Assembly: GCF_000760935.2 (NCBI RefSeq) | Contig: NZ_CP049744.1 | Coordinates: 4,495,501-4,559,500 of the forward strand | Direction: 5' to 3' | Source: Rhodococcoides fascians A25f | Lineage (GTDB): Bacteria; Actinomycetota; Actinomycetes; Mycobacteriales; Mycobacteriaceae | DNA length: 64,000 nucleotides | Part shown: positions 1 to 64,000 of the stretch, piece after piece | How positions within the stretch are numbered: position 1 is the stretch's first letter | Layout of the letters: every line of letters starts with the position of its first letter | Program-made: the position numbers and the translations under genes | The notes under the pieces: model-generated | Database searches by the model: none | The model's input: only the letters and a program-made list of their open reading frames with translations | What the model was told of the DNA's origin: nothing

Positions 1-966
1 TCCGGCGGCGAGATGCAGCGCCTGGCCGTGGCCGCGGCCCTGGCCCGCCGTCCCGCCCTGCTCATTGCCGATGAGGCAACCGCCATGATCGACGCTGCCG
101 GCCGCGAGCATCTGGTCTCGCTCCTCGCCGAACTACCTCGCAGACACGGCATGTCGGTCGTGCTCGTCACCCACCATGTCTCCGAAACCGTTGCCGCAGA
201 TCGCGTCGTACATCTGCACGAGGGGTATCAGGTACAGCACGACTCGGGGTGGATGCAACCGAATACTGCAAATGCTGCTGTACTGCACGACAATTCGAGC
301 CAACGCCTGCTCGAAGTAGCCGACGTTCGGCACACCTACAACCGTCGCACTCCCTGGGCGCAGGCCGCACTGAACGGGGTCGATATCACCGTCAAGCGTG
401 GTGAAGGAGTTCTCGTTCTCGGCGGAAACGGCTCGGGTAAGTCCACTCTCGCCTGGATCATGGCCGGACTCACCGGCCCGACAAAGGGCACCGCACAGCT
501 CGACGGCAAGGCCATGACCACCCGGGTGGGCGACGTCGGACTGGCATTCCAGCATTCCCGCCTACAGTTGCAGCGCCGCACCGTCTCCGAGGACATCGCC
601 GCGGCAGCCGGGCCCGAAACCGGTTCTGCCACAGTCTCGGCCGCCATGGATGCGGTCGGCCTCGACAGGTCCCTTGCTGCCCGCGAGATCGATTCGCTCA
701 GCGGTGGTCAGATGCGACGCGTCGTGCTGGCCGGGCTCATTGCGCGTCGGCCTCGCGTGCTGGTTCTCGACGAGCCTCTGGCCGGACTCGATCCACCCGG
801 CCGCGACGACATCATCGGCGTTCTCGCCGGACTACGTGAACGCGGCGTCGGGATCGTCGTCATCTCACACGATGCGGACGGCATGGACACCGTCTGCAGC
901 CGCACCATCACGATGTCCGACGGCCACATCGTCTCCGACTCGATCCTGGGGAGTGTGCTCTCGTGA
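1..966 (+). CDS. ECF transporter ATPase, two fused ATP-binding domains (5' partial)
   Basis: Energising subunit of an energy-coupling-factor importer (EcfA/CbiO type), which hydrolyses ATP on the cytoplasmic face to drive vitamin or metal uptake. The frame is open at base 1, so the N-terminal half is cut. The first visible codons are the SGGE signature of domain 1, followed by Walker B LLIADEAT. Domain 2 is complete: Walker A GGNGSGKST near codon 141, signature LSGGQ near codon 233, and Walker B VLVLDEP near codon 252. Its stop overlaps the GTG start of the EcfT gene by 4 bp, so the two are translationally coupled. The substrate-binding S component is expected upstream, outside the window, so the substrate cannot be named. 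Confidence 0.9.
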   Translation, partial: SGGEMQRLAVAAALARRPALLIADEATAMIDAAGREHLVSLLAELPRRHGMSVVLVTHHVSETVAADRVVHLHEGYQVQHDSGWMQPNTANAAVLHDNSSQRLLEVADVRHTYNRRTPWAQAALNGVDITVKRGEGVLVLGGNGSGKSTLAWIMAGLTGPTKGTAQLDGKAMTTRVGDVGLAFQHSRLQLQRRTVSEDIAAAAGPETGSATVSAAMDAVGLDRSLAAREIDSLSGGQMRRVVLAGLIARRPRVLVLDEPLAGLDPPGRDDIIGVLAGLRERGVGIVVISHDADGMDTVCSRTITMSDGHIVSDSILGSVLS

Positions 967-1700
967 CCACCGTCGTACTGCGTCAGGTCCCCCGACTCTC
1001 GCCGATCCATCGGCTGTGGGCCGGCACCAAACTCGTCGTCGTCCTGCTCCTCAGTGTCACTCTCGTGGTGGCACCGACGTGGCCCGCGCTCGGAATCGTG
1101 TTCGGACTGTTGGTGATCGCCGCTATCGTTGCGCACGTTCCGATCACGGCGCTGCCGCGTCCACCGTGGTGGATCTGGGCATTGTTCGGCGTCGGAGCCT
1201 TGATCAATCTGCCGATCGGCAGCGCAGCAGTGCTGGTGTACCTGCGCGCGACGCTCTTCGTCTTCGTGCTGCTCGGTGCCTCGATGATGATCGGCTGGAC
1301 CACCTCGATGAGTGACATAGCCCCGGCCGTCTCGAAACTCGGCGCACCCCTGAAGAAGCTGAAACTGCCGGTCGACGAGTGGGCGATCGCCGTGGCGTTG
1401 AGCCTGCGATCGCTTCCGCTGTTGATCGAAGAGATGCGAACCCTCAACGCGGCCCGACGCCTTCGCCCCAAGCCCGTTGTCAACAGTGCCTCGGACAATT
1501 CGCTGGTCGACATCGTCACGACGGTCATGTCGGTGGCCATCCGACGGGCCGACGAGATGGGTACGGCCATCACCGCGCGCGGCGGCACCGGGATGATCAC
1601 CGCCACCGACTCTCGCTTCAAGGCCTCGGACGCGCTGACACTGGCCGTGGTGACAGTGGCCTGCGCCGCAGCCATCGCCATCAGCTTCCTGTGGGGCTGA
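963..1700 (+). CDS. ECF transporter transmembrane component EcfT (CbiQ family)
   Basis: Membrane scaffold of the ECF importer, coupling the ATPase to an S component. The 245-aa product has hydrophobic segments at about residues 22-60, 68-112 and 222-243. The central cytoplasmic region carries the two short Ala-Arg motifs EcfT uses to contact the ATPases: AARR at 163-166 and ARGG at 205-208. The GTG start overlaps the ATPase stop. The gene ends 3 bp before the convergent stop of the next gene, leaving no room for a separate terminator. Confidence 0.85.
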   Translation: MTTVVLRQVPRLSPIHRLWAGTKLVVVLLLSVTLVVAPTWPALGIVFGLLVIAAIVAHVPITALPRPPWWIWALFGVGALINLPIGSAAVLVYLRATLFVFVLLGASMMIGWTTSMSDIAPAVSKLGAPLKKLKLPVDEWAIAVALSLRSLPLLIEEMRTLNAARRLRPKPVVNSASDNSLVDIVTTVMSVAIRRADEMGTAITARGGTGMITATDSRFKASDALTLAVVTVACAAAIAISFLWG

Positions 1701-1703
1701 AGG

Positions 1704-3356
1704 CTATTCGCCCGCGAGGCGCTCGGTGCGAGAGTTCAACGCCTTCACGAACACATCGGGGATGTCTCGCGGATCCTCGGCGATGTAGCTCGTACCACCC
1801 GTGACCGCTGAAATCTGTTGCAGTGCAACGGGGTCTGCATCGCTGGTGACGCCTACCGTGATGATAACGATGGGGCGCACCGGATCCTGTTCCTTCTGCA
1901 ACGTGTCGAGCAACTGGTCGAGACCGATGCTGCCCTCGTCGTCGTTGGACCCGTCGGTCAAGATGATGACGCTGTTGACGTAGTTCGGGTCGTAGCCCTC
2001 CTTGACCCGGCGGAATGCGGCCAGAGTGGTGTCGTACAGCCCGGTTCCGCCTCCGACCAGAGCAGGTAGACCACGAATGGAGTCGAGGATCGCCTGGCGC
2101 TGCGGCTTACCGTCGACCGTGTTGCTCACCGGACCGAGCGGCACCAGTTCTCGATAATCCTGTTTCCCACCACCGAGTCCGATCGAGAAAGCCCACAGAC
2201 CCATCTGGGTCTGGTCACTGAACAGATCGTTGGCACCGACCGATGCATCGACAGTCAACGCGATACGAGTCGAGTCACCCGATTTCGCGGCCATCGAACC
2301 GGAGACGTCCTCGACGACGAGGGTGCGCAACGGCAGCGCGAGTACGGCCCAATCTCGCAGTGTCGTCTCGATGGACAGGGGGTTCTTGATCTCCAGCGAG
2401 GCAACGGATCCGACACCCTTGCCGTCGGGCAGTGGGGTGCCGCTCGCGGTACGGAAGCCGGCCGCGACAAGCGTGTCGGTGGCCGACTGGGTGGCCAGGA
2501 CCGAGGCCAATGCCGCTCCGGCTTCCTTGACACGGTCGTAGTCGGGCCCGGCCGGAGCGGTCACCGCCAACGGATAGTTGAGGAAGTAGCTGCCGGTCGG
2601 CGGAACCGACTCGGTGAGCGCCGCGCCCGGGTTGTCCGCCTCGTAGGCGAGCAACGCCTGTTCGGTAGCCACGCTGGTGCCACCCTCGGCGGCCACCTGG
2701 GCCACGAGATCCGGGGTGTCGTGGGGCGCGTCGGCAATCCGTCCGAAGTCCTGCGCCATGGGTACCAACGCTGCGGACACGGCCTTGGCATCCGAGATCG
2801 CGACCTCGGATTCGGCAAGCGCGCCGAGAATGGCCGCGTTCGACGCACTGCTGGTGAGAGGATCACCGATGCGTTGCCCGGGAAGTTGCAACACGCTGAG
2901 CCACGTATCGGTGACCGGCACCGCATCGGATTTCGACACCAGAACGGGCAGCGTGTTCGCGACGGACGTCTTGGCCAGCTCGGGCAGAGCACCGGTCGAG
3001 CGCAGGGTCTTGAGCAGCCACAGCGTCGAATCCGGGATCCACAGGTCCGGGCGGTTCTCGGTGCCCGCGATCTCCGTCGCGGTGTCGGTGGGACGCTCGG
3101 AGCGGACATCGAAGTTCACGCACCCACGATCGAACTCGTCGGCCCGAGAGACGATCTGCTGCACCGGCTCGGCGATGGAGGCGTCAACCGCGAGCGAGAC
3201 GGTGTCGAGGGAATCGCAGGAATCCGCACCGGATGCACGGACGGCCTGGACGCCGAACCAGCCGCCCGCCGCGACCACGACTACCGCGAGCGCAGCTGCG
3301 CCCCAGGTCACGACAGGACTGAACCTACGACTGCTGCCGCTGTGACGTCCCGACAT
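1704..3356 (-). CDS. membrane-anchored substrate-binding plus VWA domain protein (copy 1)
   Basis: A 550-aa protein with one N-terminal membrane anchor (about residues 17-38), so the rest probably faces the cell envelope. Residues about 45-335 resemble a type 2 periplasmic solute-binding fold (LWIPDS near 106, TGSYFLNYPLAV near 254). The C-terminal 200 residues are a von Willebrand factor A domain. It has a complete MIDAS metal site: D350-x-S352-x-S354, T438 in GGGTGLYDT, and D468 in LTDGS. The family has no settled function; VWA domains bind protein or ligand through a divalent metal. It is followed on the same strand by nothing else and preceded by a paralogue 104 bp upstream, so the pair arose by tandem duplication. 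Confidence 0.8.
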   Translation of the reverse strand: MSGRHSGSSRRFSPVVTWGAAALAVVVVAAGGWFGVQAVRASGADSCDSLDTVSLAVDASIAEPVQQIVSRADEFDRGCVNFDVRSERPTDTATEIAGTENRPDLWIPDSTLWLLKTLRSTGALPELAKTSVANTLPVLVSKSDAVPVTDTWLSVLQLPGQRIGDPLTSSASNAAILGALAESEVAISDAKAVSAALVPMAQDFGRIADAPHDTPDLVAQVAAEGGTSVATEQALLAYEADNPGAALTESVPPTGSYFLNYPLAVTAPAGPDYDRVKEAGAALASVLATQSATDTLVAAGFRTASGTPLPDGKGVGSVASLEIKNPLSIETTLRDWAVLALPLRTLVVEDVSGSMAAKSGDSTRIALTVDASVGANDLFSDQTQMGLWAFSIGLGGGKQDYRELVPLGPVSNTVDGKPQRQAILDSIRGLPALVGGGTGLYDTTLAAFRRVKEGYDPNYVNSVIILTDGSNDDEGSIGLDQLLDTLQKEQDPVRPIVIITVGVTSDADPVALQQISAVTGGTSYIAEDPRDIPDVFVKALNSRTERLAGE

Positions 3357-3460
3357 CGACTTCGCCCCCTACTTCGACCCCCGACACGCCTCTGCGCCAC
3401 GGTTACTCCGCACTACCCCAGGTGACGGAGAGCACGCGGCGCACAGCATAGCCGCTCCCG

Positions 3461-5116
3461 TCACCGACCGGAACGGCTCCTCAGCGCATTCACGAAGACA
3501 TTCGGGATTTCGGCCGGATTTCGCGCAACGAAGCTCGAACCACCGGTAGCAGCCGAAATTTGCTGCAGCACACCGGCATCGGCGTCGTCGGTGATGCCGA
3601 TGGTGACGATGACGACCGGCTTGGACGGGTCCTGCTCGGCGCGCAGAGTCGACAACAGCTCGTCGAGCGAGATGCTGTCCGGATCCTCGTTGGTGCCGTC
3701 GGTGAGGATGATGACACTGTTCACGGCATCGGGGTCGTATCCCTCCTGCACGGTACGGAACGCTGCCAACGTGGTGTCGTAGAGGCCAGTACCGCCCCCG
3801 ACCAGCGAAGGAAGGGTTCGAGTCTGCTGCAGCAGCACCTCGCGCTGAGTGGTGTTGCCGACCTTCTCGTCCATGCGCCGGATCGGTGCCAGCTCTTTGT
3901 AGTCCTGGCTGCCGCCGCCGAGTCCGATCGAAAATGCCCACAATCCCATCGACGCGTTGTCGGGGAACAGGCGATTGCCGGTCTCGCTGGCCTGCACCGT
4001 CATGGCGATGCGCGTGTTCGCACCGGCGCTGTAGTTCATCGATCCGGAGACGTCTTCCATCACCAATGCCCGCGAGGGAAGCGCCAGCACCTGATACTGC
4101 TTCAGCGTCGACTCGGCGGCCTGCTGATCGGCAATCGTCAGGGGCGTCACCTCCCCGATCCCACGATCGGAATCCAACACTGCATTGTCCGCGGAGCGCA
4201 GGGGTGCATTGTCCGCGGAGCGGAACCCGTCCTCGGACAACGCCTGTTGGCCTTGCTCGGATTCGATGGCCGCCGCCAGAGCCGTGCCGACGGACTTCGC
4301 GGCCTCGTGTCGGTCGCCTGCAGGCTCGGTCACGGCCAACGGAAAGTTCAGGAAGATGCTGCCCGTCGGCGGTACCGTCGCACCGAGATTGTTGTCGTTG
4401 TCGATCTGGTACTGCAGGAAGGTCTGCTCCGAGACCACGGCAACTCCGCCGTCGGCGACCACGTCGTCCAGACGAGCATTCGGATCGGCCTCACCGCGGG
4501 TCGCGGCCTGAGCCTGTGCGATGGGCACGAGCGCCGCCGAGACCGAGTCGAGGGCCTTCTCGTCCGATCCGGCCTCGGCCACCGCGCCCAGGATCGCCGC
4601 GTCGGACATGGTGTTGGTCAACGGGTTTCCGATACGCAGGCCTTCGAGTTTCAAGGCAGTGAGCCACGTGTCGAAGAAAGGCACCTCGTCCTTGCGGGCA
4701 GCGAGCACCGCCGGGGTACTGGCCACCGACTGACTCGCGAGGTCGATCAGCGACGCGGTGGACCGGACGGTCTTGCCGACCCACAGCGACGAATCCGGAA
4801 TCCAGAGAGAGGGAACATCGGCACCCTTGGCCACCGCGGCCGAGACCTGACCCGATTCGCTCGCGGTCACGTCGATCCGAGCGCACTCCAGATCCTCTGC
4901 GGACGTGCCGTCGACGATCTTCTGCAGCACCGGCGCGATCGCGGGGTCCGCGGCCAACGAGTAGGACGCGGGGTCGCCGCATTCGGAACCGAAGGCCTTC
5001 TGTGCAACGACCACGCCGCCTGCGACCACGACGAGGAGGGCAACGGCAATCACGCCGTACTTCACCAGTCCCCTACTGCTCGTCGTGGACGACGAAGCAC
5101 TGTGCCTACCGGGCAT
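3461..5116 (-). CDS. membrane-anchored substrate-binding plus VWA domain protein (copy 2)
   Basis: A 551-aa paralogue of the downstream gene with the same layout: an N-terminal anchor (about residues 20-40), a solute-binding-like domain containing LWIPDSSLW and TGSIFLNFPLAV, then a VWA domain with MIDAS motif DVSGS and LTDGT. The two proteins are alike throughout but not identical, so they probably do related, non-redundant jobs. A 24-bp in-frame duplication just before the VWA domain (see the separate repeat) is absent from copy 1. The ATG start has a short basic N-terminus (MPGRHSASSS) parallel to MSGRHSGSSR of copy 1, which supports both starts. Confidence 0.8.
   Translation of the reverse strand: MPGRHSASSSTTSSRGLVKYGVIAVALLVVVAGGVVVAQKAFGSECGDPASYSLAADPAIAPVLQKIVDGTSAEDLECARIDVTASESGQVSAAVAKGADVPSLWIPDSSLWVGKTVRSTASLIDLASQSVASTPAVLAARKDEVPFFDTWLTALKLEGLRIGNPLTNTMSDAAILGAVAEAGSDEKALDSVSAALVPIAQAQAATRGEADPNARLDDVVADGGVAVVSEQTFLQYQIDNDNNLGATVPPTGSIFLNFPLAVTEPAGDRHEAAKSVGTALAAAIESEQGQQALSEDGFRSADNAPLRSADNAVLDSDRGIGEVTPLTIADQQAAESTLKQYQVLALPSRALVMEDVSGSMNYSAGANTRIAMTVQASETGNRLFPDNASMGLWAFSIGLGGGSQDYKELAPIRRMDEKVGNTTQREVLLQQTRTLPSLVGGGTGLYDTTLAAFRTVQEGYDPDAVNSVIILTDGTNEDPDSISLDELLSTLRAEQDPSKPVVIVTIGITDDADAGVLQQISAATGGSSFVARNPAEIPNVFVNALRSRSGR
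4181..4222. repeat. 24-bp-period in-frame tandem duplication inside VWA gene copy 2
   Basis: The 18-mer TGCATTGTCCGCGGAGCG occurs at 4181-4198 and again at 4205-4222. On the coding strand this adds eight residues, reading RSADNAPL then RSADNAVL. It lies in the linker between the solute-binding and VWA domains. Confidence 0.85.
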
Positions 5117-5188
5117 GACATGACCTCTCCGTAGCGAGCGAGAGGGAGAAGATCGTCCGCCCCGCCGTTCGGTTCGCCAGATACTACG

Positions 5189-5620
5189 TCAGGCGTAGAT
5201 CTTGACGAACGTCTTCAACGAGTTCTCGATGTCGCCCTTGAGTGCACGGGCCACGCCGGAACCGATCGGACCGAACAGCGGTGCGCCGCCCAGATTGATG
5301 TCGATGGTGATCTCGGAACCGTCGCCCTTGGATTTCACGGACATGTTCAATCCGATCTTGACACCGCCCTTGCCGTTGCCCTTGAGCTCGAGCTTCTTGG
5401 GTGGATCGTAGGACTCGATCTTCCAGGACACCCGGTTGCGCATACCCTTCACGCTGGCGATCGAGTCGAGGGTGGTGCCGACGGCAAGCTGCTCGGGCAG
5501 CTCCCCCCGCCACGCCTCGTGGATGGAGAGCCACTGCTCGTACCCGGACAGATCGGACGCGTGCTCCCACGTCTGCTCGGGGGTCAGTGGGACGTCGAGG
5601 GAAACCTTCAGCTTGGCCAC
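5189..5620 (-). CDS. SRPBCC-fold protein, Rv0910 (toxin) family
   Basis: A 143-aa START/SRPBCC-fold protein beginning MAKLKVSLDVPLTPEQTW. Remembered similarity to M. tuberculosis Rv0910 is strong across the length: the ASDLSGYEQWLSIH, KGMRNRVSW and LGGAPLFGPIG segments align in order. Rv0910 is described as the toxin partner of the Rv0909 antitoxin. Here the Rv0909-like gene lies about 9.3 kb away at 14901-15089, with transporters and a two-component system in between. It could also be a lipid-binding SRPBCC protein without toxin activity. The gene stands alone between the VWA pair and a hairpin that ends the neighbouring symporter operon. Confidence 0.75.
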   Translation of the reverse strand: MAKLKVSLDVPLTPEQTWEHASDLSGYEQWLSIHEAWRGELPEQLAVGTTLDSIASVKGMRNRVSWKIESYDPPKKLELKGNGKGGVKIGLNMSVKSKGDGSEITIDINLGGAPLFGPIGSGVARALKGDIENSLKTFVKIYA

Positions 5621-5642
5621 AGCAGGGATGGTAACCGCTGAA

Positions 5643-5686
5643 CGAGAAGTGCCCGTGTGAGGCCTTGCTCACACGGGCACTTCTCG
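5643..5686. terminator. long perfect hairpin after the symporter operon
   Basis: Arms CGAGAAGTGCCCGTGTGA (5643-5660) and its exact complement (5669-5686) form an 18-bp stem around the 8-nt loop GGCCTTGC. It lies 17 bp beyond the stop of the minus-strand symporter, where a terminator belongs. No U-tract follows on either strand. Confidence 0.7.
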
Positions 5687-5703
5687 ACGCGTCTACAGGT
5701 GTA

Positions 5704-7335
5704 CTAGTGCGCGCTGGCCTTCTCCGCACCGATGCCGGTGAGGGAGCGAACCTCCATTTCGGCCTGCTTGTCGGTGTTCTCGGTGTCCTTCGAGATCAGT
5801 GTTCCGACGATGCCGAGGATGAATGCCAGCGGGATCGACACGATGCCCGGGTTGGAGAGCGGGAACCAGGCGAAGTCCGAGCCGGGAATCATCGACGTCG
5901 GCGATCCGGAGACGGCCGGGGAGAAGACGATCAGCACGATCGTCGAGATCAGGCCTCCGTACATGCTGAACAGTGCGCCGGTGGTGGTGAAGCGACGCCA
6001 GAACAGCGAGTACAGGATGGTCGGCAGGTTCGCGGCCGCCGCGACGGCGAACGCGAGTGCCACCAGGAAGGCGATGTTCTGCCCGTTGGCGAGGATGCCG
6101 AGGCCGATGGCCAGGATGCCGATGACGACGGCCGTGATGCGCGAGACCTTGACCTGCTTCTTGTCGTCGACCTTGCCCTTCTTGATGACGCTCGCATAGA
6201 TGTCGTGAGCGAACGACGCCGACGCGGTGATCGTCAGACCGGCGACCACGGCGAGGATGGTCGCGAAGGCGACCGCCGAGATGACGCCGAGCAGAATGAC
6301 GCCGCCGAGCTCGAACGCCAACAGCGGAGCCGCGGAGTTCTGACCGCCGGCCGAGGCCAGGATGCGGTCGGGTCCGACGATCGCCGCGGCGCCGTAGCCG
6401 AGCACCAGGGTGAACAGGTAGAACGCACCGATGAGCGCGATGGCCCACACGACGCTGCGACGAGCTTCCTTGGCGGTGGGCACCGTGTAGAAGCGCATCA
6501 GCACGTGCGGCAGACCTGCAGTGCCGAGCACGAGTGCGATACCGAGCGAGAGGAAGTTGATCTTGGAGGTGGCACTGCCGCCGTACTGAGCACCGGGCTC
6601 GATGACATCGCGCGCTGCGACGGCGTCGCTGGCCGACGAGGACACCATGGCCTGTGCGCTACCGAGCAGCTCGGAGAAGTTCAGGCCGAACTTGGCAAGC
6701 ACGAGCACGGTCATGAATGCGGCACCGGCGATGAGCAGAACGGCCTTGATGATCTGCACCCAGGTGGTGCCCTTCATGCCGCCGATGAGGACGTACGCGA
6801 TCATCAGCACACCGACGATGGCGATGACGATGGACTGCCCGGTGCGGTCGGAGATGTCGAGCAACAGTGCGACGAGTCCGCCGGCACCTGCCATCTGGGC
6901 GAGCAGGTAGAACAGCGAGACGGTCAGGGTGGACAACGCGGCCGCGGTGCGGACCGGGCCTTGCTTCAGCCGGAAGCTCAGCACGTCTGCCATGGTGAAT
7001 TTGCCGGTGTTCCTGAGCAACTCGGCAACCAGAAGCAGGGCGACGAGCCAGGCGACGAGGAAGCCGATGGAGTACAGGAAGCCGTCGTAGCCGTAGACCG
7101 CGATGGCACCGGCGATACCGAGAAAGCTTGCCGCCGAGAGGTAGTCGCCGGCGATGGCGACGCCGTTCTGCGGCCCGGAGAATCCGCCACCTGCGGTGAA
7201 GAACTCCGCAGAGGTCGCGTTCTTCTTCGATGCGCGAATGACGACGGCCATCGTGATGATGACGAACGCGCCGAAGATCGCGATGTTGACGAGTGGTTCG
7301 CCGACGGTGGTGCTTGCTGCTTGCGCGAGGATCAT
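5704..7335 (-). CDS. sodium:solute symporter, monocarboxylate/acetate type (ActP/MctC-like)
   Basis: A 543-aa member of the SSS family with about 13 membrane spans, starting with an outside-facing N-terminus. The ActP/MctC subfamily imports acetate, propionate or pyruvate with a cation. Support comes from the motif region GVAIAGDYLSAASFLGIAG near residue 60, the GGMKGTTWVQIIKAVLL segment, and the partner gene. The ATG overlaps the stop of an upstream DUF485 gene by 4 bp, the arrangement known for MctC of Corynebacterium. The exact substrate is inferred, not shown. An 18-bp hairpin follows the stop. Confidence 0.85.
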   Translation of the reverse strand: MILAQAASTTVGEPLVNIAIFGAFVIITMAVVIRASKKNATSAEFFTAGGGFSGPQNGVAIAGDYLSAASFLGIAGAIAVYGYDGFLYSIGFLVAWLVALLLVAELLRNTGKFTMADVLSFRLKQGPVRTAAALSTLTVSLFYLLAQMAGAGGLVALLLDISDRTGQSIVIAIVGVLMIAYVLIGGMKGTTWVQIIKAVLLIAGAAFMTVLVLAKFGLNFSELLGSAQAMVSSSASDAVAARDVIEPGAQYGGSATSKINFLSLGIALVLGTAGLPHVLMRFYTVPTAKEARRSVVWAIALIGAFYLFTLVLGYGAAAIVGPDRILASAGGQNSAAPLLAFELGGVILLGVISAVAFATILAVVAGLTITASASFAHDIYASVIKKGKVDDKKQVKVSRITAVVIGILAIGLGILANGQNIAFLVALAFAVAAAANLPTILYSLFWRRFTTTGALFSMYGGLISTIVLIVFSPAVSGSPTSMIPGSDFAWFPLSNPGIVSIPLAFILGIVGTLISKDTENTDKQAEMEVRSLTGIGAEKASAH

Positions 7336-7682
7336 CGCTTCGCTCCCTGGGAGGCTTCCATCTCGGCGCGCAAGGCTGCGGCGCGAGGATCGAGTTCACG
7401 GTTGGCGAACTTCACGTAGATGCCGGTGATGGCGAACGTCGTGACGAACTGGCCGAGGCCGAGCAGTAGGCCGACATTGATGTTGCCCCACACCTTGGTC
7501 GACATGAAGTCGACGGCGTAAGTGCTCAGCAGCACGTAGATGACGTACCAGACCAGGAAGAACCCGGCCATCGGGAACACGAAGCTACGCAGGCGACGTC
7601 GGAGTTCCTGGAACTCGGGACTGGCCTGCATGTCGACGAACGCTTGCGCGTCCGGTGGCGAATTGGTTTCCGGTGCGGTCAC
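7332..7682 (-). CDS. DUF485 membrane protein, symporter partner
   Basis: A 116-aa small membrane protein with two hydrophobic spans (about residues 34-57 and 66-92). DUF485 proteins are routinely encoded just upstream of acetate/monocarboxylate symporters and are thought to be accessory subunits. The start is GTG (VTAPETNSPPDA), chosen because AGGAG lies 6 nt upstream on the coding strand. It is translationally coupled to the symporter. The probable promoter is in the 213-bp gap upstream, which also holds two copies of a dispersed repeat. Confidence 0.85.
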   Translation of the reverse strand: MTAPETNSPPDAQAFVDMQASPEFQELRRRLRSFVFPMAGFFLVWYVIYVLLSTYAVDFMSTKVWGNINVGLLLGLGQFVTTFAITGIYVKFANRELDPRAAALRAEMEASQGAKR

Positions 7683-7830
7683 CTTGGACTCCTGAAGTAG
7701 ATGTGAGCTCTAGCTGAGTCGGAACAGTAATGAGAGTCAGGTCACAAAATCAGGAGGTGGCATCGATCACACGGCGGGCTGCGGGAGTGTGCGACGAGCG
7801 GTCGAGAATGGCAGATGAGCGGCGGCGGCG

Positions 7831-7853
7831 GGAGTGGAGCCTGCGGAATGACC
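7831..7853. repeat. dispersed intergenic repeat, copy 1
   Basis: GGAGTGGAGCCTGCGGAA followed by TGACC. It matches copy 2 (7862-7884) except for one base. A third copy is in the opposite orientation at 38281-38303. It sits in the gap between the two symporter transcription units. Confidence 0.75.
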
Positions 7854-7861
7854 CAACGAGT

Positions 7862-7884
7862 GGAGTGGAGCCTGCGGAACGACC
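7862..7884. repeat. dispersed intergenic repeat, copy 2
   Basis: GGAGTGGAGCCTGCGGAA followed by CGACC, spaced 31 bp from copy 1. It ends 11 bp before the stop codon of the minus-strand symporter at 7896, so it lies in that gene's 3' untranslated region. Confidence 0.75.
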
Positions 7885-7895
7885 AGAAGACGCAG

Positions 7896-9638
7896 TTACA
7901 GTTCGCGCTCTCGGTCTTTGCCCATGTCGAGGCCCTCGGGCAGGTGCAGTCGGGCGAAGATACGGGAGATGTCCGACGGCACCGTTTTTCGGGTGGCGAG
8001 GCTGACGACGATCATCGCGGCGAAGGCGACGGGAACGCTGACTGCGGCCGGGTAGCCGAGTATCGCTGCCGCCCAACCGCCGAGGACGCCGTCGGAGATG
8101 GGGGTGACGACGGAGATCGACGCGGCCACGAGGGAGATCCCACCGCCGAGGAACAGCCCGGTTGCTGCTCCTGCTGCAGTCAGTCCGCGCCACCAGATTC
8201 CGAGTACGAGCAATGGGCACAGGGTGGACGCCGCGACTGCGAACACGAGCCCGACGGTGCGTGAGAGGTCGAGTGAGACAACGCCGATCGACAGGGCGAG
8301 CGGTACAGCGCCGGCGAGTATCGCGGCGACGCGGAAGTCTCGCACTTTGCCCGAGAGCACATCGGTACTCAACACTCCGGCGATGCTGACCAGCAGACCG
8401 GACGAGGTCGAGAGGAACGCCGCAATGGCACCGGCGGCCACGAGAGCGGCGAGCAGCTGCCCTGGAATTCCGGACAGCACGGAGCCGGGCAACAGCAGTA
8501 CCGCGGCGTCCGATGCCCCGGTGATGAGCAGTTGCGGTACGTACAGGCGAGCGAAGACGCCGAGCACCGTCGGGAACAGGTAGAACATGCCGAGCAACGC
8601 CAGGACGGTCAACGAGGTGAGTCGCGCGGCTCGGCCGTCCGGGTTGGTGTAGAACCGCACCAGCACGTGCGGCAGTCCGAGGGTTCCGAGGAACGTGGCC
8701 AGGATCAGCGAATACACCTGATACAGCGGATGCGCGCCGCCCAGTCCCCCGCCGGGCATCGCCCATGCCCTGTCGGTGGTCGGCGCTCCCGCCACCACCG
8801 GGACGGGCGAGCCTGCGTCCAACGTGAGCACAGTGCCCGATCCCAGTTCGTGTTCGCCTGCCTCGAGACGCACTCGGCCGTCGACGCTCCCTCCATCGAG
8901 GGTGCCGGCCACGGATACGACGATCGGTGAGTCCACCTGTACGAGAACATCGGTGGTGATGTCGACCACGGTCTGCTCGGACACGGTCGGTGGGGCCGGG
9001 CTGCCGACGCTGCGGTCGTCCGAATAGAAGTGCACCGCCAACACCAGTGCCGGGATCGCGATCGCGGTGAGCTTGAGCCAGTACTGGAACGCCTGCACGA
9101 AGGTGATCGAGCGCATTCCGCCGCCGACGACGTTGGCGATGACGATGAGCCCGACAGCCAGGGCCCCGACCCAGCCCGGTACTCCGAGGAGGATGTTCAG
9201 GGTCAGGCCCGCGCCCTGGAACTGCGGCACCAGATACAGCGCGCAGATGACCACCACCACCAACATGGCCACGGTGCGCAACCATGGTGCACCGAGCCGG
9301 AACTCGACGAAATCCGGCACCGTGTACGCGCCACTCCGGCGCAGGGGCGCGGCGACGAACAGCAGTAGACCCAGGTAACCCGCGGTGAAGCCCACGGGAT
9401 ACCACAGCGCATCGGCACCGTATTTGGCTATGAGACCGGCGACACCGAGAAACGATGCAGCAGAAAGATATTCACCACTGATGGCCGCGGCGTTCCACCG
9501 CGGCCCGACCGAACGCGAGGCCACCAGAAAGTCCGAGGTGGTGCGGGCCAACCGAACTCCGTAGACGCCGATGCCCACGGTGGCCGCAGCTGCCAGGAGC
9601 AGCGCGATCACCGTTGCGACGGGAATGGACTGGTTCAC
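7896..9638 (-). CDS. sodium:solute symporter, second monocarboxylate-type transporter
   Basis: A 580-aa SSS-family symporter paralogous to the one at 5704-7335: AAAISGEYLSAASFLGVAGL near residue 51 and GGGMRSITFVQAFQYWLKL near residue 172. It has a soluble insertion of about 100 residues (about 202-300), rich in Asp, Val and Ser, between membrane segments; the first paralogue has a shorter and different region there. It is the last gene of an operon with a small membrane protein, a LytTR response regulator and a LytS-like kinase. This suggests its expression answers to an external carboxylate. The start is GTG, 6 nt after the upstream stop. Confidence 0.82.
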   Translation of the reverse strand: MNQSIPVATVIALLLAAAATVGIGVYGVRLARTTSDFLVASRSVGPRWNAAAISGEYLSAASFLGVAGLIAKYGADALWYPVGFTAGYLGLLLFVAAPLRRSGAYTVPDFVEFRLGAPWLRTVAMLVVVVICALYLVPQFQGAGLTLNILLGVPGWVGALAVGLIVIANVVGGGMRSITFVQAFQYWLKLTAIAIPALVLAVHFYSDDRSVGSPAPPTVSEQTVVDITTDVLVQVDSPIVVSVAGTLDGGSVDGRVRLEAGEHELGSGTVLTLDAGSPVPVVAGAPTTDRAWAMPGGGLGGAHPLYQVYSLILATFLGTLGLPHVLVRFYTNPDGRAARLTSLTVLALLGMFYLFPTVLGVFARLYVPQLLITGASDAAVLLLPGSVLSGIPGQLLAALVAAGAIAAFLSTSSGLLVSIAGVLSTDVLSGKVRDFRVAAILAGAVPLALSIGVVSLDLSRTVGLVFAVAASTLCPLLVLGIWWRGLTAAGAATGLFLGGGISLVAASISVVTPISDGVLGGWAAAILGYPAAVSVPVAFAAMIVVSLATRKTVPSDISRIFARLHLPEGLDMGKDREREL

Positions 9639-9644
9639 CGACGC

Positions 9645-10004
9645 CTAGTCCTCGACCAGACCGACGAACTCCGTCTCGTTGCGCTCGGCCCGGCGCACGT
9701 ACGCCCAGCCGACCCCGAAGAGCAGCGGATAGATTGCCACCCCCAGCACCAACCACGGCAACCCGATACCCAGCAGGGCGACATCGGTGAAACGCTCGAG
9801 CAGCAAGCCCGACAACGGGATTGCGAACAGTATCGACAGCGTCATCACCGCCAACCGCACCGACAGCAGCAGTTGGGCACGGACGAGACTACGAACCAAG
9901 GCGTCGCCCACCTCGGTTTGCTCCTGCACTTCGACGCGGGTGCGCACCATCCGTGCTCCGCGACGTTGCGAGAGTACGACGCGTTGCCGATGCGGCTGGC
10001 TCAC
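9645..10004 (-). CDS. small membrane protein of the symporter operon
   Basis: A 119-aa protein with a basic N-terminus and two hydrophobic spans (about residues 47-69 and 75-99), ending in an acidic tail. Size, topology and position immediately upstream of an SSS symporter parallel the DUF485 partner of the other symporter, although the sequence is not obviously DUF485. The likely role is symporter assembly or activity, by inference. GTG start (VSQPHRQRV) with AGAGG 6 nt upstream. It lies 13 bp after the response regulator gene. Confidence 0.65.
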   Translation of the reverse strand: MSQPHRQRVVLSQRRGARMVRTRVEVQEQTEVGDALVRSLVRAQLLLSVRLAVMTLSILFAIPLSGLLLERFTDVALLGIGLPWLVLGVAIYPLLFGVGWAYVRRAERNETEFVGLVED

Positions 10005-10017
10005 CTCGCACCTCTGA

Positions 10018-10818
10018 TCATCGCGACGACCACGATTGCAGCGGCCCGCGGACCAGTCTGTCCTTGAGCTCCCTGGCGTGCCTGCGGCTCACCGGCAACT
10101 CGCAGGCGGCCAGATCGCCGCTGCCCCGCAAGCACACCACCAAACCCGAACCGACGCTGCGGATTCCCGTCACCAGTCGCAGCGAGACCAGATAGGAACG
10201 GTGCACCCGCAGGAATCCTGCATCGGCCCAGCGACTTTCGAGTGCCGAGATCGGTATCCGCACGAGGTGAGAGCCGGTACCGGTATGCAATCTGGCGTAG
10301 TCACCGTCGGCCTCGACCCAGGCAACCGAGGACCGGTGCACCAACGTGGTGGTTCCGCCGAGTTCGACCGGAATCACCTCGTCGGCGGAGGTGTCGGCGG
10401 CCTGCGCCGGTCGACGGCGGGCAACCAGGACGCGTCGAACGGCCTCGGCGAGCCGATCCTCGCGCAGTGGCTTGAGCAGATAGTCCACGGCACCCAGATC
10501 GTATGCGGCGAGTGCCCGATCGTCGTGGGCGGTGACGAACACGACGGCGGGTGGCCGCGCGAAGGCCGACAGGATGCCGGCCAGTTCGAGTCCGTCGAGG
10601 CCGGGCATGTTGATGTCGAGGAACACGGCATCGACAACCGGTTGCGCGGAGGTCTGTTGGAGCTGCCGTAGCGCGGTGGTCGCGTCCTGCGCGGTGAACA
10701 CCTCGGAGACGGCGTCCTGCTCGCGTAGCAGGAAGGCGAGCTCGTCCAGCGCGGGGCGCTCGTCGTCCACCGCGAGCACGACCAATCCGCGTCCGCTCGA
10801 GGTTCCGGCCTGCGTCAT
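10018..10818 (-). CDS. LytTR-family response regulator
   Basis: A 266-aa two-domain regulator. The N-terminal receiver domain has phosphoacceptor D68 in VFLDINMPGLDG and the conserved K in YLLKPL near 117. The C-terminal LytTR DNA-binding domain (about 165-255) includes FLRVHRSYLVSL. LytTR proteins bind direct repeats in promoters. Its start overlaps the kinase stop by 4 bp, so kinase and regulator form a cognate pair. By analogy with the BtsSR and YpdAB systems, which control carboxylate transporters, its probable target is the adjacent symporter. Confidence 0.88.
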   Translation of the reverse strand: MTQAGTSSGRGLVVLAVDDERPALDELAFLLREQDAVSEVFTAQDATTALRQLQQTSAQPVVDAVFLDINMPGLDGLELAGILSAFARPPAVVFVTAHDDRALAAYDLGAVDYLLKPLREDRLAEAVRRVLVARRRPAQAADTSADEVIPVELGGTTTLVHRSSVAWVEADGDYARLHTGTGSHLVRIPISALESRWADAGFLRVHRSYLVSLRLVTGIRSVGSGLVVCLRGSGDLAACELPVSRRHARELKDRLVRGPLQSWSSR

Positions 10819-11987
10819 GCCCGCACACCCGGCCTGAATTTCGGCACGCGCATGCTCACCTTGGTGCCTGCGCCCGGTGCGGTGTCCACGACGAGACCGT
10901 AGTCGTTTCCGAAGGCCGCCCGCAGCCGATCGTCCACGTTCGCCAATCCGACATGAGCCGCGTCCTCGGTGTGCAGGCTGCCCGACCGCAGCACCTCGGG
11001 GTCCATCCCCACGCCGTCGTCCTCGATGCTGATCACCGCGTCGGTGCCCTCGTCGGCCGCGATGATCGTCACGCGACCGCCGTCGGCCTTGCCCGACAGG
11101 CCGTGCCGGACGGCGTTCTCCACGAGCGGCTGCAGCGCGAGGAACGGCAGCGCAACCCCCAACACCTCGGGCGCGACCTGCAACGAGACCTGCAACGAAT
11201 CACCGAAGCGTGCGCGCTCGAGCGTCAGGTACCGGTCGATGTTGCGAAGTTCGTCCGCGAGCACGGTGAACTCGCCTGCATTGCGGAACGAATATCGAGT
11301 GAAATCGGCGAACTCGAGCACCAGTTCCCTGGCCCGATCGGGATCGGTACGGACGAACGACGCGATGGTGCCCAGTGCGTTGTAGATGAAGTGCGGGCTG
11401 ATCTGCGCCCGGAGCGCCCGCACCTCGGCGCGGTCCAACCGAGCCCTCGAGGCATCGAGTTCGGCGAGCTCGATCTGCCCGCACGCGTAGCGCGCGACCT
11501 CGGCGATGGCACCGAGCACGCCGGGCCCCGGCTCGTCGACCATGGCCGCACCCAATACCCCGACCACGGGCGAATCGTCGACTACCAGCGGCTGCGCCAC
11601 CAGCGCCTTCACCGGGTGGATCGAACCGAGCGGCAGGCGCACCAGCACTCGCCGCTGACCGTCCACGGCTCGCTTCGCCGCCTCCACGAATGCCGGTGTC
11701 AGCTCGTCCCACGGACCGTCCCAGGCCAGCAGGGAACCGTCGGGATCGCAGATACCGAGCGCGTCCGCCCCGGTCAGTACCCGCAGATGCGGCGCGGCGG
11801 CCGATGCCGAGCGGGCGTCGAGACCGTCACGCAGCGGCTTGGCTGCCAGGGATGCGGTGTGCAGGGTGGAGTGCACGGCTCGTTCGGCCGGTGTGGTCAG
11901 ATCGCGTCGACCACGCAGGCTGATGACTGCGATCACCGTGACGATCAGCGCCACGATCACCGCCAGCCAGGCCAGGGCAGCCGTCAT
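10815..11987 (-). CDS. LytS/YehU-type sensor histidine kinase
   Basis: A 390-aa kinase with one N-terminal membrane span (about 4-24), a GAF-like domain (about 60-165) and a His_kinase/HATPase module. The phosphorylated residue is H199 in RAQISPHFIYN, the signature of the LytS class. An ATP-binding N box (PLVENAVRHG) and DDGVGM follow. The frame stays open upstream to 12617, but the ATG at 11987 gives the typical membrane start and forms an ATGA overlap with the upstream hydrolase stop. With only one membrane span it lacks the multi-span 5TM-LYT sensor of classical LytS, so it may sense an intracellular metabolite. Confidence 0.85.
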   Translation of the reverse strand: MTAALAWLAVIVALIVTVIAVISLRGRRDLTTPAERAVHSTLHTASLAAKPLRDGLDARSASAAAPHLRVLTGADALGICDPDGSLLAWDGPWDELTPAFVEAAKRAVDGQRRVLVRLPLGSIHPVKALVAQPLVVDDSPVVGVLGAAMVDEPGPGVLGAIAEVARYACGQIELAELDASRARLDRAEVRALRAQISPHFIYNALGTIASFVRTDPDRARELVLEFADFTRYSFRNAGEFTVLADELRNIDRYLTLERARFGDSLQVSLQVAPEVLGVALPFLALQPLVENAVRHGLSGKADGGRVTIIAADEGTDAVISIEDDGVGMDPEVLRSGSLHTEDAAHVGLANVDDRLRAAFGNDYGLVVDTAPGAGTKVSMRVPKFRPGVRA

Positions 11988-13165
11988 CGCCCGCACGTAC
12001 CCGAAGTCGGTACGTTCAGGAATCGTTCGACGAGCCAGTCGACTCCGACGGCGTTGGCTGCCAGCTCGGCGTGGCCCTGTTGCGGTTCGGACCTGAACTC
12101 GACGTCGTCGCCCATGCCGCAGGCCGTCGCAACGGCATCCCGAGTCCACTGCGGATCGATCAGGTCGTCGCGCTCGCCGACCAGTACGAACAGCGGAACG
12201 TCGGTGCGCGACGTCGGCAGCGCCACCGATTCGAGCCAGTCCGTCATCCGATCCGCTGCCTGCTCGGTGGCCGGGAGAGCATCGGCCGGATCGATGACAG
12301 CTCCGGCGTCGGCCTTGGAGAAGCCGAGCAGATCGCTGCACGCCGTCAGTGCGGTCACGTTGTCGGCGAACGTGCCGCGGATGTAGTCCGAACGCTCGGC
12401 GCTCGGATCCGCGACGTGCAGACCCTCGAACAGATACGGCACGAGCAGCTGGCGCGGCAAGGTCTGTTCGGTCTCCGGGGCGAGGATGCGAGTCAGATCC
12501 GCGGTGGGCGAGAGCGCCGCGGCACCCACCAACTGCAAGCCGTCGCCGTAGTCTGCGCTGTGCTCGGCAGCTGCCCAGACTGCTTGCCCACCTTGGGAAG
12601 TGCCCACTGCACCCCACCGGGTACCGACGTCGGGCACCACGTTACGGGCCGCACGCACCGCGTCGATGACGTCGTAGGCGGCGGCGTCTCGGTCGAGGTA
12701 CGCCGGATCCCCCGATGTCCCGAGCCCCTGGTAGTCGGTCACCACCACCACGGTGCCGCGCTCGAGGAACGGCGTCACCAATCCGATGGTGCCCAACAGA
12801 TTCGGGTAGAGCGAGGGTGCACATTCGTCGGTGACGCCGGTGGTGCCGTGCCCCACCGACACGATCGGCCAGCCGCCCGGAGGCGCAGAACCCTTGGGCA
12901 CGAACACCGTTCCCGACGTCTCGGTACCGCCACCGCTCACCCCGTCGGTGGTGCGGTAGACGATCTTGAAGGCCGTTCCACCGAGGTACGCGACGCCGAT
13001 GTCGACCTGGCCCAGCTGCATCGACGACACGATCGCGCCGCGTTCGGAGCCCTCGGGCGCAGCAATCGCAGCAGGGACGGACGGTTCTGTCGGTGACGCC
13101 GGCGTGCTGCAGGCGGACAAAGCGAACGCCAGTGCCGTGGCCGCCACCAACCCGCTCGACCTCAC
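11984..13165 (-). CDS. secreted lipase-like alpha/beta hydrolase, lipoprotein
   Basis: A 393-aa secretory-lipase (LIP family)-like hydrolase. The N-terminus VRSSGLVAATALAFALSACS is a signal peptide ending in a lipobox (LSAC), so the protein should be lipid-anchored outside the membrane. The nucleophile elbow is GTSQGG. A late ERDDLIDP supplies the acid and QQGHAE the histidine. The GTG start at 13165 is preferred over an in-frame codon at 13252 because AGGAG lies 10 nt upstream and the longer form would overlap the antiporter gene. It overlaps the kinase gene by 4 bp, so it is cotranscribed with the two-component system. Confidence 0.78.
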   Translation of the reverse strand: MRSSGLVAATALAFALSACSTPASPTEPSVPAAIAAPEGSERGAIVSSMQLGQVDIGVAYLGGTAFKIVYRTTDGVSGGGTETSGTVFVPKGSAPPGGWPIVSVGHGTTGVTDECAPSLYPNLLGTIGLVTPFLERGTVVVVTDYQGLGTSGDPAYLDRDAAAYDVIDAVRAARNVVPDVGTRWGAVGTSQGGQAVWAAAEHSADYGDGLQLVGAAALSPTADLTRILAPETEQTLPRQLLVPYLFEGLHVADPSAERSDYIRGTFADNVTALTACSDLLGFSKADAGAVIDPADALPATEQAADRMTDWLESVALPTSRTDVPLFVLVGERDDLIDPQWTRDAVATACGMGDDVEFRSEPQQGHAELAANAVGVDWLVERFLNVPTSGTCGR

Positions 13166-13193
13166 TGTCTCTGCGCTCCTACATTGTGTTCGT

Positions 13194-14828
13194 CTACATC
13201 GTGCGTCGTTGGATGCGGGCCTCGGCCGCAATCTCTTCCACGTCCAGACCATTCAACACTGCGCGCAGAGCTTCGTCGTCCAGCTCCCCCGAGTCGCGGG
13301 CGGCGACCAGCGCCGCCCGCTGCGCGACCAGCACGTTGTGCCGCAGGGTATCGAACAGCGCTCCGGCCGCCGCGATTCGCTTCTCCCTGTCCTCGGTCTC
13401 GTCCGCGTCCAATCGTGCCCGCACCGAACGACGTACGCGCGAGATCACCTCGGCTACCCGATCGCTGTCGACGCCCGCGATTCCGTCCTTCGCAGCACGC
13501 TCGAGGTAGGTCTCGGCGGCGGTGCGGGCGATGGCCTGCGAGAGCAATCGCTGATTGTCGGTGCGTTGCTGCTCGAGTGGATCGGCGACGTCGAGTCGGC
13601 GGATCAGCAGCGGAAGCGTCAGGCCCTGCAGCAGCAACGTTCCGACCGCGACGACGAACGCGACGGCCTGAATCACTGCGCGACCGGGGAATTCGTCCCC
13701 CACCACCGTCGTCAACGGCACACCGGCGGCCGCGGCAAGCGTCACCACTCCGCGCATGCCTGCCCACGAGAGCACCAGGTTCTGCTGCCAGCTCAGACCG
13801 GTCTCGCGTGGTGCCTTTCGCCGAAACAGTCTGCGAAACAACATGTGTCGACCGGAATTGACGAAAATCCAGGCAGGACGGACGGCCATGACCACCACGA
13901 GCACCACCAGCGCGTATCCGAATACGTGATGGACCGGCAGCCCCTCGCGTTGCACTTCCTCGATCACGAATTTCAGCTGTAAACCCATGTAGGCGAACAC
14001 GAACGCCTCCAGGAGCAGATCAAGCGTGGGCCACACCTGGCGTTCCTGGACCCGAGTGGTGACCGAGACGTCTGCGGTGATGCGTCCCAACACGAAGCCT
14101 GCGGTGACAACGGCCAGGACACCGGAGGCATGAATTTCCTCCGCCGCCAGAAAGGCCGCGAACGGCAGCACGAGACCGAGCACTGTCTCGAGGGCCGAGT
14201 CGGCGATGCGCTTGCGGATGAACCGGACGATGCGCGACAGGACCAGCCCGACCAGAACGCCCCCGACGATCTCGTAGCCGAAGTACAACACCGGTGAACC
14301 CAGTTCGATGCGGCTACCCGTCACCGACGCCACGGCCAGGGTGAACAGGGTCAGTGCGGCCGCGTCGTTCACCAAGCTCTCGCCGGTGAGGATGGCCATC
14401 ATTCTCGCGGGGAGGCCGAGCTTGCGGCCGACGGCGATCGCAGACACCGCATCGGGCGGGGCCACGACGGCACCGAGCACCAGTGCCGCACCGAGCGTCA
14501 GTTCGGGAATCAGCAAATTCGCGAACCAGCCGACGGCGACCATCGTCACGATCACCATGACCAGTCCGAGCCGAAGGATCTGGCCGAGGTTCCGGCGGAA
14601 GGTGACGAACGAGAAATCGAGCGCAGCCGAGTAGAGCAGCGGCGGAAGCACCACGCCGAGGATCAGCTGAGGCGAGAGACTCACATGCGGAACGCCGGGA
14701 ACGAACGACGCGATCGACCCGACGGTGACCAGAACGAGCGGGACCTGAAGGTCCAGACGCTTGGCGAAACCGGCAACGGCGATCGCGAAGATGACTACGA
14801 GAAGAAGAATCGGTCCGTCCACCGACAC
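13194..14828 (-). CDS. CPA1-family Na+/H+ antiporter
   Basis: A 544-aa cation/proton antiporter with about 12 membrane spans (residues 1-400). It carries the ion-binding region VVAPPDAVSAIAVGRKLGLP near residue 140 and the SLVNDA segment that follows it. A C-terminal cytoplasmic tail of about 140 charged residues ends in INRRTM-like sequence and could be regulatory. CPA1 proteins exchange Na+ or K+ for H+ and maintain cytoplasmic pH. It is the first gene of the minus-strand run leading through the lipase and two-component genes, with a 28-bp gap to the lipase start. Confidence 0.85.
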   Translation of the reverse strand: MSVDGPILLLVVIFAIAVAGFAKRLDLQVPLVLVTVGSIASFVPGVPHVSLSPQLILGVVLPPLLYSAALDFSFVTFRRNLGQILRLGLVMVIVTMVAVGWFANLLIPELTLGAALVLGAVVAPPDAVSAIAVGRKLGLPARMMAILTGESLVNDAAALTLFTLAVASVTGSRIELGSPVLYFGYEIVGGVLVGLVLSRIVRFIRKRIADSALETVLGLVLPFAAFLAAEEIHASGVLAVVTAGFVLGRITADVSVTTRVQERQVWPTLDLLLEAFVFAYMGLQLKFVIEEVQREGLPVHHVFGYALVVLVVVMAVRPAWIFVNSGRHMLFRRLFRRKAPRETGLSWQQNLVLSWAGMRGVVTLAAAAGVPLTTVVGDEFPGRAVIQAVAFVVAVGTLLLQGLTLPLLIRRLDVADPLEQQRTDNQRLLSQAIARTAAETYLERAAKDGIAGVDSDRVAEVISRVRRSVRARLDADETEDREKRIAAAGALFDTLRHNVLVAQRAALVAARDSGELDDEALRAVLNGLDVEEIAAEARIQRRTM

Positions 14829-14900
14829 GATTGTGCCGTCAGCCGCACACTATGGCGCGACCGACGGCCGCTATGACGAGCTCCGGACGACCGGTACGTC

Positions 14901-15089
14901 CTACTTGTCCGGAATTGCCTTCTTGGCTGCTTCCTGAACCTTGTCGATCTTGTCGGAGTACTTGCCACCGGTCTTGTTGTCGATGAAGTCCCCCGCCTTC
15001 TCGACGACGTCGTCGATCTTGTCCGAGTTCTCGGCCGCAAGGTCCTTGCCCTTGTCGACGATGCCCTTCAGATTGTCTGCGAAGCCCAT
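14901..15089 (-). CDS. MT0933/Rv0909-family antitoxin
   Basis: A 62-aa, highly charged, lysine/aspartate-rich protein beginning MGFADNLKGIVDKGKDLAAE. It lies just downstream of the CtpE-type ATPase, as Rv0909 does in M. tuberculosis. The family is described as the antitoxin of the Rv0909/Rv0910 pair. No SRPBCC toxin gene adjoins it here; the only candidate is at 5189-5620. It also resembles small stress-induced CsbD-like proteins in composition, so antitoxin activity is not certain. The ATG is preceded by GGAGACAGTC on the coding strand, giving a good ribosome-binding site. Confidence 0.75.
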   Translation of the reverse strand: MGFADNLKGIVDKGKDLAAENSDKIDDVVEKAGDFIDNKTGGKYSDKIDKVQEAAKKAIPDK

Positions 15090-15129
15090 GACTGTCTCCT
15101 GTCGCTGGAATGATCGAACACCTGGAAGC

Positions 15130-17544
15130 TTACGTTTTGTACTGCGTGTTGCGTAGTGATGTTCGATTGCGCAGTGCCGATCCGAACCGGTGCGCGACCT
15201 CGACGAGCGCGATTCCGATGCCGCCGATGATCAATGCACTGGTGGTGGCTCCGATGTTGGACGGGTCGAGCTTGAAGAAGGTACGGCAGAACGGGATTGC
15301 GAACAGCAACAGGTAACCGCCGACCGATCCGGCGAGAAGCAGGATCTTCCACCAGTTGTACGGCCGTGCGACGACGGCCAACACCCACAGCGCGATCATG
15401 ATCAAAGTGATCAGCGCGGTCGTGCTGGCCTGCGTCACCTGAGTCTCGGTGGCGTTCGGGCCCGCGTACACCAGCAAGTAGGACACGAACGTGCACGAGC
15501 CGACGATCAGTCCGGACGGGACGGCCAGCCGCATCACCCGCGAGACGAATCCGCTGCGCGCCCGCTCGTTGTTGGGAGCGAGCGAGAGCACGAACGCCGG
15601 AATGCCGATGGTGAACCAAGCCGCGATCGTCACGTGCCGCGGTAGGAACGGGTACGGAATCGGCTCGAAGTGGAAGATCTGCGACAGCACACCCGAAAGC
15701 CCGATGAGAAAGGCCAACAGCACCGAGTACACGGTCTTGGTCAGGAACAGGTTGGAGACTCGCTCGATGTTGCCGATGACACGTCGCCCCTCCCCCACGA
15801 CGTAGGGCAGAGTGGCGAACTTGTTGTCCAACAACACGATCTGCGCGACGGCTCGCGTGGCCGCACTTCCCGAGCCCATCGAGACACCGATATCGGCGTC
15901 CTTGAGAGCCAGCACGTCGTTGACGCCGTCACCGGTCATCGCGACCGTGTGGCCGCGAGATTGCAACGCGCCGACCATTGCCCGCTTCTGGTCGGGCCGG
16001 ACGCGGCCGAACGTGGTGGAATTCGCGAGAGTGTCGGCCAGCTTCTCCGAGTCCTCGGGCAGCTCTCGCGCGTCGATCGGGGCGTCGCCGCCGGGTAGGC
16101 CGAGCGACCCGGCAACCGCACCGACCGAGACGGCATTGTCGCCGGAGATGACCTTCACCTCGACGTGCTGACTTGCGAAGTAGTCCAACGTCTCTCGGGC
16201 GTCCTCGCGCACCTTCTGCTCGAGAATCACCAGCGCTCGCGGGGTGACGACACCGGGTGCATCCGGGGCGTCGACCGGGATGTCACTGCTGGCGAGCAGC
16301 AATACCCGCAGGCCTTTGGAACCGGTGGATTCGGCCAATCGAGCCGCCTCGGAGCTCGGGTCGAGCAACACGTCCGGGGCACCCAGCAGCCAGTTTCCGT
16401 GCTCCCCGTACGACAGGCCGCTCCACTTCTTGGCCGAGGAGAACGGGGCCACGGCGCTCTGCGTCCACCCCGGCGAGTCGGGGTACGCCTCGCCGACGGC
16501 CTGCACGCTCGCGTTGGGCCGCGGGTCGTCGTGCGCCAGAGATGCGAGAGCGGCTGTGGCAGAATCGGAATCGCTGTCGCCGATCGACACCAACTCGTGT
16601 AGCCGCATCCCGTTCTCGGTGAGCGTGCCGGTCTTGTCTGCGCACACCACGTCGACCCGGGCGAGTCCTTCGATCGCAGGCAGCTCCTGCACCAGGCATT
16701 GCCGTTGACCGAGCCGGATCACACCCACCGCGAACGCGATCGACGTCATCAGCACCAGGCCCTCGGGGACCATCGGAACGAGCGCTGCCACCATGCCGTT
16801 GAGGGCCGGCCTCAAAGCCTGCCCGCTGGAGAACAATTGGTTGTAGATGATGAGCGCGCCGGCCGGAATCATCAGGTACGTGATGAACTTCAAGATCTTG
16901 TCGATACCGCTACGCAGCTCGGACTTGACCAGGGTGAACTTGCTGGCCTCCTCGGCGAGCTTGGCCGCGTAGGCATCGCGCCCCACCTTCGTCGCGCGAT
17001 ACGCCCCGCTGCCCGAGACCACGAAGCTGCCCGAAAGTACTTGCGCTGCCTGAAGTTTGTGCACCGTGTCGGCTTCGCCGGTGAGCAACGACTCGTCGAT
17101 CTCGAGGCTCGCGGTCTCGATCACCTCGCCGTCGACGACGATCTGATCACCGGGGCCCAGTTCGACGATGTCGCCGAGAACGACCTCGTCGGGCGGAATC
17201 TGTTGCGAGACACCGTCGCGTCGTACCTGCGGCTTGTTCTGACCGACGATCGCCAGCCGATCCAGCGTGCGCTTGGCGCGAATCTCCTGGATGATGCCGA
17301 TGCCACTGTTCGCGACGATCAACAGCCCGAACATGCCGTCGATCACCGAACCCGTCGAGAGCACGATGATCAACAGCACACCGAGAATTGCGTTGATGCG
17401 AGTGAACACGTTGCCGCGGACGATGTCGCGAACCGAACGAGACGCGCGGGCCGGAACGTCGTTCGATTTCCCCTCGGACTTCAGCCTGGCGACTTCCGCC
17501 TCGGTCAGCCCGGAATCCCGCTGCGCATCGGCGTCGATAGACAT
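15130..17544 (-). CDS. ctpE: CtpE-type calcium/cation-translocating P-type ATPase
   Basis: An 804-aa P-type ATPase. The phosphorylation site is D303 in [12 protein letters not shown], with the TGEAD actuator motif near 155, PEGL near 260 in transmembrane helix 4, and a C-terminal [16 protein letters not shown] hinge. About ten membrane spans are predicted. Length (M. tuberculosis CtpE is about 797 aa) and neighbours (Rv0909-like antitoxin downstream, Rv0906-like hydrolase upstream) support the CtpE assignment. CtpE in mycobacteria imports or handles Ca2+ and affects envelope integrity. Whether this copy is Ca2+-specific is inferred. Confidence 0.88.
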
Positions 17545-17567
17545 GCGTGCAGCTTAAACCTGTTCGA

Positions 17568-18692
17568 TCAGCCCAGCCGGGACCACCAACGATCGTCGTG
17601 CAGGGTTCGCGTGCCGTCTATGCGCTGCCCCGGCATCGGCACCGCCACCTGCACTCCGACGTCCTGCGCGGCGGCGTGCAGGCGCACGATCGGCTCGGAC
17701 CACGGGTGAAAAGCCAGGTTGAACGTCGCCCAGTGAATGGGCACGAAGATGCCCGACGCCGTCAGATCCACGTGCGCGGTGACCGCTTCCTCCGGATTCA
17801 TGTGGATGTCCGGCCACCGCACGTCGTAGGCACCGACGGGAAGAAGCGTCAGATCGAAGGGGCCGTAGTTGCTGCCGATCTCGGCGAACTTCGGTGTGTA
17901 GCCGGTATCGCCGCCGAAGAAGACGCGTCGAACCGGACCGGCGAAGGCCCAGGACGCCCACTGCGTCGAGTCCCGGGTCAGACCGCGGCCCGAGAAGTGC
18001 CGAGCCTCGGTGCACGTGACGGTGAGGCCACCGAGGTTCGTCTGCTCGTCCCAGTCCAGTTCGATGATGCGTTCCTCGGGCACCCGCCACTTGCGCAGGT
18101 GCGCGCCGATTCCCAGCGGCACCACGAACGGTGCCGACTGCGTGCTCGCCAACTTCTGCACCGTCGCCTTGTCGAGATGGTCGTAATGATCGTGGGAGAT
18201 CACGATGGCGTCGACCCGCGGCAGGTCGATCAACTCGACCGGCGTCGGATGCAGCCGCGCCGGCCCCACCACCGAGGACGGGGACACGCGATTGCTCCAC
18301 ACCGGGTCGGCGAGAACGCGATAGCCGTCGACCTCGATGAGCACACTCGAATGTCCGTACCAGGTGACCGCCAGCTCGCCCGCGTCCACCGGCGCGATCG
18401 GTGGGGCCAACGGAATCGGCCGCTGCGGCCTGCCCTTGCCGCGTTCGGTGACGAGGGAGACGAACATGTTCTTCTCGCCCTTCTCGCCGCGCCCCGGCAC
18501 GTAGCTGGAACTGGGGTCGGAGTTGTGGAACCGGCGATCGCGGTATCGCGGGGACCCGGCGGCGTAGGGAGTGATGTGCACTCGCCGGGCACCGATGGCC
18601 GACGGAAGCCCCCACAGGGCACGCGCCAACCATGCCCCGCTCAACGCTGCCGTGGCTCCCAGTACGAACTTCGTCTTCGTCACGGCCACCAC
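17568..18692 (-). CDS. metallo-beta-lactamase-fold hydrolase, Rv0906 type
   Basis: A 374-aa MBL-fold protein. The metal-binding motif SHDHYDHLD lies near residue 181, preceded by a strand starting WYGHSSVLIEVDG. Later ligands are AEARHFSGRG-type His and GGDTGYTP Asp; WATFN and HWATF segments near the end contribute further His. A short N-terminal hydrophobic stretch (about residues 9-29) may be an anchor or uncleaved signal. The subfamily includes RomA/NAPE-PLD-like phospholipid hydrolases, so an envelope lipid substrate is plausible. It lies 23 bp upstream of ctpE in the same orientation, matching the mycobacterial order Rv0906-ctpE. Confidence 0.82.
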   Translation of the reverse strand: MVAVTKTKFVLGATAALSGAWLARALWGLPSAIGARRVHITPYAAGSPRYRDRRFHNSDPSSSYVPGRGEKGEKNMFVSLVTERGKGRPQRPIPLAPPIAPVDAGELAVTWYGHSSVLIEVDGYRVLADPVWSNRVSPSSVVGPARLHPTPVELIDLPRVDAIVISHDHYDHLDKATVQKLASTQSAPFVVPLGIGAHLRKWRVPEERIIELDWDEQTNLGGLTVTCTEARHFSGRGLTRDSTQWASWAFAGPVRRVFFGGDTGYTPKFAEIGSNYGPFDLTLLPVGAYDVRWPDIHMNPEEAVTAHVDLTASGIFVPIHWATFNLAFHPWSEPIVRLHAAAQDVGVQVAVPMPGQRIDGTRTLHDDRWWSRLG

Positions 18693-18777
18693 AGTAGGCG
18701 GCGCCGACGTCTTCGCAGCTCACCCGTAGCCTTGCCGTAGAATATTCGCGTCGGTTTTGCTGCTAGAAGGGGAGACA

Positions 18778-20703
18778 TTGAGTACCGAACAGCTCGAATT
18801 CCAGGCGGAGACGCGTCAGCTCCTGGATCTGATGGTGCACTCCATCTACTCCAACAAGGACAGCTTTCTCCGTGAACTGATCTCGAACTCCTCGGACGCG
18901 CTGGACAAGCTGCGCCTGGAGTCGTACCGCAACAAGGACTTGGACGTCGACGTCTCGGATCTGCACATCGAGATCGATATCGACTCCGCGGCCCGCACCC
19001 TCACCATCCGCGACAACGGCATCGGCATGTCCCGCTCCGAGGTGATCGACCTGATCGGCACGCTGGCGAAGTCCGGTACCGCCGAGGTCCGCAAGAAGCT
19101 CAAGGAAGCCAAGGATGCAGCTGCTTCCGAGGAATTGATCGGCCAGTTCGGCATCGGCTTCTATTCCACGTTCATGGTGGCCGAGAAGGTCACGCTGCTC
19201 ACCCGCAAGGCAGGCGAGAGCACTGCCACCAAGTGGGAGTCCACCGGCGAGGGCACCTACGAGATCACCGACGTCGACGACGCCCCGCAGGGCTCCTCGG
19301 TGACCTTGGCCCTCAAGCCGGCCGACGAGGAGGACCACCTCCACGATTACGCGTCCGAGCGCAAGATCAAGGAACTGGTCAAGAAGTACTCCGACTTCAT
19401 CGCCTGGCCCATTCGCATCGACGTCGAGAAGCGCGTCAAGAGCGAAGAGGAAGGCGGCGAGGACACGGTCACGATCGAGACCGAAACGATCAACTCGCAG
19501 AAGGCACTGTGGACCCGCTCCAAGGACGAGGTGTCCGAGGAGGAGTACAAGGAGTTCTACAAGCACGTCAGCCACGCCTGGGACGAGCCGCTCGAGGTCA
19601 TCCCGTTCAAGGCCGAGGGCACGTTCGAATACCAAGCGCTGCTGTTCATTCCGTCGCAGGCGCCGTTCGACCTCTTCATGCGCGAGAGCAAGGCCGGCGT
19701 GCACCTGTACGTCAAGCGCGTGTTCATCATGGACGACTCGCAGGAACTGCTGCCCGAGTACCTGCGCTTCGTCAAGGGTGTCGTGGACGCAGCGGACCTC
19801 TCGCTCAACGTCTCTCGCGAGATCCTGCAGCAGGACCGGCAGATCCGGGCGATCCGTCGACGCCTCACCAAGAAGGTGCTCTCGACGGTCAAGGAACTGC
19901 AGAGCGAGCAGCCCGACAAGTACAAGACGCTGTGGTCGCAGTTCGGCACGGTCCTCAAGGAAGGCCTGATCTCCGACAATGACAATCGCGAAACCCTGTT
20001 GGGCATCGCGTCGTTCGCGTCCACCAACTCCGAGGAGGGCGTGACCACCCTCGCCGAGTACGTGGACCGGATGAAGGACGGCCAACAGCAGATCTACTAC
20101 ATGACGGGCGAATCGCGTCAGCAGATCGAGAGCTCGCCGCACATGGAGGCGTTCAAGGCGCGCGGGCTCGAGGTGCTGCTGCTCACCGATTCGGTCGACG
20201 AGGTGTGGGTCGGCAACGTCACCGACTTCGACGGAAAGTCGTTCCAGTCCATCGCCAAGGGCGAGGTGGACCTCGACACCGAAGAGGAGAAGAAGGAGTC
20301 CGAGGCCAAGCGCGAGGAGCAGGACAAGGAATTCGCGGACTTGCTGACCTGGCTCACCGAGACCCTCGGTGAGGACGTGAAGGAGGTACGTCTGTCGACC
20401 CGTCTGACGACGTCACCGGCCTGCGTCGTCGGCGACGAGTTCAGCTTCTCCCCGCAACTCGAGAAGATGTACAAGGCCTCGGGACAGTTCGTGCCGACCT
20501 CCAAGCGGATCCTCGAACTCAACCCCACCCACGATCTGGTGACGGGATTGAAGAAGGCCCGCGAGGATCGCAGTGACGACCCGCACCTCGCCGAGACTGC
20601 CGAATTGCTGTACGCGACGGCTCTTCTCGCTGAGGGTACGGAACTGAAGGATCCGGCCAAGTTCTCCCGACTGCTGGCCGAGAGGTTGACCCGCACGGTG
20701 TAG
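18778..20703 (+). CDS. htpG: HtpG, Hsp90-family chaperone
   Basis: A 641-aa bacterial Hsp90 that refolds client proteins through an ATP-driven clamp cycle in the cytosol. The N-terminal GHKL ATPase has ELISNSSDALDKLR, DNGIGMS and GQFGIGFYS. The middle domain and C-terminal dimerisation domain are complete, ending FSRLLAERLTRTV. The start is the TTG at 18778 (LSTEQLEFQAETRQ), with AGAAGGGGAGA 4-14 nt upstream. An earlier in-frame TTG at 18757 would put that ribosome-binding site inside the gene. It is divergent from the metallo-hydrolase and followed by a 21-bp hairpin. Confidence 0.95.
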   Translation: MSTEQLEFQAETRQLLDLMVHSIYSNKDSFLRELISNSSDALDKLRLESYRNKDLDVDVSDLHIEIDIDSAARTLTIRDNGIGMSRSEVIDLIGTLAKSGTAEVRKKLKEAKDAAASEELIGQFGIGFYSTFMVAEKVTLLTRKAGESTATKWESTGEGTYEITDVDDAPQGSSVTLALKPADEEDHLHDYASERKIKELVKKYSDFIAWPIRIDVEKRVKSEEEGGEDTVTIETETINSQKALWTRSKDEVSEEEYKEFYKHVSHAWDEPLEVIPFKAEGTFEYQALLFIPSQAPFDLFMRESKAGVHLYVKRVFIMDDSQELLPEYLRFVKGVVDAADLSLNVSREILQQDRQIRAIRRRLTKKVLSTVKELQSEQPDKYKTLWSQFGTVLKEGLISDNDNRETLLGIASFASTNSEEGVTTLAEYVDRMKDGQQQIYYMTGESRQQIESSPHMEAFKARGLEVLLLTDSVDEVWVGNVTDFDGKSFQSIAKGEVDLDTEEEKKESEAKREEQDKEFADLLTWLTETLGEDVKEVRLSTRLTTSPACVVGDEFSFSPQLEKMYKASGQFVPTSKRILELNPTHDLVTGLKKAREDRSDDPHLAETAELLYATALLAEGTELKDPAKFSRLLAERLTRTV

Positions 20704-20710
20704 GGCTTCG

Positions 20711-20759
20711 CCCTCGTGCGCGTTTTGCGTACTTCTGACTACGCAAACGCGCACGAGGG
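20711..20759. terminator. bidirectional hairpin between htpG and the NCS1 permease
   Basis: The left arm (20711-20731) and right arm (20740-20759) pair with a single-base bulge around an 8-nt loop. It lies between two convergent stop codons. The core TGCGCGTTTTGCGTA and its complement recur in the hairpin at 43813-43866. There is no U-tract. Confidence 0.75.
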
Positions 20760-20766
20760 GGGTGGT

Positions 20767-22413
20767 TCACTGCGGAGGCAGGATGTGCTCCCCCGTCTTG
20801 TCGGTGCTCAGCGAGAGCGAACTGATGTACTGCTTCTCGCCGTCCGGCCCCGCCACGTTGGATGCGATCATGTCTGGTCGCTCGAATTCCATACCGCTGA
20901 CATGGCACATCACGAGCGCGTCGGACGGGTTACCGTGCTCGTCGAACATCGGCAGGTCGATACCGTCGTCGGTGCGTCGCAGGTAGTACTTACCCTTGGT
21001 TGCCACCGCCAGGATCGGCGGAAGTACCAGTGCGAGAACAAGAGCCACGATGGGCGAATACGGTTTGATCGCAGATCCGAATGCCCCGAAGAAGACCAGA
21101 ATCGACAGGATTGCCGAGGCCGCCATGGATCCGAAGCCGACCGGGTTGATGTTGTAGAGCATGCCGCGTCGGAACTCGGGCACCTTGGGCGAGAGCTTCA
21201 GGATGTACTTGTTGAACACGATGTCCGAGGCCACGACGGCAATCCACGCGATGCCGCAGTTGGCGTAGAAGCCGAGGATGTTGTTGAGGAAGCTGAACAT
21301 GTTTGCTTCCATCAGGATCAGTGCGATCGCGAGGTTGAACAGGACGAACACCATGCGACCCGGATACGTCTTGGTGATGCGGGTGTAGGAGTTGGTCCAC
21401 GCCAATGATCCCGAGTAGGCGTTGGTGACGTTGATCTTGATCTGGCTGATGACGACCAGGATCACCGCGAGGGTCATGGCGAGCCAGCCGGGCATGAAGT
21501 TCTCGTAGATCTCCAGGAACTGGTGCACCGGCTCGTTGGCGATGGTGGATCCGTCGACGACGTTGGCGATCAGGTACACGGCGAGGAAGAGTCCGACGAC
21601 CTGCTTGAGAGCACCGAAGATCACCCAACCCGGTCCGGCGAGAAGCACTGCAGTCCACCAGCGCCGGGAATTCTCCGGAGTCTTGGGCGGCATGAAACGC
21701 AGGTAGTCGATCTGCTCGGCGATCTGCGCGATGAGCGAGAGACACACGCCGGCCGCGAGCATCACCGATCCGATGTTGACGCCCTTGCCGTCGGCCCCGT
21801 CCTGGCCGCCGAAGGCGAAGAACTCGCCGACCGAATCGGGATTGCTGATCACCAGGTAGACGAACGGCAGCACCATCAGCACCAGCCACAGCGGGGTGGT
21901 CCAGACCTGAAGTTTGGCAAGGGCTTTCATGCCGTAGATGACCAGCGGGATCACCATGATCGTCGATACCGCGTACCCGATGGGCAACGGAATATTCAGT
22001 CCCAGTTCGAGTCCCTGCGCCATGATCGAACCTTCGAGCGCGAAGAAGATGAACGTGAACGTCGCGAAGATGACGTTGGTGACCACCGACCCGTAGTAGC
22101 CGAATCCGCTTCCCCGAGTGATCAAATCGAGGTCGATGTTGTAGCGGGCGGCATAGTAGGCGAGCGGGAGCCCGGTCAGGAAGATCACGACCGCGAACAC
22201 CAGGATGCCCCAGAGCGCGTTGCCGGTTCCGTACGAGATTCCGATGTTGGCACCGATGGCGAAGTCCGCGAGATACGCGATTCCGCCGAGCGCGGACGTC
22301 GCGACAACACCGGTTCCCCATTTGCGGTAGCTACGCGGCGCGAAGCGCAGCGTGTAGTCCTCGAGCGTCTCTTTCAGCGCGGTGTCTGTCGGCGCAGGCT
22401 GTACGGCGGTCAT
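20767..22413 (-). CDS. NCS1-family nucleobase:cation symporter
   Basis: A 548-aa permease with about 12 membrane spans. The NCS1 family (cytosine, allantoin, hydantoin, uracil or thiamine precursors with H+ or Na+) is indicated by FAPRSYRKWG before the first span, LADFAIGANIGISYGTGNAL in span 1, and AQIAEQIDYLRFMPPKTPEN between spans 6 and 7. The hydrophilic C-terminal tail (about 60 residues, rich in Asp and Gly) is a little longer than usual. The exact nucleobase is unknown. The SigD-like gene lies 113 bp upstream on the same strand, so the permease may have its own promoter. Confidence 0.82.
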   Translation of the reverse strand: MTAVQPAPTDTALKETLEDYTLRFAPRSYRKWGTGVVATSALGGIAYLADFAIGANIGISYGTGNALWGILVFAVVIFLTGLPLAYYAARYNIDLDLITRGSGFGYYGSVVTNVIFATFTFIFFALEGSIMAQGLELGLNIPLPIGYAVSTIMVIPLVIYGMKALAKLQVWTTPLWLVLMVLPFVYLVISNPDSVGEFFAFGGQDGADGKGVNIGSVMLAAGVCLSLIAQIAEQIDYLRFMPPKTPENSRRWWTAVLLAGPGWVIFGALKQVVGLFLAVYLIANVVDGSTIANEPVHQFLEIYENFMPGWLAMTLAVILVVISQIKINVTNAYSGSLAWTNSYTRITKTYPGRMVFVLFNLAIALILMEANMFSFLNNILGFYANCGIAWIAVVASDIVFNKYILKLSPKVPEFRRGMLYNINPVGFGSMAASAILSILVFFGAFGSAIKPYSPIVALVLALVLPPILAVATKGKYYLRRTDDGIDLPMFDEHGNPSDALVMCHVSGMEFERPDMIASNVAGPDGEKQYISSLSLSTDKTGEHILPPQ

Positions 22414-22526
22414 GGATCAGTAACGTAGGACTGCCACGTTGCCGCCGTGTCTTGCGTATGTGTAGCTACTGTTACTCATTCCGACGAATCGGACATACGC
22501 TGGTAATACCCGCTTTCGCGGCTCTA

Positions 22527-23102
22527 TCAGGCGACTGCGCGGGCGTCGAGCAGCGAGAAGTTCGCCAGTTCGGCACGAAGCATGTTCATCGCCCGATGCT
22601 GGGCCACCCGCACGGCTCCGGCCGTCATTCCGAGGGCAGCACCGGTTTGCGGCGCCGTCAGACCCCACACCACTCGCATCAGAATGATCTTGCGGTACTT
22701 CGTCGGCAGAGTGTCCATCAGCGCCTGTGCGTGACTGCGCAGTTCGTAGCCGAGAGCGAGCTGCTCCGGCCCGGCGTCCTGAGACTGCTCCTCGGGCATT
22801 TCGTCGATGGAGAACGTCTGTCGCAATACAGATTTGCGCCCGGCGTCGGCCAGCTTGTGGGCAGCGATTCCGTACACGAAGGCCATGAAGGGCTTCCCCA
22901 TGTCGCGGTACTTGGGAATGGCGGTGACCAAGGCGAGACACACGTCCTGCACCACATCGTCGGCGGCGACGTCGAGGTTGCCGATTCGGGCGGCGCAATA
23001 TCTGCGTACCGGCGGCTGGATCAGCACCAGCACCTGCTCGAGGGCGGTTCGATCTCCCGCGACGGCCTGCGGTACTACCTCGTCGAGCCTGTCCACGCCC
23101 AT
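22527..23102 (-). CDS. ECF RNA polymerase sigma factor, SigD-like
   Basis: A 191-aa sigma-70 family factor with region 2 (ADDVVQDVCLALVTAIPKYR) and region 4 (LPTKYRKIILMRVVWGLTAPQ and TAGAVRVAQHRAMNMLR). Remembered similarity is to mycobacterial SigD and streptomycete ShbA; ShbA transcribes the principal sigma gene. The ATG at 23102 (MGVDRLDEVV) is chosen over a TTG at 23123 because GTGAGGAG lies 7 nt upstream. No anti-sigma gene adjoins it: the neighbours are an NCS1 permease and an alpha/beta hydrolase. Confidence 0.83.
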   Translation of the reverse strand: MGVDRLDEVVPQAVAGDRTALEQVLVLIQPPVRRYCAARIGNLDVAADDVVQDVCLALVTAIPKYRDMGKPFMAFVYGIAAHKLADAGRKSVLRQTFSIDEMPEEQSQDAGPEQLALGYELRSHAQALMDTLPTKYRKIILMRVVWGLTAPQTGAALGMTAGAVRVAQHRAMNMLRAELANFSLLDARAVA

Positions 23103-23192
23103 GGCCGATCTCCTCACTGGCAACGCGCGCCCTCACCTGAACGCTCATCAGTGCTTCGGTGCAGATTCCCGCTCGGCTTGGTCGCAGTGGCT

Positions 23193-23215
23193 ATCACATC
23201 CGAAGAAAATGTGAT
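23193..23215. promoter_or_regulatory. inverted repeat in the sigD-hydrolase divergent gap
   Basis: ATCACAT (23193-23199), 9-bp spacer, ATGTGAT (23209-23215). It sits in the 197-bp region between the divergent SigD-like and alpha/beta hydrolase genes, about 85 bp before the hydrolase start. It is a candidate operator; the regulator is unknown. No other structure is seen in this gap. Confidence 0.4.
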
Positions 23216-23299
23216 TCAGGTAACACGGCGTGTCGCGGGAGCGAAGTACCCGACAACAACCTCGTCGCAGCACGTGACCTTCACACCCGCGGAGCGCAC

Positions 23300-24247
23300 A
23301 TGAACACCAGCGAGCAGACCCATCAGGTCGGTCGCCGCAGCACCGTCGCTGCGGGCGATGGCACTGCACTGGCGGTTCGCGAATTCGGACATCCGAATGC
23401 GCCTCTGACCGCGGTGTTCGTGCACGGGCACTGCCTGCGCATGCAGTCGTGGACGGACCTGCGCCGGCAGGTGGAACACACGTGGGGCGACGACGTCCGA
23501 ATCGTGATGTACGACCACCGCGGTCACGGAGAGTCGAGCGCGGCCGTGCCGGAGAGCTGCACCATAGATCAGCTCGGCGAGGACCTGGCCGACGTCATTC
23601 GCGCTGTCGTCCCGGTGGGACCGTTCGTCGTGATCGGACACTCGATGGGCGGCATGACGGCGCTCTCCTACGCGCGTCAGTACCCGGACGCCATCGGCTC
23701 CCGCCTCGTCGGGGTCGGGTTGATCGCGACGTCCGCGGGCGGGATCACCGACGACGGGCTCGGTAGTTGCCTCGCCCATCCGGCCGTGTCGGCATTTCAG
23801 GCGGCTGTTCGACGCGCCCCTCGACTGATGTCGGGTGCCAAGAGGCTCAGTCGCGGGGTCTGCGCCCCCATCGTCAGGACGGCGGGATGCGGATCCCACA
23901 AAGTCAGCCCGCGGGTGGTCACGCTGGCGACGGCCATGCTCGGCGACACGTCCATCGTGACGATGGCCGGGTTTCTCGGCGCGTTTCGAGGCCTCGACGA
24001 GGTGGCCGGCCTGGCGGCACTCGCCACCATTCCCACTCTGGTGCTGTGCGGCTCGGACGACCTGATGACGCCGATGCGCCACTCGGAAACCCTTGCCGCC
24101 CATCTTCCCGACGCACGGCTGGTGCGCGTCGCGCAGGCCGGGCACATGGTGATTCTCGAACGAGCGCACGAGGTGGCGGAGGCCGTCGTCGAACTCGTGA
24201 CAACGGCTCGGCGTGCTCACGTGGGGGATCTCGCCCTGGCACGCTAG
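23300..24247 (+). CDS. alpha/beta hydrolase
   Basis: A 315-aa alpha/beta-fold hydrolase. The oxyanion region is FVHGHCLRMQSW, the nucleophile elbow GHSMGGMTAL has Ser near residue 117, the acid is in CGSDDLMTP near residue 255, and the histidine is in AGHMVILE near 283. The ATG at 23300 is supported by GGAG 5 nt upstream; the open frame reaches back to 23159 but without a ribosome site. The substrate cannot be told; homologues are annotated as lipases, esterases or haloperoxidases. It is monocistronic, ending at a near-perfect 36-bp palindrome. Confidence 0.8.
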   Translation: MNTSEQTHQVGRRSTVAAGDGTALAVREFGHPNAPLTAVFVHGHCLRMQSWTDLRRQVEHTWGDDVRIVMYDHRGHGESSAAVPESCTIDQLGEDLADVIRAVVPVGPFVVIGHSMGGMTALSYARQYPDAIGSRLVGVGLIATSAGGITDDGLGSCLAHPAVSAFQAAVRRAPRLMSGAKRLSRGVCAPIVRTAGCGSHKVSPRVVTLATAMLGDTSIVTMAGFLGAFRGLDEVAGLAALATIPTLVLCGSDDLMTPMRHSETLAAHLPDARLVRVAQAGHMVILERAHEVAEAVVELVTTARRAHVGDLALAR

Positions 24248-24259
24248 ACCTTTCGACGA

Positions 24260-24295
24260 CTGTGGCCCGCACCGGATATCCGATGCGGGCCACAG
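24260..24295. terminator. bidirectional hairpin between convergent genes
   Basis: CTGTGGCCCGCA (24260-24271) pairs with TGCGGGCCACAG (24284-24295); the 12-nt interior is itself nearly self-complementary (CGGATATCCG). It lies between the stops of the hydrolase and the secreted-protein gene. Confidence 0.72.
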
Positions 24296-24314
24296 CACTG
24301 TTGTCGAGGCGGTG

Positions 24315-24989
24315 TTACTTCTTGACTGCGGGCGGAGCGTTGAGCAGCTGGATGAACTGTCCGGCGTTACCGATGACCGCGCCGAGGCCACCGGCGGAGG
24401 TGCCGGCGAGCGATCCGATGGCACCGAGGGCGATTGCGCCGATGACGCAGCCGCCGATGGGGCCGGCTCCGAGAAGAGTTGCAACCGGTGCAGTCACGAC
24501 GACTCCGGTGATGATTCCGAGGAGGCATCCGCCGACGATTCCGGTTGCAGCACCGAGGAATCCACCGACCGAAGCCGTGAGGCTGAGGTTGTCCTTGACA
24601 CCAGCAACTGCGGCGGGCAGGTCGACCTGCTGCAGGCCAGGGAGAGAGGTGGAGACCGGAGTTGCCGCGGCGGGCGAGACATCGGCGGTCAGGGTGGCGT
24701 GGTTACCGTCGATCACGGCGGCGACGGGGTGCGAGAATCCGTCGGCGGCAATGGCCAGCGGAACCGAGTCGACCACGGCACCACTGGAATCGCGGACGAC
24801 GAGGTGGTTGTCTTCGTTGCTCAGGGTGCCGGCCGTCGTGTCGACGAGGACCTGGTTGCCGGCCTGGGTGACGTTCCATCCGACGGCAGCGGCGGGAGCC
24901 GGTGCCGGATCGGCATAGGCGGTGCCCATGGCGGTCGTCATCGCTGCAATGACCAATGCGGACGTTGCCGCGAATCGAGTCAGCTTCAT
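24315..24989 (-). CDS. secreted alanine/glycine-rich protein of unknown function
   Basis: A 224-aa protein with a clear Sec signal peptide (about residues 1-26, ending AYADPAP). A beta-rich region follows (about 35-125). The C-terminal part, about residues 130-215, is hydrophobic and strongly Gly/Ala-rich, with repeated small-residue patterns such as GGFLGAATGIVGGCLLG and GAIALGAIGSLAGTSAGG. This resembles glycine-zipper membrane-inserting segments. It contains two Cys in the zipper region. No enzymatic motif is visible. It is probably envelope-associated; similar unnamed proteins are common in Rhodococcus. Confidence 0.7.
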   Translation of the reverse strand: MKLTRFAATSALVIAAMTTAMGTAYADPAPAPAAAVGWNVTQAGNQVLVDTTAGTLSNEDNHLVVRDSSGAVVDSVPLAIAADGFSHPVAAVIDGNHATLTADVSPAAATPVSTSLPGLQQVDLPAAVAGVKDNLSLTASVGGFLGAATGIVGGCLLGIITGVVVTAPVATLLGAGPIGGCVIGAIALGAIGSLAGTSAGGLGAVIGNAGQFIQLLNAPPAVKK

Positions 24990-25181
24990 GTTCCTCAGTC
25001 TTTCGTCGTGTCCATCACTCGATGTCGAGCAGCGAAAAACTATGGGGACAACAAGCGGTCGAGGCGAACCGAAGATGAACGAACGGGGTCGAATCGAACA
25101 ACGATCGATCGCATCAACCCGAAAGGGACAGAACGACTTTCAACGACCGATCGGTTCGTAAAGGGCGCGTACGGGTTGCCC
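24990..25181. other. gap between amt and the secreted-protein gene
   Basis: This 192-bp stretch holds the upstream region of the secreted-protein gene and the 3' side of amt. No convincing hairpin, small gene or repeat was seen. The sequence is locally purine-rich around 25050-25150. Confidence 0.5.
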
Positions 25182-26516
25182 CTACTTACCGAAAAGACCA
25201 GGCTTGTTGCTGCCGCCGTGGCCCACTCCGAAGTCGTAGGCGGACTCGGCATGCTCGTGCTCGTCGAGGCCGTCGGCTTCGTGCTGCGCGTCGGCGCGCA
25301 CACCCATGACAGCCTTGATCGCGAACGCGATTCCGGTGGTGACCACCGCGCAGTAGACGAACACCGCCACCACCGCGATCGCCTGCACCCACAGCTGGTG
25401 CAGGCCACCGCCGTAGAACAGCCCGTCCACGCCCGCCGGCATCTGCGCACTGGCTACGAGCCCGATCATCAGCGTGCCGACGATGCCACCGACGAGGTGC
25501 ACACCGACGACGTCGAGCGAATCGTCGTAACCGAAGCGGTATTTGAGGCCGATGGCCAGAGCGCACAGGGCACCGGAGGCGATGCCGATTGCCGCGGCAC
25601 CGATCGGGGTAACTGCCGCGCACGACGGTGTGATGGCCACCAGACCGGCCACGACGCCCGACGCCGCGCCGAACGACGTGGCGTGCCCGTCCCGCCACTT
25701 CTCGACGACGAGCCACGCCGCCATGGACATCGCTCCGGCACCCATCGTGTTCACCAGGGCCACTGCGGCGACGCCGTCCGCGGCCAACGACGATCCCGCG
25801 TTGAAGCCGAACCAACCGAACCACAGCAACCCGGCACCGAGCATGACGGCCGGAAGGTTGTGCGGGCGCATGGGATCTCGCGGCCAGCCACGACGCTTGC
25901 CGACGACCAGCGCGAGCACCAGCCCGGCGACGCCTGCGTTTATCTCCACCGCAGTACCGCCGGCGAAGTCGATCGCGCCGAGCCTGTTCGTCACCCATCC
26001 GCCGAACTCACTGGTGAGCCCGTCGAGCGAGAACACCCAGTGCGCCACAGGGAAATACACGAGGGTGGACCACAACGCCGCGAACAGCACCCAGGGAACG
26101 AACCGCATCCGGTCTGCGACAGCGCCGGAGATCAACGCCACCGTCACCATGGCAAATCCGGCCTGGAACGCCGCGAACACCAGTGCAGGAACGGTTCCCA
26201 CCAACGGAATCGACACCGCTCCCCCGGCCGAGGTGTACACCCCGCCCAACAGACCCTCGAAACCGGCGTACTGCAACGGGTTTCCGATCCAGCCGCCGAT
26301 CACGTTGTCGCCGAACACCATCGAGAAGCCGAACACCAACCACAACAGCCACACCACGGCGATGGCCGACAGGCTCATCATCATCATGTTCAGCACACTC
26401 TTCGAGCGCACCATGCCGCCGTAGAAGAAGGCCAGGCCGGGCGTCATCAGCAGCACCAGCGCGGTGCTGGCCAGCAGCCACGCGGTGTCGCCCGCATCGG
26501 GCGCTCCGGTGATCAC
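25182..26516 (-). CDS. amt: ammonium transporter
   Basis: A 444-aa Amt/MEP/Rh channel with 11 expected spans. It begins with a short periplasmic N-terminus (MITGAPDAGDTAWLLASTAL), then MTPGLAFFYGGMVRSK, the family signature in span 1-2. The conserved pore histidines lie in the DVVGVHLVGGIVGT and AGDTAWLL-to-HNLPAVML regions. The cytoplasmic tail ends GVGHGGSNKPGLFGK. The start overlaps the stop of the upstream enoyl-CoA hydratase by 4 bp, so ammonium uptake here is cotranscribed with a lipid gene rather than with glnB or glnD. Confidence 0.92.
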   Translation of the reverse strand: MITGAPDAGDTAWLLASTALVLLMTPGLAFFYGGMVRSKSVLNMMMMSLSAIAVVWLLWLVFGFSMVFGDNVIGGWIGNPLQYAGFEGLLGGVYTSAGGAVSIPLVGTVPALVFAAFQAGFAMVTVALISGAVADRMRFVPWVLFAALWSTLVYFPVAHWVFSLDGLTSEFGGWVTNRLGAIDFAGGTAVEINAGVAGLVLALVVGKRRGWPRDPMRPHNLPAVMLGAGLLWFGWFGFNAGSSLAADGVAAVALVNTMGAGAMSMAAWLVVEKWRDGHATSFGAASGVVAGLVAITPSCAAVTPIGAAAIGIASGALCALAIGLKYRFGYDDSLDVVGVHLVGGIVGTLMIGLVASAQMPAGVDGLFYGGGLHQLWVQAIAVVAVFVYCAVVTTGIAFAIKAVMGVRADAQHEADGLDEHEHAESAYDFGVGHGGSNKPGLFGK

Positions 26517-27244
26517 TTGCCCACGAATTTCGGCTTGCGCTTCTCGGCACGTGCCCGTCGCGCTTCCTTCATGTCCTCACTGCTCCACGCGGCCTCGAAC
26601 GCCGCGTGCTGCTCCGGCGTCGGATCATCGTGAATCCCATCGTCGTTGAACACGAGCTTGAGATGACGCAGAGCCAGCGGAGCGAGCTCGGTGATGGACT
26701 CGGCCCACTGCGTTGCAACCGCGAGATCGCCGAGTTTGTTTGCCAAGCCGCAGGTGAAGGCCTGCTCGGCATACACCCGCTCCCCGCCGAGCAGAATCGT
26801 GCGCGCAACTCCCCCACCGGCGAGCGCGGCCAGCCGCTTGATGGTCCAGTTGCTCACGGCAATACCGAGTCGCGTCGATGGAATCTCGAAGAAGCTTCCC
26901 GGCGCAACGACCCGAAGATCGCACGCAATGGCCAACTGTGTCCCTGCCCCTACAGCCGGTCCGTTGATCGCCGCGATCACCGGAATCGACACGGACTCGA
27001 CGGCGATCAACATCTCCTCGAGGATCTGCCCGAACGAGTCGGGAAACGCATCACCGGTCAGATCCGCACCTGCACAGAAGCTGGTGCCCTGCCCGGTGAT
27101 GACGAGAACCCGCGCCCCGTCACGCTCGGCCTGTTCCACACCGTGGCGCACCGCAAGACACAGCTCCGTGTTCAACGCATTGCGTCGATCCGGGCGCTGC
27201 AATTCGAGAGTGACGACATCGCCGTCACGAGAGAGTCCGATCAC
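26513..27244 (-). CDS. echA6: enoyl-CoA hydratase-family protein, EchA6-like
   Basis: A 243-aa crotonase-fold protein, the same length as M. tuberculosis EchA6 and similar in its opening (MIG..., ELQRPDRRNALN) and middle (TGQGTSFCAGADLTGDAF, INGPAVGAGTQLAIACDLRVVAP). EchA6 lacks normal hydratase activity and feeds fatty acyl chains to mycolic acid synthesis. The catalytic Glu pair of true hydratases is not seen at the usual sites (GISKLG and ETPS regions read differently here). Its position near accD3-, Rv0906- and ctpE-like genes agrees with the mycobacterial block. It is coupled to amt. Confidence 0.78.
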   Translation of the reverse strand: MIGLSRDGDVVTLELQRPDRRNALNTELCLAVRHGVEQAERDGARVLVITGQGTSFCAGADLTGDAFPDSFGQILEEMLIAVESVSIPVIAAINGPAVGAGTQLAIACDLRVVAPGSFFEIPSTRLGIAVSNWTIKRLAALAGGGVARTILLGGERVYAEQAFTCGLANKLGDLAVATQWAESITELAPLALRHLKLVFNDDGIHDDPTPEQHAAFEAAWSSEDMKEARRARAEKRKPKFVGK

Positions 27245-27306
27245 GAGAGCAGAGGTTACCGACCAGTACCGGTTTTACCTACTGGGTGGCTGATCTACTG
27301 GTAGAC

Positions 27307-28374
27307 GTGATCGACACTCGAGTTGCCGTCATCGGCGCGGGGCAGGCCGGACTCTCGGCCGGCTACCACCTCCACCGCGCCGGCCTGGACGCGGGCGCAG
27401 GCTTCGTGATGCTGGACGGTGCCCCCGGCCCCGGCGGCGCCTGGCAGTTCCGGTGGCCTTCGCTGACGCTGAGCACCGTCAACGGGGTTCACGACCTGCC
27501 CGGTATGACCTTCGCCGAAACGCTGGGCGACGAGCCGGCCGACACCATTCCGGCCGCCGAGGCCGTCCCCCGCTACTACCGCGAGTACGAGGACCGCTTC
27601 GAACTGCATGTTCGACGCCCCGTCACGGTGACAGTCGTGTGCGATCGCGAACCTCTCTTCCGGGTCGAGGCCGGGGAGACGGTCGTCATGGCCGAGGGAT
27701 TGATCAATGCGACAGGAACGTGGGAGAAGCCGTTCGTTCCGCATTACGACGGAGCCGAGACGTTCACCGGCAGGCAATTGCACACGAAGGATTACCGGAC
27801 GGCCGACGAGTTCGCCGGCAAGCATGTCGTGGTGGTGGGCGGCGGGATCTCGGCCGTCCAGCTGCTCGACGAGATTTCCCAGGTGACGACCACAACGTGG
27901 GTGACGCGCCGACCACCGGTGTTCCGGAACGGCGAGTTCGATCAGAATGCCGGACGGACGGCCGTGGCGATGGTCGAGGAGAGGGTGCGGGCGGGCCTGC
28001 CACCGGGCTCGGTCGTGTCGGTGACCGGGCTGTTGCTGACGCCGTCGTTGGCCGCCGCACGCGAGCGCGGCGCGCTCGAACGCAAGCCGATGTTCTCGGC
28101 GATCACCGCAGATTCGGTGGTGTGGAACGACGGATCGAGTCAACGCGCCGACGTGATTCTGTGGGCCACCGGTTTTCGCAGCGCACTCGACCACCTGGCC
28201 CCTCTGCGCTTGCGCGGGCACGGCGGAGGAATCGTCATGGACGGTCGACTAGCCACCCGAGTGGCAGCGAACCATCGCGTCCACTTGCTCGGCTACGGGC
28301 CGTCCGCGAGCACGATCGGAGCGAACCGCGCCGGACGAGCTGCGGTGACGGAGCTGCTCGAGACTCTGGGTTAA
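27307..28374 (+). CDS. FAD/NAD(P)-binding flavoprotein, FMO-like
   Basis: A 355-aa class B flavin monooxygenase-like oxidoreductase. The N-terminal FAD-binding Rossmann motif is VAVIGAGQAGLSAGYHL, and a second NAD(P) site is VVVGGGISAVQLLDE near residue 185. An ATG-type WATGFRSALDHL segment lies near the C-terminus. Homologues include ArsO-like and putative monooxygenase/thioredoxin-reductase-like proteins. The substrate is unknown. The start is uncertain: GTG at 27307 or GTG at 27286, neither with a clear ribosome site. Its stop overlaps the convergent HemD-like gene by 4 bp. Confidence 0.75.
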   Translation: MIDTRVAVIGAGQAGLSAGYHLHRAGLDAGAGFVMLDGAPGPGGAWQFRWPSLTLSTVNGVHDLPGMTFAETLGDEPADTIPAAEAVPRYYREYEDRFELHVRRPVTVTVVCDREPLFRVEAGETVVMAEGLINATGTWEKPFVPHYDGAETFTGRQLHTKDYRTADEFAGKHVVVVGGGISAVQLLDEISQVTTTTWVTRRPPVFRNGEFDQNAGRTAVAMVEERVRAGLPPGSVVSVTGLLLTPSLAAARERGALERKPMFSAITADSVVWNDGSSQRADVILWATGFRSALDHLAPLRLRGHGGGIVMDGRLATRVAANHRVHLLGYGPSASTIGANRAGRAAVTELLETLG

Positions 28375-29192
28375 CCGAGCTGCTCGGTCACGAACTTCGC
28401 CAGCGCACCCAATCGTGCCCGGCCCGGCATCGACGTCGGGACGTCCAACGCATCCAACGGGGCCGACGTCACCGGCCCCACGCAGATCGCGGCGACGGGG
28501 CCTCGAAGCGCGTCCAGGAAGGCGTCGAGCAGGCCGTTGTCCTTCGCGGTCGAGAGCAGCGACGCGACGGCGGGGGCACTGGTGAACGTCACCGCGTCCA
28601 CGCGGTGCTCGATGATCTGCTCCAACAGGTCGATGAGCGGGGCCTGATCCACGGGGCGAATCCAGCGGTACACCGGGATCGGTCGGACATGTGCACCGAG
28701 TTCGCTCAGTGCATCGCTCAGGTGGATCGTCGGTTCCCATTCGGTGATGACGCCGTGCAGCTGAACCGCGACGTCCACTCCGGAAACACCTTCGGCAGCA
28801 AGATGATCGGATACTTCCTGCGAGGCCTCGGTGGCCGGCGACCACTCTTCACGAAGCCCCGTGCCGCGAATTGCCCCGCGCGCCTTGGGACCTCGGGCAA
28901 TGATTCGCGTGCGCCCCAGTGCTGTCAGGAGGTCTTCGCGCATACCCCAGTCGGCGGCCGCGTCGAGCCAGCCCCGAAAACCGATGCCGGTACTGATCAC
29001 GACGATCTGCGGTGGGCGCTCGACGATGCCCTCTGTGGCCGACTTCAACTCGGAGTCGTCGATCAGGGGCAGAACGTGAATCGCCGCGGCGTGAACGATG
29101 TTCGCGCCGCGGCGTTCGAGCATGGTGGCCAATTCGTCCGCGCGCCGCTCGGCGGTGAGGGCAACGGTCTTGCCGTCGAGCGGTTCCGACAT
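28371..29192 (-). CDS. uroporphyrinogen-III synthase-fold (HemD) protein
   Basis: A 273-aa protein with the two-lobed HemD fold: opening GKTVALTAERRADELATMLERRG, a phosphate-loop-like ISTGIGFRGW near 67, and VDAVTFTSAPAVASLL near 196. In M. tuberculosis, Rv0260c joins a similar domain to a C-terminal winged-helix regulator. This copy ends soon after the HemD fold, so the DNA-binding part is absent. It may be a true heme-pathway enzyme or a sensory HemD-like protein; no other heme genes are near. Confidence 0.7.
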   Translation of the reverse strand: MSEPLDGKTVALTAERRADELATMLERRGANIVHAAAIHVLPLIDDSELKSATEGIVERPPQIVVISTGIGFRGWLDAAADWGMREDLLTALGRTRIIARGPKARGAIRGTGLREEWSPATEASQEVSDHLAAEGVSGVDVAVQLHGVITEWEPTIHLSDALSELGAHVRPIPVYRWIRPVDQAPLIDLLEQIIEHRVDAVTFTSAPAVASLLSTAKDNGLLDAFLDALRGPVAAICVGPVTSAPLDALDVPTSMPGRARLGALAKFVTEQLG

Positions 29193-29232
29193 GGGTACAG
29201 ACTAGGCCCCCGACGTACTTGGAACTGACAGG

Positions 29233-30081
29233 TCAGCTGCTGAACTTGTCCGGGTCCGGGCCGGTGCGGCCATCGGCGGAGTCCAGCGCATTGATCTGCT
29301 GAATTTCGTCGTTGCTCAGCTCGAAGCCGAACACGTCGAAGTTGCTGGCAATGCGCTCGGGGGTCACCGACTTGGGGATCACCACGTTGCCGAGCTGGAT
29401 GTGCCAGCGCAGGATCACCTGGGCCGGGGTGACTCCGTGCGCCTCGGCGATGGGCGCGAAGGCCGGATCGTCCAGGACGGTGCCGGAGCCGAGCGGGCTC
29501 CAGGCCTCGGTGGCGATGCCCTTCGAGGTGTGGAAAGCGCGCAGCTCTTCCTGGATCAGACGCGGATGCAGCTCGATCTGGTTGATCGACGGCGTCTCAC
29601 CGACCGCGTCGATCAGCTTCTCGAGGGTGGGAATGGTGAAATTGGAGACGCCGATCGAGCCGATCCGGCCGTCGGCCTTGAGCTTCTGGAAAGCCTTGAA
29701 GGTGTCGATGTACTTGTCGCGATCGAGCTGCTGCCAGTGAATGAGGTACAGGTCGAGGTACTCGAGTCCGAGGCGATCCATGCTCGCGTCGAACGCCTTC
29801 AAGGTGGAGTCGTAACCCTGATCGTCGTTCCACAACTTGGTGGTGATGAACAACTCGTCGCGGGCGATGCCGGACTCTGCGATCGCCTTGCCGGTGCCGG
29901 CCTCGTTCTCGTACACCTTGGCGGTGTCGATGCTGCGGTACCCGACCTTCAGCGCCTCGGCCACTGCGGCCTGGGCACCGTCGTCGGGAACCTGCCATAC
30001 ACCGAACCCGAGCTGGGGAATGGACGTGCCGTCGTTGAGCACGATGGTCGGGACAGTACTGGTCTCGGCTGAATACGTCAT
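29233..30081 (-). CDS. aldo/keto reductase
   Basis: A 282-aa NADPH-dependent carbonyl reductase of the AKR5-like class. It begins VPTIVLNDGTSIPQLGFGVW. The catalytic tetrad is visible: Asp and Tyr in RSIDTAKVYENE, Lys in FITTKLWN, His in YLIHWQ. The NADPH-binding IPKSVTPERIASNFDVF follows. Such enzymes reduce 2,5-diketo-gluconate-like or other small carbonyls. The open frame continues upstream to 30894 across the opposite ABC-F gene, but that extension has no homology and the ATG at 30081 gives the family length. It is divergent from the ABC-F gene with 54 bp between. Confidence 0.9.
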   Translation of the reverse strand: MTYSAETSTVPTIVLNDGTSIPQLGFGVWQVPDDGAQAAVAEALKVGYRSIDTAKVYENEAGTGKAIAESGIARDELFITTKLWNDDQGYDSTLKAFDASMDRLGLEYLDLYLIHWQQLDRDKYIDTFKAFQKLKADGRIGSIGVSNFTIPTLEKLIDAVGETPSINQIELHPRLIQEELRAFHTSKGIATEAWSPLGSGTVLDDPAFAPIAEAHGVTPAQVILRWHIQLGNVVIPKSVTPERIASNFDVFGFELSNDEIQQINALDSADGRTGPDPDKFSS

Positions 30082-30135
30082 ACGAATGGCAACGGTGGGT
30101 GGGGTGGTGTTGTTCCCGGGCCATAGAGTTTCGGT

Positions 30136-31767
30136 GTGACCGCAACGCTTCGTATCGATGATCTCGCCGCTTTTCACGGCGATCGGACCCTGTTCTCCGG
30201 CCTGGATCTGACGGTGACCGAGGGTGATGTCATCGGGCTCGTCGGGGCGAACGGTGCAGGGAAATCGACTCTGTTGACGCTGCTCGCGGGTGTGGGGACG
30301 GCCGATCACGAGGGTGAGATCTACACCAGCCCACCCGACGCGACCGTCGGCTATCTGGCGCAGGAACCCGAGCGGATAGCCGGGGAAACGGTGCAGGACT
30401 TTCTCGGTCGACGGACCGGGGTGACCGAGGCCGAATCGTCGATGAACGCGGCCGCCGAGGCTCTCGGTTCGAGTGACGAGGACCTCTACACCCCAGCACT
30501 GGAGAAGTGGCTGGCTCTCGGTGGCGCTGATCTGACAGAACGCACCGCGAAGGTACTCGCGGACCTGGGCCTGGAGGTCGACGGATCTGCACTGATGACG
30601 GATCTGTCGGGTGGGCAGGCTGCCCGCGCCGGTCTGGCCGCGATTCTGCTCGCGCGGTACGACATCCTTCTGCTCGACGAACCGACCAACGACCTCGATC
30701 TGGCGGGCCTCGAGCAACTCGAGCAATTCGTCGTCGCGACGCGAGCGGCGATCGTCGTCGTCAGCCACGATCGTGAATTCTTGGCGCGGACGGTCACGGG
30801 TGTCGTCGAGCTGGATCGGGCGCAGCGGCGCATCGATGTGTACGACGGCAGCTACCAGTCCTATCTGGCGGAGCGTGAGATTGCCCGCCAGCATGCCCGG
30901 GAGAAGTACGACGAGTTCGCGGACACCAAGTCCGCGTTGGAATCTCGCGCGCAGATGCAGCGGAACTGGATGGAGTCGGGGGTACGCAATGCGCGCCGGA
31001 AGGCCACCGACAACGACAAGATAGCGCGCAAGACGCGCGCCGAGTCGACAGAGAAGCAGGCCGCGAAAGCTCGTCAGACGCAGCGCCGCATCGAGCGACT
31101 CGAGGTGGTCGAGGAACCCCGCAAGGAATGGGAGCTGCGAATGGAGATTGCGGCGGCTCCCCGCAGCGGCACCGTTGTCTCGGTGTTGGGCGGTGCTGTC
31201 GTCCGGCGATCAGGGTTCACGTTCGGACCGGCGACGACGCAGATCGAGTGGGGCGATCGAATCCTGATCACCGGGCCCAACGGCTCCGGCAAGACGACTT
31301 TGCTGTCGGTTCTGCTGGGCAGGCTCAGCCCGGACGAGGGCACGGCCTCACTGGGATCCGGGGTCGCCGTCGGTGAAATCGACCAGGCACGAGCATATTT
31401 CGTCGGAGAGGGCACCGTATCCGATGCCTTGAGCGCAGCGGTTCCCGAGTGGCCCGATGCCGAAGTCCGCACGCTGCTGGCCAAGTTCGGCCTACGCGGC
31501 GACGATGCGCTGCGGCCGGCGTCGTCGCTCTCGCCCGGTGAGCGAACCCGTGCGGCACTGGCCTTGCTGCAGGCGCGTAGTGTGAATCTGTTGGTCTTGG
31601 ACGAGCCGACCAACCACCTCGACCTGCCCGCCATCGAACAACTCGAACGTGCGATGGAGAACTTCGAGGGCACGCTGTTGCTGGTGACTCACGACCGCAG
31701 AATGCTCGACACGGTCCGCAGCACTCGTCACTGGACGATGGCCGACGGACAGTTGAGCGAGAAGTAA
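30136..31767 (+). CDS. ABC-F family ATPase
   Basis: A 543-aa soluble protein with two ABC ATPase domains and no membrane part. Domain 1 has GANGAGKST, LSGGQAARAGL and LLLDEPTNDLD; domain 2 has GPNGSGKTT, LSPGERTRAAL and LVLDEPTNHLD. The two are joined by a long charged linker (about 240-320, coiled-coil, rich in Arg/Lys/Ala). ABC-F proteins act on the ribosome, as antibiotic-resistance or translation factors. The linker is of moderate length and the subfamily cannot be fixed by eye. GTG start (VTATLRIDDLAAF). Confidence 0.88.
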   Translation: MTATLRIDDLAAFHGDRTLFSGLDLTVTEGDVIGLVGANGAGKSTLLTLLAGVGTADHEGEIYTSPPDATVGYLAQEPERIAGETVQDFLGRRTGVTEAESSMNAAAEALGSSDEDLYTPALEKWLALGGADLTERTAKVLADLGLEVDGSALMTDLSGGQAARAGLAAILLARYDILLLDEPTNDLDLAGLEQLEQFVVATRAAIVVVSHDREFLARTVTGVVELDRAQRRIDVYDGSYQSYLAEREIARQHAREKYDEFADTKSALESRAQMQRNWMESGVRNARRKATDNDKIARKTRAESTEKQAAKARQTQRRIERLEVVEEPRKEWELRMEIAAAPRSGTVVSVLGGAVVRRSGFTFGPATTQIEWGDRILITGPNGSGKTTLLSVLLGRLSPDEGTASLGSGVAVGEIDQARAYFVGEGTVSDALSAAVPEWPDAEVRTLLAKFGLRGDDALRPASSLSPGERTRAALALLQARSVNLLVLDEPTNHLDLPAIEQLERAMENFEGTLLLVTHDRRMLDTVRSTRHWTMADGQLSEK

Positions 31768-31841
31768 GGAATGTGCCCACGGGTTGTTCAGATGCCTACC
31801 TGTACAGGTGAGCAAATGAATAATCTGTGGTCAAATAAGGG

Positions 31842-32672
31842 TCAGCTCAGCAGAATCTCGTTCACCTCGGCTGCGGGAAGCATCGGCAACGTGTGATGCG
31901 TTGCGTTGTCGAGGATTACCGTCCTCGCTGTGGGCAGAACCGCTCGTACCGCGGATTCGATGCGAGCCGCGTTGTGCACCTTCCCTTTCCCTGCGAGGAC
32001 CACTGTGGTGCGCACACCGAAGTTGTCGAACGCAGCAGGCTTCGGCCGTTTCGGAACGATGGTTTTTGTGGTCGGGGCATGCGCGGCTCCCAGAGCAAGT
32101 ACGTCGAGCCAATCCGAATCCAGCCGCGCGCCGTCGGTTTCCCATCGGACGAAATTAAGCTGCCGTTTCTCGTTGGGAGACAGCAGAATCGGCAGGGCGT
32201 GAAGCAGGTACCGCGGACTCATGGAGCCGAAGCAGGAATTGGGATCGAGCAGCGTCAGTGCGTCGACGCGGTTGTCGTGATGGAGCGCGTATGCCAGAGT
32301 GATCATCGCGCAGTACGAATGGCCGCAGAGCGCGACAGAGTGCAGGCCGAGTTCGTCCAGGACAGCCGTCAACCAACCCATCAACTCCTCGACCGAGCCG
32401 ATGGACTGTTTGCCTGGGACGCTGCGCCCCACGTCGCCCATCAGGTCCACCGCATACACCCGATAGTGCCGCGCGAGCGCGTCGACGTTGGCGAACCAGA
32501 CGGTCGACGTCGCGCCCGCGCCCGGTAGTAACACCAGCGCCGGTCCGTCGAGGGGTCCGCAGGCGTTCACTCGGGTAGTTCCGTGCGGTGTGTTCACGTT
32601 CATCACCTCGACCTCGACCGGCCATTTCTTCAGCACACGGTCGTAGGCGGCATAAAAATTGTCCACTGTCAC
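31842..32672 (-). CDS. alpha/beta hydrolase with unusual nucleophile motif
   Basis: A 276-aa alpha/beta-fold protein. The oxyanion region is LVLLPGAGATSTVW. The nucleophile elbow reads LCGHSYCAM, so the usual second glycine (G-x-S-x-G) is replaced by Cys. The acid region is LTLLDPNSCF and the late histidine is DNATHHTLPM. The GTG start at 32672 has GTGAGGG about 5 nt upstream; the longer frame to 32780 would overlap the divergent MarR gene. The shared regulatory region with the MarR gene carries a palindrome, suggesting MarR control. Confidence 0.7.
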   Translation of the reverse strand: MTVDNFYAAYDRVLKKWPVEVEVMNVNTPHGTTRVNACGPLDGPALVLLPGAGATSTVWFANVDALARHYRVYAVDLMGDVGRSVPGKQSIGSVEELMGWLTAVLDELGLHSVALCGHSYCAMITLAYALHHDNRVDALTLLDPNSCFGSMSPRYLLHALPILLSPNEKRQLNFVRWETDGARLDSDWLDVLALGAAHAPTTKTIVPKRPKPAAFDNFGVRTTVVLAGKGKVHNAARIESAVRAVLPTARTVILDNATHHTLPMLPAAEVNEILLS

Positions 32673-32687
32673 GGCAACCCTCACTTC

Positions 32688-32702
32688 TCTCGATGATCGA
32701 GA
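32688..32702. promoter_or_regulatory. palindrome in the hydrolase-MarR divergent region
   Basis: TCTCGA-TGA-TCGAGA, perfect 6-bp arms, at 32688-32702, with a second imperfect element TGAAG-AGA-CTTCA at 32713-32725. It lies 16 bp before the hydrolase start and about 52 bp before the MarR start, the usual place for MarR autoregulation. Confidence 0.5.
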
Positions 32703-32753
32703 TAGTAGACAATGAAGAGACTTCACGTCCAGCATCTCCCGAGGGATCAGCAC

Positions 32754-33209
32754 ATGACCGAGCCTGCCTCCGCCGTCCATCAGCTACGTGCGCTGACCGT
32801 CGACCTCGATCTTCTGGGCGCGGAGTTCGCGCAGAGACATGCGCTCCACCCGACGGATATCCGGGCGCTGATCTGCCTCCTCGACGCGGACCGAGCCGGA
32901 ACGCGCGCCACGCCCGGCTGGCTAGGGACCCAGCTGGGCCTGGAATCCGCGTCGGTCACGGCCCTGGTCGATCGAATGAGCAAGCGCAACTTGGTATCAC
33001 GCGAAGCGGACCCATCCGATCGCCGGCGAGTACTGCTGCGCGTGACCGCTCATGCCTCGGAACTCGGCACCACGTTCTTCGGCCCCGTCATCGGCCGAGC
33101 AGTCGACGAGCTGGCGCGTTTCACACCCGATCAGCGGGCAACGATCGACGAGTTTCTGACGACGATGCGCGCCATCGTTGCTGACGCCCGGGAGCAACAG
33201 GAAACGTAG
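32754..33209 (+). CDS. MarR-family transcriptional regulator
   Basis: A 151-aa winged-helix dimer-forming regulator: ALHPTDIRALICLLDADRAG, recognition helix LGLESASVTALVDRM, wing READPSDRRRVLLRVT. The ATG at 32754 (MTEPASAVHQL) is preferred because GAGGG lies 8 nt upstream; an ATG at 32712 would add 14 residues. MarR proteins usually repress divergent neighbours until a small aromatic ligand binds. The alpha/beta hydrolase across the 81-bp gap is the likely target. Confidence 0.85.
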   Translation: MTEPASAVHQLRALTVDLDLLGAEFAQRHALHPTDIRALICLLDADRAGTRATPGWLGTQLGLESASVTALVDRMSKRNLVSREADPSDRRRVLLRVTAHASELGTTFFGPVIGRAVDELARFTPDQRATIDEFLTTMRAIVADAREQQET

Positions 33210-33273
33210 CCCACTGAGGCAATCTGTTATTAGTCGTTGACAGATCGTTGGGTTTATACAACACTTCATTGTC

Positions 33274-33546
33274 ATGAGCCCCGTCAAGCGCGGTACCGCG
33301 CTCCCGATCTACAACCGGGTGGGTGTTCTGCGGGCAGAACGAAAGATGAGCCGCGCACAACTGGCCGAACTCGTCGAGGTGAACCCGCAGACGGTGGGTG
33401 CCCTCGAACGAGGCGACCACTACCCGAGCTTGGACCTCGCGATGCGTATCTGCGACGTCTTCGATCTGCCGATCGAAGCAGTGTTCTCGCGCACCGAACT
33501 CGGACCACTGTCGGCCGAACTCTTCCGAAGGGAAAAGGATCGATGA
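33274..33546 (+). CDS. XRE-family HTH regulator
   Basis: A 90-aa Cro/C1-type helix-turn-helix protein: NRVGVLRAERKMSRAQLAELVEVNPQTVGALERGDHYPSLDLAMRI. The C-terminal extension is short (FDLPIEAVFSRTELGPLSAEL). This compact type is often paired with a membrane protein gene. Its stop overlaps the start of the next gene (ATGA). No Shine-Dalgarno sequence precedes the ATG, so the mRNA may be leaderless or have a very short leader; TATACA lies at 33255-33260. Confidence 0.85.
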   Translation: MSPVKRGTALPIYNRVGVLRAERKMSRAQLAELVEVNPQTVGALERGDHYPSLDLAMRICDVFDLPIEAVFSRTELGPLSAELFRREKDR

Positions 33547-34073
33547 CTACGCCCGGTTCCAACATCTTCAGCCGCTATCAGGGAGCCCGCACGAAGGCGT
33601 TTCTAGAGAACGACGCCGATTTGGTGCACCGACTGCCGGCTTTGCGCCCTCGGAAACGGCGGCGGGCATTCGTCGTGACGATGCTGGTGCTGCTCGCAAT
33701 GGCTTCGGTCTTCGCCCTGCTGGACCCGGTGCTCGACTGGGCAATCGCACTCTGGGCGATCTTCTACATCGCCTTTTCGTTCGGCGCGATCGCGCTCGGC
33801 ATCGTCTCCGATCGGCGCGCCGAAGCACCGGACGGAGCATTGGACGAATTCGAGATCCAGCGCCGCAACGAAGTCCGGTCCACGGGCCTACGAGTTACTC
33901 AATGGCTGGGCACCGTAGCAGCGGGGTACTTGTTCATCGGATCGGTATTCGTCTCGACGAACCTCGGAATCTCTGGTGGCGCATTGATACTCATCGCTCT
34001 GCTGGCCGGTAACACAACTCCCGCAATGCTTCTCGCGTGGACCACCCCCGACCCCGACCCCGAGGACGGCTGA
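33543..34073 (+). CDS. membrane protein A of the XRE-ABC cassette
   Basis: A 176-aa protein with two pairs of hydrophobic spans (about 41-58 with 63-84, and 115-134 with 141-160). It is a paralogue of the next gene. Shared landmarks in order: RYQ.xRTKAFLENDA, GALDEFEIQRRNEVRSTGL, and TPAMLLAWTTPDPDPED at the end. Function is unknown. Translational coupling to the XRE regulator suggests that the membrane protein senses or controls the regulator, as in known XRE/DUF2178 pairs. Start at 33543 inside the XRE stop; the longer frame from 33237 merely overlaps the regulator. Confidence 0.7.
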   Translation: MTTPGSNIFSRYQGARTKAFLENDADLVHRLPALRPRKRRRAFVVTMLVLLAMASVFALLDPVLDWAIALWAIFYIAFSFGAIALGIVSDRRAEAPDGALDEFEIQRRNEVRSTGLRVTQWLGTVAAGYLFIGSVFVSTNLGISGGALILIALLAGNTTPAMLLAWTTPDPDPEDG

Positions 34074-34077
34074 GACC

Positions 34078-34629
34078 ATGACCCCGCAACCCGACATCCT
34101 CACCCGCTATCAGGCCTATCGGACACGCCGATTTCTCGAGAACGACGCCAAGACACGGCATTGGCTTCCTGCGTGGCGAACACAGCATCGACGCCGAATC
34201 CTCGTTGTTGCGGTGGCTGCACTCCTCTTCTCGTTCTTCGTCGTCAGCATCGGCAGCCTGTTCTCCAAGTGGTTCGCAATCGGATGGATACCGGCCGCAC
34301 TGCTGTTTCTTCCGATCTGGACAGCGCTGCAGACGGTCTCAGGCCGGCACGGCGATGCACCGGTCGGAGCACTCGACGAGTGGGAAGTGCAGCAGCGCAA
34401 CGAAGCTCGATCCATCGGCCTGACCATCACACAGACGCTGGTTCTGGCAGCAGCGTTCGCGTCGATATTCCTGTCGACGGCGAACGACGAGATGCCCCGC
34501 CTCGCCTACGCAGGCGGCGGATGGACTCTCGCGGCACTGATGACCGGCATCTGCTCCCCCGCAATGATTCTCGCCTGGATCACCCCCGACCCAGAACCAG
34601 AAGACACCGAAGATTTCGACCAGCAGTAA
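34078..34629 (+). CDS. membrane protein B of the XRE-ABC cassette
   Basis: A 183-aa paralogue of the preceding gene, 4 bp downstream. Shared segments: RYQAYRTRRFLENDA, GALDEWEVQQRNEARSIGL, SPAMILAWITPDPEPED. Four hydrophobic spans lie at about 41-60, 65-83, 117-136 and 141-160. An acidic tail (EDTEDFDQQ) extends beyond copy A. It is followed 16 bp later by an ABC ATPase gene, so the XRE, A, B and ABC genes form one operon. The function is unknown. Confidence 0.7.
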   Translation: MTPQPDILTRYQAYRTRRFLENDAKTRHWLPAWRTQHRRRILVVAVAALLFSFFVVSIGSLFSKWFAIGWIPAALLFLPIWTALQTVSGRHGDAPVGALDEWEVQQRNEARSIGLTITQTLVLAAAFASIFLSTANDEMPRLAYAGGGWTLAALMTGICSPAMILAWITPDPEPEDTEDFDQQ

Positions 34630-34645
34630 CGACCGAAAGGGCACC

Positions 34646-35539
34646 ATGAGCACCCTCACGATCGACTCCGTCTCCAAGAGATACGGCGACAAAATCGCCC
34701 TGGACAACCTGAGTTTCGACGTCCGGCCGGGCGAGCTGTTCGGCTTCGTCGGCAGCAACGGCGCGGGCAAGACCACCACGATGCGCATCGCGCTGGGAGT
34801 CCTGTCGGCAGATTCCGGCCAGGTTCTGTTGGGCGGCAAACCCGTCGACCTCGACGTCCGCCGCACGATCGGCTACATGCCGGAGGAGCGTGGCCTGTAC
34901 CCCAAGATGAAGGTCGGCCCGCAATTGGCGTACATGGCCGAGCTGCACGGCTTGTCGTCGAAGGATGCCAAAGCCGCGGTGATCCGCTGGACCGAACGTC
35001 TCGGCATCGACGAGCGGGTGAACGACACCGTCGACGCGCTGAGCCTGGGTAATCAGCAGCGCGTGCAGTTGGCAGCAGCGCTGGTGCACGACCCAGCGGT
35101 TCTCGTGTTGGACGAACCGTTCTCCGGCCTCGATCCGATCGCCGTCGACGTCATGAGCGAGGTCCTCCGCGAAAAGGCCGCTGCCGGAGTGCCCGTGGTG
35201 TTCTCGAGCCACCAGCTCGATCTGGTGCAACGCCTGTGCGACCGCGTCGGCATCATCGCCGCGGGCTCGATGAAAGCCGTCGGCACCGTCGACGAACTAC
35301 GCGGATCGGGAGATTCGCACCTGCACGTCCACGCACCGAACGCTGCCCCCGGATGGGCGTCGGGCATCGACGGAGTGAGCATCCTCGGCCAGAGCGACGG
35401 CATCACCGTTCTGGGGTTGGCACCGGGAGCCGACGATCAATCAGTTCTGCGGGCCGCGCTCGCGACCGGACCGGTACACGAATTCTCCATCCAGAAACCT
35501 TCCCTGAGCGACCTGTTCCGAGAGGCGGTAGTGGCATGA
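34646..35539 (+). CDS. ABC exporter ATPase, NatA-like
   Basis: A 297-aa ATP-binding subunit: GSNGAGKTTTMRI Walker A near residue 38, LSLGNQQRVQLAAAL signature, VLVLDEPFSGLDP Walker B. The C-terminal region of about 80 residues resembles the extension of NatA/DrrA-type ATPases. It pairs with the permease gene, which it overlaps by 4 bp (ATGA). AAAGG sits upstream of its ATG. Substrates of the family include Na+ and drugs; none can be named here. Confidence 0.88.
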   Translation: MSTLTIDSVSKRYGDKIALDNLSFDVRPGELFGFVGSNGAGKTTTMRIALGVLSADSGQVLLGGKPVDLDVRRTIGYMPEERGLYPKMKVGPQLAYMAELHGLSSKDAKAAVIRWTERLGIDERVNDTVDALSLGNQQRVQLAAALVHDPAVLVLDEPFSGLDPIAVDVMSEVLREKAAAGVPVVFSSHQLDLVQRLCDRVGIIAAGSMKAVGTVDELRGSGDSHLHVHAPNAAPGWASGIDGVSILGQSDGITVLGLAPGADDQSVLRAALATGPVHEFSIQKPSLSDLFREAVVA

Positions 35540-36735
35540 GCTCACAACTGAATTCCTTCAGCGCAGTCTCACTGATTGCCAAGCGCGAGTTCACGGTTCA
35601 GGTGATGAAGAAGAGCTTCGTCATCAGCAACGTCATCATTCTGGCCGTCATCGTCGGCGGCATCATCGCGTACTCGATCTTCTCGGGCAGCGGCGACGAG
35701 GAACGCGACGTGATCGGCGTCGCCGGCGATCAGTCCATCGCGGCCGTACTGGAGGCAACCGGAGACGCCGTCGGCAGCCCCGTCGAGGTCTGTGATGTCG
35801 CCGACGCCGCAGCCGCACGGAGCGGCGTCGAATCCGGGGATCTCGACGTAGCGCTGGTTCCGGATGGAACAGCAGGCGCATACACAGCCGTCACCGAGTC
35901 CGATCTGACCGGAACGTTGCGCGCCGTCGTCGAGGGCAGTGTTTCGACGCACGCAACGAATGCTGCACTGGCACAACAGGGCGTCGATCAGAACGAACTC
36001 GGGGCAGCCACAAGTGCCGCGACGGTCACCGTCGACGCGATCGATCCGCCGGACCCCGAAGCCGGCCAGCGGACTGCTCTGGCGCTGTCGGCAGTGTTCC
36101 TGCTGTACGCCCAGATCATCGGCTTCGGAATGTACGTCGCGATGGGCGTCGTCGAAGAGAAGTCCTCACGGGTGGTCGAACTGCTGCTCTCCACCGTTCG
36201 CCCACTGCAGCTGCTGTGGGGCAAGATCCTCGGTATCGGCACCGTCGGCATCCTGCAGCTCGCCCTCTACGGAATAGCCGGTGTCGGAGCAGGATTGGGC
36301 ACGGGCGTACTCACCGTCACCGGCGCCGCCGTAAGTGTCTTCGCTGCCACGTTGGCCTGGTTCATCCTGGGCTTCGCCTTCTTCGCGGTGCTCTACGCGG
36401 CGGGCGGGTCGATGGTCTCGCGGCAGGAGGACGTGAACTCGACGACCATGCCGTTGCTGATCCTGATCATGGCAATGTTCTTCGCTGCCTTCTACTCCGT
36501 CAGCGATCCGGAGAGCACACTCGCGAACACGTTGAGCTGGATCCCCCCGTTCTCCGCGATCATGATGCCGTTGCGCATCGCCGCCGGCGTGACCTCACCG
36601 GTACAGATCGTCGGATCGGCGGTCCTGATGATCGTCACCACCGCGATCCTGGCGATGGGTGCGGCGAAGATCTACCAGCGCTCCATTCTGCGCATCGGCA
36701 AGACCGTCTCCTGGAAGGAAGCGTTTGCTCGCTAG
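35536..36735 (+). CDS. ABC exporter permease, NatB-like (ABC-2 type)
   Basis: A 399-aa ABC-2 permease. One N-terminal span (about 29-50) is followed by a large extracytoplasmic loop (about 55-175). Five or six spans then lie in the C-terminal half, with the family hallmark VVEEKSSRVVELLLSTVRPLQLLWGK before span 3. It ends VSWKEAFAR. NatB-type permeases export Na+ or hydrophobic compounds. The start overlaps the ATPase stop. This closes the XRE-A-B-ABC operon. Confidence 0.87.
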   Translation: MSSQLNSFSAVSLIAKREFTVQVMKKSFVISNVIILAVIVGGIIAYSIFSGSGDEERDVIGVAGDQSIAAVLEATGDAVGSPVEVCDVADAAAARSGVESGDLDVALVPDGTAGAYTAVTESDLTGTLRAVVEGSVSTHATNAALAQQGVDQNELGAATSAATVTVDAIDPPDPEAGQRTALALSAVFLLYAQIIGFGMYVAMGVVEEKSSRVVELLLSTVRPLQLLWGKILGIGTVGILQLALYGIAGVGAGLGTGVLTVTGAAVSVFAATLAWFILGFAFFAVLYAAGGSMVSRQEDVNSTTMPLLILIMAMFFAAFYSVSDPESTLANTLSWIPPFSAIMMPLRIAAGVTSPVQIVGSAVLMIVTTAILAMGAAKIYQRSILRIGKTVSWKEAFAR

Positions 36736-36759
36736 GGTTCGCTGCGTAGGCTCCCCGAT

Positions 36760-38244
36760 ATGAGCCCACGGACATCCGCCGCCGAGATTCTCGACTCCGT
36801 TCTCGACGGCGGATCGTTCGTGTCGTGGGACTCCACGCCCGTGGACGTCCATCCTGGGGAGTCCTATCTGAGGGACCTGGCCAAGGCTCGCGAGAAGAGC
36901 GGCGGCGACGAGTCGGTGTCGACGGGCGAGGGCACCATCGAGGGCAGACGCGTGGTGATCATCGCCTGCGAGTTCGCCTTTCTCGCAGGATCGATCGGCG
37001 TTGCCGCGGCCGAGCGCATCACCTCCGCTGTCGAACGCGCCACCGCCGAACGGTTGCCGCTGATCGCCTCCCCCACGTCCGGCGGAACGCGAATGCAGGA
37101 GGGCACACTCGCGTTCGTGCAGATGGTCAAGATCGCCGCCGCCGTCACCGCACACAAGATGGCACACCTGCCGTATCTGGTGTACCTCCGCAATCCCACG
37201 ACCGGCGGGGTGTTCGCATCCTGGGGGTCGTTGGCCCACGTCACTGTCGCCGAACCCGGAGCGCTCATCGGGTTCCTCGGCCCCCGCGTCTATCAGGCGT
37301 TGTACGACAAGCCTTTTCCCGACGGAGTCCAGACCGCCGAGAACCTCTACCAACACGGGGTCATCGACGGGGTGGTGCCGGTCGATCAGGTGAGAAATCT
37401 ACTCACTCGAGCCCTGCGGGTGATCCTCGACGCCCCGGCATGGACCGATATCGCTGATGACAGTCCTGCGCCCATGACCGAACGGTCGGCCTGGCATTCG
37501 GTGCAGTCGTCGCGTCGCGCCGATCGCCCCGGGATTCGGCAACTGATCGAACATGCTGCTACCGAGCAGGTTCCGCTCAGTGGTACCGGGCAGGGCGAGG
37601 CCGATACCTCGATCCTGTTGTCGCTGTGCCGCATCCGCGGCGCATCCTGTGTGTTGTTCGGAAACGACCGGAGCAGCAGCTCGGCCAGCGCGACAATGGG
37701 CCCGGCGGCATTACGCGAGGCCCGACGCGGAATGCGGCTGGCCGAGGAACTGCAAATACCTCTGGTGCTCGTGATCGACACGTTCGGCGCAGCACTGTCC
37801 AAGGAAGCCGAGGAGGGCGGTCTGGCACCCGAGATCGCTCGCTCCATCTCGGATCTGGTCACCGTAGACACTCCCACGGTGTCGGTCTTGCTCGGCCAGG
37901 GCACCGGCGGCGGAGCCCTCGCGCTGCTGCCTGCCGATCGAGTCCTGTGCGCCCAGAACGCCTGGCTCGCACCACTTCCGCCCGAGGGTGCCAGCGCGAT
38001 CGTGCACCGCGACACCGCTCACGCAGCGGAGATGGCCGAGGCGCAGGGCATCCGGTCGGTCGATCTACTGCGCGACGGCATCGTCGACGCCATCGTGCCC
38101 GAACTCCCCGACGCGGCCGACGAACCGGCCGCGTTCTCCGGCCGCATCGCCGATGCTATCGCCCGAGAACTGCGCGGATTGTCGACCGTCGATCCCGCCG
38201 CCCGCACGCAGTCAAGACTCGGTCGCTACCGCACGCTGGGCTGA
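36760..38244 (+). CDS. accD3: acyl-CoA carboxylase carboxyltransferase, AccD3-like
   Basis: A 494-aa carboxyltransferase (M. tuberculosis AccD3 is 495 aa). Two crotonase-like halves are present: the N-terminal half with TSGGTRMQEG and NPTTGGVFAS, and the C-terminal half with GQGTGGGALALLPADRVL, together forming the beta/alpha carboxyltransferase core. No N-terminal zinc finger is visible. It moves the carboxyl group from biotin to acyl-CoA, though the partner biotin carrier is elsewhere. In mycobacteria accD3 adjoins prrA; here 8 kb of extra genes separate them. Confidence 0.82.
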   Translation: MSPRTSAAEILDSVLDGGSFVSWDSTPVDVHPGESYLRDLAKAREKSGGDESVSTGEGTIEGRRVVIIACEFAFLAGSIGVAAAERITSAVERATAERLPLIASPTSGGTRMQEGTLAFVQMVKIAAAVTAHKMAHLPYLVYLRNPTTGGVFASWGSLAHVTVAEPGALIGFLGPRVYQALYDKPFPDGVQTAENLYQHGVIDGVVPVDQVRNLLTRALRVILDAPAWTDIADDSPAPMTERSAWHSVQSSRRADRPGIRQLIEHAATEQVPLSGTGQGEADTSILLSLCRIRGASCVLFGNDRSSSSASATMGPAALREARRGMRLAEELQIPLVLVIDTFGAALSKEAEEGGLAPEIARSISDLVTVDTPTVSVLLGQGTGGGALALLPADRVLCAQNAWLAPLPPEGASAIVHRDTAHAAEMAEAQGIRSVDLLRDGIVDAIVPELPDAADEPAAFSGRIADAIARELRGLSTVDPAARTQSRLGRYRTLG

Positions 38245-38280
38245 GCGGCTCCGCCGCATGTGAGCGGGCGACCCCACTAG

Positions 38281-38303
38281 GTCGTTCCGCAGGCTCCACT
38301 CCC
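38281..38303. repeat. dispersed intergenic repeat, copy 3 (reverse orientation)
   Basis: The complement of GGAGTGGAGCCTGCGGAAC plus flanking bases, matching the copies at 7831 and 7862. It lies just after the accD3 stop, in the convergent gap before the minus-strand gene at 38323. Confidence 0.75.
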
Positions 38304-38322
38304 GCCGACCCTGCTACGAGTT

Positions 38323-38712
38323 TTAGTGCACCTGCGAGGTCACGAGCGCTACCACGTCACCTGCGCGTAGGTCTGCGGGCAACTCGACCGGACTGACGCA
38401 ACTGCGCCCTGGGCTGTGCACGTCGACCTTGACCACCGGACCCACCGAATGCCGATTGACCACAACGGCCTGCAGCAGATCACCGAACTCGGCATCGACG
38501 CCCACCTCGCCTGCGATGACCGAGCGCACCCGAGTCACCAGAATGCGGCCCCACTGCACCGGAGTGCCCTGCGCATCGGCCAGATCCTCCAGCGCAACGC
38601 CGTCGACGGTGATTCGGCCACACACACAGTGCGTATCGGCGGGCCACAGCGATGGATCGCACCGCGCAACGTAGGCGGCACCGAGAGACGGAAGCATGTC
38701 GAGAAGTGTCAT
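38323..38712 (-). CDS. conserved hypothetical protein, possibly TOBE-like
   Basis: A 129-aa soluble protein, not recognised. It begins MTLLDMLPSLGAAYVARCDP and has three Cys in the first half (one CVCG pair). The C-terminal half, with VHSPGRSCVSPVELPADLRAGDVVALVTS, looks weakly like a TOBE beta-barrel used for small-oxyanion or Mo binding. If so, it would fit the adjacent molybdopterin enzyme, but this is speculative. The chosen ATG at 38712 avoids an upstream extension. It is divergent from the methyltransferase, sharing the region that holds the TetR-type palindrome. Confidence 0.55.
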   Translation of the reverse strand: MTLLDMLPSLGAAYVARCDPSLWPADTHCVCGRITVDGVALEDLADAQGTPVQWGRILVTRVRSVIAGEVGVDAEFGDLLQAVVVNRHSVGPVVKVDVHSPGRSCVSPVELPADLRAGDVVALVTSQVH

Positions 38713-38814
38713 GAGAAGCAGTCTTGCGCCGCGCGGAGGCGTCGAACAGAGGTGTTGACGCAATATTGACGGCAGCCACAGGAAATTTGACGCACCTCTC
38801 ACGGTGCCGTCTAC

Positions 38815-38830
38815 TGTACCCGCTGGTACA
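38815..38830. promoter_or_regulatory. TetR-type operator 1 (methyltransferase-tetR promoter)
   Basis: TGTAC-CCGCTG-GTACA at 38815-38830. It matches, in half-site and in 6-bp spacing, the palindrome before the molybdopterin oxidoreductase (40168-40183). A TACTGT -10-like hexamer (38812-38817) overlaps it, so a bound repressor could block RNA polymerase. It sits 10 bp before the GTG of the methyltransferase. Confidence 0.65.
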
Positions 38831-38839
38831 TTCAATCGG

Positions 38840-39505
38840 GTGATCGCAGACGACGTCTATCGCCGCGGCCGTGCCGGCCTTCCCTCGTGGCTCACCGATT
38901 CCCACGGCCGCCGCACCCCTCTGCCGATCGAACGCTGGCTGGGCGGTGCGCATTCGACAGCGCAGGACATCCGGGCAGACGAGGCGTCGATCGCCTTCTG
39001 CTCGGGGCCGACACTCGACCTCGGCTGCGGCCCGGGACGTTTGACCGAGGCCCTCACTCGCGCCGGAGTTCCCACCCTGGGCGTCGACACCTCCTCGGTT
39101 GCTGTGGAGATGACGAACCATAGGGGCGGGCGCGCGATGCAACAGGACATTTTCGCTGCGCTGCCCGGGGCGGGCCAGTGGTCGCACGTGCTGCTCGCGG
39201 ACGGCAACATCGGCATCGGCGGCGACCCGGCTGCACTGCTGAGGACGGTTCGATCGCTGCTGCACGAGACGGGTACGGCCATCGTCGAATCCGCCTTCGG
39301 GATCGACGATCGGAGCACAATGGTCCGTTGGGAGACGGGTGACTCGATCGGCGAATGGTTCAGCTGGGCCAGCGTCGGCGTGAGCGCGCTGTACGCGCTG
39401 GCGGTAACGGCGGGACTACAAGTCCGGCGAACCGTCGAGTCGAACGGTCGGGTATTCATGGAACTCGCTGTTCACAACATCGAGCGAGGAACCGAGGGCC
39501 TGTGA
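38840..39505 (+). CDS. class I SAM-dependent methyltransferase
   Basis: A 221-aa Rossmann-fold methyltransferase with motif I LDLGCGPGRLTEAL and acidic-loop LGVDTSSVAVEM. The substrate is unknown. The GTG at 38840 is preferred because an earlier in-frame GTG (38804) would place the operator inside the gene. It overlaps the TetR start by 4 bp, so enzyme and regulator are coupled. It probably acts on a small molecule linked to the neighbouring redox enzyme. Confidence 0.78.
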   Translation: MIADDVYRRGRAGLPSWLTDSHGRRTPLPIERWLGGAHSTAQDIRADEASIAFCSGPTLDLGCGPGRLTEALTRAGVPTLGVDTSSVAVEMTNHRGGRAMQQDIFAALPGAGQWSHVLLADGNIGIGGDPAALLRTVRSLLHETGTAIVESAFGIDDRSTMVRWETGDSIGEWFSWASVGVSALYALAVTAGLQVRRTVESNGRVFMELAVHNIERGTEGL

Positions 39506-40110
39506 GCAAGGAGCTACCGAGAACGGCAAAGGGCCGACGAACCAGAGCGGCCATCGTCGACGCGGCCGCATCGATGATGTACGAGCACGGCGTCGCGGGA
39601 ACTACTCTCGACGACGTACTTGCCGCATCCGAGACCGGGAAGTCGCAGCTGTACCACTATTTTTCCGACAAGTCGGACCTGGTCGAGGCAGTGATCGCCC
39701 GCCAACTCGAACGCGTCCTCGCCGCTCAGCCACGCCTGGCCAACATCGACAGCCTCGACGACATCGACGCATGGGCCGCCGAGGTCGTCCGAAACCACGA
39801 GCAGCCCGGGGGGCCGTTCTCGTGCCCCCTCGGCTCGCTTGCCGCAGAACTGAAGAACGACGCGGCGTTCGTCCCCAGTCTTCATGCTGCGTTCCGCCGC
39901 TGGGAGCAACCGCTGGAGCAGGGGCTTCGCCGCATGGTCGACCGCGGGGAACTGGACGTGGCAACCGATCCGGCCGCTGTTGCCGCCACACTGATCGCAT
40001 CGCTTCAGGGCGGAATGCTCATCGCCCGTATCGCGGGGGATGTTCGACCGCTCCGCGACGTCCTGGACGCTGCGGTCGCCGCGGTTCGTCGACGCCGTAC
40101 CGAGACGTGA
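39502..40110 (+). CDS. TetR-family regulator
   Basis: A 202-aa TetR protein: N-terminal HTH in GRRTRAAIVDAAASMMYEHGVAGTTLDDVLAASETGKSQLYHYFSDK. The C-terminal ligand domain has GGPFSCPLGSLAAEL, typical of the LmrA/YxaF type. GTG start overlapping the methyltransferase stop. Two palindromes of the form TGTAC-N6-GTACA sit at the promoters on each side of this gene pair, so it probably represses both operons. Confidence 0.85.
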   Translation: MSKELPRTAKGRRTRAAIVDAAASMMYEHGVAGTTLDDVLAASETGKSQLYHYFSDKSDLVEAVIARQLERVLAAQPRLANIDSLDDIDAWAAEVVRNHEQPGGPFSCPLGSLAAELKNDAAFVPSLHAAFRRWEQPLEQGLRRMVDRGELDVATDPAAVAATLIASLQGGMLIARIAGDVRPLRDVLDAAVAAVRRRRTET

Positions 40111-40162
40111 CAACCGGACGAACTCTGGCGACCGAGCCCCGAGTGCGCTAGGGTCGATCTCA

Positions 40163-40188
40163 CAGTTTGTACTACTGGGTACAAACTG
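40163..40188. promoter_or_regulatory. TetR-type operator 2 (molybdopterin oxidoreductase promoter)
   Basis: CAGTTTGTAC-TACTGG-GTACAAACTG, perfect 10-bp arms at 40163-40172 and 40179-40188, in the gap between tetR and the oxidoreductase. The inner TGTAC-N6-GTACA is the same as in operator 1. It lies 16 bp before the start codon. Confidence 0.75.
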
Positions 40189-40204
40189 GGAGACGGGAAC
40201 CAGA

Positions 40205-41452
40205 ATGCAACGACTTCCTACGTTCCGCAGCCCGATCCGCGGCGTCTGGTTCACGTCGGTCCTCGCCTCCGTGCTGCTCGTCGCGCTGCCGATCGTGACA
40301 GTGACCGGACTCATCTCCTGGGTCGCGTACGGTCCACAATTCGGCCAATCCATGCCGGGTGACGTCGGATGGCTACGGCTACCGTCGTTCGATTGGCCGA
40401 CCGAACCCGTCTGGTTCTACCGACTCACCCAGGGCCTACACGTGGGCCTCGGACTGATCATGGTGCCGATCGTCTTGGCCAAGCTGTGGTCGGTGATCCC
40501 GAAGTTGATCGAGATGCCACCGATTCGAAGCATTGCCCACCTACTCGAACGGATATCGTTGCTGGCCTTGGTCGGCGGTATTCTCTTCGAGATCATCACC
40601 GGCGTGCTGAACATTCAGTACGACTACCTCTTCGGGTTCAGTTTCTACACCGCGCACTACTGGGGTGACTGGGTGTTCATCGCCGGATTCCTGGCCCACG
40701 TGGTGCTGAAGTTTCCGACCATGGTCACGGCGCTGCGAACCCGCCCGTTCCTGGAACTGATGCGCATTCGGGTGGCCGACACGGTACCCGACGACGACGA
40801 CGAATCAGGTTTGGCCACAACCGATCCAGCTCCAGCGACGATCAGCCGACGCGGAGCACTCACCCTCGTCGGCGGCAGCGCACTGTTCGTGGCGGTCCTC
40901 AGCGCCGGACAGACGACGGGCGGCTTTCTTCGCGATGCGGCGATCCTCCTCCCCCGCGGACGGTCCTACGGCAACGGGCCCAATGACTTTCAGATCAACC
41001 GCACGGCCCAGGCCGCAGGTATCGACGAGGCGCGGACCGGCGATTCGTGGCGACTCACCGTACGTGCCGGTGCCACCGAGGTCGTGCTCACCAGAGCCCA
41101 ACTCGAACAGATGGACCTGCACACCGTCGATCTACCGATCGCCTGCGTCGAAGGCTGGTCGACGGTTCAGACGTGGACCGGTGTGCCGCTGCGGGATCTC
41201 GCGGCAGTCGCGGGAATCGATTCCGTGGACACCGGTGAGGTGCGTTCCCTCGAACCTTCCGGGTCGTTCAACCGAGTCACGTTCGGGGGACACCAGATGA
41301 TGCATCCCGACTCGCTGCTCGCCCTTCGAGTGAACGGTGAGAACCTGTCTCTCGATCATGGTTATCCCGCTCGGATCATGATGCCGGCGATTCCCGGGGT
41401 ACATGCCACCAAGTGGATCGGATCCGTCGAATTCTTCGGGGAGAGTGCATGA
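40205..41452 (+). CDS. cytochrome b/molybdopterin fusion oxidoreductase with internal Tat-like motif
   Basis: A 415-aa fusion. Residues about 15-190 form a cytochrome b-like membrane domain with four spans and likely heme ligands (QGLHVGLG, TAHYWGDW, AHVVLKF). Next, SRRGALTLVGGSALFVAVL is an internal twin-arginine-like segment plus span. The C-terminal 180 residues are a sulfite-oxidase-fold Mo domain, with CVEGWS supplying the Mo-binding Cys. This looks like an MsrQ/MsrP (YedZ/YedY) pair in one chain. The ATG at 40205 has GGGAGACGGGA upstream. Coupled to a small membrane gene. Confidence 0.82.
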   Translation: MQRLPTFRSPIRGVWFTSVLASVLLVALPIVTVTGLISWVAYGPQFGQSMPGDVGWLRLPSFDWPTEPVWFYRLTQGLHVGLGLIMVPIVLAKLWSVIPKLIEMPPIRSIAHLLERISLLALVGGILFEIITGVLNIQYDYLFGFSFYTAHYWGDWVFIAGFLAHVVLKFPTMVTALRTRPFLELMRIRVADTVPDDDDESGLATTDPAPATISRRGALTLVGGSALFVAVLSAGQTTGGFLRDAAILLPRGRSYGNGPNDFQINRTAQAAGIDEARTGDSWRLTVRAGATEVVLTRAQLEQMDLHTVDLPIACVEGWSTVQTWTGVPLRDLAAVAGIDSVDTGEVRSLEPSGSFNRVTFGGHQMMHPDSLLALRVNGENLSLDHGYPARIMMPAIPGVHATKWIGSVEFFGESA

Positions 41453-41946
41453 GTACCTTTCGGGCGCGTTACGGTGCCGGCCCGCTGCACCTGGCGGTGA
41501 CGGCCTGCTGCCTCGCACTGGGCGCGGTTGTCGTACTCACGATCGGCTTTCCGGCACTGTGGAATACCGACGTCTGGTGGCAGTCCATCGGCTTGTGGTT
41601 CGTCGGCGCTGCCGTTGTGCACGACGCGATTCTCTTTCCACTGTATGCCCTACTCGACCGGACGCTGGTTGCTCGACTCGGCCGATTTGTGAACGCGGTT
41701 CGCATTCCGGCGCTCGGCGCAGGTCTGAGCCTGCTGCTCTTCGCCCCTGGAATCTTTTCGCAGGGTAGCGAGACGTACGAGGCCGCCACGGGTCTGACAC
41801 AGGAGCCCTACGCGATGCGGTGGTTGCTCTTGGTAGCAGGCATGTTCGTGGCCAGCGCAGTGTTCTACGGTGGCCGCGAAGCGCTCCGGACGCTGCGTTC
41901 GCGCCCCGTTGGCGATAACCCGAAACGGCAGCACGTGCCCAACTAG
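41449..41946 (+). CDS. membrane protein coupled to the molybdopterin oxidoreductase
   Basis: A 165-aa protein with four spans (about 12-34, 47-70, 82-104 and 124-143) and no recognised catalytic motif. The start overlaps the oxidoreductase stop (ATGA). It could be an extra membrane subunit or electron partner. A histidine in VVHDAILFPLY might be a ligand, though this is a guess. Confidence 0.65.
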   Translation: MSTFRARYGAGPLHLAVTACCLALGAVVVLTIGFPALWNTDVWWQSIGLWFVGAAVVHDAILFPLYALLDRTLVARLGRFVNAVRIPALGAGLSLLLFAPGIFSQGSETYEAATGLTQEPYAMRWLLLVAGMFVASAVFYGGREALRTLRSRPVGDNPKRQHVPN

Positions 41947-41956
41947 GCTCGGTGGC

Positions 41957-43813
41957 ATGAGTGGCGAGTATCGGCAGGCGTTCGACGACAGCATCGACAA
42001 GCGTGAGCAATTCTGGCTCGAAGCCGCAGCGGGAGTCGATTGGGATACCCCTCCCACCAGTGCGTTCGACGGCTCGCGTTGGTTTCCCGGGGCCCGTCTG
42101 AACACCTGCTTCAATGCCCTGGACCGGCACGTCGATGCCGGGCACGGCGACCGGACCGCATTGATCTACGACTCGGCGATGCTCGGTCTCACCCGCAGCT
42201 ACACCTACGCCGAACTGCTCGATCAGGTCGCTCGCTTCGCCGGGGTACTGCGCGAGCAAGGTGTGGGGCCGGGCGACCGCGTGGTGATCTACCTACCGAT
42301 GATTCCCGAGGCCGTCGTCGCGATGCTCGCATGCGCCAGGCTCGGCGCAGTGCACTCGGTGGTGTTCGGCGGCTTCGCAGCCAAGGAGCTCGCGGCGAGG
42401 ATCGACGACGCCGAACCGGCACTGTTGATCACCGCCAGCGGCGGGTTCGAGCCCGGTCGCGTCATCGAATACCTCCCCTTGGTGGCACGCGCGCTGACTC
42501 TCACCACTGCGAAGACGCCATCGGTGATCGTGAAGTCGCGCGAGGGAATTCCCGGCGACCACGAGTGGCTGGACTGGGACACCCTCATCGCCGACGCCAC
42601 CGCCGCACAACCGGTTTCGGTGCTGGCTACCGATCCGCTGTACATCCTCTACACCTCGGGAACGACGGGAAAGCCCAAGGGTGTGGTGCGCGACAACGGC
42701 GGTCATGCCGTCGCGTTGACGTGGTCGATGCGCAACATCTACGACGTGGGGCCCGGGCAGGTGATGTGGACGGCGTCCGATGTCGGCTGGGTCGTCGGAC
42801 ATTCGTACATCGTCTACGCACCCCTGTTCGCCGGTGCCACAACGGTTCTGTACGAGGGCAAGCCCGTCGGCACTCCCGATGCCGGCGCATTCTGGCGGGT
42901 GATCCAGGATCACGGCGTCCGTGCCCTGTTCACCGCACCGACTGCGCTCCGCGCTATCCGCAAGGTCGATCCCCACGCCGCCGAGCTCGAGAAGTACGAC
43001 GTCTCGTCTCTGGAGACCTTGTTCGTCGCCGGCGAACGCCTGGATCCCGATACCTACGAGTGGATTTCGCGCACGCTCGATCGTCCGGTCGTCGACCACT
43101 GGTGGCAGACCGAAACCGGGTGGGCGATCTGCGCCAATCTTCGCGGATTGGAACCGCTCCCGATCAAATCGGGATCGCCGACGGTCCCGGTGCCGGGATT
43201 CCAAGTCGGAATTTTGGATGCGACGGGCGACCCCGTGGAGGCAGGTACCGAGGGCAACATCGTCGTGCAGCTGCCACTGCCACCGGGCGCACTGGTAGGT
43301 CTGTGGAACGACGAATCACGGTTCCAGCGTTCGTATCTCGATACGTTCCCCGGCTACTACCTCACCGGCGATTCCGGCTATATCGACGCCGACGGCTACG
43401 TCTACGTCCTCGGGCGCAGCGACGACGTCATCAACGTTGCAGGGCATCGCTTGTCGACCGGGTCGATGGAGGCGGTGCTCGCCGGCCATCCCGCCGTCGC
43501 CGAATGCGCCGTCATCGGTATCCACGACGACCTCAAAGGCCAGCGCCCCAGTGGTTACGTAGTACTCAAGGCCGGGGAGAACATCACCGAGGAGCAGCTG
43601 CGTACCGAACTGGTGGCCATGGTGCGCGATCAGATCGGTGCGCTCGCGACGTTCCGCGACGTGACGATCGTCGGAGCGCTGCCGAAGACCCGATCGGGCA
43701 AGATCCTGCGGAAGACGATGCGCCAGATCGTCGCAGGCGAGGAGTACGGCGTGCCGTCGACCATCGAGGATCCGGCCGTCCTCGATGCACTGGAGAAGCT
43801 GCTCGGCCGCTGA
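41957..43813 (+). CDS. propionyl-CoA synthetase-like acyl-CoA ligase
   Basis: A 618-aa ANL-superfamily ligase (about the length of PrpE). AMP-binding motif LYTSGTTGKPKGVVRD near residue 232, PRMxTE-like WWQTETGWAI near 385, and the C-terminal catalytic lysine in KTRSGKILRKTMR. The PrpE-like N-terminus FDDSIDKREQFWLEAA and SVVFGGFAAKELAARIDDA point to propionate or acetate activation. The ATG at 41957 follows the membrane gene by 10 bp, which may link it to the Mo operon. A 23-bp perfect hairpin follows the stop. Confidence 0.85.
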   Translation: MSGEYRQAFDDSIDKREQFWLEAAAGVDWDTPPTSAFDGSRWFPGARLNTCFNALDRHVDAGHGDRTALIYDSAMLGLTRSYTYAELLDQVARFAGVLREQGVGPGDRVVIYLPMIPEAVVAMLACARLGAVHSVVFGGFAAKELAARIDDAEPALLITASGGFEPGRVIEYLPLVARALTLTTAKTPSVIVKSREGIPGDHEWLDWDTLIADATAAQPVSVLATDPLYILYTSGTTGKPKGVVRDNGGHAVALTWSMRNIYDVGPGQVMWTASDVGWVVGHSYIVYAPLFAGATTVLYEGKPVGTPDAGAFWRVIQDHGVRALFTAPTALRAIRKVDPHAAELEKYDVSSLETLFVAGERLDPDTYEWISRTLDRPVVDHWWQTETGWAICANLRGLEPLPIKSGSPTVPVPGFQVGILDATGDPVEAGTEGNIVVQLPLPPGALVGLWNDESRFQRSYLDTFPGYYLTGDSGYIDADGYVYVLGRSDDVINVAGHRLSTGSMEAVLAGHPAVAECAVIGIHDDLKGQRPSGYVVLKAGENITEEQLRTELVAMVRDQIGALATFRDVTIVGALPKTRSGKILRKTMRQIVAGEEYGVPSTIEDPAVLDALEKLLGR

Positions 43814-43866
43814 CCCGTCGTGCGCGTTTTGCGTATGTCCAGGTACGCAAAACGCGCACGACGGGT
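43813..43866. terminator. 23-bp perfect hairpin after the acyl-CoA synthetase gene
   Basis: Arms at 43813-43835 and 43844-43866 pair without a mismatch around the 8-nt loop TGTCCAGG. The left arm includes the last base of the stop codon. The core TGCGCGTTTTGCGTA is shared with the hairpin at 20711-20759. Confidence 0.8.
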
Positions 43867-43949
43867 AGGGACGATCGCGACGCGAATTCGCGCAACGATG
43901 GCCGAAATCCGCGCGCCATGGCAACCTCCCGCGCGATAGCGTCATCGTC

Positions 43950-44852
43950 ATGACAGATCTCGACACCCGTCCTGCCGTCGACTGGCTCGCCCTCGGTGCG
44001 GTCATCGTCACGGTGGTCTCGTGGGCCTCGGCCTTCGTGGCCATTCGCGGCGTCGGCGAATCCTTCGGTGCCGGCCCGCTGGCATTGGGCCGGCTACTCA
44101 TCGGCTCGTTCGCACTCGGCGCGATAGTTCTCGTCAAGAGAAGGTGGGTCAAGCCGAACCGCACCCAGTGGCTGCAGATCATCAGCATCGGCGTCTTCTG
44201 GTTCGGCATCTACAACGTCTCCCTCAATGCCGCCGAACAGCGCGTCGACGCCGGGACGACGTCGATGATCATTCAGATCGGGCCGATTCTGGTCGCCCTG
44301 TTCGCGGGTCTACTTCTGGGCGAGGGCTTTCCGAGGTGGTTGGTGATCGGTGCAGGCATCGCGTTCGCCGGGGCCGTCATGGTCGGTGTCGTCACCGCCG
44401 TCACCACCACCTCGACCACCAAGACAGACGCCGACTTCCTCGGCATCGCACTGTGTCTGGTGTCCGCGGTGACCTACGCGATCGGAGTACTCAGCCAGAA
44501 GCCGGTGCTACGGACGATCCCCGGACTTCAGGTCACGTGGATGGCCTGCACCATCGGCGCGGTATGCACGCTGCCCTTCGCACCGGCACTGCTCGACGAC
44601 CTGTCGACCGCCTCGACCGGTGCCACCGGCGGACTGATCTACCTCGGCCTGGTGCCGACCGCACTGGCCTTCAGCACGTGGGCCTACGCGCTGACGAGAA
44701 TGAACGCAGGCAAGCTCGGCATCACCACGTACGCCGTGCCGCCGATCACCATCACTCTCGCCTGGCTCTTGCTGGGCGAAGTCCCGCACTACCTCGCCGT
44801 GGTCGGCGGAGTGATCTGCCTCGTCGGAGTCGGATTGTCCCGCAGAAAATAG
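43950..44852 (+). CDS. EamA/DMT-family transporter
   Basis: A 300-aa drug/metabolite exporter with ten spans in two EamA repeats. The first repeat has LALGAVIVTVVSWASAFVAIRGVGES; the second has FLGIALCLVSAVTYAIGVLSQK. The typical AGTTSMIIQIGPILVALF and MNAGKLGITTYAVPPITI segments are present. The substrate is unknown. It is convergent with the photolyase gene, with 6 bp between stops. Confidence 0.85.
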   Translation: MTDLDTRPAVDWLALGAVIVTVVSWASAFVAIRGVGESFGAGPLALGRLLIGSFALGAIVLVKRRWVKPNRTQWLQIISIGVFWFGIYNVSLNAAEQRVDAGTTSMIIQIGPILVALFAGLLLGEGFPRWLVIGAGIAFAGAVMVGVVTAVTTTSTTKTDADFLGIALCLVSAVTYAIGVLSQKPVLRTIPGLQVTWMACTIGAVCTLPFAPALLDDLSTASTGATGGLIYLGLVPTALAFSTWAYALTRMNAGKLGITTYAVPPITITLAWLLLGEVPHYLAVVGGVICLVGVGLSRRK

Positions 44853-44858
44853 CAGCCG

Positions 44859-46187
44859 CTACAGCTTCTTGAACCGTGCGATCGCCACTTCACGCTCGTG
44901 CTTGTGGTCGACGATCGGCTCCACGTAGCCCTTGGGCCGGCCGAACTTCAACGTGTGCACTGCTTTTCCTTCTTCACCGCGCAGCTCCGGCACCCAGCGT
45001 CGAACGTAGTCGCCGGTGGGGTCGAACTTCTCGCCCTGGGTGATCGGATTGAACACACGGAAGTACGGCGAGGCGTCGGTGCCGGTTCCCGCGGTCCACT
45101 GCCAGCCGTGCTGGTTGCTGGCCAGATCGCCGTCGACGAGATGCTGCATGAAGTAGCGCGCACCCCGCCACCACGGCAGGTGCAGATCCTTGACGAGGAA
45201 CGACGCGACAATCATGCGGACCCGGTTGTGCATCCACTTCTCCGAGTTCAACTGCCGCATACCGGCATCGACGATCGGGAAGCCCGTCTCACCCGTGCAC
45301 CACGCCTCGAACAACTCGTCGGCGTGCTTGCCCGAGTCGATCTTGATCTTGTCGAACTTCTTGACGTAGTTTTCCCGGGCACTGTCGGGACGCTGAAAGA
45401 GTATGTCTGCGTAAAAGTCTCGCCAGCAGATCTGCCGACGGTACGACGCGGATCCCTCGCTGCGTAGCTTGCCGAGGTCGGCCAACATCGTCCGCGGGTG
45501 AATGGTTCCGTACTTCAGATGCACCGACATCCGGCTCGTCGAATCCAGGTCGGGACGATTGCGCTCGTCGTCGTACGCAGCAACCTCGTCGAGAAATTCC
45601 TTCCACTGCTTCGACGCGGCGGCCTCACCGGCTGCTGCGTCGGACGCCTCCTTCTCGGAAGGAATCTTCACGCGCCGAACACCTTTGACCTCGTCCGGGT
45701 CGATCCACGTCGCACTTGCGGCCGACGTATCGGCAGGTCCGCGCCAGCCGTGTTCCAGCCACTGGCGCGAGTACGGTGTGAACACCTTGTACGGCTCGCC
45801 GTCGTTCTTGAGGATCCGCCCGGGGGCGACCGCGTACGGGGACCCGGTCTCGACCAGGGTCACCTTCTCGCCCACTCGCTTGTCTCGCTCGCGACCGTAC
45901 GGGCCGTAGTCGGCACTGATGTGGACGTCCTCGGCGTCGATCGCCTTCGCCACCTTCGGGACCACCGTCTCGGGGTCACCGTGCACCACCATCAACCTGC
46001 CGTCGAGCTTCTCGTCCAATGCCTCGAGCGAACGAAACAGGAAGTCCTTGCGCGGCCCGCCCGACGGCTTCAACAAACGGTCGTCGAGCACGAAGAGCCC
46101 GAGCACCGGATCTCCGGACTCGGCAGCGGCGGTGAGGGTGGGCAGATCCCCCAGACGAAGATCACGGCGAAACCATACGAGCGACAT
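44859..46187 (-). CDS. phr: deoxyribodipyrimidine photolyase, class I
   Basis: A 442-aa CPD photolyase that repairs UV dimers with blue light. The N-terminal antenna domain begins [16 protein letters not shown]. The FAD-binding part includes [28 protein letters not shown] and [11 protein letters not shown], both signatures of class I enzymes. The ATG at 46187 matches the family start; the open frame reaches 46307 without similarity. Its promoter region is shared with the small gene at 46329. Confidence 0.93.
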
Positions 46188-46241
46188 GGTTCCAGTCTTA
46201 CCCAACCGCCCGGAGTGCAACCCGCACCCTCGCCCCGCGCA

Positions 46242-46254
46242 ATTCTCAGAGAAT
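46242..46254. promoter_or_regulatory. palindrome in the phr-prrA divergent region
   Basis: ATTCTC-A-GAGAAT, perfect 6-bp arms, at 46242-46254. It lies 55 bp before phr and 75 bp before the small ORF. A candidate operator, possibly for PrrA autoregulation; not tested. Confidence 0.35.
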
Positions 46255-46328
46255 CGCCAACGACGGCTCACCAAGGCCGCAACATGGGCCTCTACCTTGG
46301 GAAACACAGAAGAGAGAAGGAGAACATC

Positions 46329-46535
46329 ATGACGAACACCCGCCCCTTCCCCGGCGCTCTTTCCCTGGTGAACAGCACCTGCACCTTCGAGAAGTACTAC
46401 GAGCAGCTCTACGCCAAGGCTCCGGCACTCGCCTGGTCACTCGATGCCGACACCGGCCGCCGCAGTGCACTCGAGGAGTTCTTCGCCAAGACGCCAGAGG
46501 AACGCCGAACCACCGTCGACAGCTGGGTTGCCTGA
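46329..46535 (+). CDS. small conserved-type protein upstream of prrA
   Basis: A 68-aa soluble protein beginning [20 protein letters not shown], with no recognised domain. GAGAAGGAG lies just upstream of the ATG, a strong ribosome site, and the gene ends 17 bp before prrA in the same direction. It has an aromatic-rich middle (FEKYYEQLY). It is likely expressed with the PrrAB operon; its function is unknown. Confidence 0.65.
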
Positions 46536-46552
46536 ACCGTCACAATGGACCG

Positions 46553-47281
46553 GTGACCGAATCGTCGAGTTCCCCCGCCACCGTCCTCGTCGTCGATGAC
46601 GACGCCGACGTGCTGTCCTCACTGCAACGTGGACTGCGCCTGTCGGGGTTCACCGTCATCACCGCATCCGACGGAGCGGAGGCACTCGGCGTGGTCTCCA
46701 GATCCACGCCCGACGCGATCGTGCTCGACATCAACATGCCGGTACTCGACGGAGCCAGCGTCGTGACCGCGTTGCGTGCGATGGGAAACGACATCCCGAT
46801 CTGCGTGCTCAGTGCCCGTAGCTCGGTGGACGATCGCATCGCCGGGCTCGAATCCGGTGCCGACGACTACCTCACCAAACCGTTCGTGCTGGCCGAACTC
46901 GTTGCGAGGATCCGCGCGATGCTGCGCCGGCGCGGCACCAATCCGGTTGTACCGGTGGCAGATTCGGGTGTGCCGAACTCGGCGGTGGCCATCGGGAGCC
47001 TTGTGGTCGACATCCCCGGTTATCGCGTGCATCGCGGCGGAGTCGACATCGATCTGACCAAGCGGGAATTCGAGCTGCTGGCAATTCTGGCTCGGAACAA
47101 GGGCGTGGTCCTCACGCGTGAGCGATTGCTCGAACTGGTGTGGGGCTACGACTTCGTCGCCGACACCAACGTCGTCGACGTGTTCGTCGGCTATCTGCGT
47201 CGCAAACTCGAATCCGATGGGTCTCCGCGCATCCTGCACACCGTCCGCGGCGTCGGATTCGTCGTCCGAGACGCCGCATGA
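46553..47281 (+). CDS. prrA: PrrA, OmpR-family response regulator
   Basis: A 242-aa regulator. The receiver domain has D59 in [21 protein letters not shown], and the winged-helix DNA-binding C-terminus includes [13 protein letters not shown] and [13 protein letters not shown]. Remembered similarity with M. tuberculosis PrrA is high over the whole length. PrrA is essential in mycobacteria and linked to respiration and ammonium response. GTG start. The prrB gene overlaps its stop by 4 bp. Confidence 0.92.
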
Positions 47282-48579
47282 GCTTCTCGCTGCGTGCCCG
47301 CGTCGCTGCCGCCACGGCCCTCGGTGCCACCCTCGTGGTCGCCGCACTCGCGGTGGTCACCTCGGTTGCCATCTCCCGCAACAACGTCAATCAGCTCGAC
47401 GAACGGTTGACGACAGCGTCTCAGGTGCTGGTCCCGAATTCGTCGACGTTGGAGGCCTTCATCGATCAACTCTCCGGCGCATTCGCCGTCACCATTCGCA
47501 GCGGCGACATCGTGGTCGCGTCCACACCGACGCGGCTGCCCGCGCTGGACACCGGATCGCAGACCGTCGACGTCGACGGTCAACGGTTCCGCGTCTACAC
47601 GGCAGTATCGACCGTCGTGTCCACGATCTCCATTTCGATCGGCGTGCCGGCCCTCGAGGCACAACAGGTGACCGACGAGCAACAGAAACAGGTACTGATG
47701 CTGGGGCTGGTTGCGATCGCCGTGTCCACGGGTCTGGGCTGGCTGTTCGGCGGGCGAGCCGTCAGACCGCTGGTGACGCTGACCCGGCAGGTCAGCGCGC
47801 AGCCACCGACCGCTCCCGAGACCCGCACCGGCGTCACCGAGGCCGACGCACTCGCGGTCGCGATCGGGGGCATGCTGACCAGACTCAACGAGGCACAGGA
47901 CCGCACCAATGCCGCCCTCGACACCGCACGCGACTTCGCGGCCGTCTCCGCACACGAACTACGCACCCCACTGACGGCGATGCGCACCGACATCGAGGTC
48001 CTGCGAACCCTCGACCTCGAGCCAGCGCAGCAACGCGAGATTCTGGGTGACCTCGAGCGAACGCAGGGACGGGTGGAGACGACGCTGACCGCTCTGGAAC
48101 GACTCGCGTCGGGTGAACTGTCCAGTGAGGGCGACAGAGTCGAGACCGACATCATCGACATCTGCGACGTCGCAGCCCAGGACGCGCAGAGACTGCACCC
48201 CGAGCTCGACATCCGCGTGGAGTCCGCTCCCGATTCCGAGATCACGATGCGCGCACTACCGACCGGTCTGCGGTTGGCCGTCGACAACGTGATCGGCAAT
48301 GCCGTCCGGCACGGCAACGCAACCACGATCGTCATCACCGCCGAACGGGTGGACACGACAGTGCGCGTTCTGATCGACGACAACGGATCCGGTGTTCCTG
48401 TCGATGAACGCGAATCGGTGTTCGGCCGCTTCGAGCGCGGCACCAGGGCAGCGAAGGGTGGCTCGGGACTCGGCCTGGCACTGGTTGCACAGCAGGCCGA
48501 ATTGCACGGTGGCCGTGTCTACTTCACCGACAGTCCACTGGGCGGCGCGCGCCTGGTGATGGAGTTGCAGATTCGCTAG
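47278..48579 (+). CDS. prrB: PrrB, sensor histidine kinase
   Basis: A 433-aa kinase: two membrane spans (about 8-32 and 140-162) flank a small extracytoplasmic sensor. A HAMP domain is followed by phosphoacceptor His in [11 protein letters not shown] box [11 protein letters not shown] and G boxes DNGSGVP and GGSGLGLAL. It phosphorylates PrrA. The ATG at 47278 ([12 protein letters not shown]) overlaps the prrA stop. The order prrA-prrB is as in mycobacteria. Confidence 0.9.
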
Positions 48580-48641
48580 GTTGCGGCATTCGTTACGCAG
48601 GAGAAACCCGCGGGACCGCTCGATGCGAGGAGTATGGACCC

Positions 48642-49679
48642 GTGCACTCGCCATCGGATTTCACCGTCCCCGTCATCGACATCTCGCCGTACGTCCTGGG
48701 TGATCGCTCCCCGAACGCCGACGCGATCGCGCGCCGAAGAGTGGCATCTGACGTCGACCATGCATGCAGCACAGTCGGTTTCATGCAGATCGTGGGGCAC
48801 GGCATCCAAGACGAGATCGTTGACGGGCTCGCAGCGGCGATGGATTCGTTCTTCGGACTCGACCCAGCGCAGAAATCGGCCTACATCTGCCCGCCCGAGC
48901 TCAACCGCGGCTACACCGCACCGAAGAGCGAAACGTTGAGCCTGAGCCTTGGGCTCGATTCGGCATCGGGCATGAACGACTACTTCGAGGCATTCAACAT
49001 CGGCACCGGTGAGCCGAACACCTGGCCCGAGTCCACCGGGTTCCGGAACGCCGTCGAACTGTATTTCGCCGAAGCTGCGCGCGTGGCCCGGACGCTGACC
49101 GGGGTGTTCGCCGACGCCCTCAGGGAATCGCCGAACCTGTTCTCACGCATCACCGATCAGTCATTGGACACGCTGCGAATGAACAACTACGCGCTCGATC
49201 CGGGCACCGAGGTACCGGACCGCGAACTCATCGGAATGAGCGAGCACACCGACTACGGATTGGTGACGGTGCTGTGGGCCGATCGGGTGCCCGGTCTGCA
49301 GGTCCTCGGCACCGACCGGCTGTGGCACGACGTGCAGCCTGCCGAGGGCGCGATGCTGGTGAATCTGGGTGATCTGACGGCCCGATTGACCAACGATCGG
49401 TGGATGTCGACTCTGCATCGCGTGCGGCCACCGGTATCGGGCGGGACGATCCAGCGCAGGCGTTCTGCGGCCTTCTTCCACGACGGCAACCTCGACGCGG
49501 TGATCGCGCCGTTGGCGTCGTGCATCGAGGCCGGCGCAGCGCCCCGGTACCGACCGGTGACCGTGGCCGAACACATTCAGGCAAAGCTTGCAGGTTCCCG
49601 AGGCGGAACGGCGAATGCCTCGGCAACCCGCGAAGCCGAGCGGGTGCGACGCGCAGTTACTGGACCTGCAGTTACTTGA
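48642..49679 (+). CDS. 2-oxoglutarate/Fe(II)-dependent oxygenase, IPNS-like
   Basis: A 345-aa isopenicillin-N-synthase-like oxygenase. The DIOX_N region opens VPVIDISPYVLG. Iron is bound by H and D of SEHTDYGLVTVLW and H of STLHRVRPP, and 2-oxoglutarate by R of RRRSAAFF. The family includes oxygenases of amino acids, flavonoids, gibberellins and thymine. The substrate is unknown. GTG start. It follows prrB by 62 bp. Confidence 0.83.
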   Translation: MHSPSDFTVPVIDISPYVLGDRSPNADAIARRRVASDVDHACSTVGFMQIVGHGIQDEIVDGLAAAMDSFFGLDPAQKSAYICPPELNRGYTAPKSETLSLSLGLDSASGMNDYFEAFNIGTGEPNTWPESTGFRNAVELYFAEAARVARTLTGVFADALRESPNLFSRITDQSLDTLRMNNYALDPGTEVPDRELIGMSEHTDYGLVTVLWADRVPGLQVLGTDRLWHDVQPAEGAMLVNLGDLTARLTNDRWMSTLHRVRPPVSGGTIQRRRSAAFFHDGNLDAVIAPLASCIEAGAAPRYRPVTVAEHIQAKLAGSRGGTANASATREAERVRRAVTGPAVT

Positions 49680-49686
49680 CCTGCTG

Positions 49687-50046
49687 TTACTTGACGTCCA
49701 GCAGGTCGATGACGAACACGAGCGTCTTGCCGGAGAGGCGATGACCTGCGCCGGCGGGGCCGTAGGCGAGCTCCGGCGGAATGGTGAGCTGACGGCGTCC
49801 GCCGACCTTCATTCCGGGGATGCCGTCCTGCCAACCCTGAATCAATCCGCGCAACGGAAACTGGATGGATTCGCCGCGGTTCCAGGACGAGTCGAACTCT
49901 TCGCCCGAGTCGAACTCGACGCCGACGTAGTGCACCTCGACGGTGCCGCCTGCAACTGCCTCTGCGCCGTCACCCTCGACGAGGTCGACCGTCACCAGGT
50001 CCAATGGTGCCGGTCCGGCCTGAAATTCGATCACTGGCTTCGTCAC
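49687..50046 (-). CDS. FKBP-type peptidyl-prolyl isomerase
   Basis: A 119-aa single-domain FKBP: VEVHYVGVEFDSGEEFDSSW, FPLRGLIQGWQDGIPGMKVGGRRQLTIPPELAYG and a final LVFVIDLLDV strand. It accelerates proline isomerisation during folding. The GTG at 50046 (VTKPVIEFQAG) has AGGAG 6 nt upstream. The upstream extension to 50139 lacks a ribosome site. It is cytosolic, with no signal peptide. Confidence 0.9.
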   Translation of the reverse strand: MTKPVIEFQAGPAPLDLVTVDLVEGDGAEAVAGGTVEVHYVGVEFDSGEEFDSSWNRGESIQFPLRGLIQGWQDGIPGMKVGGRRQLTIPPELAYGPAGAGHRLSGKTLVFVIDLLDVK

Positions 50047-50131
50047 TGAAGTCTCCTGCGGTTGATGCCGGCCCGCCGACGCCGGCTGTGAAGCTCTGGG
50101 CATATTCCGCTTCGACTTTACGTCGTGACGG

Positions 50132-50806
50132 TCAACCAATTGGAGCTGGCATCAGATTCGTCTTGTATTCGCAGGTCAACGTGTTGCCGGTTGCGGGGTC
50201 GCCCATCTCCACCTTCCAGGCGTCGGAGAACTGATTCACCCCGTGGTGCATCGAGATGGTGCCCGAGATCAATACCGTTCCACGCGAGAACAGTCCACGT
50301 TCGGTGAGCACGTCCAGCCAGTACTGCGGAGCGAGAAGATCACCGAGCGTTCCCGACTGGATGAGCACTCCGTCGGCCCACCCGGTCAGGGTGATGTCGT
50401 CCAGTCGGTCGGCCACCTCGCTCAACCGCCACGCACCGGCGCCGAGCACGTCGGGAGCCGCGTTCTTGCTCCACGCGACGCTGTGAACTTCCAGGTCACG
50501 GTCAGTGTGGTCGCATGCCACCGTGAGCAGCACGTCGTCGACCGTGTCGCCCAGGATCACCAGAGCCCATTCCGCCTCACCCGAGGTGCGACCGTGCTGG
50601 ACGGCGACGGCATCGGTCTGCTGCGCCAGGTACGGCGAGATGGGATACAGCGCCGGGGTCACCGTCGGAGCGGGAACGCCCAGTTCGGCCAGCTCGGCGA
50701 TATGCGACGCCACCTCCTCCTGGTTGCGTCCGGCATAGCCCGCATTGAGCAGTGCGGTCACTTCTACCGACTCGGTCGAGCCGTCGGGCAACGTGAATGT
50801 GAGCAT
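50132..50806 (-). CDS. DUF2848 protein
   Basis: A 224-aa protein matching the DUF2848 pattern: LTFTLPDGS at the start, IAELAELGVPAPTVTPALYPIS, and ISGTISMHHGVNQFSD near the end. DUF2848 resembles the fumarylacetoacetate hydrolase fold, and its genes are often next to amidases, but no function is proven. The ATG at 50806 has GAGGAGAGGG upstream. It is divergent from an MHS transporter, with a shared palindrome between, in a cassette that includes a nitrilase-family amidase. Confidence 0.75.
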   Translation of the reverse strand: MLTFTLPDGSTESVEVTALLNAGYAGRNQEEVASHIAELAELGVPAPTVTPALYPISPYLAQQTDAVAVQHGRTSGEAEWALVILGDTVDDVLLTVACDHTDRDLEVHSVAWSKNAAPDVLGAGAWRLSEVADRLDDITLTGWADGVLIQSGTLGDLLAPQYWLDVLTERGLFSRGTVLISGTISMHHGVNQFSDAWKVEMGDPATGNTLTCEYKTNLMPAPIG

Positions 50807-50861
50807 CAGTAAGGACCCTCTCCTCGTAAATTTTCTGTTTCCGATACGCCCAAAGCCTTGC

Positions 50862-50878
50862 GCATACGTCTTGTATAC
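50862..50878. promoter_or_regulatory. GntR-type operator 1 (DUF2848/MHS divergent region)
   Basis: GCATACGTCTTGTATAC. The last part with the next base, TGTATACA (50872-50879), is a perfect palindrome. Fourteen of seventeen bases match the element at 52896-52912, GCATACGATATGTATAC, next to the GntR gene. Confidence 0.7.
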
Positions 50879-50936
50879 AGCAAGTATGGAGCACGTACAA
50901 CGGATAGAGTGATCCCAGGCACACGAAGGAGTCGTC

Positions 50937-52286
50937 ATGACCGAACCTGTTTCGGTAGATAGAAAGGGCCTGGCCAAGGCCTTCGCGGCCAGCCTGACCG
51001 GAACGGCATTGGAGTGGTACGACTTCGCCGTCTACTCGGCCGCCGCCGCGCTGGTGTTTCCGCTGGTCTTCTTCCCGGACAGCGACCCGCTGACCGGCAC
51101 ATTGCTCGCCTTCTCCACCTACGCCGTCGGGTACATCGCCCGTCCGGTCGGTGGATTCGTCTTCGGGCGGCTCGGCGACGTCATCGGGCGAAAACAGCTC
51201 CTCGTCATCACCCTGATGCTGATCGGCGTCACCACATTCGCCATCGGCTTGATCCCCGGATACGACACCATCGGCATCGCGGCCCCGATCATTCTCGTCA
51301 CCATGCGGTTCTGCCAGGGCGTGGCCGTCGGCGGCGAGTGGGGTGGTGCCGTTCTGCTCTCCAGCGAATACGGCGATCCCCGCAAGCGCGGGTTCTGGTC
51401 CTCCGCGGCACAGATCGGGCCACCCGCGGGCAACCTGCTCGCCAACGGCGCACTTGCAATCCTGACGCTGTCGTTGACCGACCAGCAGTTCGAGTCCTGG
51501 GGATGGCGTGTTGCATTCCTCTTCTCGGCCGTACTCGTCGGATTCGGCCTGTGGATCCGACTGAAGCTCGAGGACACCCCGGTGTTCAAAGCACTTCAGG
51601 AGAGCGGTGATCGCTCCGAAGCCCCGATCAGCGAGGTGTTCAAGACCGAACTCCGTCCACTGGTGGCAGGCATCATGTCTCGCGTCGCGCCGGACGTCAT
51701 CTACGCACTGTTCACGGTCTTCTCCATCACCTACGGCACCCAGAAGTTGGGCTTCGAGCGCAGCGAGGTTCTCACGGCCATTCTGATCGGATCGGCATGC
51801 CAGCTCGGCCTGATCCCGCTCGCCGGAGCGGTCTCCGACCGCATCAACCGGCGCCTCGTCTACGGCGTCGCAGCCGTGGGCGGTGTTGCCTGGAGCGCAC
51901 TCTTCTTCCTCGTCATCGGCGGAGGATCTCTACCGCTGCTGATCCTGGGTGTGGTTGTGGGCCTGGCGTTCCACTCGTTCATGTACGGGCCACAGGCAGC
52001 ATTCGTCACCGAGCAGTTCAGCGTGCGATTGCGCTCCACGGGTAGCTCGTTGGCGTACACGATTGCCGGAGTGTTCGGCGGAGCGATGGCACCGCTGATC
52101 TTCGTGTACCTGCTGGACAAGACGGACAGTTGGGTACCGATCGCCGGATACATCGTGATCGTCGGTGCCGTCACACTCGTCGGCCTCGCACTCGGGCGCA
52201 ACCCCGACCCCACCGAGGACGAGCACTACGTGCTCCTGAACCAGGAGAACGAAAAGGCTACGCGCGCAGCAGAGTCTGAAGTGTGA
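50937..52286 (+). CDS. MHS-family MFS transporter
   Basis: A 449-aa metabolite:H+ symporter with 12 spans. It begins with the family marker FAASLTGTALEWYDFAVYSA. Between spans 2 and 3 GGFVFGRLGDVIGRK is the MFS signature; GVAVGGEWGGAVLLSSEY follows. Substrates of the family are dicarboxylates, shikimate, betaine and aromatic acids. Divergent from DUF2848; its 3' end overlaps the GntR gene by 29 bp on opposite strands. Confidence 0.87.
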   Translation: MTEPVSVDRKGLAKAFAASLTGTALEWYDFAVYSAAAALVFPLVFFPDSDPLTGTLLAFSTYAVGYIARPVGGFVFGRLGDVIGRKQLLVITLMLIGVTTFAIGLIPGYDTIGIAAPIILVTMRFCQGVAVGGEWGGAVLLSSEYGDPRKRGFWSSAAQIGPPAGNLLANGALAILTLSLTDQQFESWGWRVAFLFSAVLVGFGLWIRLKLEDTPVFKALQESGDRSEAPISEVFKTELRPLVAGIMSRVAPDVIYALFTVFSITYGTQKLGFERSEVLTAILIGSACQLGLIPLAGAVSDRINRRLVYGVAAVGGVAWSALFFLVIGGGSLPLLILGVVVGLAFHSFMYGPQAAFVTEQFSVRLRSTGSSLAYTIAGVFGGAMAPLIFVYLLDKTDSWVPIAGYIVIVGAVTLVGLALGRNPDPTEDEHYVLLNQENEKATRAAESEV

Positions 52287-52899
52287 CCTCGAGGTGAGCG
52301 TCGATCTTCTCGTGCACCAGGCCCTCGTCGCCCGCACCCAGTGCGTCGATGATGGCCTGGTGCTCGGCGCACACCCGATGCTGCCGGTTGGCCGCGGTGA
52401 ACAACGCACTCAAGCCAACGCGAAGCTGGCGCGCTCGCAGGCCGGCATACGTACGAGAGAGCAGATCGCTTCCCGCCGAATCGATCAGACTCTGGTGAAA
52501 CGTGCCGTCCCAGTCGATGAACTGCTTGGGCGCATCCGCATCGCCCGAGTTCATCAGCAATTCCTGCTGCGTCAGCGCATTCTGCATCTGCACTATCGGA
52601 GCATCACCGGCGCGCAGGGCTCGGGTGGCCGCGTGCCGCTCGAGCACGCCGCGCAGGTCCATCAGCTCGCCGATCTGCCGTCCGGACATCGCCGGCACGT
52701 GCGCACCGCGCTTGGGCACCATCTCGACCAGACCCTCGGACTGCAACATCAGCAGCGCTTCACGAACCGGCGTGCGCGATACACCGATTCGCGTTGCGAG
52801 CTCCTGCTCGTTGAGAAAAGTGCCGGTGGCGGCCGGTGACGACAGCACCTGATCGCGCACGAACAGATACGCCTTCTCCCTCCCCGACAGCGGCTGCAT
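52258..52899 (-). CDS. GntR-family regulator, FCD type
   Basis: A 213-aa regulator: N-terminal winged helix with LATRIGVSRTPVREALLMLQSEGLVEMVPKRG and a helical FCD ligand domain (about 80-205) with metal-binding His in FHQSL and EH.AI. The start codon overlaps operator 2. The 3' ends of this gene and the MFS gene overlap. It is flanked by the transporter and an amidase, so the ligand is probably their substrate. Confidence 0.87.
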   Translation of the reverse strand: MQPLSGREKAYLFVRDQVLSSPAATGTFLNEQELATRIGVSRTPVREALLMLQSEGLVEMVPKRGAHVPAMSGRQIGELMDLRGVLERHAATRALRAGDAPIVQMQNALTQQELLMNSGDADAPKQFIDWDGTFHQSLIDSAGSDLLSRTYAGLRARQLRVGLSALFTAANRQHRVCAEHQAIIDALGAGDEGLVHEKIDAHLEVTLQTLLRA

Positions 52900-52912
52900 A
52901 CGATATGTATAC
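52896..52912. promoter_or_regulatory. GntR-type operator 2 (GntR/amidase divergent region)
   Basis: GCATACGATATGTATAC, matching 14 of 17 bases of operator 1. It includes the ATG (on the minus strand) of the GntR gene and lies 34 bp before the amidase start, so it can control both. Confidence 0.7.
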
Positions 52913-52945
52913 CTGTCTTCCTCCGACGAAACCAGGAGTCACACC

Positions 52946-53746
52946 GTGAGCTCGACAATCCGCATCAGCCTGGCCCAGATCACCAGCGGCGAACACCCCG
53001 CCGAGAACCTCGAACTCATCGACACTCATGCGCGTGCGGCCGCACATGCCGGATCGGACGTCGTCGTGTTTCCCGAGGCGACGATGCGCTGCTTCGGCGG
53101 ACCCATCCGAAAGTTCGCACAGCCTCTCGACGGCGAATGGGCCGAGGCGATGCGTTCCATCGCGTCCGATGCCGGCATCACCGTCGTCGCGGGGATGTTC
53201 ACCCCCGCCGAGGACGACAGGGTGACCAACACACTGCTCGTCACCGGCCCCGGCATCGAGGCGAGCTACGACAAGATTCACCTGTTCGACGCATTCGGAT
53301 TCGCCGAATCCGACACCGTCGCACCGGGTTCGGACCCACTGGTGGTGGACATCGCCGGAGTTCGGGTGGGCTTCGCGACCTGCTACGACATTCGATTCCC
53401 GGCGCTGTTCCAGAAACTCGGCGACCTCGGCGCGGAACTCGTCGTCGTTCCGGCGTCGTGGGGATCAGGTGACGGCAAGGTCGACCAGTGGACCCTGCTC
53501 GCTCGCGCACGTGCCTTGGATTCGACGACGTTCATCGCCGCCTGCGACCAGGCCGAACCCGCTGCCGCCGAGGGAAATGCGCCATTGGGCGTGGGGCACA
53601 GCATCGTCTGCTCCCCCACCGGCGAGATCCTCGGGCAACTGGACGCGACGCCCGGCATGCTGACAATCGACATCGATACCGCAATGGTCGACGCCGTGCG
53701 CAAGACGCTGCCGGTCTTGAAGAACCGCAGGCACTTCGACGCCTGA
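52946..53746 (+). CDS. nitrilase-superfamily amidohydrolase
   Basis: A 266-aa carbon-nitrogen hydrolase with the complete triad: E44 in VVFPEATM, K110 in YDKIHLFD, C146 in FATCYDIRFP. The NIT1/omega-amidase-like branch hydrolyses amides of small dicarboxylates. GTG start. It is divergent from GntR and close to a DUF2848 gene and an MHS transporter; together they look like a uptake-and-hydrolysis unit for an amide. Confidence 0.88.
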   Translation: MSSTIRISLAQITSGEHPAENLELIDTHARAAAHAGSDVVVFPEATMRCFGGPIRKFAQPLDGEWAEAMRSIASDAGITVVAGMFTPAEDDRVTNTLLVTGPGIEASYDKIHLFDAFGFAESDTVAPGSDPLVVDIAGVRVGFATCYDIRFPALFQKLGDLGAELVVVPASWGSGDGKVDQWTLLARARALDSTTFIAACDQAEPAAAEGNAPLGVGHSIVCSPTGEILGQLDATPGMLTIDIDTAMVDAVRKTLPVLKNRRHFDA

Positions 53747-53766
53747 CGGTGCCGCGAACTCGAAGC

Positions 53767-53798
53767 TATGGACGGATTCTGGCCCAAATCCGTCCATA
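53767..53798. terminator. hairpin after the amidohydrolase gene
   Basis: TATGGACGGATT (53767-53778) pairs perfectly with AATCCGTCCATA (53787-53798) around the 8-nt loop CTGGCCCA, 20 bp after the stop. No U-tract. Confidence 0.7.
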
Positions 53799-53903
53799 AC
53801 CTCGAACTCGGCGTGCGAACTCGGCCGTCACGCACCGAGATCGCAGTTGTGTCGAGAAAAGTGGCTGGAATGCCTGCGTAACTGCGAACTCAAGGCTGCA
53901 GGT

Positions 53904-53947
53904 ACAACAATGCCGCCGACTCCCGAAGGAGTCGGCGGCATTGTTGT
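53904..53947 (-). terminator. gltA terminator with UUCG tetraloop
   Basis: A 20-bp perfect stem (53904-53923 with 53928-53947). On the minus strand its loop reads UUCG, the most stable tetraloop. It begins 10 bp beyond the gltA stop, and the descending arm ends in UUGUUGU. Confidence 0.85.
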
Positions 53948-53957
53948 TCAGTACGAG

Positions 53958-55256
53958 CTAGCGGGAGCTGACGTCCTGGTAGTCGCGCTCGGTGTAGCCG
54001 GTGTAGATCTGGCGCGGACGGCCGATCTTGCCGGTCGTGTCCTCGTTCTGCTCGCGCCAGTGCGCGATCCAGCCGGGGAGACGGCCCATCGCGAACAACA
54101 CCGTGAACATGCGCGGCGGGAAGCCCATCGCGCGGTAGATCAGGCCGGTGTAGAAGTCCACGTTGGGGTAGAGCTTGCGCTCGACGAAGTAATCGTCGGT
54201 GAGAGCGGTCTCTTCGAGCTTGAGGGCGATCTCGAGCAGCTCGTCGCCGTTACCCAGCTTGCCGAGGATCGTGTGCGCAGTTTCCTTGACCAGCGTCGCC
54301 CGCGGATCGAAGTTCTTGTACACCCGGTGTCCGAAGCCCATGAGCTTGACGCCGTCTTCCTTGTTCTTCACTCGACGCAGGAAGTCCGTGGCGTCGCCGC
54401 CCTCGGCCTTGATCTTGTCGAGCATCTCGAGCACGGCCTGGTTGGCTCCGCCGTGCAGCGGGCCCCACAGCGCGTTGATGCCGCCGGAGATCGAGGTGAA
54501 CAGGTTGGCCTGCGAGGATCCGACGAGGCGCACCGTCGAGGTGGAGCAGTTCTGCTCGTGGTCGGCATGCAGGATGAGCAGCATGTCGAGTGCCTTGACG
54601 ATCTCGGGATCGACCTCGTACGGCTCGGCCGGGAAGCCGAACGTCAGGCGCAGGAAGTTCTCGACCAGGCTCTTGGAGTTGTCCGGGTACAGGAACGGCT
54701 GGCCGACGGACTTCTTGTAGGCGTATGCCGCGATCGTCGGCAGCTTGGCCAGCAAGCGGATGGTCGACAGCTCGACCTGTGCCGGATCGTTGGGGTCCAG
54801 GGAATCCTGGTAGTACGCCGACAGCGCGTTGACTGCGCTCGACAGCACCGGCATCGGGTGAGCATTGCGCGGGAAGCCGTCGAAGAACCGCTTGAGGTCC
54901 TCGTGCAGCAGGGTGTGTCGACGGATCTTGTCGGTGAACGTCTCGAGCTGATCTGCGGACGGCAGCTCCCCGTAGATCAGCAGGTAGCTGACCTCGATGA
55001 ACGACGACTTGCCCGCAAGTTGTTCGATCGGGTATCCGCGGTAGCGCAGGATGCCTGCGTCACCGTCGATGTACGTGATGGCCGACTTGGTCGATGCGGT
55101 GTTGACGAACCCGCCGTCCAATGTCGTATAGCCGGTGGTGGCCAGCAACTTTCCCAGCTCGATGCCGTTGTTGCCTTCGGAAGCCTCGGCAATCGACATG
55201 GAGTATTCGCCACCGGGATAGGTGAGGGTGGCTTTGGCGTCATTCTCAGCGGGCAC
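53958..55256 (-). CDS. gltA: citrate synthase, type II (GltA2-like)
   Basis: A 432-aa hexameric-type citrate synthase of the TCA cycle. It begins VPAENDAKATLTYPGGEYS. Catalytic residues are in ILHADHEQNCSTSTVR (His), LWGPLHGGANQAV (His) and GFGHRVYKNFDPRA (with Asp in VDFYTGLIY). The GTG start at 55256 has GAGAGGGA 6 nt upstream. The longer frame to 55367 has no similarity. It is syntenic with mycobacterial gltA2. Confidence 0.94.
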   Translation of the reverse strand: MPAENDAKATLTYPGGEYSMSIAEASEGNNGIELGKLLATTGYTTLDGGFVNTASTKSAITYIDGDAGILRYRGYPIEQLAGKSSFIEVSYLLIYGELPSADQLETFTDKIRRHTLLHEDLKRFFDGFPRNAHPMPVLSSAVNALSAYYQDSLDPNDPAQVELSTIRLLAKLPTIAAYAYKKSVGQPFLYPDNSKSLVENFLRLTFGFPAEPYEVDPEIVKALDMLLILHADHEQNCSTSTVRLVGSSQANLFTSISGGINALWGPLHGGANQAVLEMLDKIKAEGGDATDFLRRVKNKEDGVKLMGFGHRVYKNFDPRATLVKETAHTILGKLGNGDELLEIALKLEETALTDDYFVERKLYPNVDFYTGLIYRAMGFPPRMFTVLFAMGRLPGWIAHWREQNEDTTGKIGRPRQIYTGYTERDYQDVSSR

Positions 55257-55326
55257 GAATGGTCCCTCTCGAACTCGTGTAACGGACACGTACTTGAAGC
55301 GGACAGTTCTTACGTCGATAGTGAAA

Positions 55327-56265
55327 CTAGTCTCTCGACGCCTCGGACGCCCAGGGAGGGTCGGCACCGGGGCGCGAAACCGTGATTGCCGCTGCCTTCG
55401 CGGCGAACTCGAGCGCTTGCTGCCAATCTTGCTTGCTCATCGCTTTCACCGCGTTCGATGTGATAATGGTCTCCTTCTGCAAAAAGCTCAGCAGAGCCCC
55501 GTGCACGGTGTCACCAGCGCCGATCGTGTCGACGACATCGACGGCCACACCCGGCACCGAGATCTCGTCGGTTGCAGTGAAGACCGAGATGCCGTCGCCG
55601 CCGCGGGTCATGACCACAGCGGTGACCCCGGCCGCGAGCCAGTCGTCGACGGTTGTCCCCTGCGTCCCCAGCCCCAGCCAGAACGAGTCGTCCTCGGACA
55701 CCTTGAGGATGTCGATGCTGGGCAACCACGAGCGGAAGCGGTCACGGAAACCGTCGGCGGTGATGTCGCCGCTGGTGCTGTCGATGGCGGCCGGGCGAAT
55801 GTTGGGGTCGAGCATCGTGAGCTTGCCCGCCGCCCGCGCCCGGTGCAGCAATCCCGCGTACATCGACGCACCCGGCTCGTAGAGCAACGACAACGTGCCG
55901 AACGAGAGAACACTGATCTCGTCCGGGAGATCGCCGGGATCGGCCACGAGCCGATCGGCGGTGCCGTCGGCATAGAACGAGTACTCGGCGCTGCCGTCCT
56001 CGGCGAGAGTGGTCATCGCCAAGGTGGTCGGCTCGTCGCCGCGCTGGACCCACGAGATGTCGACGCCTGCGTCGCGCAGACTCGCCAGGATCTGCTCCCC
56101 GAAGGGATCGCGCGATATCCGTGAGAGATACGCGACGGGCGAACCCAATCGACCGATCGCGACGGCGACGTTGAACGGTCCGCCGCCGAGCTTGGGCGAG
56201 AGCAGCGGCCCCTCGTGCACCGGGACCAAGTCCACCAACGCTTCGCCGCACACCAGAATCGTCAC
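55327..56265 (-). CDS. PfkB-family carbohydrate kinase
   Basis: A 312-aa sugar kinase, fructokinase-like. It begins VTILVCGEALVDLVP. GGGPFNVAVAIGRLG is the sugar-binding signature, and DTIGAGDTVHGALLS supplies the catalytic Asp. The C-terminal lid is intact. The GTG start overlaps the stop of the aldose epimerase gene (GTGA). It is the last gene of the pdxH operon. Confidence 0.87.
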   Translation of the reverse strand: MTILVCGEALVDLVPVHEGPLLSPKLGGGPFNVAVAIGRLGSPVAYLSRISRDPFGEQILASLRDAGVDISWVQRGDEPTTLAMTTLAEDGSAEYSFYADGTADRLVADPGDLPDEISVLSFGTLSLLYEPGASMYAGLLHRARAAGKLTMLDPNIRPAAIDSTSGDITADGFRDRFRSWLPSIDILKVSEDDSFWLGLGTQGTTVDDWLAAGVTAVVMTRGGDGISVFTATDEISVPGVAVDVVDTIGAGDTVHGALLSFLQKETIITSNAVKAMSKQDWQQALEFAAKAAAITVSRPGADPPWASEASRD

Positions 56266-57182
56266 TTCTCGTACCTCATTCCCCAGGTGCCCGACCAGAT
56301 TTGCCCCGGTTCGAGCACGATCAGATCGATCTCGGAGTTCAACGCATCGGGTGGGCACGTCATCGGTTCGATCGCCAACGCCCGCCCTCGGTCGGGATAG
56401 GCCTGATCGTTGGCCGGATCGGCGGTGAACACCTGCACCCAGCCGAAGCTCGCGTCGGTCCACAAGACGGTCGCAGTGCCGTCGGGGCCACGCAGAACAT
56501 GGTTCGCACGGCCGTCGCCGTCGGGCAGCGACGCACTGAACGGGGTGTCGAGCTGCACGCCCTGCAGCGTGCGCGGCTCCCGGAAGTCGTACTCGGTATC
56601 GGCCGTCGGAACCGAATTGCCCACGGGCAGATTGCGCACCGGATCGAGCGGTAGCCGTGTCCCGGCGGAGAGCTCGAGCGTGCACTCGTCGAGCGGCACA
56701 TCCCCCACTCGGACGTAGGTGTGGAAACCCATCCCGTACGGCGCGGCCGAATCACCGGTGTTCTTCGCGGACGCGGTCACGGTGAGACCGTCCGCCGACA
56801 GCTCGTGCACCACCGTCACCGTCAACGAGAACGGCCATCCCTCATGCGTCCCGACGTCCACGCTCTGCTCGACGCGACTGTCGGTGTGTTCGACGAGAGT
56901 CCACGCCACCTTTCGGACGAAACCGTGACTGGCGTTGTTGCGTGAGGGCTCGCTGATCTCCAACCGATGTTCGACGCCTTCGAAGGCGAACGTCCCGTCG
57001 GCCGTCCGGTTGGGCCACGGGGCCAACACGAGCCCCGCCGACAGCGGCGGCTTCGAACCCGCCTCCCACGTCTCGGTGAGCGCGGCACCGTCGTATTCGA
57101 GAACCCGCAGGCCCGCTCCGACGGCAGCGATGTCTGCCCGATACTTGCCGCTCGTCAACGAGTAGGTCTGTGCGTCAGCCAT
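56262..57182 (-). CDS. aldose 1-epimerase
   Basis: A 306-aa galactose mutarotase-like enzyme: LVLAPWPNRTADGTF near residue 53, NNASHGFVRKVAW near 80, and PYGMGFHTYVRVG (catalytic His) near 145. The likely catalytic Glu is in LAIEPMTCPPDAL near the end. The ATG at 57182 overlaps the stop of the upstream MFS gene; an ATG at 57191 is 3 codons longer. It supplies interconverted sugar anomers to the coupled PfkB kinase. Confidence 0.85.
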   Translation of the reverse strand: MADAQTYSLTSGKYRADIAAVGAGLRVLEYDGAALTETWEAGSKPPLSAGLVLAPWPNRTADGTFAFEGVEHRLEISEPSRNNASHGFVRKVAWTLVEHTDSRVEQSVDVGTHEGWPFSLTVTVVHELSADGLTVTASAKNTGDSAAPYGMGFHTYVRVGDVPLDECTLELSAGTRLPLDPVRNLPVGNSVPTADTEYDFREPRTLQGVQLDTPFSASLPDGDGRANHVLRGPDGTATVLWTDASFGWVQVFTADPANDQAYPDRGRALAIEPMTCPPDALNSEIDLIVLEPGQIWSGTWGMRYEK

Positions 57183-58467
57183 GACCGCCATTGTTCACCA
57201 CCACACCCACTCGGTAGCGAATGAATGCCGGAAGCGCCAGCGCAGCGATCGAGACACCGATGACGACCAGTACGCCGCCGCCGGCTGCGGCGGCTGCTGT
57301 CCCCACCGATGCGGCTGCGGCACCGTGCAGCACGTCACCGATGCGAGGCCCTCCCGCGACGACGACGATGAAGACACCTTGCAATCGGCCGCGCATCTCG
57401 TCGGTCGCCACCGTCTGCAGCATCGTGCTGCGGAACGCCGCCGAGATCATGTCGGCCCCGCCGCCCAGAGCCAGGAACGCCAGCGCGAACCACAGGGCAA
57501 CGGCGGTCGCCCCGTCGGTGGCCGCGCCGACGGCGACGCCGAACCCGATCATCGCCACGCCCCACACGACGATGCAGATCAGCACCGCCAGGCCTTGCCT
57601 GCGCACTCGTGGAAGCCAGCCGGAGAACACTCCGCCCACCACCGCCCCGGCGGACATGGCCGCGAACAACATGCCCAGCACCGGCCCGCCCGACGCCGGA
57701 TCACCGAAGCTCTCGTGCGCGATCTGCGGAAAGAGTGCCCTGGGCATACCGAACACCATGGCAATGATGTCGACGACGAACGAAGCCAGCAGCACCTTCT
57801 GGGTGGCGAGATACGCGAAACCGTCGAACACCGAACGCAATCCGGCTCGCTGACCCGACTTCGCCGGCGGAATCCCCGGCAGCCGGATCACTGCCCACAG
57901 CGTGGCGAACAGTGCGATGGTGTCGATCAGATACAGCGTCTCGAGCCCGATGTAGTAGATCAGGATGCCTGCACTGAGCGGGCCTGCGATCGCACCGAAG
58001 TTCATCACCGTCATGTTCAGCGAGTTCGCGGCGGGCAGCTGCTCGGCGGGCAGGATGCGCGGGAGAATGGCGCTGCGGGTCGGCTGGTTCACTGCGAAGA
58101 ACGCTTGCTGAACGGCCAACAGCACCAGGATGATCCACACATTGTTCAGGTCGAGAAACGCCTGCAGCCAGAACAGCGCAGATGTTCCGATCAAACCGCA
58201 CGTGGTGATCATCAGCAGGGTGCGGCGGTCCATCACATCGGCCAGCGCGCCGCCCCACAGACCGAACACGATGAGCGGCACCAGAGCGAACACACCCGTC
58301 AGGCCCACGTAGGCAGAGCTCAGCGTGATCTGGAATACCTGTTGCGGCACAGCAACAATGGAGAGCTGGGCACCGATGACGGTGACGATGTTCGCCAGCC
58401 ACAGCCGACGGTAGGCCGGAGTCTTCAGCGGTGTCGTATCGGCAAGAATGCCGCGCAACCCGCTCAC
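57175..58467 (-). CDS. MFS transporter
   Basis: A 430-aa major facilitator with 12 spans, in the Tet/EntS-like group: YRRLWLANIVTVIGAQLSIVA in span 1, GLWGGALADVMDRRTLL as the MFS signature, and ATDEMRGRLQGVFIVV after span 10. It probably exports small molecules. The GTG start overlaps the pdxH stop (GTGA), and its own end overlaps the epimerase start. Confidence 0.83.
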   Translation of the reverse strand: MSGLRGILADTTPLKTPAYRRLWLANIVTVIGAQLSIVAVPQQVFQITLSSAYVGLTGVFALVPLIVFGLWGGALADVMDRRTLLMITTCGLIGTSALFWLQAFLDLNNVWIILVLLAVQQAFFAVNQPTRSAILPRILPAEQLPAANSLNMTVMNFGAIAGPLSAGILIYYIGLETLYLIDTIALFATLWAVIRLPGIPPAKSGQRAGLRSVFDGFAYLATQKVLLASFVVDIIAMVFGMPRALFPQIAHESFGDPASGGPVLGMLFAAMSAGAVVGGVFSGWLPRVRRQGLAVLICIVVWGVAMIGFGVAVGAATDGATAVALWFALAFLALGGGADMISAAFRSTMLQTVATDEMRGRLQGVFIVVVAGGPRIGDVLHGAAAASVGTAAAAAGGGVLVVIGVSIAALALPAFIRYRVGVVVNNGGHG

Positions 58468-59138
58468 GGCTGCAGACGCTCGATCACACCACTTGCCACC
58501 GTCAGGCGAATCCTGTTGTGCATTCGGCTGGTTCGGCCCTGCCAGAATTCGACCGTCTCCGGCTCGACGCGAAAGCCGCCCCAGTTCGGCGGTACCGGTA
58601 CCTCGACACCGTCGAACGTTGCGGTGACCTCGGCCAGCTTGGCGGCCAGCTCTTCCCGCGAGCCGACAGCGCGTGACTGCTCGGATGCCCATGCCCCCAG
58701 CTGGGAGCCGCGCGGCCTGGTGCGCCAATAGGTTTCGGTGGTCTCGGCGTCGACCTTGACCACCGAGCCGCGCACGGTGAGCTGCCGGGCACTCGCGATC
58801 CACGGGAAGGTCACCGACGCGTAGGGATTCACCACGAGCGCGCGGCCCTTGTCCGAGTCGTAGTTGGTGTAGAAGACCACGCCGTCGGCGTCGAGACCTT
58901 TGCACAGCACGGTGCGAGTCGCGGGTCTGCCCGCCTCGTCGACGGTCCCCAACACGATGGCGTTGGGCTCGGGTAGATCTGCCGCTACCGCGTCGGCCAA
59001 CCACTGCTGTGCCAGTGGGAACCACCCGCGGGCCAGAGCGTCGACCTCGAGGTCGTCGGGCTCGCCGTAGTCGACCCGCATGTGCGCCAGGCGCTGTTCA
59101 TCTGCAGACACGAACCCAGACGCTACTCCCGCGTACAT
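58464..59138 (-). CDS. pdxH: pyridoxamine 5'-phosphate oxidase
   Basis: A 224-aa FMN-dependent PNP/PMP oxidase making pyridoxal phosphate. FMN-binding GRPATRTVLCKGLDADGVVFYTNYDSDKG and the C-terminal WGGFRVEPETVEFWQGRTSRMHNRI are both diagnostic. The start is uncertain: ATG 59138, GTG 59111 or ATG 59078; the first fits the extra N-terminal residues of the family. It heads the coupled operon pdxH-MFS-galM-pfkB and is divergent from citA. Confidence 0.9.
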   Translation of the reverse strand: MYAGVASGFVSADEQRLAHMRVDYGEPDDLEVDALARGWFPLAQQWLADAVAADLPEPNAIVLGTVDEAGRPATRTVLCKGLDADGVVFYTNYDSDKGRALVVNPYASVTFPWIASARQLTVRGSVVKVDAETTETYWRTRPRGSQLGAWASEQSRAVGSREELAAKLAEVTATFDGVEVPVPPNWGGFRVEPETVEFWQGRTSRMHNRIRLTVASGVIERLQP

Positions 59139-59216
59139 GCTCGCTATGGTTCTGGCACAGTACGCCCGGATGCGGCGCAGAGCCGGGCGCAAACGCGACG
59201 AGGGAGTCCACAGGCC

Positions 59217-60335
59217 ATGGCTGTTCAACACGTTCCCGAGGATTTCGTTTCCGGTCTCGAAGGTGTCGTCGCGTTCACCTCCGACATCGCCGAACCCGAC
59301 AAGGACGGCGGCGCACTGCGCTACCGCGGCGTCGACATCGAAGAACTCGTCGCACAGAACGTCACCTTCGGCGACGTCTGGGCCCTGCTCGTCGACGGCG
59401 CATTCGGCCGCGGCCTCCCACCGGCCGAACCCTTCCCCCTCCCCATCCACACCGGAGACGTCCGCGTCGACGTCCAAGCCGGCCTGGCGATGCTCGCCCC
59501 CATCTGGGGCTACCAACCCCTGCTCGACATCGACGACACCACCGCCCGCGACAACCTCGCCCGCGCCTCGGTGATGGCCCTGTCCTACGTCGCCCAATCC
59601 GCCCGCGGTATCTACCAACCCGCCGTCCCCCAGACCCGCATCGACCAGGCCGCCACCGTCACCGAACGGTTCATGGTCCGCTGGAAAGGCGAACCCGACC
59701 CCGCCCACGTCGCCGCCATCGACGCCTACTGGGTCTCGGCCGCCGAACACGGCATGAACGCCTCCACCTTCACCGCCCGCGTCATCGCCTCCACCGGAGC
59801 CGACGTCGCCGCCTGCCTGTCCGGTGCCATCGGCGCCATGTCCGGACCCCTGCACGGCGGCGCACCCGCCCGCGTACTACCGATGATCGAACAAGTCGAG
59901 AGGACCGGCGACGCCCGCGCCCTGATCACCGGCATCCTGGACCGCAGGGAAAAGCTCATGGGCTTCGGGCACCGCGTCTACCGCGCCGAAGACCCCCGCG
60001 CACGCGTCCTGCGCGCTACCGCGAAAAGGTTGAACGCACCCCGCTACGAGGTCGCTGCCGCGCTCGAGCAGGCCGCGTTGACCGAACTGCGTGAACGCCG
60101 CCCCGACCGCGCCATCGAAACCAACGTCGAATTCTGGGCCGCAGTGATCCTCGACTTCGCCGAAGTACCCGCCCACATGATGCCCGCGATGTTCACCTGC
60201 GGACGTACCGCAGGCTGGTGCGCACACATTCTCGAGCAGAAGCGCCTCGGCAAGCTCGTTCGCCCGGCCGCCCTGTACACCGGCCCCGAACCCCGCACCC
60301 CCGAGTCCGTCGACGGCTGGGAACTGATCCGGTAG
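59217..60335 (+). CDS. citA: citrate synthase 2 (CitA-like)
   Basis: A 372-aa second citrate synthase, about 60 residues shorter than gltA. It starts AVQHVPEDFVSGLEGVVAFTS and has SGAIGAMSGPLHGGAPARVL, GFGHRVYRAEDPRARVL and VEFWAAVILDF with the catalytic Asp changed in context. The ATG is preceded by GAGGGAG. In mycobacteria citA lies near serC, as here. It may be a 2-methylcitrate synthase in part. Confidence 0.88.
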   Translation: MAVQHVPEDFVSGLEGVVAFTSDIAEPDKDGGALRYRGVDIEELVAQNVTFGDVWALLVDGAFGRGLPPAEPFPLPIHTGDVRVDVQAGLAMLAPIWGYQPLLDIDDTTARDNLARASVMALSYVAQSARGIYQPAVPQTRIDQAATVTERFMVRWKGEPDPAHVAAIDAYWVSAAEHGMNASTFTARVIASTGADVAACLSGAIGAMSGPLHGGAPARVLPMIEQVERTGDARALITGILDRREKLMGFGHRVYRAEDPRARVLRATAKRLNAPRYEVAAALEQAALTELRERRPDRAIETNVEFWAAVILDFAEVPAHMMPAMFTCGRTAGWCAHILEQKRLGKLVRPAALYTGPEPRTPESVDGWELIR

Positions 60336-61550
<1,215 letters not shown>

Positions 61551-61567
61551 CAAGCTCACAGCTGGGT

Positions 61568-61629
61568 CGCTCCCTTCGAGGCCTACACTTGCATTCAAGT
61601 ACGCAAGCGTAACGACCTCGGAGGGAGCG
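61568..61629 (+). promoter_or_regulatory. 5'-leader stem that covers the ribosome site of the next gene
   Basis: CGCTCCCTTCGAGG (61568-61581) can pair with CCTCGGAGGGAGCG (61616-61629): a 14-bp stem with one G-U pair. The right arm contains the Shine-Dalgarno GGAGGGAG, 6-13 nt before the ATG at 61635. The 34-nt loop holds a small hairpin (ACTTG-CATT-CAAGT, 61587-61600). Confidence 0.55.
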
Positions 61630-61634
61630 CTCGT

Positions 61635-62306
61635 ATGTTCAGGCTCCTGGCATTCGCGCTGCGCATTCGCGTAACGCTGGTCTACTGCATCCTCGCGGCG
61701 GCAGGCACGGTAGCGCTCGGCCAGATCGGGCCGCACGACCGGTGGCACGTGCTGCACGCAGCGAGTACCAACCTGCACAATCTGACCGACGGCCATCTCG
61801 CCACCCTCGTCACGAGCGTCTTCCTCACCGAGGGTCGGGTGAACTGGCTGTGGCTCGCCGGAGTCGCAATCCTGTTCGCCGTCGCCGAATGGATATCCGG
61901 TTGGCGACGATTCCTGGTCACGTTCAGCGCCGGCCACATCGGCGCGACGGCTCTCGTTGCCGTCGGACTGTTCATCGGAATACGCGTCGATTGGTTGGCC
62001 GACTCACTGGCGATGGCAGTCGACGTCGGGGTCAGCTACGCAGCGGCAGCGGTGGCCGGATCCATGATTCGTTACCTGCCGATGCCGTGGCGGCTGGGCT
62101 GGGCCGCACTCTGGATCGCGGTCGTCGCCGTCAGCGGGATATCGAACCCGTCGTTCACTGCCGTCGGACACGCGGTCGCCCTGAGTATCGGCCTCGGCCT
62201 GGGCACGTTGTACTTACAGAGGGACGTATCGATGTTGCGTCACAAGACAATTGACGCAACATCGGCCGATCGAGTGCAGCCGAGCCCGCAGCTGTCTACT
62301 CTCTGA
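61635..62306 (+). CDS. rhomboid-like membrane protein
   Basis: A 223-aa protein with six spans. The pattern resembles rhomboid-like proteins of actinobacteria: FSAGHIGATALVAVG, VGVSYAAAAVAGSMI and AVGHAVALSIGLGLG. The catalytic Ser-His pair of true rhomboid proteases is not clearly present (no GxSG), so it may be inactive. The ATG is preceded by GGAGGGAG, which may be sequestered in a stem. Confidence 0.65.
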   Translation: MFRLLAFALRIRVTLVYCILAAAGTVALGQIGPHDRWHVLHAASTNLHNLTDGHLATLVTSVFLTEGRVNWLWLAGVAILFAVAEWISGWRRFLVTFSAGHIGATALVAVGLFIGIRVDWLADSLAMAVDVGVSYAAAAVAGSMIRYLPMPWRLGWAALWIAVVAVSGISNPSFTAVGHAVALSIGLGLGTLYLQRDVSMLRHKTIDATSADRVQPSPQLSTL

Positions 62307-62417
62307 TGGAGAAACGATCGCCGGCGCAGCGATGCGTGTCGAACACCCACCGAGGACACCCGGTGAACTAGGGTCGAATTCGACGGTATCGCGAGCCGGC
62401 GCGATGAGGAGGTCACA

Positions 62418-63311
62418 GTGCGAGACTTACACGTGGTGGGTCTCGAGGCCGACGGAAAGTTCGTCGTGTGCGCAGATCCCAAGACCGGCGACAGATTCCG
62501 GCTTCCGGCCGACGACAAACTCCGCGCGGCCTCACGCGGCGACATCGCTCGACTAGGACAGATTGAGATCGAAATGGACAGCTTGCTTCGGCCGAAGGAA
62601 ATCCAGGCTCGAATTCGGAGTGGAGCGACCATCGAACAGGTCGCCGCCGATTCCGGAATGGCCGTCAGCCGCGTCGAGGTGTTCGCTCACCCCGTTCTGC
62701 TCGAACGCTCGCAGGCCGCGTCGATGGCTCAGGCCGGGCATCCGCTGCGCCACGACGGACCCGCCGTTCAGACTCTGCTCGACATCGTCACCCTTGCCTT
62801 CCGCGCTCGTGGCCACAATCTCGACGACGCCGAGTGGGACGCATGGCGCGACGAGGACAACAAGTGGGTCGCACAGCTGAAGTGGCAGGCGGGACGCACC
62901 ACCAACAAGGCGCACTGGCAGTTCCTGCCCGACGGACACGGCGGAACCATCGCGCCGCTCGACGACACCGCACACGAACTGATCGACCCCGACTTCGGTC
63001 GTCAGCTACGGGGCCTCGCTCCGGTACGCGCCCTCGCGCCCGCATCGGCAGACGACGAGGCCTCGCAGCAGAGCTTCGACGAGTACTACGGAACCACCTC
63101 GGACAGCGAACTCGATGCCGAGACGGTCGAGATCGAGGCCGACGAGACCCCGGCCCCCGAAGTCGATCAGCCGCGCGAGCCGGTGGCCAGAGACCCCAAG
63201 CCCGCGCCCAAAGCTGCACCCGGTCACGGCGGCAAGGACAAACGCGGCAAACCAGCCATGCCGTCCTGGGAAGACGTCCTGCTCGGCGTCCGTAGCAGCG
63301 GTCACAACTGA
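62418..63311 (+). CDS. sepH: SepH, septation protein (DUF3071)
   Basis: A 297-aa cell-division protein that binds FtsZ and stimulates its assembly in actinobacteria. The N-terminal DUF3071 domain (about 1-170) contains a helix-turn-helix (LLRPKEIQARIRSGATIEQVAADSGMAVSRVE) used in FtsZ binding. The C-terminal part is disordered and rich in Glu, Pro and Lys. The GTG start has GAGGAGG 5 nt upstream. It matches Rv0883c in length and order. Confidence 0.88.
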   Translation: MRDLHVVGLEADGKFVVCADPKTGDRFRLPADDKLRAASRGDIARLGQIEIEMDSLLRPKEIQARIRSGATIEQVAADSGMAVSRVEVFAHPVLLERSQAASMAQAGHPLRHDGPAVQTLLDIVTLAFRARGHNLDDAEWDAWRDEDNKWVAQLKWQAGRTTNKAHWQFLPDGHGGTIAPLDDTAHELIDPDFGRQLRGLAPVRALAPASADDEASQQSFDEYYGTTSDSELDAETVEIEADETPAPEVDQPREPVARDPKPAPKAAPGHGGKDKRGKPAMPSWEDVLLGVRSSGHN

Positions 63312-63342
63312 CTTCGTCGATGCACAACTGACTTCGCCGATG
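63303..63342. repeat. 20-bp tandem repeat across the sepH stop
   Basis: CACAACTGACTTCGTCGATG (63303-63322) is followed directly by CACAACTGACTTCGCCGATG (63323-63342). The first copy holds the last two codons and stop of sepH, so the second copy repeats a stop codon. Confidence 0.85.
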
Positions 63343-63381
63343 ACCGATTTACCGCTCGGTGACAAATTGCCGACGCTCACG

Positions 63382-63407
63382 CCGTAGGCTTCCGACGAAG
63401 CTTACGG
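63382..63407. terminator. hairpin between sepH and the next gene
   Basis: CCGTAGGCTTC (63382-63392) pairs with GAAGCTTACGG (63397-63407) with one G-U pair and a 4-nt loop (CGAC). It lies 18 bp before the GTG of the next gene, so it could be a sepH terminator or a leader hairpin. Confidence 0.5.
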
Positions 63408-63424
63408 AGAGAGAGGTGCCGGCA

Positions 63425-64000
63425 GTGGGGGCCAAAGCGTCAACGATCTGGTACGTGGACACACCGGATCCGATTTCTGTCCTCCGAGAGGCAACCACCT
63501 CGGACTGGAATGCTGCGACGGCCCTCGTCGGTCGCCTGTACCCCCACCTGACCGCTGTGCCCCTCGCTCAGGGTCCGATATCGACATCGGCGGGTGTGGA
63601 CGACGATCACGTCTTCATCGGCTGTTATCCGGGCGTGACCGTGGTGTGCGGGTCCAATATTTCGGTGCCGACACCGTCGACGCTTCCCGAATCCTTCACT
63701 CGCCCTCTGGCATCCGAGCACACCTATCTCGTCGCATCGGATCCCCAGCACGCGTGGGGCGCCTTCGCCTACTGGGAACGCGGTGAATTTCGTCGATCGT
63801 TCAGCGCCACTCCGGTGTACATCTACGAGGACGCAGGCCTACCGCTGGTGTGGGAGCGGTCGTTCTGGGCCGGTGAGCATCCGCTGATCTATCCCCCCGG
63901 AGTGATGCCGGATCCGCAGTCTCTGCCGTTTCACCCGCAGGAATTCGCCGAGGCCGCCAACTCCCAATGGCTCGGATTCCGCTACACCGGCGCTCCGCAC
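63425..64000 (+). CDS. DUF6928-like protein (3' partial)
   Basis: The frame is open from the GTG at 63425 to the window edge (192 codons, no stop). It begins VGAKASTIWYVDTPDPISVL and includes HAWGAFAYWERGEFRRSFSAT and LPLVWERSFWAGEHP. This pattern resembles the DUF6928 family of actinobacteria, whose function is unknown. An alternative GTG at 63416 adds three residues; GAGG lies 8 nt before the chosen start. Confidence 0.65.
   Translation, partial: MGAKASTIWYVDTPDPISVLREATTSDWNAATALVGRLYPHLTAVPLAQGPISTSAGVDDDHVFIGCYPGVTVVCGSNISVPTPSTLPESFTRPLASEHTYLVASDPQHAWGAFAYWERGEFRRSFSATPVYIYEDAGLPLVWERSFWAGEHPLIYPPGVMPDPQSLPFHPQEFAEAANSQWLGFRYTGAPH

Follow-up and report, generated by a model that had tools for sequence, protein, structure and literature searches.

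The cassette and its two palindromes

Four plus-strand genes follow one another within the 64-kb window (the whole stretch of DNA analysed). The first, with a GTG start, encodes a class I SAM methyltransferase of 221 aa (38840..39505), recognised by the Pfam profiles PF13489 (33.3 bits, cut-off 27), PF13649 (28.9, cut-off 27) and PF08241 (26.3, cut-off 21.2). Its end overlaps the start of tetR (39502..40110, 202 aa), also assigned with Pfam profiles. Next come a gene for a 415-aa fusion enzyme (40205..41452), with transmembrane (TM) helices and a molybdenum (Mo)-cofactor domain, and a gene for a small membrane protein of 165 aa (41449..41946), whose start overlaps the enzyme stop. We found 148 relatives of the small membrane protein; it has zero matches in Pfam, and its fold has a best PDB match at E 6.1, with none at 0.001.

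The earlier note had counted a divergent 129-aa gene (38323..38712, minus strand) as part of the module, which comparison of genomes did not bear out. This gene has matches in 27 of 37 genomes of the genus; 14 are at least 89% identical, and five of these 14 come from genomes without this TetR. In three cassette-free genomes (G003, G009 and G022) it lies about 0.2 kb from an AMP-binding/CoA-ligase-like gene (labelled by eye; 41957..43813, plus strand, in the window), with nothing of the cassette between them. Because they adjoin each other without the cassette, both genes are backbone neighbours, and we ruled them out as module members. The 10-kb cassette loci of G010, G015, G031, G034 and G035 showed no ligase gene. 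The cassette, narrower than first proposed, thus consists of the methyltransferase, tetR, fusion enzyme and small membrane protein genes. Gene order is all that connects the methyltransferase and the small membrane protein with the enzyme; a relative of the methyltransferase (39-53%) also occurs close to the enzyme and small membrane protein genes in six of the seven tetR-less loci fetched. The methyltransferase has no obvious part in protein repair, which counts against reading the cassette as a stress module.

As first claimed, the window holds two matching sites: an exact word search finds TGTAC-N6-GTACA at 38815-38830 and 40168-40183 and nowhere else. Candidate operator 1 (38815..38830, TGTACC-CGCT-GGTACA) is an exact match just 5' of the methyltransferase-tetR pair, nine bases from the methyltransferase start codon. 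The second exact match forms the core of candidate operator 2, which is indeed a perfect palindrome with 10-bp arms, CAGTTTGTAC-TACTGG-GTACAAACTG (40163..40188); 21 bases separate the core from the ATG of the fusion enzyme. In 100 shuffled windows the mean was 0.01 copies, and none held two. Across the whole 5.89-Mb genome the word occurs five times and its reversed control three times, and the refined form TGTACY-N4-RGTACA four times versus zero for the control. Only exact sites count in what follows, since mismatched matches run at control or expected levels (67 versus 66 with one mismatch in the whole genome; 9 versus 8.1 expected with two mismatches in the window).

Pairing of the site with the TetR across genomes

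The earlier note had made its proposal conditional on conservation of the palindrome beside homologous genes, and such conservation is what we find. Among 13 genus genomes that carry this TetR, 12 have both sites and the thirteenth has one. Counting the window's own, the genus has 11 tetR cassettes with a methyltransferase gene, and operator 1 is found at the same place in each; all 13 tetR-linked loci of the genus carry operator 2 ahead of the enzyme gene. In a wider sample, at least one exact site lies within 6 kb of the TetR gene in 71 of 80 loci (the best 80 of 345), most of them from other genera. These loci together contain 139 sites, against none for the reversed control in 993,595 bp. 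At positions 6 and 11, which the search word leaves free, 136 of the sites have Y and R. The relatives sampled are 43-96% identical to the window's TetR and come from Rhodococcus, mycobacteria, Amycolatopsis, Actinomycetospora, Pseudonocardia, Microlunatus and Streptomyces. Many loci are close relatives; after clustering at 80% identity, the window's TetR included, the site is present in 28 of 33 clusters. The 80 loci were picked with TetR peptide patterns covering the recognition helix, so this sample favours a constant operator.

No exact site was found in nine of the 80 loci. In five of these a site with one mismatch is present; L200 carries two copies of TGGAC-N6-GTCCA, L147 and L201 show only scattered sites with two mismatches, and the stretch scanned in L203 has none. 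Enzyme loci unlinked to this TetR were compared in two sets, with two loci being the same genes in both: none of 18 stretches of about 4.2 kb and none of 7 stretches of about 10 kb has an exact site, and one unlinked locus has a one-mismatch site. The pairing is strong, and by these comparisons TGTACY-N4-RGTACA behaves as the putative operator of this TetR subfamily.

These data bear on whether the palindromes could be chance occurrences or serve a non-repressor role, such as an attenuator or a site for another factor. We consider this very improbable. It would suit such a role that we found neither a sigma-70-type promoter nor a terminator-like site between 38650 and 40300, but the chance expectation of 0.01 copies and the cross-genus association with the TetR speak against it; given the shuffling and the 71 of 80 TetR loci with a site, we rejected chance palindromes as very unlikely.

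A second TetR encoded in the same genome (tetR2, L004) complicates the picture, because TGTACCGATTGGTACA lies directly upstream of its start. The sites could be the operator of tetR2, or common to both regulators, with the cassette belonging to a wider regulon. Of the 24 non-cassette sites sampled in the genus, 15 have a tetR2-type gene no more than 1.5 kb away, and the window's own operator 1 is of the C/G type (C6/G11) that marks 23 of those 24 sites. That type is found, however, at only 13 of the 139 sites near relatives of the cassette TetR; moreover, cassette sites occur together with their own TetR, and the word accompanies that TetR in other genera and next to other targets. We therefore regard control by tetR2 as improbable. 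Cross-talk is possible, since identical half-sites stand at the start of tetR2. With that reservation, the description of the module as self-contained holds for the four-gene cassette.

The TetR and its single cysteine

By profile matches, the regulator is a TetR-family protein of the LmrA/YxaF-like C-terminal type (PF00440, 46.1 bits, cut-off 24; PF16925, 48.7, cut-off 27; PF21993, 41.3, cut-off 27). The nearest NCBIfam models score far under their cut-offs (ScbR-type, 66.3 of 150 bits; AcuR, 52.2 of 247), and we rejected membership in either group on these equivalog cut-offs. As nearest models, they would fit a small-molecule ligand and count against oxidant sensing.

The protein has a single cysteine, C108, which is kept in all 80 of the TetR relatives (the best 80 of 345). 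It aligns with Cys106 of E. coli NemR, a bleach- and electrophile-sensing member of the same TetR class with 22% identity in the alignment, in which this cysteine is described, in the part of the source used here, as the reactive-chlorine-sensing residue (PMC7464077). C108 may instead be structural, since a cysteine is aligned there in distant TetRs as well (NemR, tetR2 of the same genome and 3qbm). We rejected NemR membership. The place of NemR Lys175, the partner of Cys106, is taken by Arg176 (R in 40, H in 28, Q in 10, S in 1 and D in 1 of the 80 relatives), and those of Cys21 and Cys116, which serve NemR in sensing electrophiles, by Met26 and Lys118; these replacements exclude NemR's own chemistry. 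NemR differs further in having nemA and gloA downstream.

CssR of Corynebacterium glutamicum is also an autoregulated actinobacterial TetR stress repressor, and in the portion of its description drawn on here H2O2 or diamide give no induction (PMC8176726). We rejected CssR as the same regulator, its operator being given there as TAA(G)TG-N13-CA(G)TTA (25 bp as printed) versus TGTACY-N4-RGTACA here. LoaR/Rv0078 was likewise set aside: the 21-bp operator and the probe letters printed in the excerpts of its description do not contain this word. In searches of the open PMC literature we recognised no description of a TetR with this operator word or such targets, a result that does not prove absence.

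A predicted one-piece heme-molybdenum enzyme

The fusion enzyme begins with four TM helices resembling cytochrome b, followed by a twin-arginine motif, a fifth TM helix and a Mo-cofactor domain of the sulfite-oxidase/MsrP type (PF00174, 76.2 bits). PF01292 is not matched in the window's enzyme and is listed for several relatives. A structure model of low confidence (mean pLDDT 65.5) places helices at 13-41, 68-101, 109-133, 146-177 and 212-237. In an alignment of 40 enzymes (the window's and others chosen from 120 listed relatives, with identities of 64% or more; numbering omits the initiator Met), His78, His150 and His164 of the TM region, the predicted ligands of heme b, are invariant. So are R214 and R215 of the motif SRRGA, directly before TM5, and Cys313, matched in alignment by the E. 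coli MsrP motif CVEAWS. Cys313 is the predicted Mo ligand. A fold search gave significant matches for the Mo domain only: sulfite oxidases, 1xdq/1xdy and the short pterin-binding protein PruR. PruR is not known to contain Mo, and we set it aside as a match because Cys313 and its motif are invariant. The family is large: of 8000 proteins scored, 7740 reach E 0.001 or better.

The earlier note knew of no function for this module. The enzyme nevertheless carries features of a published family, the Sco3746-type proteins, as far as the passages used here describe them (PMC5449189), and the operator neighbours considered below suggest defence. Judged against that description, it appears to be a dual Sec/Tat heme-Mo protein of this type, sharing the TM helices, the twin-arginine motif directly before TM5, the C-terminal Mo-cofactor domain and three conserved histidines. 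That work concerns membrane insertion, and the same passages name neither a regulator nor a substrate; the enzyme here differs in sitting in an operator-defined TetR cassette.

The relationship to E. coli MsrP/MsrQ (YedYZ), which according to the same passages repairs methionine-sulfoxide proteins (PMC5449189), appears distant. By alignment, both have a Mo-cofactor domain with the aligned Cys motif and a predicted heme-b membrane part. MsrP and MsrQ are two proteins, whereas the window's enzyme is one 415-aa ORF; its alignment with MsrP stops at 261 of 334, and MsrP continues about 70 residues beyond. The regulator beside the enzyme here is a TetR, whereas in E. coli K-12 hprRS lie near msrPQ. 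Together with site conservation, these features support the earlier proposal of one TetR, two matching operators and a redox cassette.

Genes beside the operator in relatives

We collected 128 ORFs beside sites. Redox genes make up more than half of the operator-adjacent genes in relatives (peroxiredoxins, the DUF417 RclC/RcrB family, AhpD-like genes and a disulfide reductase). The commonest are 30 TetRs of this kind, 29 peroxiredoxin-like genes and 12 fusion enzymes, followed by five AhpC-TSA_2, four DUF417 and three DM13 genes, and by single CMD, flavin reductase, disulfide reductase and soluble Mo-domain genes. The non-redox neighbours include eight alpha/beta hydrolases, seven genes of the Na/H-exchanger type, five methyltransferases and three sigma-factor-like genes. 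Clusters were named by Pfam from few members (3 of 29 peroxiredoxin-like, 1 of 4 DUF417, 1 of 8 hydrolases and 1 of 7 exchangers), the sigma-factor-like ORFs were named by eye, and 17 of the 128 are unnamed, of which at least clusters C8 and C11 hold ORFs antisense to tetR. The simple ORF caller overlooked some genes, such as the enzyme in L126. Of the 29 peroxiredoxin-like genes, 19 come from a single genus, Amycolatopsis; this skew and the non-redox neighbours count against the stress-module reading.

RclC and RcrB are described, in the parts of the source used, as DUF417 proteins of hypochlorite-defence systems, with RcrB under a TetR repressor (PMC9600549). The RcrR-RcrB pair of uropathogenic E. 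coli places a TetR beside a DUF417 gene, as do several mycobacterial relatives of the cassette TetR; the window's cassette has no DUF417 gene. Compared by description, RcrR reportedly needs C54 and C95, and the window's TetR has only C108 (PMC9600549, same parts).

Overall, what lies next to the operator in other genomes suggests oxidant or electrophile defence. Alternatively, the TetR could sense an ordinary small molecule as its ligand (acyl, phenolic, lactone or acrylate-like), with the cassette handling that compound: the enzyme would reduce a small S- or N-oxide and the methyltransferase would act on the same molecule. The TetR_C_13/LmrA-YxaF-type ligand domain, the ScbR-type and AcuR models and the presence of a SAM methyltransferase near the enzyme and small membrane gene, with or without tetR, are in keeping with this idea, as is an alpha/beta-hydrolase-like gene in the same cassette order in mycobacterial loci L088 (named by eye) and L141. 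We consider it rather unlikely, given that peroxiredoxin-like genes are the commonest operator neighbours besides tetR (29 plus 5 of the 128 ORFs) and that these neighbours, DUF417 included, share no evident substrate.

Proposed mechanism and implications

We favour, with moderate confidence, an autoregulated repressor responsive to oxidants or electrophiles, perhaps sensing through Cys108, that controls an envelope reductase. The computations show the sites, their link with this TetR subfamily, where the module ends, and the domain order and conserved ligands of the enzyme; binding, inducer and substrate are what we infer here. A TetR dimer at both TGTACY-N4-RGTACA sites would block its own methyltransferase-tetR operon and the operon of the enzyme and membrane protein. 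An oxidant or reactive electrophile would modify the repressor, most likely at Cys108 by oxidation or a mixed disulfide; the modified repressor would then leave the DNA, and both operons would be expressed. The product would be one polypeptide with heme b and Mo cofactor, inserted first by Sec and then by Tat. By analogy with MsrQ plus MsrP, it may pass electrons taken from the quinol pool on to a Mo site facing outward, where oxidised material would be reduced. The membrane molybdenum enzyme probably serves against oxidant or reactive-chemical damage.

More tentatively, these loci may belong to an undescribed actinobacterial oxidant/electrophile regulon, defined by a TetR whose one cysteine is invariant and by an almost constant 16-bp operator. 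Such a regulon would run peroxiredoxin, DUF417 and disulfide-reductase genes in some genera, would include a one-piece MsrPQ-like envelope reductase in three TetR lineages and, in the window, would have enzyme and repressor packed together in a cassette whose chromosomal position varies. This large enzyme family is, in the portions of the literature consulted (PMC5449189), known by its membrane insertion, not by its role. Knowing the operator predicts when the enzyme is made and, via the other targets, what for. One operator word could make a redox regulon readable across many genomes of actinobacteria, and confirmation of the inducer would add a sensor part for laboratory use. On the TetR tree, where L141 is labelled hydrolase because of the distance cut-off used, though the enzyme is also present, and where a cyanobacterial label on two Rhodococcus records was disregarded as a name clash, the TetR-enzyme link shows three changes and occurs in two orientations.

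Palindromic sites and their putative repressor

The palindrome TGTAC-N6-GTACA occurs exactly twice in the 64-kb window, as an earlier note had proposed, with no third copy (0.01 expected). Site 1 (38815-38830) lies upstream of a SAM methyltransferase gene (38840-39505) whose stop overlaps the start of tetR (39502-40110). Site 2 (40168-40183), at the centre of a perfect palindrome of 26 bases, lies upstream of the gene for a Mo-cofactor fusion enzyme (40205-41452); the stop codon of this gene overlaps the start of the next (41449-41946), which encodes a 165-residue membrane protein. The source is a Rhodococcus-type actinobacterium: among the matches listed, Rhodococcus/Rhodococcoides supplies the nearest proteins and the nearest TetR loci. 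We are nearly certain that the palindrome is the operator belonging to this TetR, putative as to binding.

Within the genus, 13 of 37 genomes carry a cassette-type TetR (counted at at least 67% identity), each adjoined by a copy of the fusion enzyme. The palindromes are retained beside these homologous genes, two exact sites being present in 12 of the 13 and one in the last (G035). G035 and a second genome, G034, are without the methyltransferase at the locus; the single site of G035 precedes the fusion enzyme, and the first site of G034 is directly 5' of tetR. The sites therefore track the two operon starts. A fourteenth TetR match (45% identical, in genome G009) has neither the fusion enzyme nor a site beside it. 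In summed counts over the 37 genomes, the refined word TGTACY-N4-RGTACA has 66 copies, 25 of them at the cassette, and the reversed control has 12, six from one genome. For copies of the fusion enzyme unlinked to the cassette TetR, exact sites are absent from all of 18 loci of ~4.2 kb, one of which shows a single-mismatch version, and from all of seven loci of ~10 kb, two genes being common to both sets. The window's own genome has a second enzyme copy, 66% identical (G000:C1:5698546); its 10-kb locus contains no site, and no small membrane gene was found there. In genome G015 the fusion enzyme gene (L064:4698-5941) lies in two overlapping frames, a frameshift or sequencing error, with tetR and both sites present.

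GTDB genomes were searched with a TetR alignment, using peptide patterns that take in the DNA-recognition helix, and the best 80 of 345 relatives were taken as loci. The word falls within 6 kb of tetR in 71 of the 80, and the reversed word is absent from the same 993,595 bases. Position 6 is a pyrimidine and position 11 a purine in 136 of the 139 sites. These loci are not independent: their TetRs form 33 clusters at 80% identity (window included), 28 of them with a site, and the recognition helix was itself part of the search patterns. In Amycolatopsis, 26 of 27 loci have a pair of sites spaced by 27 bases; next to the pair are tetR and, diverging from it, a peroxiredoxin gene. Where tetR and the fusion enzyme diverge in Actinomycetospora, an exact site intervenes at three of five loci and a one-mismatch site at the other two. 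Nine loci have no exact site, and five of these carry a one-mismatch version. In Amycolatopsis anabasis (L200), two TGGAC-N6-GTCCA palindromes, changed symmetrically in both half-sites, replace the usual word 52-86 bases before tetR, and the recognition helix region reads SKSQLYHYF versus GKSQLYHYF; operator and repressor may have changed together. No site was found at the Cohnella locus, the sole non-actinobacterial one of the 80.

Borders of the module

The reading of this region as a TetR-controlled redox module holds at its core, but the 129-residue gene (38323-38712, minus strand) had wrongly been included. It matches in 27 of 37 genus genomes (14 at at least 89%), and in G003, G009 and G022 it stands, cassette absent, with a carboxyltransferase-like gene and ~0.2 kb from the AMP-binding/CoA-ligase-like gene that lies at 41957-43813 (plus strand) in the window; the carboxyltransferase-like and ligase labels in cassette-free genomes were assigned by eye. 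In G023, ~1.2 kb without cassette matches separates the 129-residue and ligase genes. Conversely, G010, G031, G034 and G035 have the cassette without these neighbours, and their long continuous similarity to a window-type locus covers the cassette only, plus scattered short matches. The unit is therefore methyltransferase-tetR-operator-enzyme-small membrane protein; the methyltransferase is a dispensable member and the 129-residue gene a bystander.

Genes beside the operator elsewhere

The 128 ORFs beside sites comprise cassette-kind TetRs (30), peroxiredoxin-like proteins (29, 19 from Amycolatopsis), fusion enzymes (12), alpha/beta hydrolases (8), Na/H-exchanger types (7), methyltransferases (5), AhpC-TSA_2 (5), DUF417 (4), DM13 (3), sigma-factor-like (3) and unnamed ORFs (17), with single CMD, epoxide-hydrolase-like, soluble Mo-domain, disulfide-reductase and flavin-reductase genes. 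Leaving tetR aside, 57 of 98 are redox-type by cluster labels. A redox-group gene, site-adjacent or not, lies within ~4 kb of tetR in 67 of 80 loci, a figure without a control set. According to PMC9600549 and PMC7464077, the DUF417 family includes RclC and RcrB; the latter acts in hypochlorite defence and is the partner of RcrR, a TetR repressor.

The TetR-enzyme link takes three changes on the TetR tree and was therefore gained or lost more than once. Mycobacterial loci L088 and L141 share the gene order methyltransferase-tetR-hydrolase-enzyme-small membrane protein. Identical TetRs and similar gene order are shared between different mycobacterial species within each of three locus sets (L142/L143, L191/L192, L149/L150/L152), possibly through recent transfer of a redox-gene island. 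In one Mycolicibacter arupensis stretch (L094/L152), two convergent TetRs of the cassette subfamily stand side by side and three exact sites occur; the stretch also includes a DUF417 gene, one of the Na/H-exchanger type and one similar to the soluble Mo-domain gene from locus L193.

Function and signal

The fusion enzyme shares with the Sco3746 family its TM helices, a twin-Arg before TM5, a PF00174 domain and conserved His. PMC5449189 describes that family as dual Sec/Tat inserted, with distant homologues MsrP and MsrQ on separate polypeptides. The MsrP Cys motif aligns with that of the fusion enzyme, and the predicted structure, a weak model overall, gives a Mo-domain fold that matches sulfite oxidase and 1xdq. 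The enzyme could quite possibly carry out MsrPQ-like repair, although we stop short of favouring it.

In the mechanism we propose, the TetR would repress at both operators, an oxidant or electrophile would free it, and the fusion enzyme would then be produced and serve as an envelope reductase. That the cassette responds to oxidants or electrophiles seems somewhat probable. Cys108 of the TetR is conserved in all of the best 80 of 345 relatives, is the sole Cys in 40 of 81 proteins (window's included) and aligns with NemR Cys106, making a putative thiol switch plausible from sequence. This is tempered by differences from NemR, whose Cys21 and Cys116 are both absent from the window's TetR and whose Lys175 is never Lys in the relatives compared, and by distant TetRs in which a Cys also aligns at this position. 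We tentatively name Cys108 as a candidate sensor. The main rival is a plain ligand-sensing TetR, with a small molecule as the enzyme's substrate.

Other copies of the word in the host genome

Immediately before the start of a second TetR gene, tetR2 (L004, G000:C1:5584642; 24-27% identical), stands TGTACCGATTGGTACA. Of 24 non-cassette sites sampled in the genus, 15 have a tetR2-type gene no more than 1.5 kb away. A further exact site (L001, G000:C1:1391611) lies 3' of a proC-like gene, so labelled by eye; the identical 16 bases are also found in G009, G016 and G033.
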